Shown here piece after piece: positions 1 to 64,000 of a stretch of DNA of 64,000 nt. Source of the stretch: Branchiostoma floridae (Eukaryota > Chordata > Leptocardii > Amphioxiformes > Branchiostomatidae); contig NC_049982.1 of the NCBI RefSeq assembly GCF_000003815.2, positions 15,580,956 to 15,644,955 of the forward strand, read 5' to 3'. Each line of letters starts with the position of its first letter. The stretch's first letter is position 1. The position numbers and the translations under genes are program-made. The notes below the pieces were generated by a model that was not told where the DNA came from, searched no databases, and worked only from the letters and a program-made list of their open reading frames with translations.

Positions 1-3000
1 GATATGAAATCGTCGCTGTATCATTCACACTTGCCACAAAACATGGAAACGTGCTGTTTCTCTCCATATTGAAGACATGCAGATGCACTTTGACAAATTT
101 ACAAAGACACAGCAGATGGTCTCAGCTAACCATGTGCCAACGAAAGGTATTAACTGACAAAGTTGGTGTGCGTTGAAAACGGTCGTTTGACACTAGGACA
201 TTATATCATATACATAACTAGAATTCTACGACACCATACCTTCCCCAAATAATTTTGAACCTTCATAACTGGTACTGTATGTATGCAAGTAAGTTATTAT
301 GCAAGTAAGGTTCTCATTTGCATAAATCATATCAGTTGACCATTTCCTTCACAAAAATAACAGACATACACAATCAATCTTAAGAAAAAAAGACTCTAAA
401 AGCATTTTCTGCAAATTTATGCAAATAAGGTCCAAATAAGGTTAATATTCCCCCTCCGGGGGGCCACGCGGCAATACAAAGTCTGGAAACCATTGTAGTT
501 TGGTAAAGACTACAACTGGTGATGTCATCCACAGAAAGTTAGGGACATAATACCGATCACACAATGGAAGGATGTAGTCGCCACAAATATATCCGGGTAT
601 AAGCAAACGGCGCACAGGACGGCAGAAAACAAAGTATCCGATCTACTCGTATATATAAAGAACGTGCTGGCGGTGCGGAGGGCGTCCCGCATTGGCTGCG
701 GACAGACAGACGTAGGCAAGACTTGTGATGGACTGCTCCGCAGCCGACCGATGATAAAGATGATGAGAAGCCACGCAGTTCTTATTTCATGTACGCCATT
801 CCCTGATGACCTAAAATCTCATGCAAGGGTTCGAAAAAAAACATGAAAGGAAATCGATACCGACTTGATGCTCCCCTGACTTTACCACTGACTGATCCTG
901 ACCTAGGTCGGTAGTTCCCTTCCCTATTATCTCAAAGCCGAATGCTTAAAGACTTTCAACACTGCCAACAACTCCCGACCACCTTGACGTCCAGTCGAAG
1001 ATTGCCGATTGACTGATTCCCTACCGTTGATCAACTGTCTCAAGACATAAAGTGGAAATGATCAGCAATTTAAAAACAGAAGTACCTCTTAGATTAAACC
1101 ATTTCGCTCTATGGTGTCGATGCTGATGTAATTGGGAGATGAATGAGCTCTAAAACAGTTTCTAACTTCGTCATCATTTGTGTCGTGCTATGCAGGCGAT
1201 AATAGTCGATTGTGATCTGAACAGTGGCTGAGGTAATCCGCGCAGAGCAATCTCGACAATGAATAAAATAAACTAGAAAGGCCAGTATTTGCTTAGAAGC
1301 AAATTCATCAATTTTCACTCCGCTCCTTCTTGCAAAAATGGACTGTTCCAAAATTGACTTCGAAAAAAAATTCCATTTGAGAATGACTCGGAACCACGGT
1401 GCTTTCATACTAGTACTGTACAGTAATCACACTTTAATTTCTTGATTACAAACTCACACAGCATGCTAGTGATTCACACGTTAACTAAGATGACACCTTT
1501 GTTCTTCAAGAAAATAAGGCTTTATTTCAAAAACGGAAATTGTGTCGTATTTTCTCGACAGACGCAACACGTTATGCGACTCTAAACTTTGGTATTACGT
1601 ACCCACAGCAGACAATGGCGTGGTTTTCCTGCTTATGTACACAAGACAAGGGCAGTTACTGTACTTATTCAAGATTGTCATACATGTCTTCATACAAACA
1701 GACCAACAAACTTCTTTACCAAAATATGCTTATCAGCACTGTCCTACTCAGCATCTTCATGCATTAGTGAAGTGTATGTTTTTAAGATCCAATTGGATAT
1801 CATGGCTGCACTGCAATGATATTATCAGTACAAATATATATAAAGTTATGCACATTGTATTCAGCCAAGAAGGATCACCTTCTGTTTTATACTTACTATA
1901 ATTAGCCAATGCATATTGACGAACAAAGCTAATTAGTCTCTGTATATTTGTGTGTGCTAACACCATGTCTGTTTTGTATATCTTAATGTTTTGTATTCTT
2001 TTGTTTAAAAAAAGATGTAGTAATTGCAGTAGTCATATGTCTGTCATACCCTTAAAGTCTCATTTATTTTGCACATAAACTAATCAGTATAAGATTATTT
2101 AATTGTGCTGATTAACAAGTTTATAGTACAGTGCATTATTGAATTACACAGCATATACCATGGCGAGGTGTCTGAAAAGTCATAAAATTGTATTCATGTC
2201 TGTCATGAAATGCAATGTTTGAACTCATGCTTGATATTGTATTATCACTTAGTCACAGTATTGTCCCAAATAGACTAATCATATATAAAGCTGGTGTTTC
2301 TGTCACAATTTCATTATGATTTATGTATGTGGGAACTCTTCTTGCACTTAAAATACTCTCCTTGGTGTCTGTTATTGGTGCTACTTTTGTAGCCAGTTGA
2401 CTGTGCCCTCTGAAAGCCGCCGCATTAGGGCAGTCTGCTTGGTAACGTTAACATTAGAGTTCCAGTTCCATCAGGCAAATAATGACTTAAGCACTGTCGA
2501 ACTGACAACTTCTATCAAGACACAAACCCACCTGTCCTTACAACGCTCTTGATGTCTCCTCTTCATCTACTAGAAAATAGAATAGAATACAATAATTATT
2601 GTTTCCTTTGTGTAATTTCATGTGGCACCCAGAGTAAAAGGAATATCCTTTTTGTTTGTTCACTAGAAAAAAAGTCACGCCTGATTACGTATACAACCTA
2701 CATGCATGGCAAGCCCCTGAAAATCTGTACCATGATATACTATGGAGTAGAACTTCTCTACACGTTTCACAGATAATACAATACTGTCTCAATCACTGCA
2801 CAGTGCAAAGCTATTCCATGTCGTGATGAAATAGCTGTACATGCATGCGTGCGCTCGTAAGGCCTCCATCGACATTCCATCTAACGTTACATTTGCGCCA
2901 TTCTGCTATAACTAAACCCAACATCACCCCAAACTCGCGTAAAATCTAACTACCGTTCCAGAAATGACGACAAGCTTCCCGACTTTGTTACTGCTTTTGC

Positions 3001-3044
3001 GTATTGTTGTCAATTGTAAGATAAACAGTACAGTTTTCACTTAC
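1..3044. other. No gene recognised; AT-rich intergenic or intronic DNA
   Basis: Short open frames occur on both strands, but none has a recognisable domain, a convincing signal peptide with a splice site, or coding-like composition. No transposon ends or tRNA-like boxes were recognised. It could be intergenic, or an intron of a gene whose exons lie outside the window. Confidence 0.5.
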
Positions 3045-3156
3045 TTTTGACGGGTTTCTTCGGCCCGGCCTGCTCCCGGTGCAGCGGTACCGCATTATAA
3101 CCTACTGATTTGAAAGACCCTTCCTCATTGGCTGTAGCCGAGTTGTCGAGCTTATC
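3045..3156 (-). CDS. Possible internal coding exon, unknown product
   Basis: On the minus strand a 112-nt open stretch is bounded by an acceptor-like sequence (acatttag at its upstream edge) and a strong donor (AAAA|GTAAGT). It encodes a 37-residue hydrophilic peptide, beginning DKLDNSATANEEG and ending GPKKPVK, whose composition looks coding rather than random. The same frame is closed by TAG immediately upstream, which fits either an intron boundary or simply a chance open frame. No partner exons were identified with confidence and the family is not recognised. It could also be part of a 5' untranslated exon. Confidence 0.25.
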
Positions 3157-3655
3157 CTAAATGTTGCGCGCCGAGTCATCAATCAATCCAATTAGCGACC
3201 ACGTGCACGGCCACCTGGTCTTACACACAGGCAACGTGATTACGTCATTTACCATATATAATGCGAAACGCTCAGAGGTGGCGAAGACGAAAACGAAGAC
3301 GAAAAAACCTCGCCAAATTGGCTTATGAGTCATTTTGAAGGGATTTTTGGCCAAAAATGATAACGGGTCCTTTTAGTTAATATCTCATGCACTATCATAC
3401 CAAATTTCGGGTCCCTTCGGCTTAATACCTAGGCACGGGAGGCACAATTATACAGTCTGGTCAGAACACCACCTAAAAACGTCCATAAAATCATTTTAAA
3501 TGCATCTATCAAAAAATAGAAAAAAAATGGGTCTGGGTATTGGTCCACTGTACACTTATGCCAAATTTCAGGTCATTCGGTTGAGGATCGACGGAGAGGA
3601 ATCACTTTAAAGGTCGCGACAGGAGAAAGAAAGAAGAAACAATACGAAGACAATA

Positions 3656-3833
3656 CAGTCAAACCTGTATTAGGGGCCACCTCTACAGAGGGGCCACCTG
3701 TCCATAGTGGCCACTTTTTGTCGGTCCCTTGGGTATTTTATCTACAAGTTACCACCTCTATACAGAGGCCACCTGTCTATAGTGGCCAAATTTGTTTGGT
3801 CCCTTGAGTGGCCGCTATAGACAGGTTTGACTG
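3656..3833. mobile_element. Pogo/Tigger-like MITE, 178 bp, TA target duplication
   Basis: The ends are inverted copies beginning CAGTCAAACCTGT, and both flanks carry TA (3654-3655 and 3834-3835). Inside are repeated phrases such as TATAGTGGCCAC. CAGT..AACCT ends plus a TA duplication are typical of the pogo/Tigger branch of Tc1/mariner. There is no room for a transposase, so the copy is non-autonomous. It appears inserted into an older repeat, since the flanks read through from an AGAAGAAACAATACGAAGAC stretch to TTTTCACTCG. A second element with the same ends lies at 18918-19859. Confidence 0.8.
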
Positions 3834-4761
3834 TATTTTCACTCGAAGCGTACCTACGGTACGCGGAGTGAAAATAAAGATTGAAATGGCGTTAATAAAC
3901 GGATAAGGCACCTTGAAATTGCGGCGTGCATTCATAGAAATCTCACTCAATCCTGGGGGAAAATGTAGACCTACAATTTACACACAGTTGTCGAGACTAT
4001 TAAGAATTCGGGTTTGCAAAGGGTTTGCAACCTCGACATTAAGGACAGTAGGGTACTTTGGGTATCATCGTCTTTCCACTATTGCAGTACGAGCGTTGGG
4101 CCGTCCCGCTGGCGTATGTACATGTACTGGACAGTCGGGAATGAGGCGATATGGGACGTTACGGCAGGATACCCGTAGATACGGGAAAACGCACGGTGGA
4201 GAAGTTTGTGATTTCCGGTGGAGTGGCGCTGCATGCTGCTATGGTGAATAGGCAGCACTTAACAGGTGGAAGGTCCTAGGGCGCCGCGCACAGCGAGTGG
4301 CAACTTTCAAGAACGAGCGATGGCGCTCGATGGACGTTCAGAAAAGTGCTTCAATAGAACTTTATAGCAAGTCAAAATCCACAAAATGATAGCCGAGCAA
4401 TCCAGCATAGATCTATACCTTTGAAAATACATTTGCACGACTTACTAACTGAAGTTCAAATTTCCCCAAACTACTACTCAATCAAAAATGGTGTGCGGCA
4501 CCACCACCGGACGGCTTTATGGGCGGAATTCCATCCGACAAGAAAAACTTCAAAGAGAATAAAAATCTATGAAGAACAAACGAGTCGTCTCCACAATTTA
4601 TCTTCTGAGCGTTAATTTGATTTACTTACATCTTACACTTATGCCTGGTTGGATCGCGGGAAGGGGGTTGGACTGTATGGCATCTCCATATTACTACGGA
4701 AAAAAAGGATAAAGATGTCCATCTGTGTACAAAGAGACAAATCATCAAGAAAACACATCAC

Positions 4762-4842
4762 CCGTGGTCTAGATGTTCCAGGTTGACTCCAAACCAACAG
4801 CAGAACACCTATAGCCACAGCCCACGTCCCTTTCAGCGCCAT
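4762..4842 (-). CDS. Possible first exon encoding a signal peptide
   Basis: An ATG on the minus strand opens a frame starting MALKGTWAVAIGVLLLVW, a good secretory signal shape (short basic start, hydrophobic core, then SQPGTSRP as a plausible cleavage region). A GTGATG donor-like site follows at 4761. If unspliced, the frame continues to a stop near 4639 and gives a 67-residue protein. No second exon could be assigned, so this may be a real first exon or chance. Confidence 0.3.
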
Positions 4843-6685
4843 CTGAGGAGTTTGAAGGTTGTCTGACTGTACTCTTGTTCTGGTTGGATCTGACTCCTAG
4901 TCCGAGAGACCCGGTGACTCTGAATGAGGTAGAGTCTGACGTGGCAAACTCCTTTCTTTCGAGCCTTTGGATGTAACCATTTCTGTCTAACAAGGTAGTT
5001 GTAAATTTACAATCTTCTCTTGCAGCCAGTCATTGGTCTTTGAATGAAAAAAAACGCCTGATATAATGGTTCACCAGGGAAAGAATACACGCCAAATATT
5101 CAAAACATTCTCAGAAGTATAGAGCTCCACCTTAATTAAAGTCCCTGCCACTTGGTACCGTCTTGGCAACGGATATGGAAAAAAGGCGATTTAGGACACA
5201 CGAAGCCCTATCATCCAGATCTAAACTTGGATAATAACGACAAATACACCTGGATTGCCTAATGGAAACCATTTATCATGTCTGTCACCACTTTCTTTCT
5301 CTCTCTAGAGCAAAACACCGAGCTTTTTGATGGAAGCGGTTGTACGTATAAACAGTTGTAGGCAGGGTGGGGGCTATCGAGCTTTCTTGTGAGACACAAC
5401 TCGTAGTCCTTTCACTCGGAAGGGGGTATCTTAGCTGCTACTTCCTTCTACGTGAGTTGAAAGAAAGAGAGGATGTCGGAGACATGACGCCATGCTTTAC
5501 CGACGTGTCGTGACCAAACGAACAATATTGTTTACAGCCACAGCCAGGTTAGACACCTTAATCTATCACTTTGTGTCCAAAACAGCGATTCTGCCTATTA
5601 ATAGGAATATCCACAAGCTCTCTGAAGATATAAATCTGTGGATAAAATTCGTACCATTTTCAGAGCAAAGTGTCGTTATATTTTCTGCACCAGTCGTAGC
5701 ACCTGGCCACCACAACGCTAAGATTATAATGGTTCTCCTTTGTGTAACAATAAAGATCCAACAAAGCCCAGGGCATTACAATACTTATCGATCTCTTATT
5801 CATGATGAGGCAACAACACCTGTATGTTTACATGTCGACCAGAGCTATCCCTGTGTGTACGGATGTCGGACGAAGCGTATACTCTTCAGTCTTTCATGTC
5901 TGTATGTAAAACATATACTCCGAGATGTCATATTGTAGAATTTAAGAAATTGTCATGTCAATCAAAAGTTGGGAATTGTATTCGTATTCAACAACGATCG
6001 CCTTAGGTATACTCGAACCATGTACACGCCTCGCCATCCAGCCGTCACACAAAAGTACACAGTAGTCTCGAAAAGTCGATTACCAAAACGCTGTGATGAT
6101 ATCTGCAACGATAAAGCGATTTGTTTTGTGTATAACATGTGATTTTGCAGTCATACAATTCTCCGTCAGATCTCTACAGACTGATATTATTCTGTGTCTA
6201 TTTTCACTCAACCCCACACATAAACACATTAAAGTCGCCCAAGCAACCTGTCCCTTTCATCAATTCTAGCTGTGTTTCAAGATTCTGTGTTGTCATGTAT
6301 TTTGAAGTAAAAATGTAATAAAATCGGAATGGCATGAGTGGATGGATATTTTGTCATAACGAACATCGTTATTTAATCACAGTGTGCAGTGCATTACATG
6401 CCTAAGGCGACATTCGCTCAACTTCATGGGTTACTTTATATGATCAGTCAGTTACAACGCACCACAATAGTAATCAGGTCTTTTGGAAAAGTAGCGTCTT
6501 GGCTGATAAACGACACTAAGAAATTTTCTTCTCATCATGGCAATGAAACGATCTTCTCTCAATGACACGACAATATCCGCACCCCTGTTCAAGGTAATGA
6601 ATACCAAGTAACACAGCTTCAGTGCTAGCAAAACCAGTTCCGTGCAGTCAGTGTTGAATAAAAGCCAACTTTGCTATTGTTCTTG
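4843..6685. other. No gene recognised
   Basis: About 1.8 kb with only short unsupported open frames on either strand. I see no transposon ends, tRNA-like promoter or domain. Confidence 0.45.
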
Positions 6686-6689
6686 TCTC

Positions 6690-7450
6690 TGAGTTGCACA
6701 TCAACAATACACGTGCCCCTGTCCCTGGTGCTGAATTGCATATCAACGATACTTTTGTCCCTGTCCCGGGTGCTCAATTGCCCATCAACAACAGTTTTGC
6801 CCTTGTCCCTGGTGCTGAATTGCACATCAACAACAGTTTTGCCTCTGTCCCTTGTACTGAATTGCACATCAACAACAGTTTTGCCTCTGTCCCTGGTACT
6901 GAATTGCACATCAACAACAGTTTGTCTCTGTCCCGGGTGCTCAATTGCCCATCAACAACAGTTTTGCCCTTGTCCCTGGTGCTGAATTGCGCATCAACAA
7001 CAGTTTTGCCTCTGTCCCTTGTACTGAATTGCACATCAACAACAGTTTTGCCTCTGTCCCTGAATTGCACATCAACAACAGTTTATCTCTGTCCCGGGTG
7101 CTCAATTGCCCACCAACAACAGTTTTGCCCTTGTCCCTGGTGCTGAATTGCGCATCAACAACAGTTTTGCCTCTGTCCCTTGTACTGAATTGCACATCAA
7201 CCACAGTTTTGCCTCTGTCCCTGGTACTGAATTGCACATTTACAATACTTTTTTTCGCTGTCCCTGGGTCTGAATGAGTTGCACATCAGCAATACTTTCC
7301 CCCTCTCCTTGGTGCTGAATGATGCATCAGCAATACTTTTGCCGCTGTTCCTGGTGCTGAAGGACACACAAACAAGAACGATGTCCCTGTCCTTGAATGA
7401 AGCATCAGCACGACTGGTGTCTATGTCCCTGGGACTGAATGACACGCCAA
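6690..7450. repeat. 42-bp minisatellite with higher-order organisation
   Basis: About 18 tandem units, mostly 42 bp, built around GAATTGCACATCAACAACAG followed by TTTTGCC and CTGTCCCTGGT. Units vary in a pattern: a variant with CTCAATTGCCCATC recurs at about 6772, 6940 and 7101, giving a higher-order period of about four units (168 then 161 bp). Because 42 is divisible by three, both strands stay open for long stretches (14-residue repeats such as ELHINNSFASVPGT on plus). Units shortened by 2 bp or more break the frames, and there is no start context or splice site, so I treat it as non-coding satellite. Units degrade toward 7450. Confidence 0.9.
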
Positions 7451-8069
7451 CAAGACACGTATCGGATTGTATCCTGGTGATACAGCTGGTAGAAACTCAT
7501 AAATTATTATCACAATATTAAGTCCGCAAAGGTAATCTTTTAGATGAAAAACGTATGGAAAGCATCCCTTCTTTTTGTTCATTTCAGCCCATAAATCAAC
7601 GGCTTCAAATGTTGCGTGCAATATGTATTCCACCCACGTGCATATCGGTTAATTGATTCAATCATAGTTTTGTACACATCATCGGATAGCCTTGACGATA
7701 GCGTCAACAGGTTTGTTTAGGTGTATCTCTGTTGCATCAGGGTTTGATCAAGCCGAAACATTCCCGATAGCGCATTGGGGGTGATAATCATGTACAAAAG
7801 ATCAACGTTCATATAAGACATCTGTTTTTTATCGTCTCTAGTTGATGTCGTTTACTTGAGACCAGTGGGACAACTTAGCAAACTAAACTTTCAACGCCTC
7901 ATGTGACAGTGGTGCTATTAATGGCGAATTCAGATACAGGCACCCCTGTCAGAACTAATGTGGTGTAGTCCGAAGGTACCAGATTGAAACAAATGACGAG
8001 TTTGTCGCATATTGAATCTACAAGAAGGTGTAGTGGATAGAAGGTGTAGTGATAAGCTGGAACACACAC

Positions 8070-10342
8070 ATGGTCCATATGGCACTGGGAATGGCGTGGA
8101 TGTTTGTTTTGGGGATTTTATGTGCTGCTGGTGCAAGGGATGTCTCTGGAGCTGTGGTATGTAGTGATATTGCTAAGTTAGTTAATGCGATGTCCGTAAC
8201 TTGTTTGCATTTTTTTGCAGACACCTTTCGTATGCATCACCAGGCTTTCAGTTGAAAGATGAAGATCCATTCTTGGATGAGAGGAATTATTCATTGATAG
8301 TTAAACGAGCTGGAACACGTACCAAGTCTGGTAAACTAACGACGTTGCACTTGGTCATATCGAGACCAATTGTCTTTCTTCTACATTGCTAGTAAATTCA
8401 GTTATGGATGGGTTAACTAAAGATGCGGGCAAACAGGATATAGTGTTAGTTTTTTGGTCTTGTTGGGCTGTACAAAAGGCTTCCAAGTTTCCAAGCTGTC
8501 GATGTGTGAATTTTGTTTTGTTAAAGTTAAGGACTACTATAGCTAGTTTGGTAAAACTCTCACCGTTGATATCGAAATGAGCTGTTCTTTCTCGGTGAAC
8601 GATTCAGCTAGAAACCGACTTATGCTTAGGTCAGATTTCCAAACCCTCGCCCGACCGGGCAGCTTTCGGGAACGAATAGAATGATATGAAAGACACCAAG
8701 ATACACAAAGCGTAAAAAGAAGAGTGCTGGAGTCATGGGCATGATTTGTGTTGATTTCTAGATATACATTTTTTCACACACACAGCCGGACCCCGGGTTT
8801 GGAAATGTGACTCTAGCATAATCATGATAGGAAGATCGTCCATCCCTTCCGGAACAAAAGTAATCAATACATTGTTTAAGCAACAAGCATTGCAATAAAT
8901 GGTTATCCTTGATAAACCCATTGTTAATTTCATACATCATAACATTTGAAATACTGACAAAAAGTGATTTTTCAACCTTTCCTCCGCAGATCAGGTCGTG
9001 CATCATCCCACACGTTCTCAAAGACAGGGACACTCTGCAGCCTTACGACCCCGACGTTTCGGCAAGTGAGTGAACAGTTTAAAACTGCCTCAACTATCAT
9101 GAGATAAATGCATTGAAGCCTCTTGTAATTTGCTTCAGAACCAATGGATGGTGCACTTTTTTTTGTTAGCATAAGTTGTATACTATCCTTCTTGATCCAT
9201 CCATTGCAGCGTTCTTTCAACTTTTGGTCCCATTTGTTTGCAGATTACGTTTGCCCCCCGAACTACCGTCAGTTCGGAGACGACTGTTTCCATCCAGTAG
9301 AATTCGGGCAGCACTACAGGCCAGTCGTCGTCGTGCCATTTGCTACAGCCCAGCAGACGTGCCAGGAGCAGGGGGCAGAGGTCGTGTCCCTTCTGGACCT
9401 TCGGGACCCGGATGTTCTGCAGGCTGTCGTGGAAATCCCAAAAGAGTACCTCTGTCCTCTTCTTTGCAATATTCTAAGATTGTCTTTTGAAGTTTGTCAT
9501 CATAAACGTTTTGTAAAATCAAAATCGTCAAAGAAAATCATGATACCCTTACCTAACTCATCATTTCTTCTTCTTTTAGACATATCCTGAGGGACTTGCT
9601 GGTACGTCCATAGATGTGTTTGTTATGTACTGTTGTTCGTGTAACACAATAAAAAGTTTAAATGATATAAAAAATACTATTCTTCTTATTCTTCGCATAT
9701 CTGTGGCATTGTATACATTACATCACCATCTGCGCCATTATGAGATATATATTTGTATACATCGAATGTCATATCAATTTGATATCTTCAAGGACTAGCT
9801 CTTTGTAATAGCCACATGCTAGTCGGGCAACCCTGGAAAACCAATAAATAAATAAATGAATAGATATTAATATTTCGTACAGAAAAGTCTCAATAAGAAC
9901 AGTATGCACTTGCCTTAAATGATCTTTGATAAAGCTACGTGACGAATAGATAAACCATCATTTTCGTTCTTTCCTTCAAATTTTACAAGAATTGTGTTCA
10001 GTTAATCTAACTTTAATGTCACTTTTGTCAGTAGTTTTCCAGTGCCTCATTCTTTAAAAACACGTTTTGTCCAATTCTTTACTTGAAAAATCTTTCGCAC
10101 TATACAGTGAATTTATCAGCATTAATCTGTCAAGAAACTTAAAAACCTGAAGTAAATTCATGCTGATTCCCTATCCATGACATTTTCTATATTCTACCCA
10201 CTAGATGTTTGACCAGAGCAGCTGTGTGGAGCGGAGCGACTCCAGCTCGGTGTGGGGAGAGCAGCTCTGCGTCAAGCGGTGCAGCGAGGCCCTGCAAAAG
10301 ATGATCATCTGCCGTCGTCCCGCCGATCCTGTCCAGAACTAG
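8070..10342 (+). CDS. Secreted protein with a degenerate C-type lectin-like domain
   Basis: Six exons give a phase-consistent 199-residue protein: 8070-8156, 8252-8330, 8990-9061, 9244-9445, 9580-9601, 10205-10342. Residues 1-22 are a signal peptide (MVHMALGMAWMFVLGILCAA). Residues 30-79 are a charged, Arg-rich linker with no known domain. From residue 80 a C-type lectin-like fold begins: CPPNYRQFGDDCF (Cys83, Cys94), then TAQQTCQEQGAEVVSLLD (Cys119), as in the first strands and helix of the family. The last exon resembles the end of the domain (VWGEQLC ... CSEALQKMIIC). The middle of a normal 110-130 residue domain, including the WIGL-type core and Ca2+/sugar-binding loops, is missing, so sugar binding is doubtful. 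Intron 3 uses a GC donor (TTTCG|GCAAGT). Exon 5 is only 22 nt. Exon 2 could start at another AG, and the exon 4 donor (GTACCT) is weak. The function is unknown. Confidence 0.6.
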
Positions 10343-11530
10343 GGCTATCTGGTTATAGGGCTGTCATTATAGCATAAACAAACAAGAGGCGATGAGTGTG
10401 GAGCAGGCCTAGGTTTAGATATAACATGTAGTAAGCGTAACGAGTGGAAACCTGTAACGTTAGTTGGACTAGATTAAGGAACTCGCTCTCTACAGTCACC
10501 CTGGCTACGTTTGCTTGGTCAGGAGACTTAATAGAAATAACTAGAGCTGAGTGTTATGTATTTCCTGAAAAGACTGAGTGCAATAAAGATCACTCGTTTA
10601 AGACGACATCATTGTCCTTATTGACGTTACTAGCGCATTTGTTTGTGAAAAATGTTCGGTGAGGCTATTAAAATACATGTTAACAGAAACAAAAATGTGG
10701 AAAGCAAAAATAAACGAAAACTTCACAAAAGGTAAAGGTAATAACCAGAAATAGTCATCAGCTTTACGTTATTATCAGACAGATAAGTTAACACAGTGGT
10801 TTTCAGTTTGGAAAGTTACATAATTGTAAACAGTGATCATGACTTAGGTCAGTGTATCATTTTGATTCTAAAATCTTGCTATGAAAGATCGGACGTTATC
10901 ATCAGTTCAACATATATGCGGGAACAAAAGTAAGGCGAGAGGACAATGTAAGTCTCACACTGTCTATGTACCCGCCACATCCAAACTAGTGCGACAAGGC
11001 TTTCTGCTCTCTCACACTGGCCGTCCGACGATGGACCATCACCGGCGCCTAGTGTTTCAATGGCAAGTCCTTCAGCGGCAGCCACAAGGAATGGGTCTGT
11101 CACGCGTTCAGCTTCACTTCCAACCTGCCTCAATTTTGAATTAGCTTTTTTTCTGAAGGAAAAAAAACATTCATGATGAATCTGCTATCAGAGAATGACA
11201 GGCATGAAAATCTATATAAAGAACAATAGAAAACCAAGAGGGGTGGAGAAAAATGGTTGCTGATTTTCGGGGGTGTCTCAATGGCCAAATGGTATTAGTT
11301 GTACTTTTGCTAACGTTAAAGGGATGACGTTAGATGAGATGGGATGAGATGAGATGAAGCGTCCGGTATAGCCTCCTTTCTCGGTCGAAGCTGAAAGTTT
11401 TTTTGCCTACTAAATAAAAGCCACAACGTATTAAAACATACCGCACAATCCTACAATCCTAGCAAGAGCATAGCGATTCAGCTATCGCGAGATCTTACGA
11501 GAATACGTCGTCCAGGTGAGACCTAGAATC
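10343..11530. other. Intergenic spacer between two plus-strand genes
   Basis: Apart from the polyadenylation signal, this holds a coding-like scrap near 11058-11142 (a frame reading FNGKSFSGSHKEW before a stop). It lacks a credible acceptor and is not assigned. A short GATGAGATGG-type repeat lies at 11330-11360. Confidence 0.4.
10582..10587 (+). terminator. Candidate polyadenylation signal AATAAA
   Basis: A canonical AATAAA lies 240 nt downstream of the lectin-like gene's stop codon, with T/G-rich sequence after it. It is the first canonical hexamer I see in a suitable place on this strand. Confidence 0.4.
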
Positions 11531-11541
11531 AAAATGGCGGC
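11531..11541 (+). promoter_or_regulatory. YY1-like promoter motif AAAATGGCGGC
   Basis: This match to the AANATGGCGNC YY1 consensus lies 124 bp upstream of the start codon of the large ARM-like/SPRY gene. YY1 sites with this orientation commonly overlap transcript starts. The motif also supplies an ATG that opens a 22-codon upstream frame (11534-11599). Confidence 0.4.
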
Positions 11542-11664
11542 GGGAAAGTTGAAGTCAGTTTGTTGCTCTCGAGAAAAAGAGGTCACGATTCCAGACTAAA
11601 GATCGCTACACTATCGACTTAACTATAATGCAGTGATGTAGTGGACCCTGCTTTTTACTGCAAC

Positions 11665-14600
11665 ATGCGCTCAATCGGTGTAGGGGGAGCTTGGACGCTC
11701 CAAATCGCAGCCGCAGTGGCCGGTACAGCGGCCTTGGTCAAGTGTGTGACCTACCTGCTCCGGAGAAGAGTGGAGCGGATCTGGAACGAGAAGCTGAAGG
11801 TGGAAGACAGTAAGTACAAGATTTTCGTCATACACAGGCATACACTGATACAAACAAAGGCGTGTTGTAACGCTAGAACGGTTATTCTACATCTGCAGTG
11901 TACGGCAAGTGATGGATAGTTTGACTGAGAGTGAGACACATAATTTGTATGCACCTGTGTATCAATTATTTATGCACCTGCTCAGGAACAACCCATTGTG
12001 GTTGTGATGAAATGTAGACCAGTACCTACAATAGGGTGTCACTCAGAAACTGTAAATGTCAACTCTCAGAGACATCCACCAGGTTCCCTATGACTGTCAC
12101 ATTATACAGGAGCCCAATTCACCATTTGGGCCTTGAAAGTCGTATTTTTTCAAATTCAGTTTTCAAGTCATTTGAATACACAGTAACTTAGCAAGTTTTA
12201 ACAACAATATTCTATTGCATATCAACCTTCATTGAGCAAAGATGTAACATCCTTGGGTGGTGAGAACTTATTGAAAATCTGAGGGCTGCCCATGCCACTG
12301 GGGCAGCCATTATTTCAAATTTTCCCGAATCCCGAATGCTTCCGGTCAGTTATTGGGGAACGGGTTTTCTGCGCGTGGAGAATATGCGCGTGCGCGTGAA
12401 AAATTTGCGCGTGAAAAATAAAGTTCCTGAAATATGTCAGAAAATGTGCAGCAAGGAATTCTAAGGCAGAAAAATTTGAACCTATGATATAATTTCCCAT
12501 CTGTTACCTGAATTTTGGGTTTGAAAAAACCCTAATTTTTAGATCCCTTGGGAATAGGTTAATTTGCATATTTTGAACATTTCAAAATCACCTAAATTTG
12601 ACAGAAATACATGGAAAAATTACTCATATGAGGTTTTATATTGTAAAATGTAACAATTTGAGGCTTTTCTCCATTTTAGAAGCTTCATTTTCTCTTTTTT
12701 GAAGAAGATTGTTTCACGCGCAAATTTCAAACTTTTTTGCGCGTGAAAACTTAACATTTAAAAATCACTTTAAAATCACTCAGATCGAGATTTTGTACTC
12801 AGTAATGCAACAACATGATACTTAATTCCATTTTGTGCCATCTTGTTTGAGCTTTTAAGTATAAAACTGCAGAAACTTTTTTTAATCCCTTGGGAATAAG
12901 CTAATTTGCATATTGTCACTCGCAAATTTTTCACGCGCAACTTTTCACGCGCAACTTTTTCACGCGCACAAAACCCCATCCCAGTTATTGTCACTTGATG
13001 AAATCAGGTTTTGATTTGCGAATGTGAGAATCAGATTCGGTGACCTCGCGCGTTCAAAAATTACAGACGGGAAACCGTTAGTGGCTCAATCCTGTGCTGA
13101 CATATTGTGGGGTACAATAAATAAAATCATCCATTTGTGGCATATTTGTGTGTTCTTTTTGAATGCTCAAAGTATTAAATAATAATACAAATGTGCTAGT
13201 ATGGTAAAGTAAATATCAATATGTTACTGATTGTCATATCCAGAATATTTCCAGTTTGAATTGCATTGGGTGCCTTCAATCTGTGAATGATGTACTTACA
13301 ACTTAGTACCTTCTCTAGAATAACTGGATACTAGTATCCTAAGTACCTCAGGCATTACATACTGATGTTACAAAAGTGGAACTAATTCACCATTTTTGTA
13401 GTGCCTTTGAGTACCCAGCAGAGTTATGTGAGTCGACATTGCTCCAGACATGCTCCCTCTTTGCTCTTGTACTCCAGAACACACTATATTATATGCACTG
13501 ACAGCCATCTCTGTAAAACCCTTTATTATATGTAGAGATTCGGCTAGAAGACCTTGGAATTCTAGCACGATCGCCCAGCGCCAACCTGCGACGTGCCGCT
13601 GAACAAGTGCTACTGGACAAGATTACGCAAGGTACATCCACATGAACTTGACTATATAACTTATAGTTAAGCAAGATACCACTCAATATCTGATGATACA
13701 ACTTACAAGTGAGGGGATGTTGAAAAGCAATGAATTTGCTTTTAGTAGGATAGATACATGCATTTCTTAAATAGCTATCTTGCAAATACATGTCATGTGA
13801 TTGTTAGTGTAGTATTGTAATCATCTTTAGATTAGAATTAGAATAAGATTAATTTTTTAACATATTAAGTCATTTCATACATGTATAATAAAAGTTTGTC
13901 ATGAAATGTATTTCTTTTCATGGTTTGAATCCATGCATCATACTATAACTATACTNNNNNNNNNNNNNNNNNNNNNNNNNNNNNNNNNNNNNNNNNNNNN
14001 NNNNNNNNNNNNNNNNNNNNNNNNNNNNNNNNNNNNNNNNNNNNNNNNNNNNNNNAACACTAGATGCATTTAGTCATTAAACTATCTAGATATTGTATCT
14101 GTCTTTTAACACTTTCCTTATATGCCCTTTTCAGCTAACCATTTTACGTATGTGCTAAGAAGATGCCAGCACAAGGACATAAAGGAAAGTTTCAAGGCTT
14201 GTACAGTACTATGTGTTGTACTAAAAAGCAGTAAGTGGTTTACATTTTTACATTGTTCCTTTTTTAGATACATTTTCATACACTAACTCATTCTTTGTTA
14301 ACTTTAAGTTTAATAGTGTTGTATCTCTAGTGCAAGAGTGATGAATTGAACATATAAAAATACATGAAGTCATTACTAGTGACCTGTTTTTGAGTACTTT
14401 TGGATTTTGTACATTGTTGTGGATGGGTAAAATGTCCTGTATAAATGTCAAAAAACTCTAAACATTCTTCTTAAAAAATCTCAGTGGTCATTCCTTGCGC
14501 TACAGTACTTTACATGTATGTGAAGCAGTGTTTAAAAAATATTCCCAACTTTAAACAAATTTTCCAGTGGATATTGCCCCCAAGTACCATGTGCAGATCC

Positions 14601-14741
14601 TACAGACACTGGCGTACTGTTTCCTGAAGTCCAGCAGTGGCCACAGGGGAGGAGTTGCCATGGATACAGATGGTTCCTCTGTCCATACTAGGATACAGAG
14701 GATGACTGCGGGAGCCATGTTTGAGCTCATCGCAGACAGTG
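11665..14741 (+). CDS. Exons 1-4: membrane anchor and first helical repeats
   Basis: Exons: 11665-11809, 13536-13631, 14135-14230, 14568-14741. The start ATG at 11665 is the first in frame after a stop; it gives MRSIGVGGAWTLQIAAAVAG, a hydrophobic segment at about residues 10-32, followed by YLLRRRVERIWNEK, a basic stop-transfer. Exon 2 continues as LEDLGILARSPSANLRRAAE, matching the pattern of a short armadillo helix pair. All junctions are GT-AG with matching phase (the codon AAG is split between exons 1 and 2). A gap of 100 N lies in intron 2. Confidence 0.75.
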
Positions 14742-17700
14742 GTTAGTACATCTGGGACTACTGCTTTAGTATGGTTATATTGTATGATCGTAGTCTCCAA
14801 AGTCTCCAAAGAATATTGACTTTTTGTGGAAATAGGTTATGACCATTCTTTCCACTGTTCACCCCTTACAAGTTGAACACTAATCTGGTACCACTCTATC
14901 AATACTGGACAGTACTGGCAGTAAACCAAATGTTTGTCAAAGCATCTCTTCATGGTGCTACAGTGGATGATCAATACGTTCTGGACCTCACAGAACTATA
15001 TAATATGAAGTCTTCTATCAATTTCCTGCAAATTTCAAATCATTGCTGTGATAACTTTGTATTCGATATACTTTTATTTGAAAATCAGTTGATAAGTAGT
15101 GAGAAAAACATGGATGAATTAAATTTTGTCAAAATAGATATGGGTGAACTGTGGTCAGAGCGGGACATGAAGACATTGTCAAAATGTGTAATGAAGATCC
15201 CCATTATTGTATTCAAACTAGAAAAATATGGATATGATCTGAGTTCTGACTTTCATCACCCGCTCACCACAGGTCACAGCTTGCCCATGTTTTTTCCTTC
15301 TCTCCCCTACCATTATTGGGTGTTGTCCACAAAGTAGTGATCACAATGATTTAATTTTTGGGAGAGATCCATTCATGCAAGGCTTTATAATTTTATAGTT
15401 ATAGCTCATGGCCCAAAGTTTGAGTTGTGTACCTTCAATTTTCCTCTTGCATTGGTAAGGCTGCAGTTTTATTGGACACCTCTTGCACACAACCTTTTGT
15501 ATGAAACCTGCATTGTTATTCTTGTATATGGACACTGGACTATCCTGCTTAATAAAAGGTTATGTTTCCATTTTTCTTATTCCCTTCAATATTTTCATAC
15601 ATTTCCATATATATTTGTTGGGTTGTCTCCATCTCCTTCATGAGATTTTCTGGCTACTGTTTGGAACATGATGATGAAGCAGTGCTCAGTGAATTGTGAT
15701 TGGAGAGGTAGGAATGTGAAGGTCAGCAGGGGTCACCGCCCTTCACCCTGCGAAGATCAGTTAGCCAGAACCCCAAATATTGTGCAGGAGCAGTGATAAC
15801 AATCATAATATAGTTGTATCCTGTAGTCTTCTGATATAGAGATAAGTTACTGTTTATGTATTTACATGTAAACAGATGGTAGATAATAGATGTTATTATT
15901 CAAGGTACTGAGAAACTAGACAGCGTCTGTAAAGCACAAACATATCACATTATGGAGTTGAATCCAATTCCATTTTAGCAGGTGCAGGAACAGTAATTGT
16001 GATGTGCTGCCAAAGTAATGACATGTTGATAACGGCATATGTAGCTAAAATAGAATGATGTGATATAGATGTGTACATTTTTTATATTGAAGCTATAGCA
16101 TATTCTGGTCCTAGGGCTATCAGAGTTTAGTGTTAACCCAGTGTCTTTCTATCTTTGCAGATGAGTACAAGAAGTTTTTGACCCAGTAAGTTTTGCTCAC
16201 ATAGCTTTTTATAATACTAAGACTGAAAGATGAACCAGAAAGGACTGAGGTGGCAAAAATAGAGAAAATTGGCACTATGATTGAATGACATGAGAATGTT
16301 GGCAGAAACTTTGAGAAAGTCCATAACAATAACAAAGTTGCATAACACCTTATGTATGCACCCTGTCCGTCACCTTTTATCCTTTCTGGTTTTTCCCTAC
16401 ATGTATGTGTTTCAGGCAGAAATGTCAGACACAAATGTACCAAAATGCAATGTTTTGTTTGAAACAACATCAAGCACATATGGTATCTGGTAAATATTCC
16501 CAGTTTGCATTAATCTGTTAACTCCGATACTGAAGTATTCTTCTGAAAATCAAAAACTTAAACGTCTAGTAAAAAAAGCTCAGAATAGTCTTTTTGTAAC
16601 TTATAAGTCACCTTACTTAAGATCACCAATGTGCTATATCTTTTACAATTCAAAATGGCATGCAAAAAATTCTTTGTTTAGTCTTGATTTAGGAAGCAAG
16701 TAATACATGTAAGTAAGGAATTGAAAATATGACTTCAGCACATGTGACATGTCTTCTTGATAACAGGGAATGTCCAGGCCTACTCAACAGTATGGTGTAC
16801 ACCCTGGGGTACTCCCAAAGCAGGGATGTTGTCCGCTACTGCCTCTTCTTCTTACACCAGCTGGCACTCAACAGTATGTAATTTTTTTTTTCAAAATTTT
16901 ATTTCAAGGGTCTTTTTAAACCATCTGTGTGTGAATGTTTTGCTTCAGAGTATGCTCAGGACAGTTGCTGCCTAAAAAAAAGTACATTGTACATGGACAT
17001 GTGTCATTCAGACCCCATAGCATGCCTGATGAGTATGACAGAACAACTAATGTTTCTCTTTTCAGCATCACTGCAAATAATGTTGACTAATGAGGGAGCA
17101 GTCAGCACAGTGTCAGAGGTGGTGGTGAAATATCATGTAAGCATTTATCCTTGTTATCCTTCATGTTACTACAATGCATTAATAGATGTATCATATATTT
17201 TTGTGATGGTTTCTGTTTCATGGTTTTATAGATCAAATATTTTGGGGTTTTCTTTTTATTTGTGCTTGAACCCCCAAAAAGTTTACTTAATATTCACACA
17301 CCTGTTAAGATGACATGCCACACTTCTTGAGACTTTACAGGATTCACAAGTCTATGGATATGCTCTGGTATACAATGTCAGTTACAATAGCATCAAGCAC
17401 AAAGAAAACACATCAATTGCAACAGAAGCTTGTGCTAGATGTAAGGGTTGTTTTTACACTTTGAAGTTGGATTGATGCCACTTTTTTTGGCTTTCCAGAA
17501 CTTCAAGAAATAAATCATGTGTGATTATCATAGTATTATTTTCATGGATGCTACCTGTGCCATAGAAATGAAACATTGTCTTATAGTGCTATTTTTCTCC
17601 CAGGGGGACAGTGGTTTACAGACAATCTGTTCCAAATGCTGGTCATTTTNNNNNNNNNNNNNNNNNNNNNNNNNNNNNNNNNNNNNNNNNNNNNNNNNNN

Positions 17701-20700
17701 NNNNNNNNNNNNNNNNNNNNNNNNNNNNNNNNNNNNNNNNNNNNNNNNNGGGAAAGGTGAGTATTGTTCTATGTTTGCTTCCTAACTATTGAGATTTATA
17801 AGTGGTTTACAGGGCTAGAAATACCACATGCATATGCAAGTTTGTGCAAGTAAAATTGGTGTGGTGCAAGTAAGTTTAGACCAAACTTGCACCAGTGCAA
17901 GTTACTTTTGTCCTCTAATACCTGACATTAGAAAAAGCTTACACACACCGAGAATATTGTCTGTCATTGAAAGGTAAAAGAAAATAACACTGAATAAAAA
18001 AAAGCCTAAATTTGTTATTTCTAAATTTGGTTAGACATCCAGGTAAACTATTTTTTTAAACAAATCCATCTCTACAATGCTAATGATTCCTAAGGTGCTG
18101 TCTTACCTTGATTTGCATATGAGTTACATTTGCATACTAAATATGTTCAACTGTTTTTTCCAGTTATATGTATTGTATTGAGTTGTTCTACCACTTCATT
18201 CTGGAGATGCTTAAGACTAGTTACTGTGATGGATGTCACTTGAAGAGTCCAGAAGAAATCTATGGATCTTATCGAGTTGTAGACATTGAATTGTCTTTAA
18301 TTGAGGCTAAATTCACAGTTTTTATGAAACAGTTTATACAATTTCAAACCAAAAATAAAATACGCTACGGAAAAACAAATATCCAAACATGTGGTCTTTA
18401 CTGGTATGTATCCCCATTTACTACTAGTCACGTACATTTGCAAATTTTCAGAAGAGGAGATAAGGGTTTAACAGTTCACTATTTTGGGTTGTGCAAGTAA
18501 GTTTCTTTTGGTGCAAGTTACCTTTGGCTTAACTTGCACAGGTGCAAGTTGACTGAAAAGTGTATTTCGAGCCCTGGTTTATAAACCTAGGGTGTTGCTC
18601 TATGAAACATAGCGATAACAGACTATGGAGTAATACTTTATCGTGCATTCTACTGTCAAACCTGATCATGTACAGCTTAAGTCTGAATTTGTTCTGTAAG
18701 TGTAACCATTTCCATTCCTATACTCAGACAGTATCCAGGTACTGAAGGAGATTGCTCGTCACAACGTGGTCCTGTACGCTGTAGGGTCTGTCAGAGCAGA
18801 AGACCCAGAGCTGGTGTACTGGGCTGTGGCAGTCATCCATGAGTTTGCTATCAATGGTATGTGCTCATGTCACAAGAGTAAACACTTTCTGTAAACTTTT
18901 TCCTGAATATGAAACTACAGTCAAACCTGTCTATAGCGGCCACTCAAGGGACTTGTCAAAATTGGTCACTATAGAGAGGTGGCCGCTATAGAGAAAATGC
19001 TCATTAATTCACCACAAGCAAAAAGTTACTCATGGTTTTAGTAACGATCTTTATTCACATAATCAAGGAGCTTTTATGTGTAGCACTGTACATGTACTGC
19101 AATGATTGTTACACTATATGTATTAAGAAAACAAAAGCTAAATAAAAGTTTTAAATGTTCCACAGTTGATATTGTCTGAAGAGACAGGTATCGTCATATT
19201 TCTATCATTTGTATCCTTTGATACTTTGCCGTCCGTGTGTTCCCTCCCGCGTTCACACGTCAGATTCCACCATTATGCAAATGTATTCCTCACAAGAAAA
19301 GCCTGTCATTTTAGACTTATCTCTTAATAAATTTAAGAATACAATCCACCATAGTCTGAAGTTCCTATAATTTTATCTGTGTAACAATTTAGTTTAGAAT
19401 GTTTTTGTAATGTAAATTAACCTCAGCAATAGTGCATTAGAATGTAACTTTGCCACAATTTATCTCCGTAATAGTGGTGTCGTCTGTTGACCTTATATGA
19501 CCTCGTTTGTCGGCGGTAAGGCAGTTTTGTTTTGAAAATAAAGAGGTTTTAAATCCGGCGTTGTTGACGATACGACTGTTGTATGCCCAAATGCGTGCCG
19601 GACCGTAGATGAGCCAGCCGCCGTGGCCGTAATCAGCAGTGTCTCTGTGTCTGCGGGACCGGAAATCGTGTGGCCGTGGCCNNNNNNNNNNNNNNNNNNN
19701 NNNNNNNNNNNNNNNNNNNNNNNNNNNNNNNNNNNNNNNNNNNNNNNNNNNNNNNNNNNNNNNNNNNNNNNNNNNNNNNNNTCCAAGGGACCGACAAAAA
19801 GTGGCCACTATGGCCAGGTGGCCGGTATGTAAAGGTGGCCGCTAATACAGGTTTGACTGTAAAGACATTTGTCACCAGCAATAAGGCCATGTTGATTTGA
19901 TTACAGAATATGGATGACATCCTATAGGAATCCCAAAGCTGATGCGAGCATGCGAATAAAAAAGAGTTGTATTCATTATAAAATCTAAGTGGTCCGGAAG
20001 GCCAAGGAAGGCTGAACAAATGACAAACACAGAGTATTGAATATAGAACAATAGATTCTTATTTTTTGTTTTCACGGTTTCTTATTTTACATTGGAATTG
20101 ACATTGGCATTAGTGTATGTTTCCCAATATATTTTTCTCTTAATCTACGGCATGTATTTGCTCCTTTTACAGCTGCTTTGTATGATTCAAAGCGTGGTTG
20201 AAAACTTTTTTTTTTCTTGAAACAGATGAAAATTGATGCGCGCGGATGTCATCCATATAATTAAATCAACATGGCTTAAAATGGCAGCCCTCCCTGCGGG
20301 AATGTGTGATAGAATTTCAAGATTCTGACCTGCTTGTTGTATTTTATCAAACCCTTCAAACTGCCACACTTCAAAATTTGACCACTCTATCCCTCGCAGA
20401 ACAGTATCTACCGGTTTTCTTCAGTTCCACCTGTCAATTAGAATTAATGAATAACAAGTACTTATAGTTGAGGATAATTCCACTACACTAGAAAAAAGTC
20501 AATAATGTTCACTTCCTCCAAGGATGTCCAATATAACATCCTTGCTTCCTGTAAATATCTTTTCAAATGTCTCCTACTTGTCAGACCTGTACAAGGAGAC
20601 CATCTGCTCCATCCCTCGGCTGCTGTACTCCCTTCAGAAGGTCCTGGCTGCCAGTGAAGCCAACCTGCAGAGGCTGGTCCTCAGGGTCATCTGTTTCCTC

Positions 20701-23700
20701 TGTCTGCACAATGGTAAGTTTACTCCAACCTTTAGAGTATAATTAATATATTATCAAGTGCTGTAAAGTGTCAGAGATCTGTCAAATGGAAAATAGTGAT
20801 GCACATGACTGTTTTATGAGGCAGGCTTTATAGAACAGCTGAGTGCACTGGCTGTGTGGGTAGATTGATTGCCCTGGCATGCAGTAGGTGGAGGGTTTGA
20901 TCCCCACCTGAGTCATACCAAAGACTTTAAGAATGGTACATGGTAGTGCTTTTTTCTTCTTAGCGCTCAGCAGTTGGGAAAGAGAATGGTAGTTGAACAC
21001 ACAAACCACTACCAGTGGACTAGCCCCCTGCTGTAGTGATTGCACCAATATTGTGTGGCCCAGGGCTACAGAAATGGAGACTCTTGCATCATCTGGTGGA
21101 AGGGCCTTAACTTTTACCTCTTTTATAGAACACTCATTAAACACTTATATCTCTCCACAGATGATTTCAAGAAGAAAGTTTTAAGCAACGGGAACATCAG
21201 TGAGCGTCTGTCTGTGTGCCTGTCCAGTGGAGACAAGGATGTTGTGCACTGGGCCCTGGTACTCACTCATGACCTGGCCATGATTGGTAAGACTGTTCTC
21301 TCATGGTGAACAGCTACATTTTATTTCTGATGGCCATATACCAGAAGTATGATGCCTGACTGATAATCTTCTGAATTATTTTTCTTTTGATAATTCTCTT
21401 TGCTAAACACATATTCAATGTGTTTCAACTTGAAAGATATCCTGTCCGCAAATAAAAGAACATAACAAGGAGTGTTGATAACAACATAATCTATGTGTCC
21501 TTTAGTGAAGGTAACAAACTGGCCAATATTGCTATTGTAGGTAAGTCCGCCGTGGCCCAGCTGGTGGAGAGCAGTCCAGGTCTCCTCAGCAGCCTGAAGC
21601 CGCTGGTGAAACACAAAGACGTGACCATCGTCAGGCTCCTGGCAGAGACCATGGGCTTCTTCTGTTCATGTGGTAAGCTCTGATGCACGAGAAGTATCTG
21701 GTTTTATGTCTGACAGTCAATTTTTAGCAATTTTGATCTTCACAGTGTAAAGTCTCTCCAAATGTTTGCATGGTGGAGTGCAGAGCATTCTCTTCAATCA
21801 AAAGATATGCTCGAGCATGGACATTGCAAGTTGTTGTTTGGAGGTTGTTGCCTCAGAATGGAATTCTCTTGAGTAGGTTATTGAATGAACTTTTTCTATC
21901 TTCTCACACAGAACACCTTCATCTTGAAGTAGTGGAAGCAGGCATCCTGGACACCATCTTGTTGTTCTCCCAGACATCTGACCCTGATCTGACCTTCTGG
22001 GCTGCTGCTTTACTTCTGAACCTGGCCATGACCTCAGGTAACCTATGACACTGCTCTGACACAAAGTTGACATGAGTTATAAGACAAACAACGTTTGACA
22101 TAGGTGCCGAACCTTGTCATGACCTCAAATAACCCATCACGTTGCTCTATGTTGAAGGTCGTGATTTTGTGTCCATTTTGATTGTTTTGGGCTTGTCTTC
22201 ACTGCTTTTTCAACAGATGTGGTGAAGGTTGCCATACTGAAGTCANNNNNNNNNNNNNNNNNNNNNNNNNNNNNNNNNNNNNNNNNNNNNNNNNNNNNNN
22301 NNNNNNNNNNNNNNNNNNNNNNNNNNNNNNNNNNNNNNNNNNNNNNNNNNNNNNNNNNNNNNNNNNNNNNNNNNNNNNNNNNNNNNNNNNNNNNNNNNNN
22401 NNNNNNNNNNNNNNNNNNNNNNNNNNNNNNNNNNNNNNNNNNNNNNNNNNNNNNNNNNNNNNNNNNNNNNNNNNNNNNNNNNNNNNNNNNNNNNNNNNNN
22501 NNNNNNNNNNNNNNNNNNNNNNNNNNNNNNNNNNNNNNNNNNNNNNNNNNNNNNNNNNNNNNNNNNNNNNNNNNNNNNNNNNNNNNNNNNNNNNNNNNNN
22601 NNNNNNNNNNNNNNNNNNNNNNNNNNNNNNNNNNNNNNNNNNNNNNNNNNNNNNNNNNNNNNNNNNNNNNNNNNNNNNNNNNNNNNNNNNNNNNNNNNNN
22701 NNNNNNNNNNNNNNNNNNNNNNNNNNNNNNNNNNNNNNNNNNNNNNNNNNNNNNNNNNNNNNNNNNNNNNNNNNNNNNNNNNNNNNNNNNNNNNNNNNNN
22801 NNNNNNNNNNNNNNNNNNNNNNNNNNNNNNNNNNNNNNNNNNNNNNNNNNNNNNNNNNNNNNNNNNNNNNNNNNNNNNNNNNNNNNNNNNNNNNNNNNNN
22901 NNNNNNNNNNNNNNNNNNNNNNNNNNNNNNNNNNNNNNNNNNNNNNNNNNNNNNNNNNNNNNNNNNNNNNNNNNNNNNNNNNNNNNNNNNNNNNNNNNNN
23001 NNNNNNNNNNNNNNNNNNNNNNNNNNNNNNNNNNNNNNNNNNNNNNNNNNNNNNNNNNNNNNNNNNNNNNNNNNNNNNNNNNNNNNNNNNNNNNNNNAGT
23101 GGAGGGCCTCCCTTATTCTATCCTCCGGCGATGACTCTGAGGTAAAGTGAATTCCCTCTCATCATGTAATGGAAAGGTTGGAAAGTTAGGAAGATGACTC
23201 AATATCCATTTTAAGACAAAATGTGGACGGTATATACCTCCATCAAGGTAGCTGTATGCTAAATGAAGCACTGTTCTGCCTGTTTGTTAAGTTTTCTCTT
23301 TCTTCGTGATTAGGTGACCCATTGAATGTCCAGCTTGCTTGCAACTCAGAAACAACCACCATCAGCATCTACAACAAACCCCACCATGTTTACAGGAAAG
23401 GGGTGAGTCTGTTGATATGTTCTTTGTTAACTACATTACTTGCTGTCCAAATGTAGGCTTGGCTTGTTGATGAAGTTTCAAGTCATGAAACTAAGTACAA
23501 GTGTACTTAAGGCAGCACATGAAGGTATCTGTTTCTAGTACTTATTATGTCATGACACCTACTCTATTTTTATGCTAGATAAACACCTACAAGCTTGGTT
23601 TTGGCAGCTTACTACTATCTTAGAAATGAGTGGGATGACCAAGAATCTAAGTGACAGAATGTAATTTTTTCCTCCAGCTGAATGTATTGGTGTATGACAC

Positions 23701-26700
23701 CTTACAAAGTGAAGAGATTATCTACCAGACATTTTCCCTGGAGGAGCTGGAGGATGTGAGTCTGGAGGGGGATATTGAGATCCCCTGTCTGTCCTCCATC
23801 CACCACAACTGGGAGGGGCACCTGGCCTTCATCATCATCTGGGGCAAACACAACCAGCTCTACCTCTCTGGTAGGCCTCCTCGCCTCTGCTCAGGGTTAT
23901 GCTTGATACAGCATGTGTTGGACTGTTTGTGAATTGTGTTTTTTAATCGGAGAACTCAATAAGTCGTGATTGGATGGTCACGATTTTTTCTCGTTCTCTT
24001 TTTGTGAATGATGAGAAAAGTTTTGAGATTAAAGATGATCATTTGATTGAGAGTTACATATTTGTAATTTGTGCAACATACTACAAATTCAGACATTAAC
24101 TTCTGTGATTTGGATATGAAGCAATGATAATATTGCAAGACTGTCATACTTAGCGTCAGTTTTTCTGTACCCAAAGTGTCCTCTTAAAACTTACACAAAA
24201 TATATTTTTTCATGTCAAAGACATTCTCTATTCTCCGTATGTACATGTAGGTCTGACCAGGATCATTGCTGGAAAAGGTAGCAAGATGATTGATATTATT
24301 ATGGATTTGTGGTTTTGCTATGATGCACCAGATTCTTCTCAAGTACTGTCTACATGACACAACATAATATAGACTCCACAGTGTCTCATTTGCACAACTG
24401 TTAGCTGCACATTGATAGTTGCATTAGCAGAATGCTGGTTCCAAAATGAATAATGTGAAAGAAGCTCCATCTTAAGATTGGAATTCCGTTTTTCCCATTT
24501 TGAAATGTGCTAATATTTTCAATATAAAAGCACTTGGTGCAAAGTCTTTACATATGATTGACAAGTATGATGTACAGTTGTGAAATATGATAATAACTTT
24601 CATGAATATTCATTTTGAAAATTTTCTTCCTGCAGGAATTCCTGCAGGAATTCCTGCAGGAAGCGTTTTTCCTGCAGGAATTCCTGCAGGAAGCGTTTTT
24701 CCTGCAGGAATGCTGCAGGCATTCCTGCAGAAATTCCTGCAGGAGAAAGGTAAATTCCTGCAGGAAGAATGTTTCCTGCAGGAATTTCTGCAGGAATGGC
24801 CTTGACAATGACAGGAAGCATTCTTTATGCATTTAATTTTGTTTTGAAACTGTTAAACAATGCATTAGATTTCATTAGATGTTTCAGACTTGACTTTAAC
24901 TATGTATATAAAACAGATATATAATGGAGGCATTTTTTATTGTTTTGTTTTCCTAGTTTTATTGACTGTTGCTGGAGATGCCTGGCATTAGAAATAACTG
25001 ACCTATGAATGAACTTCACTTCAAGAAAATGCATTTCCTTCAGTGGCTACTCATATTTTTCAGAAGTACAGAAGCTTGGGCATGGTTACTTCTTTCATTT
25101 TTTTCTTTAATTCTTTAACATCACCACTTAGGGTTTATTAGTATCTAAGCCAATTTGATTGTACATATAGGTGCAAGTCAGGAACATAAACACAAAATTC
25201 ATAAATTTCATGACAGGCCTAAGCTTCCCTTAAAAGTATAAATTCAATTATTGTAAATTGCACATGTACTGTAAGGGTAGGGTGCCCTAATAGGATAATC
25301 ATTGGAGTCCATAAGAAAAGTACTGTACAATGAAAGTACAGTACTTTTAGTTACATGTTGTGTAAAAACCTTTATCCTATTATCAGTGCCAACCTGATGA
25401 AATTATTTTCGGAACTTCCAGTAGCTATTTACTGAATTCTAAACTGTAGTAAATCAAATAATACATTCAGTTGGTGGAAAAGTAGATGACATGAACCGCC
25501 TTGTTTGCCATGCTGATAGCTGGTGTTTGGGTTATAGAAACCAACCACTGGCGGCTTTATCTCATGATGCACCCCTCAGGGTAAAACATTGATCCTTTAT
25601 TAGCATATAGCCAGGTGGCATTCACCAGTCATATTTTATGTTGGTTATGACACTGTAACACAATATTAGAAGTGTCCCGAGCCGGGTGCGTGGACACCTA
25701 GAAATTCATTAAACACTGGTGCTAAATGAATCTTATTTATTAGGTTTTTGATACCTACTGGACAGCTGTGTTTAATGAAGTTCTAAGTGCCCAATAAAAA
25801 AATATAATCAACCGTCACCAGATCAGATCAGATCACAGAACATTGATCAATCAGAACAACACCCTGTCCTCATCTGGGACTCTTTACATGCTCTAAAATC
25901 CTTGNNNNNNNNNNNNNNNNNNNNNNNNNNNNNNNNNNNNNNNNNNNNNNNNNNNNNNNNNNNNNNNNNNNNNNNNNNNNNNNNNNNNNNNNNNNNNNNN
26001 NNNNNNNNNNNNNNNNNNNNNNNNNNNNNNNNNNNNNNNNNNNNNNNNNNNNNNNNNNNNNNNNNNNNNNNNNNNNNNNNNNNNNNNNNNNNNNNNNNNN
26101 NNNNNNNNNNNNNNNNNNNNNNNNNNNNNNNNNNNNNNNNNNNNNNNNNNNNNNNNNNNNNNNNNNNNNNNNNNNNNNNNNNNNNNNNNNNNNNNNNNNN
26201 NNNNNNNNNNNNNNNNNNNNNNNNNNNNNNNNNNNNNNNNNNNNNNNNNNNNNNNNNNNNNNNNNNNNNNNNNNNNNNNNNNNNNNNNNNNNNNNNNNNN
26301 NNNNNNNNNNNNNNNNNNNNNNNNNNNNNNGTTTAAGCAAGGGGGCTTTTTTCTGGGTTTCAGACAAAAACCTTCCTGATGATGGGTTTGAAGGCTGATA
26401 CTGATAGCCAGAATAAAGCTACCATTCCAGAATGGCTATCAGTATCACATCAAAATATATCCCACAGGCCTTCTAGTAAGTTCTACTCTTCAAAATCAAC
26501 CAGGAAAGTTTGCCAACACAGAGGGTATTGATATGTAAAATTTGGGGTCCTGGAGTATCTTGCAAATACAAGCAATTTTTGTACTATAGAGCCAGGCGTT
26601 GAAAAGCAGAAAGGCCCACAAAATAACAACAAACTTTTTGATAACCAAACTTATTGATAACCTGGGCTTTATCTGGTCCAAAGAACCATTATCTTTTTGA

Positions 26701-29700
26701 CTATTAATAAACTTGAAGCCCGCTATGAAGCTGTTTACCAGTATGATTCATTATAAGCCAGAAGGCCGACATAACCGCATTCCTCTGGAACAAAGAATTT
26801 GCCAATACTGTAACTTGAATAAGATAGAGGATGAGTGTCACTTTATTGTTTACTGTACTTTATACAACAACAAATTTGCAAAAGAAACGTCCTCTTTGAA
26901 AATATACAAGATATGTTCCCTATTTCCAATACTTGAATACCACGGAAAAAAATTTATATTTCTCATGCAATTAGATCAACCATACATTATTGATTCCATC
27001 TGTACTTATATTTATAACTGTTTTAAGAGGTGAGAAGAAGTTGAACTTGTAAATACTGGAATGTATTAGTATTTGTAGAGGTGATATTTTAGATACCTTT
27101 TTTTTAATCAAAATTGTACATTATCACTAGCGCTACAATCTGTACTTAGCTTGTTTGAGCACAAATGTACAATCAAGGTCATTGATTCATTATATAGAAA
27201 CAACAGGCAAAAGTTTGTTCCAGAGATTATTAAATTTGTAGTTTCCAAATCCTATTACATGGGCCTGTATATAAGGCACTCACTTTCCTCTTTTTGGTAA
27301 TTATGCACATTGTTATGCAGGTTCAAAGGAGGTCAGTTATTGTTAAGGCATGCTTCCCAATTAGCAAGTTGAATTAGCAAGTCCCACAGGGACTGTCCCA
27401 AAGCACTGGATGGAAAGATTCAGAACACCTCCCTGAGATCAAGGAGGTTGCTTCTTGCTGAGATATTTCTATACTGAACTGCTTTTGAGCCAGATTAGAA
27501 CTAGAAGAACTTCAAAATTGCAGAAACCTGAAAATTCACTTCTGGGATAGATTACCGGATTCGAATGGTTAAACCAGATCGGCCAATTAAGGAGTACTAA
27601 AAGCTCCTTGATCTCACCAAACTTGATCTGGCCTCTTTCAAGCTCCTTGATCTGGGTCAACACTTTNNNNNNNNNNNNNNNNNNNNNNNNNNNNNNNNNN
27701 NNNNNNNNNNNNNNNNNNNNNNNNNNNNNNNNNNNNNNNNNNNNNNNNNNNNNNNNNNNNNNNNNNCTTAGAATTCAGAAAAATGGTAAATTAGGTAGTG
27801 CTCTGCATTGCACTTTAGCCAACCTCTCACTTTACATAATATAATATAATATTATATACCATTGAAGCTTGGATCCAGGTTACATCCAGGTATGTGACGT
27901 CATACTTTGTGGCGTCACCCAGGAAAATGAAAGTTTTTAGATAATAATCTTATATTTAGGCCATGTTTCTGAATCAAAAATTTTTTTGAAACAGGATGTG
28001 TTTGAAGGCACTTGAAAGGCCATGAAAGAATGTAGCTTCTTACGGTTGCATAAGATAGTATTGTCAGCCTGCAAGATCCGCTTGGAGATTCTGATCATGA
28101 TAGACAAAGAAGCACAGTGCAAATGACACAGTAGGGTTCGGAGGACACCAACTGACTAGTCTAATTAGTCTGTTCTGTCAACTTTTAGCTTGAGTGGTAA
28201 ATGTGTTGGGTTCATGAGCTGGCGGGCCCAGGTTAAAATCCTGGGAGCCAGGCACAAATTTTTCTCTTGTGTTTCAGAAGTGTAAGGTTGTGAAGGACGT
28301 TGCACTTCTGTGAGGGCCTGCATGCCTTTTTCCGTTAAGTGTTATGAGCCATTTTAATTTACCGTTAATCGTTACCGACCCACTCTAATTCACCGTTAAG
28401 CGTTATCGGTATATTCTTCGTGAAGCGTATTGGTCGTTTTAATTCCACGTTAATCGTTACTTGTTATCCCGAATTCACCGTTAAGCATTACCAAGAAATT
28501 CTTTGTAACAAGTTATACCCACGAAGTCAAATGCCAGATAGAGCCCCTGAAAATGCAGGAAATGGTGTTTCAAAGGGTCCAGATTTCAAAATTTCTCCGA
28601 GCCTCCCGGCCGCTTCGGGTAAAAATATGTTGCGGAAGCGTCGCCCCTCCCCCTCCCAAAAAACCTTTTCACTCAAACAGATTTCAGTGTCCAACTTAGC
28701 ATAGTTTCCGGCAAAATTTTCTCATCGAATGCAGAAAATGAGGTTTCTCCAGACCTCCCTTGCAACGGCTTGCGGCTTTGGTGCTCACGACGACCTGGCG
28801 AAAACATGTTTCAGGGGCGTTGGCCCAAAAAATTTTCTCTTTAATAAAATGTCATTTGATTTACCTTCGTTGGCCAGCAAAATTTGTCCTTCAAAATGCA
28901 GTAAATGGCGTTTCAGACGGTCCAGACTTTTAAATTTCCCCGGACTTGTCTGGCAATTTCTCGTGCCGTCCGAGCTTGAAATGGTAAAAATATGTCGGAG
29001 GCCGGAGGTCAATTGCTACAACCATGTGTAATTTTGATGAAAATTTCATTATTCTGTCAGCAAAATTTGCCGGAAAATGCAGGAAATAGCATTTCAGAGG
29101 GCCATGATTTTAAAAAATTTCCCAGGGAGCATACCCCCCTACCCCCATACGATGCGTTGCGCCTTCGGCGCTCCATGTGCTGAAAATTTTGTCAGCAATA
29201 GTCCCCCCCAGCCTACAAGAAACTTGCTGTTGCCGCCTCTGGTGGGAGCACTGACCCAGGGAAGCAAACGTCATAGACACAGCAGACATTGTCCCTGTCA
29301 TTCCTTCGGGCTCTGGGCACCTTTTCCTTCTCACAATGCCATTAGTCTGATATTTTCAACCATCGAGGTAACCTAGTTTAGCGCCGTACAAAGAGGAACG
29401 AACGTCAATGTTTACTGTCATGCTTTGTAACCCCTCCTGGAATTTACCGTTAAGCGTTACCGGACCTTCTGAATTTACCGTTAAGCATTACCGGGCCTCC
29501 TGAATTCACCGTTAAGCATTACCAAGAACCCCCCATGCAGACCCTCTTCTGTGTCAGTGGGAAAGGTCACATTACCATGCATCCCTTTTTCTGAACTGAA
29601 CTGGTTTTAGCCTTGGTACCAATTTGCATCATAAGGCAAAATACAAACTGTTTAAAACTGTCTTGTTTTTTTTTTGCATCACAGGGCTTGAAAGTCATTT

Positions 29701-32700
29701 TTGCATGCACCTTAGGCTGAGTAGCCTGTGTTTACACAATCTATCGCTGGCTGGGGTTAATGACCCCTCCTAGGGCAGCAGCAATACTATAGGGCCGGCC
29801 GCTAGGAGCGCGATTTTAGTCAGGCTAGTAGCCTCCTTCACCGGCCTCTCTGGGAAGCTTGGCGTTTTTTTTTTCGGTGGGGGGGGGGTCGATTCGCGAT
29901 TTTTAATCGGGAATATTGCGGGAAAGGAATATATGCCGGGAAAGGAATATACACCGGAAAGCTGACGGCAGCANNNNNNNNNNNNNNNNNNNNNNNNNNN
30001 NNNNNNNNNNNNNNNNNNNNNNNNNNNNNNNNNNNNNNNNNNNNNNNNNNNNNNNNNNNNNNNNNNNNNNNNNTACCAAGGAGCTTTATCTGTCACTCAA
30101 GAAAGGGTTCGATATCTGGTGTGGCAACCAGTGAAACAACCAGAGGGGCGAGTAGAACAGAAAAAAACAACATCCCAACTCCCAGGATTCAAACCAGCAG
30201 CCGGATCACAAATCCAGTACGCTACCGCTGTCGCCACAAAAGCTCAGAGCTCCTTAGCAAGGACGGTAGGAACTACTTGAACCCACTGTTACACTAGTTG
30301 GGCAAAAGCAAACTTTTTTTGGGTCTTCATCCTGCACCAGGTTTTTTGGGAAGCAGTCATAGTCACTGTGCAACAGTGGTATCAAACGACCAAATGACCA
30401 ACTTTGAAAGTAGCCCCCCCAACTAGAAGCAGTCCAGCTTTTATTTTCGAGCGCTCGGGTCTGATTTTACCATGGTCATTACTGACAGAAGGGGGTCTGA
30501 TAGCGAGCAGTTGTTTAATGTAACGCAGCTTGAAGGGCAAATTGAGCAAGGCACAGCTGGATTGGAAATTAGGCACAGAGGTGCTGACTTCATTCCATGA
30601 TGCCTATATTAAACCTCCTTGGTTTGAGCAGTCTATTTATTACCTTATTATAAGTGGAGTCCACAATTACCATCAAATTTTCACAAAACTTCAAGAAAAA
30701 TTATTCATAGTTTACCTTTAAATTGACAAAGACAACCTTGATTTACCCTTTAGGTTTAACCATTTCATATTTAAATAGATTAGTGTAAAAGTGAACTTAG
30801 GTTTCTGAAATTCTGTAATTCTTCAGTCTGTAATTTCTTGTAATAGTGTACCCCCAAGTTCCAGGATTCTTTCTGAAGGCCTTAGGTCCTCAGCACTACA
30901 GGTAGCCAGGATGTTTGGACCTGGGGAATAATTAGTCCTTTGATAATTGATAATTGGACACCAGCATCCTTTGCATATCTATAGAACAATAGCTGACCTT
31001 ACTTTGAACCCGCATTACAATAGCGCATACTTACTTGAATTTTCAACAAGAGGAAGCAAGCCCCTGGCTTTCTTAGGCCCAATTTTAAACTTTATGAAAT
31101 ATTCTCTGGAACAAAAATTCAAGTGTTAATCTTATGATGGTCAAAATATGACCAACCAGATCAAACAAATCTCAAGTTGCTGACCAAGGAGCTTTCATTC
31201 TTTGCCACGTTCAACTTGGTACTGCATTTACAAGATATCATTGCATGCATGGAAGGAGCATTCGAATAGAGCAGTTTTCATTTGATGAAAACACCCATGT
31301 GTGAACAGCCGTAATGGCTCTGTCGGCACAACTGTTGAACATGTCATGGGCAACTTGGACCCCATTCAAATGAAAAAATACAAGTGAGTTAAATGAGGAA
31401 TCCCATTAAAGCTTTCTGTTGGATTAAAAAAATGCGTTCACATTTAATCGGATTAAACTCAAACTTGCGACCACGACCACCCCGAGTCGGGCACACGTCG
31501 TGCTTCCAAAATGTTGCCAGACTACCTCATAATTTTGAAGGATTTAGTGACATTGATATTATATATGATAACTGTTGAGAAATTGGCTGGCTTTTGATGC
31601 GTCGACAGTCAACAAGAACATGGCGCTTGTGAGGTCATACAGGTTGAACTGGGGGTAGAAATGTTGCGCGGGGTGTGATTATACTCTACATTTAACTGTA
31701 GTACAAAATGTAAATGTATATGTTGAAAAAGTTGCATGAATAGGAGAAACTACTACTAAAACGTTTGTTGCATACTTTTTTGCCGGTGTGTAGCACTCCT
31801 ATCTTAGTGTCATTGATTTAGATATGAATTATAAGGCCATTCCTGCAGAAATTCCTGCAGGAAACATTCTTCCTGCAGGAATTTACCTTTCTCCTGCAGG
31901 AATTTCTGCAGGAATGCCTGCAGCATTCCTGCAGGAAAAACGCTTCCTGCAGGAATTCCTGCAGGAAAAACGCTTCCTGCAGGAATTCCTGCAGGAATTC
32001 CTGCAGGAAGAAAATTTTCAAAATGAATATTCATGAAAGTTATTATCATATTTCACAACTGTGCATCATACTTGTCAATCATATGTAAAGACTTTGCACC
32101 AAGTGCTTTTATATTGAAAATATTAGCACATTTCAAAATGGGAAAAACGGAATTCCAATCTTAAGATGGAGCTTCTTGTGACTTCTTGTGTGGTGGGATT
32201 GATTAATTCTCCACGTTTGCTCACTGTAGGTACATTGTATAAAAATTATGGTTTGAATTTTTTTCTACCTTATTTTGTATATCCACACATGAAGAGTGTG
32301 GTGAAGAATGTTTTTGATGAGTAGAATAACCAAGGCCCAGGAACTGATGACTCAAAATTTTGTTGTGCTTTGTTGGTTTCTTTTCTTGTTCGCTTGTGAT
32401 CAAAATAACTGAATGAATTAAAGGGTCTAAATTTTCACATTATTCATGGTTGAATTTTGTCATCTAGATCTGGGTTGCCAGTTTGCCACTGTATTGCCAT
32501 GCTGTAATTTTGATAACTTACACAATTGCATAACTACACACATCATGATGATTTCTTCAGGCCTGAAGCCACACATCGAGAGCAGTAACTTTGATGAGCT
32601 GAGTACAGAGGACCTGTTGCCAGGGCAACACTGTGTGCTGGTGGCGGAGATCCAGCAGGAGGGAAGGCTGCACTTCATCGCTGTGGAGAAGAAAATGCCT

Positions 32701-35700
32701 CCGTTTTCATTCAACATCGAGATTTCCTATGGTCAGCAGGAATTTCTTCTGAATAAAAAGTCACACTTAAGTTTAGAAAGTTGTCAAAGCAGCTTCCACC
32801 ATGCAAATTGTATACTTATGATGCCAAATGATCAACATTATGATGCTTTTAATGTCGATATGTGCATGCCCGAGATATTGATTTAACTTTTTGTGTATGA
32901 GGGATAATATCCATTGGCATAATACCGGTCGGTTTACTGCAATTTCTCAAGCAATGCTAATTTGGCAAATGATCAACGCATCATTTTCTCCAGTTACATG
33001 TTGCTGTTACAGCTTACCTTTGCCACTTCTTCTGTGTAAATTATTTTGTCTCTCTGGTCCTGCTAAAAACATAATATCGTAATTGGAACACACCGCGGAA
33101 TTGCACGGAGAACGGGCGCGTGGTTGGAAGGGGGTGCACTATACCGGTCGAACGAAACACGGCACAATTAACTGCCGCTATGTACCTTTATACATCCTCT
33201 GTTGTTCCTTTCTTTCCTGTTAGTAGTTGCACAAAACAAAAATCTGCATGAGCATACAAAAAGTCATGAGAAAATGGGCGTATACTGACAAGAATTTTCA
33301 TTTAATTTTGATCCGTCACAACCGCTATGACGTAAAACTTTACTGCTTGCCGTAGCATTAAAAATGGCGGGAAAATGGCGTACGTTCAATTTGACCCATT
33401 CAGCCGTAGATCCGGGCGATAATGCAATGGTTCCTCACACTTTTACACGAGTTGTAGGTCACCAAAAGAAATTCAAGATTGCTGTTGAATCATGCTCGTC
33501 TTGTGCCGTGAGCACATGTGATTATTATCTACAAATCTGGCGATGAACGTGACAGTGTGTTTGTCCCACGACGAGCTCGCCTGCCCCGAAAATGACCTGA
33601 AAACTTTTGGCCTTGTTGTCTTCGAATGCATTGTTATCAATGCTTTGTAAATGATGTATTGGACACCTACATTTGTAGATGTCTGAAGTGTGCATACCTC
33701 AGAAATAACTATTGTTGCATGTGTAGATCTCTTTAAGTTCCACTATTTTTAATCGACCGGTATAAGGCTTATGACCGGTATTATGCCAATGCATGTTACA
33801 TGTGTCTTGTAGTGGATGTGGATGTTTCTTTTAAATCATGTCAATTCCTACATGAATAGAGAGGATTTAAGGTACTAACAGTAGATATTCTGATACCCTG
33901 ACAAACATGTGCAATCAAGTAGATACCAGGGTGTTGTTTGGGGCCTGCCTTGTCTTATTTTTCTGTGTGAGTAAAATCAAAGAACTTACTTGCAAGAATT
34001 TCAACACGTATGAACTAATGTGTGGAAAACAGCAGCAGATTACATAATGTCAAATTGGACATAACCTTTGTCTGCAGCACACCTTGTAAACAGAAGAGTG
34101 AAGAAGATGGCATTGGACCCAACATTAAAACTGCTCCTGTCAACTCCGCCCACCAGTAACATCAGCAAAGTCTCTGTAAGTCGATTCATCTTAGCTGTTT
34201 ACCAAGATGTCAAGACATAGGCAAGACAGCCTCACTGAAGTCAGACAAACAATGTGTACAGTGTAAAAATGCTGCTATATTGGCTTGTAGCCCTACAATC
34301 AAAGATTAGAAGAAAAGAAAAGTGGACAGTAATTTTGTATATGTGCTGTAGGGTGGTAATGATTTAGGTACAAATAGTACAAACTTGAACGTACAGTGAC
34401 AGTAGGAATATGTATATCAATACTTGCAATGATCCAAGAAAGACCCTAATTTACTGGACGTAGTAGTATTACCAAGGAGACTCCCTGGTGTTACAGAAGT
34501 GGTCTTATTGTACATGTACCAGTAGTACTATTACCCTTGGCACAAATTATAATGCAAAGTGATTATAATCCCAGCAAATGTCATTACAGTGCTGTGATAC
34601 TAGTTAACATACAGATTACAGTAGACAAAAACTGACTTGATATTTGATTGTTCATGAAACTGTGTTAGGGCACTTTGCCAATTCAACAATTTGGCATCAA
34701 AGGAAACAGTAGTGTATGTGAGTGCGTATTTGGCTTGAGGCCAGTGTTCATCTCTCATGTTTTACTCAAGTCACATATTTTGTATGCATTCCTTAGATTT
34801 TGTATCCTGTTCGTGGCAAGCATTCAAGTCTGTTGCTCTCACCTAAATGATATTTATTTTTTCAAACAAAAAAAGGGATGCTAAAAGTTCCATTTGAGAT
34901 GAAATGTATGTCAAAATTGTTTCTTTAATGTTGTAGGAACTTGAGCTGCTTGAAATCTTGGCCCGTCATGAGGAGTTCCAAGATGTTATCATCTGCAGGG
35001 AAGGCTTCCTGGACTATCTAGCTGTGACTGTGTGGTCAGTAACTGAGGATAGAGAACTTATTGCTTAAGAGCATGGCAAACTCAAAGAGTTTGAATGGCT
35101 TTAAATCATTTGTGGGCTCTTACTCGTGCAGTTCAGAGTAGTCTGACTAATTTTGTGCTTCTTATGGCTCACCAACCTACTAACTACCTCCCTAGTCATG
35201 ATACCAAAATTTAGGAAATAGTCCCCAAATGTGCCATGTAAAGTGCAGATTTCCTGCACTGAAAGATGTTTGTTTTCTCAGGGACTTTACTGAGAAGTCC
35301 CTGGAGGAGCTTCAGTCCAAGCCTTTGGCTGTGGCCCACTGCCTAGGTGCACTGAAAGTGTTAGCAGCCTTGTCTGTGCATGGTGAGTGTTGTCAAGGAT
35401 TCCACATATCATGCTTTCAATTATAGTTTTAATTAAATGGCTGGGTACTTGGGTTGATTAGATGTTCGCTTGCTACTTGCTTTTAGAGTAGTGTCATGAG
35501 TGAGGTAAACATGTGAATTCAGCAGTATTTTACTTTAAAAAAAGATGTATCACAACCAAACTACTTACAAGAATGAGTACAATATATTCTATTCTATTAG
35601 AAATATACATTATCATCCGTCTACATTGTATAGAATAACTCTTTTCCTTATTTTGCATCCAACTTAAGTGTATGTTGTTTTTACTACCAGAGTGCAGCAG

Positions 35701-38700
35701 GAAGACACTTGTTCTGCATGAGGTGATCAGTGCCATTGTCTCTCTGATCTTCAACATCACCGGGCTCTGGATCCAGGAAACTGTCAACCTGGGGCTGATG
35801 CCATCATCACTGAGCAGAGGTGTGTCTTGGTTTGTTTTTTGTTTACACATTGTGCATGCAGATGACATATCTACAACCCAAAGTCATTGTAGTTGTCTGT
35901 AGATGTAGATGTGCTGCCTGGAGGCCCAAACTTTACCTTAACAAGAACTAACCACATACCAGCTATCCTCTCAATCCATCCAGCTGTTCTTTAATCATAC
36001 GGACCAAAAATATACACATTCAGACAGATAGACAGATACACAAACACAGAGACTTCAAAAACAATACCTGTAGATTTTTCATAATGATGGTGCTAAAGAC
36101 TATGCAGTTACTTAGTTTCTTACCTCTTACCTTTGCAGACACAAGTGAGCAGTCCTCAGGACCAGAGAACTCACCGCCCCTGTTTCTGAGATGTCCCAAG
36201 CCTCCTCTTGCTTCCAACCAATCAGATTATCAAAAAACTAACAGTGGTCTTATCCAATCGCCATTCAGTGACGTGTTTGTACCAGAATCTATGCAACCGC
36301 CCCGATCGGGACCAATAGTCAGAGTCAGAAGTACAGAGCATTCCCTCCAACCAATCAACCTGGAAGGTCGCTTCAACAACCAATCACAGGGTGAGACGCC
36401 ATATCATACAACCAATGGGGAAGCTGCTCAGGAACCGTCAGCTGATGAATGCATGGTTACCAGAGTGGGTCATGGAGGAATACAGTCTCCCAGGACTGGT
36501 CCTCATCCTGTGCTGATGAAACAGCTCACACCCAGAAGTGCCAAGACTCTGTCTTCTGTGGACCAGTGTTTCATCGAGAGGATGTCAGGAGGAGATGACA
36601 CAGAGGAAGGGCTCACACATGGCAGTGTTACTATCGGTCAGTTAAGTCTTGCTGTTAAAGCTACATGTTTATCCAGCTGAGCCACAGTACACAGTTTAAA
36701 TCAGCCCTTAAGGTTAACCCCATCTTGGTGCTCAGTGCAATGTACGTTTCAGGTCCTGCATGCTTGATTTGATTCTCAGGGTAGCTGTAGCTGAAGAACT
36801 TGGTTTTATATGTAGTGATTACAGTTTCTTGACCTGCCGAAACCTAGTCACACAAACTTCTTCAGTTTTATATATCTGGAAATGATTTTTAAAAAACACA
36901 TTCTTCGTCCTCTGGTGAGGTGTGCTATTGTTTCATGGAATGCCAGAGATATTGGTTTTTAGTGTTTGATACCTAGCCCTCTGACTTACGCCTACAGGAG
37001 AAGATTTTCACAAGATCTTCCAAAGCCTAATCCAGTATTCCATCCTGGTGTTGAGTAATTGCTGTGGAACACGTGATGTGGACACGTGGCAGCTGGCGAA
37101 CATGGCGCTGACCCAGTCTGGAGCCCTGCACATGGCCTGGTGCGCCCTCTCCTCCTGCCATAGGAAGCTGAGGTACAGTCTCAGGGTAAGTCAGGCTGTG
37201 GGAAACACTGAGGCTTGAGGATTTCATCAACATGCTGAATATGCAGATTGAGAAGAAATTAAGTGATGGCACCAAGATAGAAAGTAGCTCTGACTGTTGA
37301 AAACTGAGGCATGTGTTGAAGATAAGGGCAGTTGTTATAATTTAACTGCTACATTGTTTTTTCTTGCATATCACGTACAATCCATTCATTTTGAAACAAA
37401 AAAGTACCCCCTCATGTTAAAAGTTGTTGATAACTGTTTGAAATTGTTAGTATCAATGTCTTCCTTGTCCTCAGCTGCCGGTGGCTTCTTTGGTGACAAG
37501 GCTAGCCTCGGGCCCTCTTGGGAAAAGCAGCAGTACTGCAGCTGTGGTGCTGAACCCATCTGACTGCACCTCAGCACTCATGCTCAGTTCAAACCTGCTG
37601 GAGGTGTGTGTACTTGTTTATCAGTAGTTATCCCTAGTTTTTATTTTCCAATATTTGTTTATGACATCATGGTTTGTTATGATATTATGACAGACTGAGC
37701 ACCAAATCTGATGTACCTTGCATATTACATTTGTTGCATCAAGTCCCAGAGTGGACAGAGACTTTGGCAACTCCGTAATGACAGAGCCTTCTACCCTGCA
37801 GGCTCGTAATGACAGCTGGACGTTTGAGAGTATACGAGCCACCCAACCAGTGAACAGGCCATGGGAGAGTGCCCAGCCTTCCGGGTGGTACTATGAGGTA
37901 AGGGCTAAAATTTTGGGCTAAAGGTCCAGACAACAAGATCTTGTGCACAATGTATTAGCCAGCTGAGTTGAAGTAAGCAAGAGTCTTGTATAATGCAGAC
38001 CAAAAGTTAGAAATTTATTTAGATCATCCACCTTTTCCCAAGTAACTGTCATTGAAGTCAAAGATTGAAGTTGAAAAAATTAAGTTAAAGGTGTTTTTTT
38101 CCAGATTGAACTGAAGTCCTGTGGAATCATCCAGATAGGCTGGGCCACAAGGGACTGTGAGTTTGGGCCTGAGAAAGGTTAGCCACCTGCATTGAAATTC
38201 CTTCAATTATTTCCAAGTTTTTGTGTCATGTATATGTTGTATGTAATGTATTTCTTTATCATTGATTTTTTAACCAATGCTGATGTCTTTGACTGCAACA
38301 GAAAACCATGGTGAAAGTTCTACTGAAGTACAGACATATATTGTTTTGTATTGACATTTTGCTTTAGGTATTGGGGTTGGTGACAATGTACAGTCCTGTG
38401 CATTCGATGGTGCCAGGTGTAAAGTTTGGAGGGGTCCAATCACAGAGCAGAAGGTACAAGGTTTGATACTGTACTCGATTTTTCCACCATAATGATTAGT
38501 TTCAAAATGTTCAAATAACCAAAGTATATACCAAGCAGCTTATTTCACACATGTGAATTTTAAGGGCCAAAATAATATTGAAAAGATGACCTGCAAGTAG
38601 GGGTTATTAATGGATTGGGAAACTAGTTGTATGCTTTTTTGGCCGAGGCTTTAACTCATCAAGTACTGCATATTCTTTGTGTGTTTGGCTTCATTTTGCT

Positions 38701-41700
38701 TGTTGAGAGAATGAAACACTGCAGCATTTTTGTGCCTTTCAGGATAATGAGTATGGAACAGAATGGCATTCTGCAGACATTGTCAGTTGCCTCTTGTACA
38801 GGTGAGTAGATGCCTGAATGTCCTTAAACATCTCCATCTCTTTTGCTTAATTTATTCACAGAGCGCAATTGGATTTTAATAGCATGTACAAGGAAATTGA
38901 TTTGACTTTGACTTTATTTTAATTGCAAACAGAACAAATTGATTTCATTCTGATTTCTTGGTTCCAGCAATGGAAATGTATGCTTCTGGCTTAACGGTGT
39001 CAATATGGGAATAGCTTATAGAGGTAAGTTTTATTGTTGTTATAATGTGATTAAGATCATGCTTACTCAAGTTACTGGTGCCTTGGCTCGTGGCCTTGTG
39101 ATGCCTACTATACACATTGTGTATCTACTACAACACAAGACTAAGAAAGAAAGGTGTTACATATATAGCAGTGAATCCCTTTATTCCCATGTGTAACACT
39201 TGTCACACTACTAGAGTTCTTTAAACACTATCAAACGTTTTATGTGTAGAATAATGTAACTGCAACAACAATCCTCCCCAGGTTTGGACATGGCCCAGGA
39301 ATGGTACCCTGCAGCCTCCCTGTCCACTGAGCAGCAGATTCTCTTCAACTTTGGTATCCAGCCATTCAGGTGAGACTATCAGCCATGGAATGGTGGAGAT
39401 TTTGTTAGAATAAAATCACCAGATTTACAAAGATTTTCAAACAAAACATTGCACAGAATAATGTTAAGAATAAGATTAGACTTATCGTACCAAAACCTTG
39501 CAAATCTAGTTCAATCACTGTTTGCAGCAGGGCTCTAGCCAGCATCCGTTTTTCTGTCAATTGACGGAAATTTGCTGCGTGTTACGGAAAAATTTAAAAC
39601 CAATCCATCAACTTTGACGGACAAAATCCTTGGTGGATTAGCTACAGGCGGCTTGCGGACGCCATCCACGGCCGTAAAAGCCACACGTGTTTGTTTTGCT
39701 ATTGTTATCATTGTTGACGAAGTGTGTCGGTGGCCTTTCGCATACAATAATCTCATTAAAGACCCGTTTTTCAAGGTCTTCAGTCTTTCTAACTCCTGGA
39801 ATAGTGTTTTCGCGACAATGGGAATTGGCTGACGGAAAAAAATTTCGAGCTGGCTAGGGCCCTGGTTTGCAGTGATATGAAGTTCCTTCATGAATGATGA
39901 CTATAAGTTCCATATCCCTAGTAGGGAAGAACATGATTGCATACATTGTATAGAGTATTGTATTAAAAGTGTTGTTCTACATGACGTTTGTTTTCTCCAG
40001 ATTTTGTCCACCAGACGGCTTTCTACCTGTGTCAGAGGTCGTCTTGCACAAGTCCAGTGCCTCCCACATTATCCCTGCTCCCACTGTGAAGGGTGCACAA
40101 AAGAGGCACAAGCGGAAACTTTATTCAAGGAGGAAGCCTTTCAGCCCCAGAATCTCCAAGGAGAACGGAGGCCTTGCATTTGACTACCGTCCACAGGCTG
40201 TGCAGTGGTGGGTGCCGCTAAACGGGATTGCGGAGGAGATCGATGGATCCGAGGAGGAGTCAATAGAGGATAGTACAGAGGTACCAGATGTATGACTTTG
40301 TACATCCATGACATATTTGATGGATCTCCTTGGATCACCATTACAGTCTGTGTGACCATTGTAAATGGCTTGTGCTAACAACATGCCTTTTTTTGTTGTT
40401 TTAAGGATTCTATCTTTGATCACCAGACCTTAGACCTGGAGGGAGGGGGAGACCCAGAAACTCCACGGGTCCAAAACCTGTGGCTATACTATGAGATCAC
40501 TGTCTCTGGTCGACAGGAAAGGTGAGTGTCCAGCCCTTCTTCGGGCATCTGAATTTACCTGTTGCACTGTGGTTTGATCTTTTGGTAAAGGACATGTCTT
40601 TAAGGGTCATATCATATGAGACACATACTGCATAGGTGATATGAGACACATACTGCATACCACATGTACATTGCAAAGTGTTTGTTGAATAGTGTTAGGA
40701 ATGAAAACAACGTAATGTTTGATCTTTATCTTGTATCTGCAGAACAGAGGACCTGGAGTTTGGGTTCAGCACCATGGACAGGAAAGCTAAGGTAGGACAG
40801 ATGCCATGTATCTTGACATGTGTTAACCCATTTTACCCATAGAAAGTAGCATGGAGGGGTCTAGTCAGGTCACCAAACCTGCTTTTGTTTGATTGGATGG
40901 TAAAAATCTGACCTGGAATATTTCATGGAGAATCTAGTCTTTAAAACTTTTAACAAGGTTTAACTTGATGTGTGGAAAGTCTATGTTGACTATGAAAATT
41001 AATGATATCTTGCCTTCTCTGTTTCAGGTGTTTGCAGTGCTGTCCCCACATGGTTCTCTCTTCCTGCCCAGTGGTCACAAAATCCAGGTAACCTGGGGCT
41101 AGATAATCAACTATTCAAAATAATATATTCATCTAGTCTTGTCTAGGAGACTTACTTAAACTTAGAGGCTCCCACATTGTTTGATACATGAGGCAGTTGG
41201 GGTAGTCCTGTCAGCTTGTCTAGGAGAGCAGATTGAAGGTAAATCTAGACTTATAAAACTTTTGTATTGAGAAGTTCATACAATGTATATCACTCCTGCT
41301 TTATCCTTACCCCTAGCTGCAGGAGGATGACTTCTCAGTGTTGCTGACTCTGGGGTGTGGCTTGACTGATAACAGCACTGTGGTCTTCATGCTGAACAGC
41401 CGGGCACTTGGTGAGACACATCATACCTCAGCTATATTTGATGTCTGCAAACAGCAGAAACTACATGTAATAATATGGAAAATAAAAGAATGTATCATAA
41501 TGTTGTCAAAAAGCTGCCAGAAAATACAATTGCCTATGTGGTTGAAACTCTCACTGCAAAACTATGTTTGCTTTTTCCACTTCCTTGCTTCAGGTTGAGG
41601 GTCTCCAAATTCCATCAAATTCATAAAGCTTCATTCAAACCAAGGAAGTTTTAATTATCAAAACCTTGCTCAAACTAGATCTTTGGTTTTGAAATCGGAA

Positions 41701-41978
41701 ACATTACGTTCATTATTCCATTTACCATTATTCCATTACCATGTACATTCACAGAGCCAGAACATCCCTTTGAAGAGGAGATGGAACATGATCCCAAGCT
41801 GCCCTACACCAGCTGTCCTCACCTCGACATGAACGTGGGTCAGCGCAGGTTCCTGTACCAGCCTGGCAGCCTGCAGGTCCACCGGCTAAACCAGGCGGCG
41901 CTGCTGCACGACTGGCACCAGCAGCGGATGGAGGGCTTCCAGGTGCATGGGGAGACACCCCCGCAGACAGACCTCTGA
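11665..41978 (+). CDS. Large membrane-anchored ARM-like repeat protein with C-terminal SPRY domain (whole gene)
   Basis: At least 37 exons can be joined with consistent phases; about 1,500 residues are visible and more are lost in two gaps (17650-17749, 22246-23097). The order is: N-terminal hydrophobic anchor; long all-helical leucine-rich repeats resembling armadillo/HEAT units; a serine/proline-rich insert encoded by one 498-nt exon; a SPRY/B30.2 domain; then a second beta-rich segment and the end. SPRY domains bind partner proteins, and ARM-like solenoids act as scaffolds. An N-terminal anchor with an Arg-rich cytosolic flank suggests the protein sits on a membrane (mitochondrial outer membrane or ER) facing the cytosol. 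I do not recognise a named human orthologue. No RING or HECT catalytic domain is seen. Exons of the four parts are listed separately. Confidence 0.75.
12340..12990. repeat. Repeat element built on GCGCGTGAAAA motifs
   Basis: Around ten copies of GCGCGTGAAAA occur, forward in the left part (12370-12420) and mostly reversed in the right part (12714-12965). Outer sequences are imperfect inverted copies (left GGGGAACGGGTTTTCTGCGCG; right, read backward, GGGATGGGGTTTTGTGCGCG). Inside, CCCTTGGGAATA followed by TAATTTGCATATT is directly repeated at about 12545 and 12890. The structure suggests a non-autonomous transposon with subterminal repeats, but no target duplication was found. It lies in intron 1 of the ARM-like/SPRY gene. 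Confidence 0.6.
13956..14055. other. Assembly gap (100 N)
   Basis: A run of exactly 100 N, so its true size is probably unknown. It falls in intron 2 of the large gene. Confidence 1.
16161..22245 (+). CDS. Exons 5-15: helical (ARM/HEAT-like) solenoid
   Basis: Exons: 16161-16185 (25 nt), 16767-16873, 17066-17136, 17341-17440, 17604-17756 (cut by the gap at 17650-17749), 18728-18856, 20585-20713, 21161-21286, 21541-21672, 21912-22037, 22217 into the gap at 22246. Exons from 18728 on are strikingly uniform (126-132 nt, about 42-44 residues, all in phase 1), as expected when one ARM/HEAT unit is encoded per exon. Typical stretches are DPELVYWAVAVIHEFAIN, VVHWALVLTHDLAMI and DLTFWAAALLLNLAMTS, a recurring x-x-W-A-h-x-h-h-x-x-h-A pattern (h, hydrophobic). 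Confidence 0.75.
17650..17749. other. Assembly gap (100 N) inside an exon
   Basis: Coding sequence runs into the gap (NLFQMLVIF) and a donor (GGGAAAG|GTGAGT) follows at 17756, so part of one or more exons is missing. Confidence 1.
17810..18576. mobile_element. hAT-like non-autonomous element with GTGCAAGTAA repeats
   Basis: The ends are inverted: CAGGGCTAGAAATACCAC at left and the complement of CAGGGCTCGAAATACAC at right. Just inside each end are clustered copies of GTGCAAGT in both orientations (17835-17905 and 18490-18550). CAGGG ends are characteristic of hAT transposons. The expected 8-bp duplication is not clean; only GGTTTA is recognisable on both sides. The interior has a 110-codon frame with no recognised domain. 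Located in an intron of the large gene. Confidence 0.65.
18918..19859. mobile_element. Pogo/Tigger-like element with TA duplication
   Basis: It begins CAGTCAAACCTGTCTATAGC and ends with the complement of CAGTCAAACCTGTATTAGC, with TA on both sides (18916-18917, 19860-19861). It shares ends and GGCCAC phrases with 3656-3833 but is much longer (942 bp plus an unknown gap). A minus-strand open frame (about 19437-19680) runs into the 100-N gap; no transposase motif is visible. Confidence 0.75.
19682..19781. other. Assembly gap (100 N)
   Basis: A run of 100 N inside the pogo-like element; the missing part may hold more of its interior. Confidence 1.
20838..21080 (+). repeat. tRNA-derived SINE
   Basis: A tRNA-like head contains a box A-like TGGGTAGATTG at about 20859 and a box B match GGTTTGATCCC at about 20895, spaced as in RNA polymerase III promoters. 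A non-tRNA body follows. It sits in an intron of the large gene. Confidence 0.6.
22246..23097. other. Assembly gap (852 N)
   Basis: An 852-base gap that follows an exon cut at 22245 and very likely hides at least one exon of the large gene. Confidence 1.
23098..36636 (+). CDS. Middle exons: linker, further helices and Ser/Pro-rich insert
   Basis: Exons: 23314-23402 (or from 23334), 23678-23870, 32561-32731, 34078-34175, 34937-35034, 35282-35382, 35691-35819, 36139-36636. The piece at 23098-23140, just after the gap, may be the end of a lost exon, but its phase does not fit the 23314 acceptor. The first exons encode a beta-rich stretch (DIEIPCLSSIHHNWEG, HLAFIIIWGKHNQLYLS). Then come more helices (LELLEILARHEEFQDVIICR). 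The 498-nt exon encodes a low-complexity Ser/Pro/Gln-rich segment with no domain, probably disordered. Intron 23871-32560 (8.7 kb) carries the long inverted-arm block. Confidence 0.7.
24459..24803 (+). repeat. Left arm of a 345-bp inverted repeat rich in CCTGCAGG
   Basis: This 345-bp sequence recurs, reverse-complemented and with only one mismatch noticed, at 31833-32177. Its outer end starts AAGAAGCTCC; its inner half (24629-24803) holds nine CCTGCAGG palindromes, mostly as TTCCTGCAGGAA, plus three imperfect ones. The base before it is preceded by GTGA (24455-24458), matching GTGA just after the right arm. Located in the 8.7-kb intron of the ARM-like/SPRY gene. Confidence 0.9.
25905..26330. 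other. Assembly gap (426 N)
   Basis: A 426-base gap inside the block bounded by the inverted arms. Confidence 1.
26396..26447. repeat. Perfect 15-bp hairpin
   Basis: TGATACTGATAGCCA is followed 22 nt later by its exact complement TGGCTATCAGTATCA. It is probably part of a transposon or RNA structure; no further assignment is possible. Confidence 0.6.
26713..27033 (+). pseudogene. Remnant of a LINE reverse-transcriptase C-terminus
   Basis: A 106-residue frame contains RICQYCNLNKIEDECHFIVY followed by a further Cys (YCTLYNN). This is the C-x2-C-x7-EDE-x-H-F-x4-C arrangement found just after the reverse transcriptase in many non-LTR retrotransposons of invertebrates. The upstream catalytic part is absent or degraded, so this is a 5'-truncated copy, as is usual for LINEs. 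It lies inside the inverted-arm block. Confidence 0.7.
27667..27766. other. Assembly gap (100 N)
   Basis: A run of 100 N in the large intron. Confidence 1.
28185..28304 (+). repeat. tRNA-derived SINE fragment
   Basis: A tRNA-like stretch (GCTTGAGTGGTAAATGTGTT, then a box B-like GGTTAAAATCC within a CCCAGG...CCTGGG stem) indicates a SINE head. It is directly adjacent to the hAT-like element beginning at 28313. Confidence 0.5.
28313..29545. mobile_element. hAT-like non-autonomous element, 1,233 bp, 8-bp target duplication
   Basis: Inverted ends AGGGCCTGCATG and (complement) AGGGTCTGCATG are flanked by an exact 8-bp duplication CTTCTGTG (28305-28312, 29546-29553), the hAT size. Both subterminal zones contain tandem copies of CACCGTTAAGCGTTACC-type units (28334-28500 and 29436-29530), possible transposase-binding repeats. 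The centre has about four degenerate units of 170-180 bp starting near 28550, 28731, 28900 and 29077, each opening with AAATGCAG. No transposase was recognised. Confidence 0.8.
29974..30073. other. Assembly gap (100 N)
   Basis: A run of 100 N in the large intron, next to a poly-T/poly-G stretch (29865-29890) that may have stopped assembly. Confidence 1.
30125..30290 (-). repeat. tRNA-derived SINE, minus strand
   Basis: On the minus strand, GGCGACAGCGGTAGCGTACT is followed at tRNA-like spacing by box B GGTTTGAATCC. This is a tRNA-derived SINE head; the rest is not delimited. Confidence 0.55.
31833..32177 (-). repeat. Right arm of the 345-bp inverted repeat
   Basis: Reverse complement of 24459-24803 with identical length. 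The one difference noticed is near 32063 (GTGCATC against GTACATC in the same sense). The arm ends GGAGCTTCTT and is followed by GTGA (32178-32181). The two arms bound a 7,719-bp block that may be one large transposon with terminal inverted repeats. Confidence 0.9.
32912..33791. mobile_element. Inverted-repeat DNA element with ATACCGGTC ends
   Basis: CATTGGCATAATACCGGTC at the left recurs as its exact complement at the right end (33773-33791). Additional TACCGGTCG copies lie inside at about 33142 and 33757. No clean target duplication was found and there is no transposase, so it is a non-autonomous DNA transposon of unassigned superfamily within an intron of the large gene. Confidence 0.6.
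36998..41978 (+). CDS. C-terminal exons: SPRY/B30.2 domain and tail
   Basis: Exons: 36998-37185, 37475-37603, 37802-37897, 38105-38177, 38368-38453, 38743-38801, 38968-39023, 39282-39369, 40001-40280, 40406-40521, 40743-40791, 41028-41087, 41317-41410, 41755-41978 (stop TGA). The SPRY domain starts at GWYYEIELKSCGIIQIGWAT, continues GIGVGDNVQSCAFDGARCK, then CLLYSNGNVCFWLNGV and ends QQILFNFGIQPFRF. These match SPRY signature strands and most resemble the RSPRY1 type, but no RING finger is present. After a basic linker (QKRHKRKLYSRRK) a second beta-rich stretch (LWLYYEITVSGRQE ... DLEFGFSTMDRKAKVF) may be a diverged SPRY-like fold. It ends with a hydrophilic tail. Confidence 0.8.
39528..39864. 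mobile_element. hAT-like MITE, 337 bp, exact 8-bp target duplication
   Basis: The ends are CAGGGCTCTAGCCAGC and (complement) CAGGGCCCTAGCCAGC, flanked on both sides by GTTTGCAG (39520-39527, 39865-39872). CAGGG ends with an 8-bp duplication define a hAT-type insertion. Inside are several copies of the phrase GACGGA. Long frames on both strands have no recognised domain. It lies in a SPRY-region intron. Confidence 0.88.
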
Positions 41979-42004
41979 TTCCTCATCTGGGGTTTCTCGC
42001 GTTA

Positions 42005-42362
42005 GGCCACACCAATTTAATTTCACGGATTCGCTCGCTCCTATTTTTTTGGGGAAAAAAATAAAAATAAAAATTACCACTCAGCAAATTTTCACCATTA
42101 ATGAAACCATTCACCAACTTTCTGGTGTAGCAAATTGGCCTTTATATTATAAGCTCCTTAAAGTGTGGGTACACGTGCTGTTACTGTACAGTAATAGTGT
42201 TTTTGTACTTTTTTCAAGCTAAAAACTTTTTATTCTTTACGTTTTGGATTAGCCCTTACCTTTACCCCAACCATTTTACAATTTTTATTTTTATTTCGCC
42301 CTCTCGCTCCATATTTTTTATTAAAAAAAATCCGTGAACCAAGAAATTAAATTGGTGTGGCC
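42005..42362. mobile_element. PIF/Harbinger-like MITE, 358 bp, TTA duplication
   Basis: The inverted ends GGCCACACCAATTTAATTTC are nearly perfect (right end complement GGCCACACCAATTTAATTTC) and are flanked by TTA on both sides (42002-42004, 42363-42365). GG ends plus a 3-bp TTA duplication fit PIF/Harbinger. It starts 27 bp after the stop codon of the large gene, so it is probably transcribed in the 3' untranslated region. Confidence 0.82.
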
Positions 42363-42452
42363 TTATCTGACATTTGACAGAACTTGTTGTCCTACTTCTG
42401 ACCATTCTGACAAACATGATGGGCACTAAGTCACACATTCCAATGCAGAGAA

Positions 42453-42458
42453 AATAAA
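42453..42458 (+). terminator. Candidate polyadenylation signal AATAAA
   Basis: A canonical hexamer lies 475 nt after the stop of the ARM-like/SPRY gene and beyond the MITE. It is the first canonical one past the MITE; AATAAA-like runs inside the MITE (about 42059-42064) could also be used. Confidence 0.3.
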
Positions 42459-42469
42459 AATCTGATTAA

Positions 42470-44730
42470 ACTATGCTATGATATTAAACAAAAAGCTAAC
42501 ATAAGCTATGTCGAAGGCCAAGAAACATGAATGTTCTATGCAGCAGTCACCTGCTGTTGTACGATTATTGTATTCTTGAAAGGTCAAAAACTTCTCACAT
42601 GTTGACTTTTTTGGTGCCTATTCATTACCTGCCACAAATATGCTGGGCAGTCTTTTGAAGTCTGTTCTGTGTGACACTGTTGTTGCTTTCTCATTTTGGA
42701 TTCAAAATCCTTAAGATATATGTAATGTTTTTGTGTTACATATTTGAAATTTTCAAAAAGTTTGAAGTTTTGGTTCCAATTTGTACATGTGTGTATTAAG
42801 ATTATTTTTGTTTGACATTTTATGTGTTTATAATGAATAGGAATGAGTAAACAAATTACTGGTATACAGGAGCATTATTGTATGTATTTCAGGACATTGA
42901 GTGAAGTTTATAATCAGGTGACATAGATGTAAAGAAAGAAAGACTTACTCAGTGCTTTCCTGCTACACCTCAAGTGACTGTGCCACCATGATTGTATAGA
43001 TAGGAATCAATATCTTTCAAATTATGCTGCTAGCAAAGATTTATCTTACAACTACGGAAGCAAATTTTGGAAGACTCAGACAGGTGAAAAATAAATGTGC
43101 ACATTTCGATTTACTGTATACTGAATCTTTATACCGTGTAACTAGAGTGTACGAACTATTTCTGGGAGCAAACAACTGACTTCCACCACTGCCAAAGAAT
43201 TTGTACATTTAATGTTCTAAGTTGTATACAGCACACACTTACTCTGGATAGATCTGCTAGCCTGGCTGTCTGCTCAGGGTCACATCTGTTCTACTTACAC
43301 CACCGCAGACATAAGTATAAACCTAAGTAGGATCAGATATATTTTAAGAAAGGTAAATGTGGTTAATAGACCAAAGTTCTAATGGCACTTTTGTACTCTG
43401 TGACAATTTTCCTCACAAATGTAATGGCAGATTGAACAATATATGCTGCAAATGTTGTTCTTTTTCTACTGAAGTGTGTTGTAAACTGTGACTGCTGCTA
43501 TTTGTGTCTCAATTGTTAGAATTACATTATTTTGTTCCTATCCTCAAAGATCTTTCTTACTTTATGTGACTGAGGGTGTGAAATACAAGTGAATAACTAG
43601 AATAAAGGCATAGAAGCAGTGTTAGCTGCTAGGATGTCGTTACACTTGTACTTGAAAAAGAAGAATATTGTTTTGCATATGACCTCACAGTCTCTTGTAC
43701 TTTGTTTCAAAGCATAACTCTTATATCTATCATCACATTTAATCAGTTCTTACCAGCAGTGAGGTACAGATCTGGCAGAACTTATCAAGGATAAGTCTGG
43801 GATAAGTGTATGCTGTTTTCTCAGGCCAACATGGCAACTGAATGCATCATCATCCAACCAGCACCTGGCTGTCAGTCCCTGTCTTACCTCCAAGCAGATA
43901 TGTGGTGTGGGCTCCTTTATGTAGTATAGTATAATATTTGCACCAGCATATGGAAAATTTTATGAGTATCATATTTTTAATACATCTAAAAGTATAAAGT
44001 TCAAATGTCTGACTTAGCTCTTTAACAATTAGATGGATCAATGGAGACTCTTCCATATGAATCAAGGTGTTTTTTTTAACCTCCTTGATCAGATAACGTT
44101 ATAACATATTTATATGACAGTATAATAAAGGAAAGATTGGAAATGCCATCTTAATTTTTTTAGGACGTCCTGCCGATGTCTGCCTCTTCCAGTCTTGGCC
44201 CTGTGGGTATTTCAAATGATTCCCGGAGTAGTAGGCGTGCCAAACGCCGGTGTGAGATTCACTAGTGGTAGGAGATCTACAGGTCAGATAGGTCATATGG
44301 AGGTCACTTGAATCTTTAATGTTGCACTTGAGTAGCTATGCTCACAATATTATTGTTCTTCGCTGAAATCTGGGCCTAGGAAGTTACTACAGGCGTCAAA
44401 CCAGGGAGTTACGTCTGGAGACTTTGGACAGGGCAAAAAGAGAAGTAACCATACCTGCGCCGCTCCGAGGAAGAGCGAAACTGAGTTGCAAATTATAAAG
44501 GTGGGAGGGGGGCATACTCTGTTTGCCCCAAACAGCAAAATTACACTAGCAAGGAGGACGAAGAACATGAGTTGAAATCAACGTTTGTTAACCAGTGAAT
44601 TTGTCTTCGATGACCAGTTGATTTGAACAGTAGGCTTACTACTCGAAACGATTTGCCGGAAATTATACAGTACAGTAGTGAAGAAGAGACACCTGTTGAC
44701 CTGAAGAGTGAATAGCAGTGGAAGAAGACG
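42470..44730. other. Intergenic spacer, no gene recognised
   Basis: This separates the ARM-like/SPRY gene from the RMDN1-like gene. Only short unsupported frames are seen. The last few hundred bases presumably contain the RMDN1 promoter and 5' untranslated region; no TATA box stands out. Confidence 0.4.
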
Positions 44731-45669
44731 ATGTCGGCCTTCTGTCATTCCGTCTTACGACTCTCTAACTTCATAACCCGATCTAGAATAGCAGTAAAAA
44801 GGCTCAAGTTTGTCTCGAGGCCCTTGCTACCGGCGTGCCCACCGGCAGTTAGGAAGCTGCCGATGATCTGCGCTGCTGGGGTCCTGCCAGTAGTCCATGC
44901 ATGGTGGGGTCAGTCATCTACAAGTACCCCTGCCCCTGAAGAAGGGACCACTGCAGAGGTGACAGACCCCGTACAGCAGGCCATTGTCCAGGCAGATGAG
45001 CTGTACAGCTTAGGGGACACCGTGGAGCTGTACCAGTTCCTAATACAGCACAAAGACTCTGATGATGCTGGCATACTGTGGAGGCTGGCACGGGCTACCA
45101 GAGACTATGCACACCTATCAACATGCAAGCCAGAGGACAGAAAAACTCTGACATATCAAGCATTGCAGTTTGCTGAGCAAGCTCTTCACATCAATCCGAA
45201 AGATTTTGCTTGTCATAAGTGGTATGCTATCTGCATAAGTGATGTTGGAGACTATGAGGGAACAAAAGCAAAAATTGCAAATGCATACGTCATCAGGGAT
45301 CACTTCAAGGAAGCCATTGCACTGAACCCTGAGGATGCCACATCCGTCCACCTGTTAGGTCTGTGGTGCTTCACAATGGCAGAAATGCCTTGGTATCAGG
45401 CAAAGATAGCTTCAGTGATCTTTGCAACGCCACCGACATCCACCTACGATGAGGCACTGGGATATTTTCTTCAAGCTGAAAGTGTTGATCCCGGTTTCTA
45501 CAGCATGAACCTGTTGATGCTTGGGAAGACTTACATGCGTTTGGGGAACACCTCGGCTGCCATGCTGTGGCTAGAAAAGGTTCAAACCTGCCCCTCAAAG
45601 TGCGAAGAGGATACTCAGGCCAAGCTGGAAGCAGAACAGCTACTGAAGACCTTGGGTGCAGCAAGCTAA
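44731..45669 (+). CDS. RMDN1: Regulator of microtubule dynamics protein 1-like (FAM82B family), intronless
   Basis: A single uninterrupted frame encodes 312 residues, close to the usual length of vertebrate RMDN1. Residues 1-33 are Arg-rich with no acidic residue (MSAFCHSVLRLSNFITRSR), a typical mitochondrial presequence; residues 44-59 are a hydrophobic stretch. A helical TPR-like region follows, with family hallmarks: ILWRLARATRDYA, ALQFAEQALHINPKDFACHK, WYAICISDVGDYEGTKAKIA, VHLLGLWCFTMAEMPWYQ and the Pro-Pro-Ser/Thr-Thr-Tyr motif (TPPTSTYDEALGYF). RMDN proteins associate with microtubules; RMDN1 is mitochondrial and RMDN3 works at ER-mitochondria contacts. There are no introns, while vertebrate RMDN1 genes are multi-exon, so this is either a retrocopy with an intact frame or intron loss. 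The start ATG has a good context (acgATGT) and is the first in frame. Confidence 0.9.
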   Translation: MSAFCHSVLRLSNFITRSRIAVKRLKFVSRPLLPACPPAVRKLPMICAAGVLPVVHAWWGQSSTSTPAPEEGTTAEVTDPVQQAIVQADELYSLGDTVELYQFLIQHKDSDDAGILWRLARATRDYAHLSTCKPEDRKTLTYQALQFAEQALHINPKDFACHKWYAICISDVGDYEGTKAKIANAYVIRDHFKEAIALNPEDATSVHLLGLWCFTMAEMPWYQAKIASVIFATPPTSTYDEALGYFLQAESVDPGFYSMNLLMLGKTYMRLGNTSAAMLWLEKVQTCPSKCEEDTQAKLEAEQLLKTLGAAS

Positions 45670-46211
45670 TGACCCACAGATCTGCCCAGCTTACTAATAA
45701 TGCTAGTACATGATGAATGTATTGGCAAGTTTTAGTTAGCAGTGGTGCTGCTACACTGAAGAGTGAAAGCCATCTTGCCATCCTAGATGTTCTTCTGAGC
45801 TTCCTGATCTTAACACAGACATGTGCAAGTTTCAACAAGAGTAGCCAAGTTTCTGGACCATGTTGTATCCTGCAGATGAATTCCCACATTCATCTTGTTT
45901 TCCCGCTCTCCCTATAGTATTTATTTATCCATGTAGTGAGTACATATCTGTCATGACTAGGAAAAGAACACCCTTTACAAGGACTGTTACTACTAACTTC
46001 AAATATTATTCCTGACTGAGCTTTCACTGATGAAGTCTCTGAGCCAGTCTAGAGTTGTGAGATGTGTAACAACCTGAATACAGTTGCAATCCTGCTTTCT
46101 TCATCTCCTGGTGTCATTTTTATTTTTGAAGACACTGACAACACCATAACCATGTAATCACATGTAACGTAGGTACATGTTGCAAAGTATACTAGTATAG
46201 TGTGGTACATA

Positions 46212-46789
46212 CGAGGGGCGTTCAATAAGTAATAACTCTAACCCACTTTCAGTTGTCTGATCTAAATGAAATTTTGCATGTGTAATAATTCATATCTCTT
46301 TAGTTAATGTTTCAAAAAAGAGCTCTGAACTAATTGTGGTTTCTGATTTACTGGTGTTTGAACTGAGTTAGGTGTGAAATGGACCAGGTGTGAAATGGAA
46401 CCAGTTGAGCGTCGCGCAGTGATCCGGTTTTTGTATTTGAAAGGACGCACACCAAAGGAGACTTTTGATGAAATGAAAGAAACTTATGATGATGATGCCC
46501 CATCATATGACCTTGTAAAACGCTGGCATCCTGAATTCAAACATGACCAGAAGTCTGTGGAAACAGCTCCCAGACCTGGTCGTCCCTCTTCTGCCATTGA
46601 TGAGGCATCTGTTGGAGGACCAACCTGGGGTGTCCTACAAAAACGGTGTCCAGAGCTGCATCAAACGATGGGAGAAATGCATAACTCTGGGTGGTTCCTA
46701 TGAAGAGAAAGACTAATAACTGTGCCAAGTTTCATTAATCTCCTGCTATGGGAAATGAGTCAGAGTTATTACTAATTGAACGCCCCTCG
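46212..46789 (+). mobile_element. Mariner-family element with internal deletion
   Basis: The terminal inverted repeats (CGAGGGGCGTTCAATAAGTA at left, complement nearly identical at right) are flanked by TA (46210-46211, 46790-46791), as in all Tc1/mariner insertions. The interior retains the two ends of a transposase but not its catalytic core. It lies 543 bp downstream of the RMDN1-like gene. Confidence 0.9.
46374..46703 (+). pseudogene. Mariner transposase remnant (DNA-binding N-terminus fused to C-terminal tail)
   Basis: The frame begins with the mariner helix-turn-helix region: RRAVIRFLYLKGRTPKETFD, later YDLVKRWHPEFK and ETAPRPGRPSSA. Right after this, all of the DDD catalytic domain is missing. 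In another frame, the conserved C-terminal tail (GVQSCIKRWEKCITLGGSYE) is still readable up to its stop near 46715. So the copy lost about two thirds of the gene plus the reading frame and cannot encode an active enzyme. Confidence 0.85.
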
Positions 46790-49414
46790 TATACAATATA
46801 TTTTGGGACCCCATTAATTGTAGTTATACACTAAAATCTAACGTAGTGAGAGGGCCCTTAGGAAGGGCTTTTACTGGAAAAAAATATGGGGGCATTGTGA
46901 GTTAGCAGAGTAAGTGTAGCCTTGAATATCCCTTTCCCTACTGAGGACAGTTAAGAAACCAGTACAAAGTCTTATTTCTATAACTGGTTTATTTGTTATC
47001 TAACATTCTATACAGTAAATGCACCAATGGCAGGCCCACAGCTGCAAGTTTGTCCATTGCAGGCAGCAAGTTTCACAAACATTCATCTGTTGATCATCAA
47101 CATTCAGGACTTTACAGATTGCCACCACTGTTGTCTATAAAATCTACAATATACAAGAGAAAGTCTGTACTACCTTAAGGATTGTTTGAAAGTAAACTAG
47201 GCAGGAGTTTCAACCTTTCAGATTTCCTGCTCAAAACGCTAAAAAAAGAAAAATATCATCTTATTTGCAGCCGACCTAATTTGACCTTCTGTCCTTTAAT
47301 TGTCACTGATTTGTCTAGTACATATTCATGGAAATTACATTTTCATGTGCAGTCTGTATTTTTCTGTAGCAATGTGATGTTTCAGATTGACATTTAAGAT
47401 AAACCTTAAGACTTAATTTGACGGGAAAAAGTTTGAGAATCTGATGGGTTGAAATCCTGCCCAGTACAGCTTCAACAATCAAATGTCTCTGTACAGTATA
47501 CATATCTGAAGCATGTGCTGATACAAACACTAAACATCAGTTAGTGGTAGTACATTTGTATGAGATACTTTCATCAATTCAAATCCAGAAACAGCTGCAG
47601 ATGAGGGAAAATCTTTCTCACTTCAACATGAAGCTATCAGATACATGTACATGTATAACATGGCACAACTGATACAGCTTTCATTGGCCATACCTTCAAA
47701 TTGTTAGCCCCCCCCCCCCAGGTTTACACTGACAAGTGCATGAGTTCACTGCCTTCTACAGACACCATAAGGTGTTATTAACCATTTATACACATATATA
47801 CATAGTGTGGCCTCTTGGGCAGTCATGACCATTTGGCAATCTTACATTAAGGCACTGTCAAGTCCCAGGCACGAGACTTGAACAGCCAGAGCTCCACTGA
47901 ACTATTCCACTCTTTTCCATATATCTAACAAATGTCTTCCTAAAATAAAAAATATTCTCGCTTTCATGTTTCCCTCAACCAACAGACCCAATATAAATTC
48001 CAAGGTCATCATCTACTGGTGCAACATCATGGAACTTACATGAAAATAAAACACACCGATGGAGAAAGTGTGTGATCCAGCTACAAGCAAACTCCAGAGT
48101 CTGGCATCTTTTTGAGTGACAAGACTATTCCTGAAATCATAACATGTATACAGCCTCAGCTTGTTAGATTTGTGTAAACAAAGCTGCCCCTTTTCAGGGA
48201 TCTGACTATCATTGCCATCATTCTAGGGATGCATTATTAATACTGTTAAGATTAAAATGTTTTGAGTTAAAATAACATAAGTTTCTTCCTAATGACAAGT
48301 TACAACTTACATGCCAAGCACATGTGAAACAAATTTACCAGTCTTAACCTATGTATACATTAATTTGCACTAGCCATAATCAACATTTCTGTTTAAAAAT
48401 TCCACTTTGTGCCTTTTTGTAGCCTTTTGAGTGCAAAAAATAAGCAAAAGATGAAATACAGCCTTCTCCAAGGTGCCTTAACCTGTAACCAGTAGAAATT
48501 AGGTACCAAAAGGCTTCCTTGGCAGGGAAAAGGTTAATGCATGATAAATACTTCCCTGCAGCTTATAGGAATGTGGACTACACATATAAAAGAGTATTCA
48601 CTATTTCACAGAAACATTGCATAATGATATCAATAGCCTATAGTGACCTTTTTCATATAGAAATCCTTTCCTGTTTTACATAGTCCATTACAGAAAAAGA
48701 TTGCGGCCATATGCAGCCAACTTGGTCAGCCTCTACAATGCTTCTTTCCACAGGACAAAATGTTGATGCTAAAAATGCTTCCTTAGTTAGAAACATACAC
48801 TTGCATTTACATGTATGACTTCTGTTGGTAATCAAAGGAAGATGCTCTCTTCTTTTCAAAACCTCACTTAAAATGGCTTGTGCTATGACAATAAAACTAC
48901 CTAAGTCTGCATGAAAAATTGTTTTTTATAATGCTGACTTGCCAGATCACAGCTTTTTGCACAGCCTCCATAACAGAATACACCAGAAGTCCTTTTCTGT
49001 CCTACATAGCCAGGCAAATAAAGCTTGTTACTGTCACTGCCTTCCTATCAGCATTTCTATTTTCTTCTGACACTTGATTCATTCCTGTTCAGAACTTAGT
49101 CACTCATGCTATTATCCAAGTGCCATAATTCAAGAGACATGATCCACATCAAAAGATTGTTTCCTCTTCTAACCCTCCTGTACCACAAAAGGGAGAGGGG
49201 GTACTTCTTCCTACTCCATCTTAGCTGGCCAGAGGGCAGTCAACTGTAAAACAAATAAATATACAACGTTAGTGAGTGAGAGGGATCTCTCTAAATCATC
49301 ATCAAATTACCATTTCCCTCCAACAACACCTGATGATCCTGATAGTGGAATTACATAATAGTGAAATAATTCAAACATTGTTTGTTAACATATAATTGTG
49401 GTCTATTAACGGTT

Positions 49415-49570
49415 AAACAGACCCAATTGGTCCCGGGTTTGACACTCGCCATGCCTCACAGTTGTGCCCTTGGGAAAGGCACTTTGAACCCCTTTCTGAT
49501 GGTGGAGTGACACCCACTGAGGCTTCTGGTACAAAGTATATATATGGAAAAATATGGATCTGGTGTGCAA
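49415..49570 (+). repeat. SINE fragment with box B and GGGAAAGGCACTTT core
   Basis: A box B-like sequence (GGTCCCGGGTTTGACACTC) is followed by GTGCCCTTGGGAAAGGCACT, a phrase that recurs in tRNA-derived SINEs of invertebrate deuterostomes. The 5' head is partial. Confidence 0.55.
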
Positions 49571-52500
49571 GTGTGCTATCACATTTGTCACAAAGAGCCT
49601 TGCACTGTTCATTCAGTAAGAACTACATGTAAGTTATGTGTATCTGATACACTGCCACAAGGTACAATATACCAGTTGGAACTGGTAAGTGCAAGCTTCA
49701 TTTGGAGTTGACAGGTTTTGGCCAGCACAAACACACCCTTCAGCAAGAATTGTAACAGGATCTTCTATATGCTTCAGGCATCAAGGCTCTTCTTGGCACT
49801 AATGGGTTACTTCATCCCCTCCCATACCAGCAGCATATTTATCACCAAAGCATGTACAGGTAGAATAGATCCAAAGCCTCAACAATGTGATTCAACAAAG
49901 CACCTGCAGAACAGAAGACCATCCCCTGCTGCTACATTTGTCTATCAATCCTTGAAACACACAATTTCCCCATACCTATCTATCCTAATACATTTGTATT
50001 GAAGACAGAACGAGTTTGCTGGCCAGAGTTGACAATATGTACATTGTAGTGTGAAAAGCATGCTACAAATGTACACCGGGAATATTTATGTTTATGGAAC
50101 ATACATATGGAATAAACCTGGCGTATTCTGTATTACACAATTGCAAGGTATCAGCCCAACTGCGGGTTTCAGCTGGGGGGCAATCTGACCTGTGGGAGGG
50201 CTGGGGCCGAGGGCGAGGCAGAATACACCACGTTCATTTTTGTCATACCCTCACCGAAAATGAACTCTCATACTCCAAGGAAAAAAACAGGACTTAAGAA
50301 AATTTGCTGCCTTTGGAAAAAAAAACAATTCCAATGTCTGAATCTGGTATTTAAATTTTTGAAGGCAGCGCAAACATTTGAGTTAAGCGGCAAAATGCAT
50401 GTTTGAGTTATTCAATGGAAGCCTGTGTGATAACCACAGTTATCACGCAGTCTGGAATACCCGCATCGAACATTATCACAGCCCAGGTATGACATAAATA
50501 CATGCACTGCACAGGAGGCCGTCTGACAGTACCTGTGCATGTTTACTGTGAATTACCCCAGAGGCTCTCAGCCAGGTTTCCAGTCTTTGATATTCCAAGT
50601 CAGCCGTACTTGATTGAGAGGCGATGCCCACATGACAAGAATACTGCCTAAGGAATAAACCTTGTGTATGGAACTTGTAAGGATGTGAATTATTCACCAA
50701 ATTAACAGCTGCAGGATGAAATAGTTTTTGTTGTGAATTAACTGTGATGTGATAATCTAGTAATCTCCCTGTGGTTTGGTTATCACAGAAAACAAGGGTG
50801 ATGCCTGGTTAACTCAAAACTCTTTGTCTACTTCAACCTCCATCATTCTACAACTTGCAACATATATCCCACAAACAATTTTTTCCTCGCTTCACCAACT
50901 TGAGTGTTAAATGAATGCAGCCAGCTAAAACATGAAAGAGGAACTTCAGAGGGTTTGACAATACCTTACACCACCACCACAGCACACATATACAAACTTG
51001 CTATAACATTAATCTGTCAGTGATTAAAGAGAAAAACAACCCTGACAAGGAGATACCTTACCTCTCTAACTCAGATTTGTATACATGTCATGAATCATAT
51101 CTGACAAGGGAACAGCTCAAGGGCCAGAGGAGAAAGGTTGTAAGCAGAGTGAAGAGGCAGATGGCCTGACACAACACACAGGGGTGACCTTGCCTGTCAG
51201 TTCAAGATGACCTTCAGAGAATTACAAACTAAGCTTCTTACCGGGGGCTGTAGCTTTTTCAAATGTAGTCACAACTGGCGGCCATGTTCATCAAGAATTA
51301 TGCCCCCACCAGCTGGCCTCAACAATGATGTTTGAGTGTTTGTGCCAATAAAGAATATGTTTATTATTCAGTTGGTTAACAGGAAAATCAAACAGTTATG
51401 ACAGGCCCTGGCCTGAGAAAGATTAAAATGCAGATGATAAAATTTCAAACAATTCTAAACAACCACGGACAGACAGTTACTCAGTTTATTCAAACATAAC
51501 CAAAGGCTGTGGCTGACCTGGATGTCTGATACAATAGTCATAATTGAACTGTAGAGGCAAACACCAATCTTTCATTTATCTACAATTTAGGATTCAAAAA
51601 GTGCAGTACATTGTGTAAGCCTGACTAAAATTGCGCTCCATGTCAATGTCATAGTCGGAAATGAGAATAGCTGTCAGAAAACCATGTTCCCCGCGTATCA
51701 CGTATCTGCTTGAAGATTACTGCTGAGGTTCAGTTGGCTTTCTGCCCAGGCTGTGTTGATGCAAGGTTTGCTGGTTGCCCTGGTGATGACAAGACATTTG
51801 GATGGTGTCTAATTAGTGTCATGATTGTGAATGCAGCTGCATATACAGGCAGTGCTGAACTCTTGTATCCTGCCTTTGTGAAAGTGGCACCTTCCTTTTC
51901 TCCACAGAAAATAGACATGGTTTAGGAACAGAAAAATACATCAATAGAAAACCCTCAATTACAGCCTACATGCTGTGGAGGAGATGCTGCCAGTACCATG
52001 TTTGAACAAGGTTAAAATATAACCTCCTTGGTTTGCAGAGAACTATAATCTTATCTTTGTAATGAAAATAAGCACACTCCCATTCACATTGGATGCTCAT
52101 ATATCAGACAAAGTATGCCATCTAGTTTGTGGGCCGTATCCCCCAAACCCAACACCTCCCTTGTGTGCTGAGTGCATACATGTACATTGACAAGAGGACA
52201 TGCTACCTCTCTTGTCTATGCCATTACTGGCAGGGAGCACTCTCAACTGAGGGCATCCGACATGTCACGTGGATGCCACTCCTGGCTGCTGCCTAGGTTG
52301 AAGCCTTAATAAAAATGCCACTCACTCCCAACAGGGATGAATACAGACTAAATGCACTGCAAGTGTGTCTCAAGAGAAAGATTGACATTCTAAAGAGGTC
52401 AGTGCATTGCAAAAGACCACACCAGGAAAGGGTGTTGTCTAAAAGACTCTTATCTGAATTTTTACGCTAAAAATCTGAGATCATGCAAAATCAATTTAAA

Positions 52501-52986
52501 ACATAGATTTAGTGGCAATCAACATGCATCCTGTACATCTTTGTGGTGACATGCATCAAATCCAACATTTAACAATCATAATCTTAGAACTTGAAAAAAA
52601 AACATGATTAATAAGCATGTTATTTTGTTGGAGTGTCTAAAATGTTTATGTGAAGAATAGAATGTATGTTGGCATTTCTTGTGTCCAACGTATATTGGCA
52701 CCTCGGCTCCCTCGACCCCCTCTCCTCTATTTGTATGCAAGATGGCCTTTCCTTTCAATAGCCCCACATAACAACACTGTCCCAGATGGAATAGCATGGA
52801 GACAAACACAGTGCTGTTACAGTATTTCTTTCACGAGGGTGCAGCTTTACAACAGCTCCAATTACAGACCAAAAACCCTTTCTCCAAAAGATGCAGCTGT
52901 AACATGGAACAACCTGTCGCCTGATAAATGAAATAGCAAAATACCTTAAATTGAAATTTGACTTGTATTTTGGTAAATCTCAAACT

Positions 52987-52987
<1 letters not shown>

Positions 52988-53028
<41 letters not shown>
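52988..53028. repeat. (TA)n microsatellite
   Basis: About 20 uninterrupted TA dinucleotides; likely polymorphic in length. Confidence 0.95.
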
Positions 53029-53029
<1 letters not shown>

Positions 53030-55525
53030 GTAGATACACAAAATCAACCAATTTGGCCGTTAAAAAGTGTGTCAATTTTCAAGCTACATGTACTACAACA
53101 AAGCTAAATATCAGCCCAACCCTGAATTTACCTCATTCTACCGTAGGCATTATAACTTTGCTCATAATGCAAGGAGAGCTCTGTGAAGTAAATTTGGGTA
53201 ATTGTACAGGTTCCTGGAAAAGTTAACCTTCATCCAGAAGCATTAATTCAGCGTTTCACCAGGGCACTCTCTGTGCTCACAAATTTCTATGATGATTGGG
53301 ACCGCACTCCTATTATCTGGGAGGATTAAGCTGCATTTGTGGCCAAGACCTGATTACTACGCCATTTTCTCCAATTTCTCTGACACAAACAGCTAGTGGT
53401 AATTACCTTGCCCCTGAGAGCTGGTTTGCTTAATAAAATACTGCCAATGCACAGACACCAAATAACAGACAGTGTTTTTTTATCATAGCTGTGAGGTTCA
53501 GGATTTTTTCAAGACAGTTGCAGCTACCCAGCTACACCAGATAACAATGGATTGTTCAAAATGAAAATACAGACCTGGGGAAAGCAGCACTGATTCAGTT
53601 TTATTAGTCTGGAATAATCAAGAACTGCAGTTACTGATGCATGATAGGGAAAAAACAAGTCAATCAGAGAGCTACAGAGAGGGATGGGTCGTGGATAGGG
53701 GTGGGTATCGGTACAGAAAATCTAGGTCCAGGTACGATCCAGGTCCAGATCCGGACCTGAACCTGTACCTAATTATCTGTGAAAACTTGTGAACGGACGA
53801 TGCTCAAAACAATGGTCCATTTCGCTACAAAGGATTCTGTTCGGTGGAGTATCCAACATCCACTGGCATTTTAAAACCTTATCTTCATCATGTAAACAAC
53901 ACTAACTGCCTCTGTTTTAGACCAAGTTTGACTGTAGAAACTTGGTAAAAATGACTATCAACTCTCCTCTACCTTGTTATTTTTTTGGACCTGTAAATGT
54001 AAGCCCCAAAACATGTCAACTGCTGGTATCATCTGTTCATTTTTTTATCTGTCAAAAATCCAGTCCACTGATTTTTTCAGGTTTGGTTTTCCTTGACCAG
54101 TCCAAAAAGAAAAAAAAAACGTTTTGAACCTGTAATTGAAAAAAATGGTATATATCAAATAACATTTTCAAAAATGTCTAAGTCAGTATCATGTATTCGG
54201 CTACCTTAATACAACAACTACCCAGTAAGCATTCTGCAATTGTGACAACGACAGACATTAAATGTGTACATAAGTTGAAGGCACAGGAAGCTGTCTCCAA
54301 CTCTTGTTGACTTCCTCTGCCTATATAGTATAAGGAATGGGAGGATAATGTTGAACATTGTAAAAAGTGTTGTGTACATTGAAAGTACATGATATCATCT
54401 ATGAAATCATGTCACCAGATAAATGAAACTATTCATCAACAGGCAGGTGTATAGAATGGTGAATGTATGCTTGCATTTGTCAACAATTCAGTTCTTTACC
54501 ACCTTAACTACATTTTGTACCTGTAGTACGGTACTCAAATAAACATTTATGATATGGGCATTATGAATACTTGATTATGCTATGTTTATGCCTAACAAGT
54601 TGTATCTGCATAATCAGCTGCCATATTAACATTATACCTGTTTTGTTTGTCAATGTATATTTGCTCCAATGTGCAAAGTGAAGACTGTATTTCCATTAGT
54701 ATAACTTAGGCAATGCTGTTGTAAGGTGCGGTTATACTTATAGAGACTGTCCAGGGCATCAGCTACTTAACATGGTATACAGGTCTGCAAATTGAGAAAT
54801 CGTACCAGCCTGTTTATCTATAGGATACCGCAATCTGTGGCATCATCACATGGATGTCCTTGGGGCCGTTCTGTCCAGGTTTTGCAGGGGTTTGCGTAAA
54901 TACAGAGTCTGCCAAAATGGGTGGTTATATGCATCTTTTACAAATAAACAACCCCCTCACATGGGTATCACTTATCCTTCCACCTATCCTCTTATTCAAT
55001 CTTATGCAAGTTACTTAACGTGTAATATATAAGTGTCCTTTGTCTTGTAAACAATGATAAGATAGGTCTACTAGTACTATATATACTCCCACTGAGGCCC
55101 AGATGAGGTTGTCCAGCACAGAGTAAAAACGTCTAACTCTAAGCTAATGTTTGTCACTACTGGTTTTAGAGTTGTGAATTTCGCTGTTCTTCTTCAGACA
55201 TTCTATCACAAAAGTCATATAAAGACAGCAATCGTGTGATGAAAGAGAAAGATCTGAATGCATGTTCATGTTGTCCTTGAATATAATATTATAATACTAT
55301 AGCACCACTTGCTGCCAGCTCATGGGGTGCAAAATGCAGCAATAAATGTTTTTATTGGGGGCATTCTACCCTCCAGCATTACTTGTAAATAGCTGGGCAT
55401 CTGAGGCACTTCTACACAGGAAAATGTTAATTTTGAAGCTAAAAAAAATGCTTGGAATGAAGTGGCACAGCAACCATCAGTGTGACTACTTCTGTCATCA
55501 ATGTGTGACACAACCTTATGTTTGC

Positions 55526-55649
55526 TTGCCTGGGTACCATCCGATTTCTAAGGGGCTTCTTGCACTCCCTGATTTTTAATTAGGGCAGCGAGTGCAAGGA
55601 GTGAGCCAAGGACCCACAGTATAAATCTGATGGTACCCAGGTTACAGTA
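55526..55649. mobile_element. MULE-like MITE, 124 bp, 9-bp target duplication
   Basis: The body is an inverted repeat with TGGGTACCATC near both ends and is flanked by an exact 9-bp duplication TATGTTTGC (55517-55525, 55650-55658). The duplication size fits Mutator-like elements. The TACCATCCG core resembles the larger element at 60464-60895, suggesting one family. Confidence 0.72.
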
Positions 55650-55700
55650 TATGTTTGCAGCTGTGGGATTTAAATACAACACTGTGATTCCTGTTTATAC

Positions 55701-55839
55701 TAATCTCCAAGCAGATCCTATGGTGCCATAAGATAATATCAAAGCTGGCCAAGGAGTATTGCCGGCCAAAGGGAGTCAAATGGGCACCTACGGTGGGTTT
55801 GAAACTATATTACGCCACTGTGGATCTGCTTGGAGATTA
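55701..55839. mobile_element. MITE with TAATCTCCAAGCAGATCC ends, 8-bp target duplication
   Basis: Perfect 18-bp inverted ends TAATCTCCAAGCAGATCC are flanked by GTTTATAC on both sides (55693-55700, 55840-55847). At 139 bp it has no coding capacity. Two further elements share the CTCCAAGCAGA core (61140-61267, 62602-62805). Confidence 0.82.
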
Positions 55840-56159
55840 GTTTATACCTTCTCCGACTGAAGTTCTCCCTACAATGGAACTATCAATATGTAGTAATGTA
55901 CTATGGTAGTTATTAGTACATGTGTGACAGTGATACACATGTACACCAACAGCAAGGACTCATCTAAAGTCCTTGATTGTAAGGGTTTAAAATTCAGACT
56001 GAATTCCTTAGTTCTTTCAAGGCCGTTATATGATTATTTCATATAACGTCCTTGGTTATTTTCATCCAGAACATGACAACTTGCAAAAAGTGGAACAGGG
56101 GACCGGACAGTCACAATTTGATAATTTCCACCAAATTTTGCACTGAATCATTGTGAATG

Positions 56160-56690
56160 CAAACAACATGCCCATAGCCAGGATTTTGGTTGGGGGGGTT
56201 CTTTTTAGTATTTGTGGGACAAAGGTGTGTGCTGCCTAGGGGGGTCCAGGGGCATGCTCCCCCGGAAAAATTGAAATCTTGACCCTCTGAAATGCCATTT
56301 CCTGCATTTTGACGGGCAAAATTCGCTGGCTATTAAAGTTTAATGAATTTTCTATTAAAATTCACAAGGCTTTTGGCATAAGTCTTTGAGGCTGACTCCC
56401 CCGACATATTTTCACCATGTCCAACACCGAAGTCACGAAGCATCGCAATGGAGGTCCGGGGAAATTTTGAAATCTGGACTCTCTGAAAAGCCATCTACTG
56501 CACAATTTTGCTGATATCTCACTAAGATTGAATGAAATGTCTATAAGTGAAAAATGCAAATCAGCCATGACTTTAAAAAAAAATCTTGGACATGAAAAAG
56601 TGGACCTTCCAGCGTGAAAAAGCAGACCTTTGAGCGTGTGTGTGGGGGGGTTCTTCCGAATCCCCTCTGGCTACAGGCATGAACAATGCC
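56160..56690 (-). repeat. Interspersed repeat related to the centre of the 28.3-29.5 kb element
   Basis: Read on the minus strand, it contains AAATGCAGGAAATGGCATTT followed by CAGAGGGTCAAGATTTCAA, the same unit found in tandem at 28550-29130. Two diverged units are visible (near 56270-56310 and 56455-56500), with a G-rich stretch at each side. This is another copy of the same repeat family. Confidence 0.6.
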
Positions 56691-57699
56691 ATGGATGTTT
56701 AAACTTTTGCAACAAGTCCAGCATTTACCAGTTCTTCCCCTTGTTTGTGGGACTTCTGTTCTGTGTCTAGTTCTGAAGGCTGTAGACAGTACTTCCTCTT
56801 GTTCTGAAATTCAGACAAAGCTGATGGGGAAGTCAGGGATTGAGCTACATCATACATGTAGTTTTACACTGCATACACACACACACTGAGATAGTGATAA
56901 CAACAGAACTAAGCCAGGAATTTGACTTTGGGGACTGTTGGGGTAGGGCAGACATATCTGACAATACATCATTACATGCTACATACATATGCATGTACAG
57001 ATGTACTGTTACACTAGTGATGCCCTTGTCTGTATTTGTTGGGAGTACCAGTGGTGAAGTCACATCCACAGGACAAGGTAAACTGGGATGAACTCTGTCC
57101 TACAAAGCCATAAGCTTTGAAACCTACACAATAGCCATAGTTGTGTACGTGTGCTTGAAAGACAATCTGTTCATGCAAGTTATTATGCTATTTTTCATTT
57201 CATGGCAAGCACTGCCCATTGCGCTAAACAACAATAATTTCAAATTGACGCCCTTCCCTGTATAAACAATTTCTGATTAGAAACAGAGTTTGGCAAATGT
57301 GTTACAACTTTTTGACATACAGTTTTTCCCCTGGGTATAGCTTCATGCAGAGCTTTCTTTAAACAAAAGGGAGAAGCATTATTACTTCTGCATATATGCA
57401 GATCCAATTTGCATCTTGCAAGTGTAAATTGGACTGTGCATGTGCAGACTATAGATGAGCTCAACCATGCTGGGGAAAAATGTTAAGAGGGATGAAAATC
57501 AATGAACATCATTTCATTGTACAATCAAGACAACTATTAATTTTCATTCAGGGGACATTTCACAAAAATGTGTACCAATCACTAAACTTTACATAAAGAG
57601 GATACACAATTTCATATCAACTTATTTTAATGAGTTAAATGCTACAATGTCACAACTTAGCAAAAACAATGGTTACCTACAGAATGAAGCAAAGAATAC

Positions 57700-59555
57700 C
57701 TACCAATGAGAGTTTGTCTCAAACTGTGTGTACAAGGCTCGCAACTCAGATGTCTGCTTCTGACATGCTTCACTTGCAATTTTGACTGCCCTCCGGTATG
57801 GCCCTCTTTTTTTCTTATTGAACCGCTGCTTGAAGTCCTCCAGGTAGGGTGACAGTGTGGAACATGCAATGTGCGAGGTGGTCGAGGATGCGAACCACTC
57901 TACATGTGCATCTTGCCGCACGATCTCGCCATTCTCTGCCCTACTCACAGTGATGGACATAACGCGTCCTGGCCACCATGGGAACCCATGGATCTTCCCC
58001 CACACTATGTCCCCCAAGCAAACTGTCCGCCCTTGTGCTGTCATCGTTTTTGTGACGTTCTTGGTGTGAAGATGAACCTTAAGGGGTGGCACTATCTTTG
58101 GACCATTCCTGCTCTCTGTGTCCTCTGGCTCAGCAGCAAAGTCATAACTGTTGGAAGGGGCAGATGTCTCAGACCATGCATCTGAAGACTGTGAGCTGGC
58201 AGTACGCACGCTGTTGATTGATGCTGTGTCCAGTGATTGAGTCCATTGAGAATTAAAATTCTTCAGCACGACAGACAGACCACCTTTCTTCTTCTTCTTC
58301 TCCTTGTCCCTCTTACTCTTTCCACCGTTGTAGTTTGCAGTGTCCGAATGGGGGCCATTTGCATAAGCACCACCCACAGAGGCCTGTCGGCCATGTTGCC
58401 CACCACTGTCTGTTGCAGGCCTGTCTCCTGAAGCGACACTGTTTCTGTCCAAACTGCCCATGGTGGAGGTTAGGGGGGGAGTCTGCGCAGTAGTTCCATG
58501 GGGGATGATGGCTGCTCGCTTCAGTCGGAAGCCAGGGCGACCGTTTGCGGTGCCCTGTATCATGCGATGCTGGGTGGACATGTTCAGAGGTCCTGTGGCC
58601 TTGCCCTGAGCTCTTTCTTTCGCCTTTTTCAGCACTTCTTTGCCTTGTCACGTTCTGACTTACTGAGTCTGTGGACCTGTGTCCATGGGCAGTGTTATCA
58701 TACCTGTACGTGCTGGTCACTTTGGGCGGAATCTTCAAAACTTTCCCCTTCCCCTGCGGGGTGGCATAGGAGATTTTGATCAGAGGACTGGTCTTCACCC
58801 CTCTTGTCTCAAAATCATTCTGTTTTTTCAACTTCTTAGCAGTTTTCCTGGCTGCTGGGGAAATGTCCTTCCTCTTTCTGCTGTTCTCCAGCTTTGCCAG
58901 CTTGGCTCTCTGTGTGTTCTGGGCAGTTTTGGATGTCACCACCTTGGAGGAGTCCTCATCTTTCACACACTCTTTGCACTTTGAACACAAAATCTGTCGT
59001 GGTCTCAATTTGATGTTACTTCTCTCTATGATATTTCTATTGCTAGAAATGTTCCTCCGAGTAGACCTAGCTTTCAGGATTCTTCTGGGTGGAGGCGAGG
59101 GAATGTTCTGACCGTAGCTGGCTCGAAAACTTAGCGTGCTGAGCTCTGGAGCTTTGGCTCCTTCCTTGCTGCCATCTTGCGGGTCTCTGTTCTCTCCCCC
59201 GCACGTTTCCACGATCGCAGCGCCACTCACCCGCAGTCTAGCGTCCGCGACTCCATACGGCAGGTCCCTGGAAGCAACAGACAAAGCCTGCGTGATTATT
59301 TAGAACATGCGTGCAAAATTTGTGAACAAAAAAGTTTGATGCGAGAGTCATGTCAGCTTATTTGCATACCAAATATGCGGCTGAAAATCCCGTATTTCTC
59401 ACTCACCTTTTCGAAGAATCCAGTAAAACCCCCCTAAACACTTTGTCCCCATGCCTCAAGGTCACAACAACAAGGTCATCGAGAGCCTCCTCGATCGTGG
59501 CGGGGATTTCTGCGCCCCTTTTCAGCCCGTTCTCCGAGGCTTTGGGGTCCGCCAT
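57700..59555 (-). CDS. PWWP2A: PWWP domain-containing protein 2A/2B homologue, two exons, frame breaks
   Basis: Exon 1 (59555-59407) starts at an ATG in ATATGGCGGA context and ends AAAAG|GTGAGT. Exon 2 (59268-57700) follows GCTTCCAG. About 570 residues in total, close to PWWP2B length. The N-terminal part (IEEALDDLVVVTLRHGDKVF, GVLLDSSKR, then DLPYGVA) is a family-specific conserved region; a Cys motif (ILCSKCKECVKDED) and a Lys-rich region follow. The C-terminus holds the PWWP domain: LGDIVWGKIHGFPWWPGRV, AHVEWFASSTTSHIACSTL, and it ends RALYTQFETNSHW. PWWP2A/B bind H3K36me3 nucleosomes, H2A.Z chromatin and NuRD components in the nucleus. The reading frame breaks between about 58,700 and 58,632 (two probable indels), described in the findings. 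The single gene may predate the vertebrate 2A/2B split. Confidence 0.85.
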
Positions 59556-59639
59556 ATTTGCTTCTCCTCCCTTTGCTTTCGCGGAAGGCGCAGCGAGGTG
59601 TCCAAGTGCGCATGCGCCGACATCTGCAGCCACATTTTT

Positions 59640-60454
59640 GTAACAACAGTCCCCAATGCAATATAATGGTCTGTATTGCTACATTTTCTCCCGAGCAAAT
59701 CTTAAAATAAGCAAAAATTCCGACATTCTTTCATAGGAAGATATAATTCGTGCATCCCTTATCAAAGTTTAGAGTTATCCATTGCATTGTCTCACATATT
59801 TGATCCACAATCAATGCTCACCGCACCTGCCCAAGGCCTGGAAATCCCAATTCATGAAACCATGAACATTTCCACAGTATCTTACAGATTTATACATTTG
59901 GAATTTTCTTGGGGACACAACATTTTACACCATCCATCCATTATGTCCTTAGCTTCAAATGTAAATTATTGTTTTGCGACTTTAAATTTAAGTGTCACGA
60001 TTGATATTAAACCATTACCTGCTAACCGACTACAATCCGAAATGTAGAATGTTGACAATTTGATGCATTGGGAATATTTTCTTGGACATATTTCCCACTA
60101 TCCATACTTTATGTCATTAGCTTCCAAGGCAAATTAATGTTATGCCATTTGTGTCACCATTGATATTACCTGCTGACCCATCAAAATCAGGAATGTGGAA
60201 TGTTGACATCTAACGTTACTGAAAATATTTTTGGGGGGTGCAATTTGTTCAACCTGCAATCTACACTAATGAGCATGACTATAGCATCACTTATGATGAT
60301 TTGATTTGCATAAATTGTGTAGCGTTAATTTTGGTTGTTACCTTCTGTATTCATGCAAACCTGCATGTTATAACCTATTTAGGCTATAGGATGGAGGAAG
60401 AAAGTCATGTCCATCCGTGAAACCAGCAAGCCCGGATGATGATGAGGCTATAAC
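59640..60454. other. Upstream spacer of the PWWP2 gene
   Basis: No gene is recognised. A phrase of about 60 bp (TTGG.ATTTTCTTGG... ATTATGTCCTTAGCTTCAA) is loosely repeated at about 59896-59960 and 60068-60130, suggesting a diverged tandem duplication. It presumably contains the PWWP2 promoter near 59,560-59,700. Confidence 0.4.
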
Positions 60455-60463
60455 CTTATTCAG

Positions 60464-60895
60464 TAGCCTGGTTACCATCCGGATAGTAGTTCGCTCCTAT
60501 GTTCGCTTCTGCTATCCGTCTGGAGACTTGCGCATTCAGACCGTTTGGTGGTGACGACAGTTGATGAGCGAATCAAGGAATGGGTTCTAGAGCACTCGTT
60601 CGATGACAACGGGCCGTGCCCACATGCGCTAGGGGACGTGGGGCTTTTTCGGTGTTGGAACACCGGTTCGAACGATCACTTGAACCCATTCCATAATTCG
60701 AGCATATGTGGGGACCAATCAGAGCCTGCGTCCAAAATTTGGACGATTCCAGACGTTAAGATGGTCCGCGTTCCCAGACAGAAACACAGACAAGCGGCTG
60801 TATATAGTGTATAATGAATGTCAGAGCTAGAAGCGACTGTATATAGTACATAATGAACGTCGGAGCGAACTACTTTCCGGATGGTACCCAGGCTA
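60464..60895. mobile_element. MULE-like element, 432 bp, 9-bp target duplication
   Basis: Inverted ends TAGCCTGGTTACCATCCGGA and (complement) TAGCCTGGGTACCATCCGGA are flanked by CTTATTCAG on both sides (60455-60463, 60896-60904). Nine-base duplications are characteristic of Mutator-like elements. The interior has an 89-codon plus-strand frame without a known domain, and a short internal duplication near 60790-60860 (CTGTATATAGT...ATAATGAA). Confidence 0.82.
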
Positions 60896-61139
60896 CTTAT
60901 TCAGTGTTTTCAGAACACAAATACACAACTTCTTGATATACATGTATTCTGACTTTATTTCATGTACAAAAATATTTGACAAAAGAAATCCTATTATATT
61001 GTCAGATTGCCCTGAGATACATTGTGTCATGTATACCAATCACCTTCACCTAATAATAACATAAAGATTTGTAAAACCTGAGTGACTGTTAAGTTCATTT
61101 GCAGCCATCAGTGAACAGAATCCAGCCAAACCTAACCTA

Positions 61140-61267
61140 CTCTCCAAGCAGAGGTCAGGCTGTTTTTTTATGTTTTATCAGGCTTTCTTTTTGTATCATT
61201 TCGTGGTCAAATAAAAAAGCCTAAAAACATGTCAAAAACAGCCTGAGTCTAACCTCTGCTTGCAGAG
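61140..61267. mobile_element. MITE with CTCTCCAAGCAGAGGT ends
   Basis: Inverted ends CTCTCCAAGCAGAGGT and (complement) CTCTGCAAGCAGAGGT enclose about 95 bp that also folds on itself (AGGCTGTTTTT at left pairs with AAAAACAGCCT at right). No target duplication was recognised. Confidence 0.65.
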
Positions 61268-61517
61268 AAATCTAACCAACCCTTGCATAGAAAATTCTTA
61301 CAGTACGTCCAATCCAGTTTTGTAAAGACCCGTTGAACACCACTGTTGAAAGAAATTCCATGTAGTGCAGTGAAGTGGTAAATGTTACCTAAGCTATCTC
61401 CAAGCTATGAAAAAACACTAATATCTAACATTAACTTGAAAGTTCATCTGTGTTGGTAGAAGTCATTCTTAAACTATTTCAACTTTAATATCCAACGAAA
61501 AAATTGGACTCAAAGAA

Positions 61518-61757
61518 ATTTTTGACTGAACAGCACCAGTCTTTGCCAAGGAATGAACAATCCACTGCTGCCATGACGTCACGTTATGCAGATAAAACAC
61601 GTGACTCAGTGAGCAGTGGATCATAAGTTGCAGGACGGAGACGGTGGACGCCATATACTTCCTGCAACTTAGGAGCCACTGCTCACTGAGTCACGTGTTG
61701 TATCTGCATAACGTGACATGTCCTTGACAAAGACTGGTGCTGTTGAATTTTTTCAAA
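61518..61757. mobile_element. Long-hairpin MITE carrying CRE, AP-1 and E-box motifs
   Basis: Two arms of about 105 bp are inverted copies around a centre near 61635-61660: CAGCACCAGTCTTTG at the outer ends and TCACGTTATGCAGATA, CACGTGACTCAGTGAGCAG inside each arm. The left arm has TGACGTCA; both have CACGTG and TGACTCA. It lies about 260 bp beyond the 3' end of the sepiapterin-reductase-like gene. No duplication was delimited. Confidence 0.7.
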
Positions 61758-62014
61758 TTTCGGTGAGTTCAATTTTTGTGTTGTATCTTACAGTTAAACT
61801 AAATTTAGTTCAAAAATATATAATGTTTATATATATATTTTCTTTCACAGAACTCATATGTTTGGTGTGAACAAGTGAAGTATAACAGTTCAAAGTATGG
61901 CTATCATCTGTCAGCCCAATTGTGCATGAGCATAATCTTGTCAGTTAAATACAACTTCATGGTGTGGATATATTCATGATTCATCACATTGGCAGTACAG
62001 TGCATTGTATGTCT

Positions 62015-63628
62015 TCAGCTCTCATGAAAGTTCACAATTTCTCCACTTTTAAAGAGATCTTCTTTCAAAAGTTGCACCAGTTTTCTAGCTGACACATCAG
62101 GATCTATCAGCTGGTTGTCATCTCGTAGTCTTCTGATCTCCTCTCTGACTTCAGCATCAGCTGCCTCCACCATTACTGTAGTCTGGAAAAGTATAAGTGA
62201 AAAAGTTATGTAAGAACCAAGGAGGTCTCTGATTTTATTCCCCAAGTAGATATTGCGGTGTTTTAATCTCCTTGGTAAGAACTAAAACACTGAAACGAAA
62301 GCACGTCAATTGAATAAGTGGTATGGAGGTGAAGGACACACAGTGCCCCCCCCCTCCACAAGGAAACTGTGTCTCCTTCACCTGAAGACTATCAATGTGA
62401 TAATGGCTTCCTGTAAAGTTTGTCCCTGCTCACACTACGCCTTGCATCAGGATTCACCCTGGCACAGCAGTGATCCTGATTTATAAACCCTGGTATAAAT
62501 TTACCTACTGAATCCTTCTGGAGGCAGAATCTGAGCAAGATAACTGATTGAGAATAATCCCATACCTGGGAGAATATAGATTATTGAAGCTTACTATGGA
62601 CTTCTCTCCAAGCAGAGGTTAGGTTCTGGCTGTTTTTTGACATTTTTTGTCATTTTTATCTGGCTTTTTTATTTTGTATTCTGTCTTAATGTCTCGCAAT
62701 CTAACAAGACATCAGGAAATATTACAAAATAGAAAGCCTGATAAAAACAACTAAAAAACGCTAAAGAACAATCGGAGCCTTATAAACCACCTCTGCTTGG
62801 AGAGTAACAGTAAAATGGGGTGCTTGATTGTATGGTACTCCTTTCGATATCCCCCTGCTGCCTCCCTGCAAGTTTCTGAAATATCTCTATCATGGTCATA
62901 TTGTTACATCTGGGCAGAAGAATATCTAAGGCACACAAAAATCTTGGGCATGGCACCTTAAGTTCCGTTTCCAGTGGTCCTGGGTTGTAACTAAGAATTC
63001 GAAGATGGGGTTCTTCTTGTGCCATGACCCTAAACATCATTTCCCTTGCCGCTTTGCCCGCACAGTACAGGGAATGACATTTCATGGGCCTGTGCGCCTC
63101 GTCACATGTCACATTCACTATTGTACAAGTCAAATTCCCCGGTCTCACAAACTCAAGAAACTTCGCCGTTAACGAGACCGCAGAAGCCACGTTCAAGTTG
63201 AAGTACGAGTCCAGTTCTTGCGGATCTCCATGTTCCCAAGTTCTCCGACTAACATTCCCAACACTTCCCGCGTTATTCACTAACAGAGCGTGATCATAGT
63301 CCGTTGGATCGACCTGAAACCTCAGACAGGCAAATATACTCCCGGTAACCGAACACTTGGATAGATCTCCGAAGAGTGTTGTGATTTGAATGTGTGGCGA
63401 CATCGCCTTGGACAGCTTTTCTGTATCCCGCAGTGACTCCGAGTTTCGTCCTAGCACCACGATGTGAGAACCCCGAGCGACTTCTTCAGCTAAAGCAACG
63501 GCCACACTTCTTCCGAACCCTCTGCTACCTCCAGTTACCACGCATAAGGACTTTCTTTTAGAGAAAGGGTGCGTCCACCCCTCCCCACCCTCCGCCATTT
63601 TTACAGCTGACAGCGTGGGAACATCCAT
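62015..63628 (-). CDS. SPR: Sepiapterin reductase-like short-chain dehydrogenase
   Basis: Two exons: 63628-62957 and 62182-62015, joined in phase 0 (GAACTTAAG|GTGCCA ... TTTTCCAG|ACTACA), giving 279 residues against about 261 in vertebrates. The family reduces sepiapterin and 6-pyruvoyl-tetrahydropterin with NADPH to make tetrahydrobiopterin in the cytosol. Visible motifs: NADPH loop TGGSRGFG (32-39), LLVNNAG (115-121), and SLYCAGKAAREM with Tyr188 and Lys192. The C-terminus has the family's VSARKLVQLL and FKSG stretch. Two expected active-site residues differ: the position 13 before Tyr188 is Cys175 rather than Ser, and the C-terminal pterin-contacting Asp appears as Asn275. The start could also be Met11, which has the stronger AAAATGG context. 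If unspliced, exon 1 reads on to a stop at 62780 with unrelated sequence. Confidence 0.85.
62602..62805. mobile_element. MITE with CTCTCCAAGCAGAGG ends, in the SPR intron
   Basis: CTCTCCAAGCAGAGG at left and its complement CCTCTGCTTGGAGAG at right are perfect 15-bp inverted repeats around 170 bp of self-complementary AT-rich sequence. It is the third copy of this family in the last 8 kb and sits within the single intron of the sepiapterin-reductase-like gene. Confidence 0.72.
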
Positions 63629-63659
63629 GGCGACGGTCACGAGAATATCGCACTGGAAA

Positions 63660-64000
63660 ATTTTGATTTCAATACAGAAATAGATTTACGGGTAAAAGAA
63701 GGCTATACCGTTACTTTGCGAAGACTTAACCATTACCACAGGGATTAAGATAATAAAAAAAGATTTTCTATCGCCAACATCTATGAAAAAATTATACAAC
63801 AAAACATGTCCCCTATAAGTAACGTGGTGCGGTCTATATGTGAAAGGTTAGGCAGTTTGTTTACTACCGTGACTGACAAGCATGAGTGAACGTCTATCTT
63901 TGTGAGAATAAAATCAATACACTTATCAAGCATTAAGGTCTGACGTGAGGTCCAAGCAGGTAAAAGAGTCAAATGAACAATCAACTTTTCATGGACATAA
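63660..64000. other. Upstream region of the SPR-like gene
   Basis: About 340 bp to the end of the window, presumably the promoter side of the minus-strand gene. No additional gene or motif is recognised. Confidence 0.4.

Follow-up and report, generated by a model that had tools for sequence, protein, structure and literature searches.

The segment at 24459–32177 of the window, by which we mean the whole 64,000-nucleotide stretch analysed (Branchiostoma floridae, GCF_000003815.2, NC_049982.1, positions 15,580,956–15,644,955, forward strand), very probably (roughly 0.93) represents a copy of a DNA transposon, non-autonomous and about 7.6 kb in size, that is mobilised in trans by a DDE-type cut-and-paste transposase whose gene lies outside the element. 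About 36 near-identical copies derive from one master sequence, in which a LINE-like fragment and a hAT-like insert were already present. On insertion a 4-bp target is duplicated that is in most cases A/T-rich and has a pyrimidine before and a purine after it; older related families exist that have the same ends and partly related interiors. All genome-wide counts of ends, arms and interior given below refer to one assembly.

The unit is bounded by two terminal inverted repeats of 345 bp each, the left at 24459–24803 (plus strand, outer end AAGAAGCTCC) and the right at 31833–32177 (minus strand). Apart from a single mismatch, T/C at position 115, each is the reverse complement of the other, and their match within the window is far above chance (blastn E 4e-178). 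Comparison of the flanks placed a 4-bp target-site duplication, GTGA, at 24455–24458 and at 32178–32181. A preliminary description of this DNA had reported two near-identical inverted arms of this length bordered by GTGA, which agrees with what we find. The inner half of the left arm (24627–24796, plus strand) contains a repeated 12-bp palindrome, TTCCTGCAGGAA, and the element ends in AAGAAG or AAGAGG. The interior common to the copies (24804–31832) includes no recognised coding sequence and is interrupted in the window copy by three runs of N (25905–26330, 27667–27766 and 29974–30073), which stand for about 429, 27 and 80 bases as judged against L026, a copy without N; because of these runs the arm-to-arm distance is approximate. 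Neither Rfam nor a tRNA scan gave a hit in the window, and a comparison of the flanking host gene with solved structures gave no match beyond one chance match.

The outer 29 bp of the arm, searched with up to three mismatches, occur at 79 sites in the genome versus none for the reversed control. Seventy-four of these sites fall into 37 convergent pairs that are 2.1–23.4 kb long (median 7.8 kb); five are unpaired, and one of the five, on C16, was read. The arm as a whole is likewise a genome-wide repeat, with a full-length match at 99–100% identity in all 40 scored of 144 candidates. Identical 4-bp flanks border 32 of the 36 young copies, the window copy included (20 of the 21 copies read whole and 12 of the 15 further pairs), while base composition predicts about 0.5% per pair by chance. 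Of the four remaining young pairs, L015 is one base off and C18:14288350, C1:28290332 and C1:33873492 show no match. One of these, C1:28290332–28300603, equals in length the copy at C13:1369267, which carries a later insert of 2.7 kb. Inverted repeats paired at the ends of a repeated unit, together with a target-site duplication fixed at 4 bp, are the hallmarks of a cut-and-paste transposon. The paired copies, spacing and 4-mers that the preliminary description had proposed to count bear out its view that a large DNA transposon is present here with the arms as its terminal inverted repeats. Its view that the insertion is recent is also supported. Each of the 21 copies read lies 0.19–0.82% from the majority sequence. 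The term foldback-type, which it also used, fits only loosely: the element has some 7 kb between its 345-bp arms and makes a 4-bp duplication.

Two details of the assembly were observed among these loci. A copy on C16 has a doubled end beside a single N, and on C18 a pair spanning 23 kb contains many N, with 4,524 of them in L030, the 10 kb that were read there. Such features, and the N runs between the arms of the window copy, are what one would cite for the arms being an assembly duplication or a haplotype artefact. We consider this exceedingly improbable, since both arms lie well within gap-free stretches and have different flanks, the same architecture recurs in 37 pairs, and 10 of the 21 copies read are without any N. 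Hardly any probability attaches, either, to the arms being a short element of 345 bp that inserted twice, independently and in opposite directions. The arms do have sharp borders, inner as well as outer, as that explanation would have it. However, neither window arm has a duplication of its own, GTGA being shared outside the pair; the copies read agree in their inner borders and inner flanks; and 37 convergent pairs are not expected by chance.

The single mismatch between the window arms is an inherited difference between left and right. At position 115, 18 of 19 full-length left arms have T and 17 of 18 right arms have C, and pairing the two arms of one copy gives no greater similarity than pairing a left with a right arm across copies. 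Ongoing homogenisation of the arms, which had been offered as a possible reason for their near identity, is therefore not borne out. At the 21 sites compared the target follows the pattern Y-WWWW-R, in which the four duplicated positions are 79–88% A/T; the target of the window copy, T-GTGA-C, fits this preferred pattern only partially.

The interior belongs to the repeated unit. In all 21 copies read, the sequence next to the arms is shared interior, and 18 of them also retain parts of the middle, which in the others is deleted (L028) or mostly N (L016 and L029). Of the 40 matches scored with a 701-bp interior probe, out of 63 candidates, 33 reach 97% identity or more. Listed pairs contain 31 of these, another is in the doubled end on C16, and the last is some 9 kb away from an unpaired arm. 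All of them thus lie in or near arm-bounded copies, and therefore an armless source segment was not seen. Seven main matches among the same 40 are 72–84% identical, six of them inside older pairs. These results weigh against the suggestion in the preliminary description that the arms had recently mobilised a chromosome segment. Although the interior does resemble ordinary debris, we hold it to be highly improbable that a mobile pair of arms took up a piece of ordinary chromosome here not long ago and carried it along, given that shared interior adjoins the arms in every copy read and that the closest interior matches lie in or near arm-bounded copies. Capture of the interior in the distant past is possible. 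That a young transposon is filled with old debris is no longer a puzzle, since the debris is itself repeated from copy to copy.

Two features can be made out within the interior. A hAT-like non-autonomous insert occupies 28305–29553, coordinates that include its 8-bp duplication CTTCTGTG, as had been described from the sequence. Both of its borders and the duplication are found in 14 of the 21 copies, the others being without one or both, and the insert was already in the master copy. At 26701–27033 (plus strand), also within the shared unit, a CxxC..H..C peptide pattern marks what we take to be a decayed LINE-like end fragment; it has no Pfam match, and the older relative L038 has a similar peptide.

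No transposase was found by frame length in the 21 copies or by Pfam in L026, L039 and L040. Stop-to-stop frames of at least 150 amino acids free of N occur in four of the 21 copies, and all are one and the same stretch of debris. A six-frame Pfam scan of L026, which alone among the 21 young copies read was scanned, gave no match, and six chosen frames from the interior and the flanking gene gave one sub-threshold match only. An autonomous family, with a transposase of an undescribed kind or one split into short interior exons, is very unlikely in our view. Its superfamily may be absent from Pfam, short exons could escape detection, and the Pfam scan of young copies covers L026 only. Against this, indel lengths between family members show no bias to multiples of three (26/96, 7/32 and 27/102 divisible by three), codon-like spacing of substitutions appears in none of the 23 testable windows (6 and 17 in two comparisons, a third having too few changes), and the longest open stretches are debris.

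The older sister elements have their ends, and some interior sequence, in common with the young family, and the TTCCTGCAGGAA arrays are also visible in their arms. Identical 4-bp flanks border five of seven older pairs as well as L038 and L039; flanks do not match in the other two pairs, nor in L040, L041 and L042, relatives that are older or short. L038, L039 and L040 were read, the last two being scanned with Pfam as well, and sister copies beyond these three were considered by their 16-base ends, leaving out the end L082. As autonomous partners L038, L039 and L040 were rejected, for none looks coding. A pair of similar 23-mers on C4 (24426738/24440079, 13.3 kb) was rejected on a 2.5-kb inner sample, L083, which has a repetitive open frame of 573 amino acids and no transposase, and which resembles neither the family nor the window. 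Six-frame Pfam scans of L039, L040 and L083 gave a few matches below the curated cut-offs, none naming a transposase. No autonomous partner with the same ends was found among the sister elements read (L038, L039 and L040), so the moving enzyme is one that we infer.

A putative transposase would recognise the shared ends and the palindrome arrays, whose repeats are perhaps its binding sites. It would excise the whole unit and join it to a staggered 4-bp target, copy number would rise via gap repair or movement during replication, and the interior would travel as passive cargo. More tentatively, and on balance we doubt it, the young and older families could be one long-lived lineage of 6–9 kb DNA transposons, non-coding and kept at full size, that was repeatedly re-amplified by a foreign transposase and did not shrink to short MITEs. 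If so, large non-coding length or arms with palindrome arrays may be favoured; alternatively, the enzyme may represent an undescribed superfamily that uses Y-WWWW-R targets.

What looked like an odd block is thus explained by a young mobile element, and some 36 insertions of about 7.6 kb, probably recent, are marked in a single animal genome. Since they are nearly identical, they would be likely insertion polymorphisms as well as substrates for rearrangement. The sister families allow one to ask by which enzyme such an element is moved and how, at this size, it persists without coding.

The element was not recognised in the partial texts of the literature surveyed, a survey that did not go by element name and had Repbase outside its scope, so we do not claim it as undescribed. 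Polinton/Maverick elements have a 6-bp duplication and self-synthesis genes; the duplication here is 4 bp, and Pfam found no such domain in L026. Ginger1 and Ginger2 share the 4-bp duplication and have been reported from lancelet, and Ginger1 repeats are about 40–270 bp long. However, Ginger ends read TGTNR rather than AAGAAG or AAGAGG, and Ginger1 targets CCGG or CCGT (PMC2836005). Sola2 elements duplicate A/T-rich 4-bp targets (AWWT, ATAT, AAAT, ATTT) and have arms of 12–21 bp (PMC3627910). The 79–88% A/T of the duplication here resembles these targets in composition, whereas the 345-bp arms are far longer and no Sola2 transposase was seen; Repbase assigns to Sola2 by the transposase or by a match of the first 11 bp to an autonomous element (PMC4455052). 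Foldback elements of the Mutator kind duplicate about 8–10 bp, unlike the 4 bp found here (PMC4079207). Tetris, a Foldback element of Drosophila, is similar in having internal tandem repeats in its arms, no coding capacity and a mobilising transposase that was not found, but it makes 8–10-bp duplications and has only three structurally complete copies (PMC4079207). Galileo, of the P superfamily in Drosophila, differs in its 7-bp duplications and known transposase. It resembles our element in its long terminal repeats with internal tandem repeats, which have been proposed as extra transposase sites, and in that most of its copies are without transposase (PMC3573991).

The preliminary description had reported two nearly identical inverted arms flanked by GTGA, and both features were borne out: the arms at 24459–24803 and 31833–32177 are reverse complements of each other except for one base, and GTGA forms the outer flank at both ends. 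In each arm, ordinary sequence makes up the outer 168 bp, and copies of the 12-bp palindrome TTCCTGCAGGAA form an array in the inner half. At 32172–32190, CTTCTTGTGT comes immediately after CTTCTTGTGA; next to the right arm, the target thus resembles the element's own end, which is probably a coincidence. Elsewhere in the window, a minisatellite with a 42-bp unit (about 16 copies), open in more than one frame, in fact in several, occupies 6689–7361.

As had been proposed, the arm was searched against the whole assembly (431 contigs, 513 Mb, including the window), and paired copies, their spacing and flanking 4-mers were counted. All 40 scored matches (144 candidates) were full length and 99–100% identical. 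The 29-bp outer end, allowing at most three mismatches, occurs at 79 sites (40 forward, 39 reverse; none with the reversed control), forming 37 convergent pairs (median length 7,793 bp, range 2,145–23,376 bp) and five unpaired sites. The partner of an unpaired site on contig C12 was found among the matches listed in a 23-mer end search. Another unpaired site belongs to the copy on C16, L018, as its outermost arm; counting this arm as the end gives L018 matching 4-bp flanks. The end of this copy is doubled (L018:201–1973), with two same-orientation arms 1.4 kb apart (C16:7137573 and 7139001) and a single N directly before the second; it may reflect a tandem duplication or an assembly join.

Twenty-one complete young copies, the window copy among them, were read whole. 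Identical 4-bp flanks border 20 of these; another 15 pairs, of which the ends were fetched, add 12, giving 32 of 36 young copies, where base composition predicts a chance match of about 0.5% per pair. The exceptions are the copy L015 (one base off), C18:14288350, C1:28290332 and C1:33873492. The youth of 13 of the 15 further pairs rests on interior matches of at least 97%, and that of C18:14288350 and C13:2215328 on arms of at least 99% identity. C1:28290332–28300603, with non-matching flanks, is 10,272 bp long, exactly as is the C13:1369267 copy, which holds a 2.7-kb later insert, and may be a second-generation copy. The 21 copies lie 0.19–0.82% from the per-site majority. These data establish that the unit is repeated, ends in terminal inverted repeats, is flanked by a 4-bp duplication and has spread recently, in agreement with the earlier proposal of a large, recently inserted DNA transposon. 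The duplicated positions are 79–88% A/T, and in 88% a pyrimidine precedes them and a purine follows (21 sites, both strands counted); the window target, T-GTGA-C, fits partially.

All 21 copies have the same sequence flanking the arms on the inside, orientation allowed for, and the interior blocks are collinear with the window copy, mostly at 95–99.7% identity. Exceptions are internal deletions (e.g. in copies L017 and L028), the N-rich copies L016 and L029, and diverged hAT-related stretches (82–84%) in L013. Nine extra pieces, each in single copies and bordered by short repeats of 3–10 bp, look like later nested insertions; the remaining ones are N runs or diverged stretches. Both borders of the hAT-like insert (28305–29553) and its duplication are present in 14 of the 21 copies. 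Since the interiors are shared and collinear and the copies close to the majority, the LINE-like fragment (26701–27033) and the hAT-like insert belong to the unit that spread. With a 701-bp interior probe (63 candidates, 40 scored), 33 matches reached at least 97% identity: listed pairs contain 31 of them, another falls in the doubled end of L018 on C16, and the last, C17:8219598, is about 9 kb away from an arm without a partner. Six of the seven others, at 72–84%, fall within older pairs; C18:8284260 lies outside any listed pair. Within the window, 56237–56502 is about 72% similar to 28897–29149, part of the hAT-like insert, and by this similarity is another, diverged relative of it.

Ongoing homogenisation, previously offered as one source of the arms' near identity, left no local sign in arm differences within and between copies. 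Arm position 115 is side-specific: T is the base there in all but one of the 19 full-length left arms, and C in all but one of the 18 right arms; copies L009 and L018 have the same base in both. Arms differ by a mean of 1.9 bases within one copy (16 copies, leaving out five with arm length differences), 2.0 bases left versus right between copies (326 comparisons) and 1.2 bases on the same side (324 comparisons). The near identity of the arms therefore stems from the master copy.

The three N runs between the window arms correspond to about 429, 27 and 80 bases in the N-free young copy L026, so no large gene is hidden in these gaps. N-free stop-to-stop frames of at least 150 amino acids occur in 4 of 21 copies, all in one debris stretch. 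Six-frame Pfam searches gave no match at E up to 1 for L026, the one young copy covered, and no transposase in the older relatives L039 and L040; a third relative, L038, was judged by frame length. Indels between family members in aligned parts are multiples of three in 26/96, 7/32 and 27/102 cases, the proportion to be expected of non-coding sequence.

Searches with a 23-mer of the end (at most three mismatches), with a variant and with a third version gave 122, 39 and 33 sites (controls 1+1, 0+1 and 0). Matching 4-mers flank five of seven older pairs whose ends were checked. L038, with GTCC on both sides, shows 5.7% substitutions against L026 in aligned sites. It lacks the hAT-like insert; at that place L038:3902–3920 reads CTTCTGTGACTGTG, with apparent parts of both duplications kept, much as a hAT excision footprint or an altered empty site would look. 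L039, flanked by TTTA at either end, and L040, whose flanks do not match, belong to older families of 8.4–9.0 kb with interiors related in parts to L026, from which L040 differs by 10.9% over 3,288 aligned sites. Two short relatives, L041 (C4:24409527–24409744, 218 bp) and L042 (C5:23953390–23954109, 720 bp), have ends of the same kind and no identical 4-bp flanks.

The window copy is genuine: a young DNA transposon copy, large and non-autonomous. The element belongs to an ordinary kind; specialists may take an interest in how large it is, in its lack of recognised coding sequence and in the repeated amplification that its lineage has undergone. It would be moved in trans by a DDE transposase recognising its ends. 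Ginger is ruled out by the ends, as Ginger ends are given in excerpts of PMC2836005, and a Mutator-type Foldback by the 4-bp duplication, on the portion of PMC4079207 dealing with duplication length. The A/T-rich 4-bp duplication fits Sola2, going by the duplications given in extracts of PMC3627910. The Repbase rule, as excerpted from PMC4455052, decides superfamily by comparing the first 11 bases with those of an autonomous element. Tandem repeats in Galileo arms have been proposed as secondary sites (sections of PMC3573991 and PMC4079207), and by analogy the palindrome arrays in the present arms may serve as binding sites.
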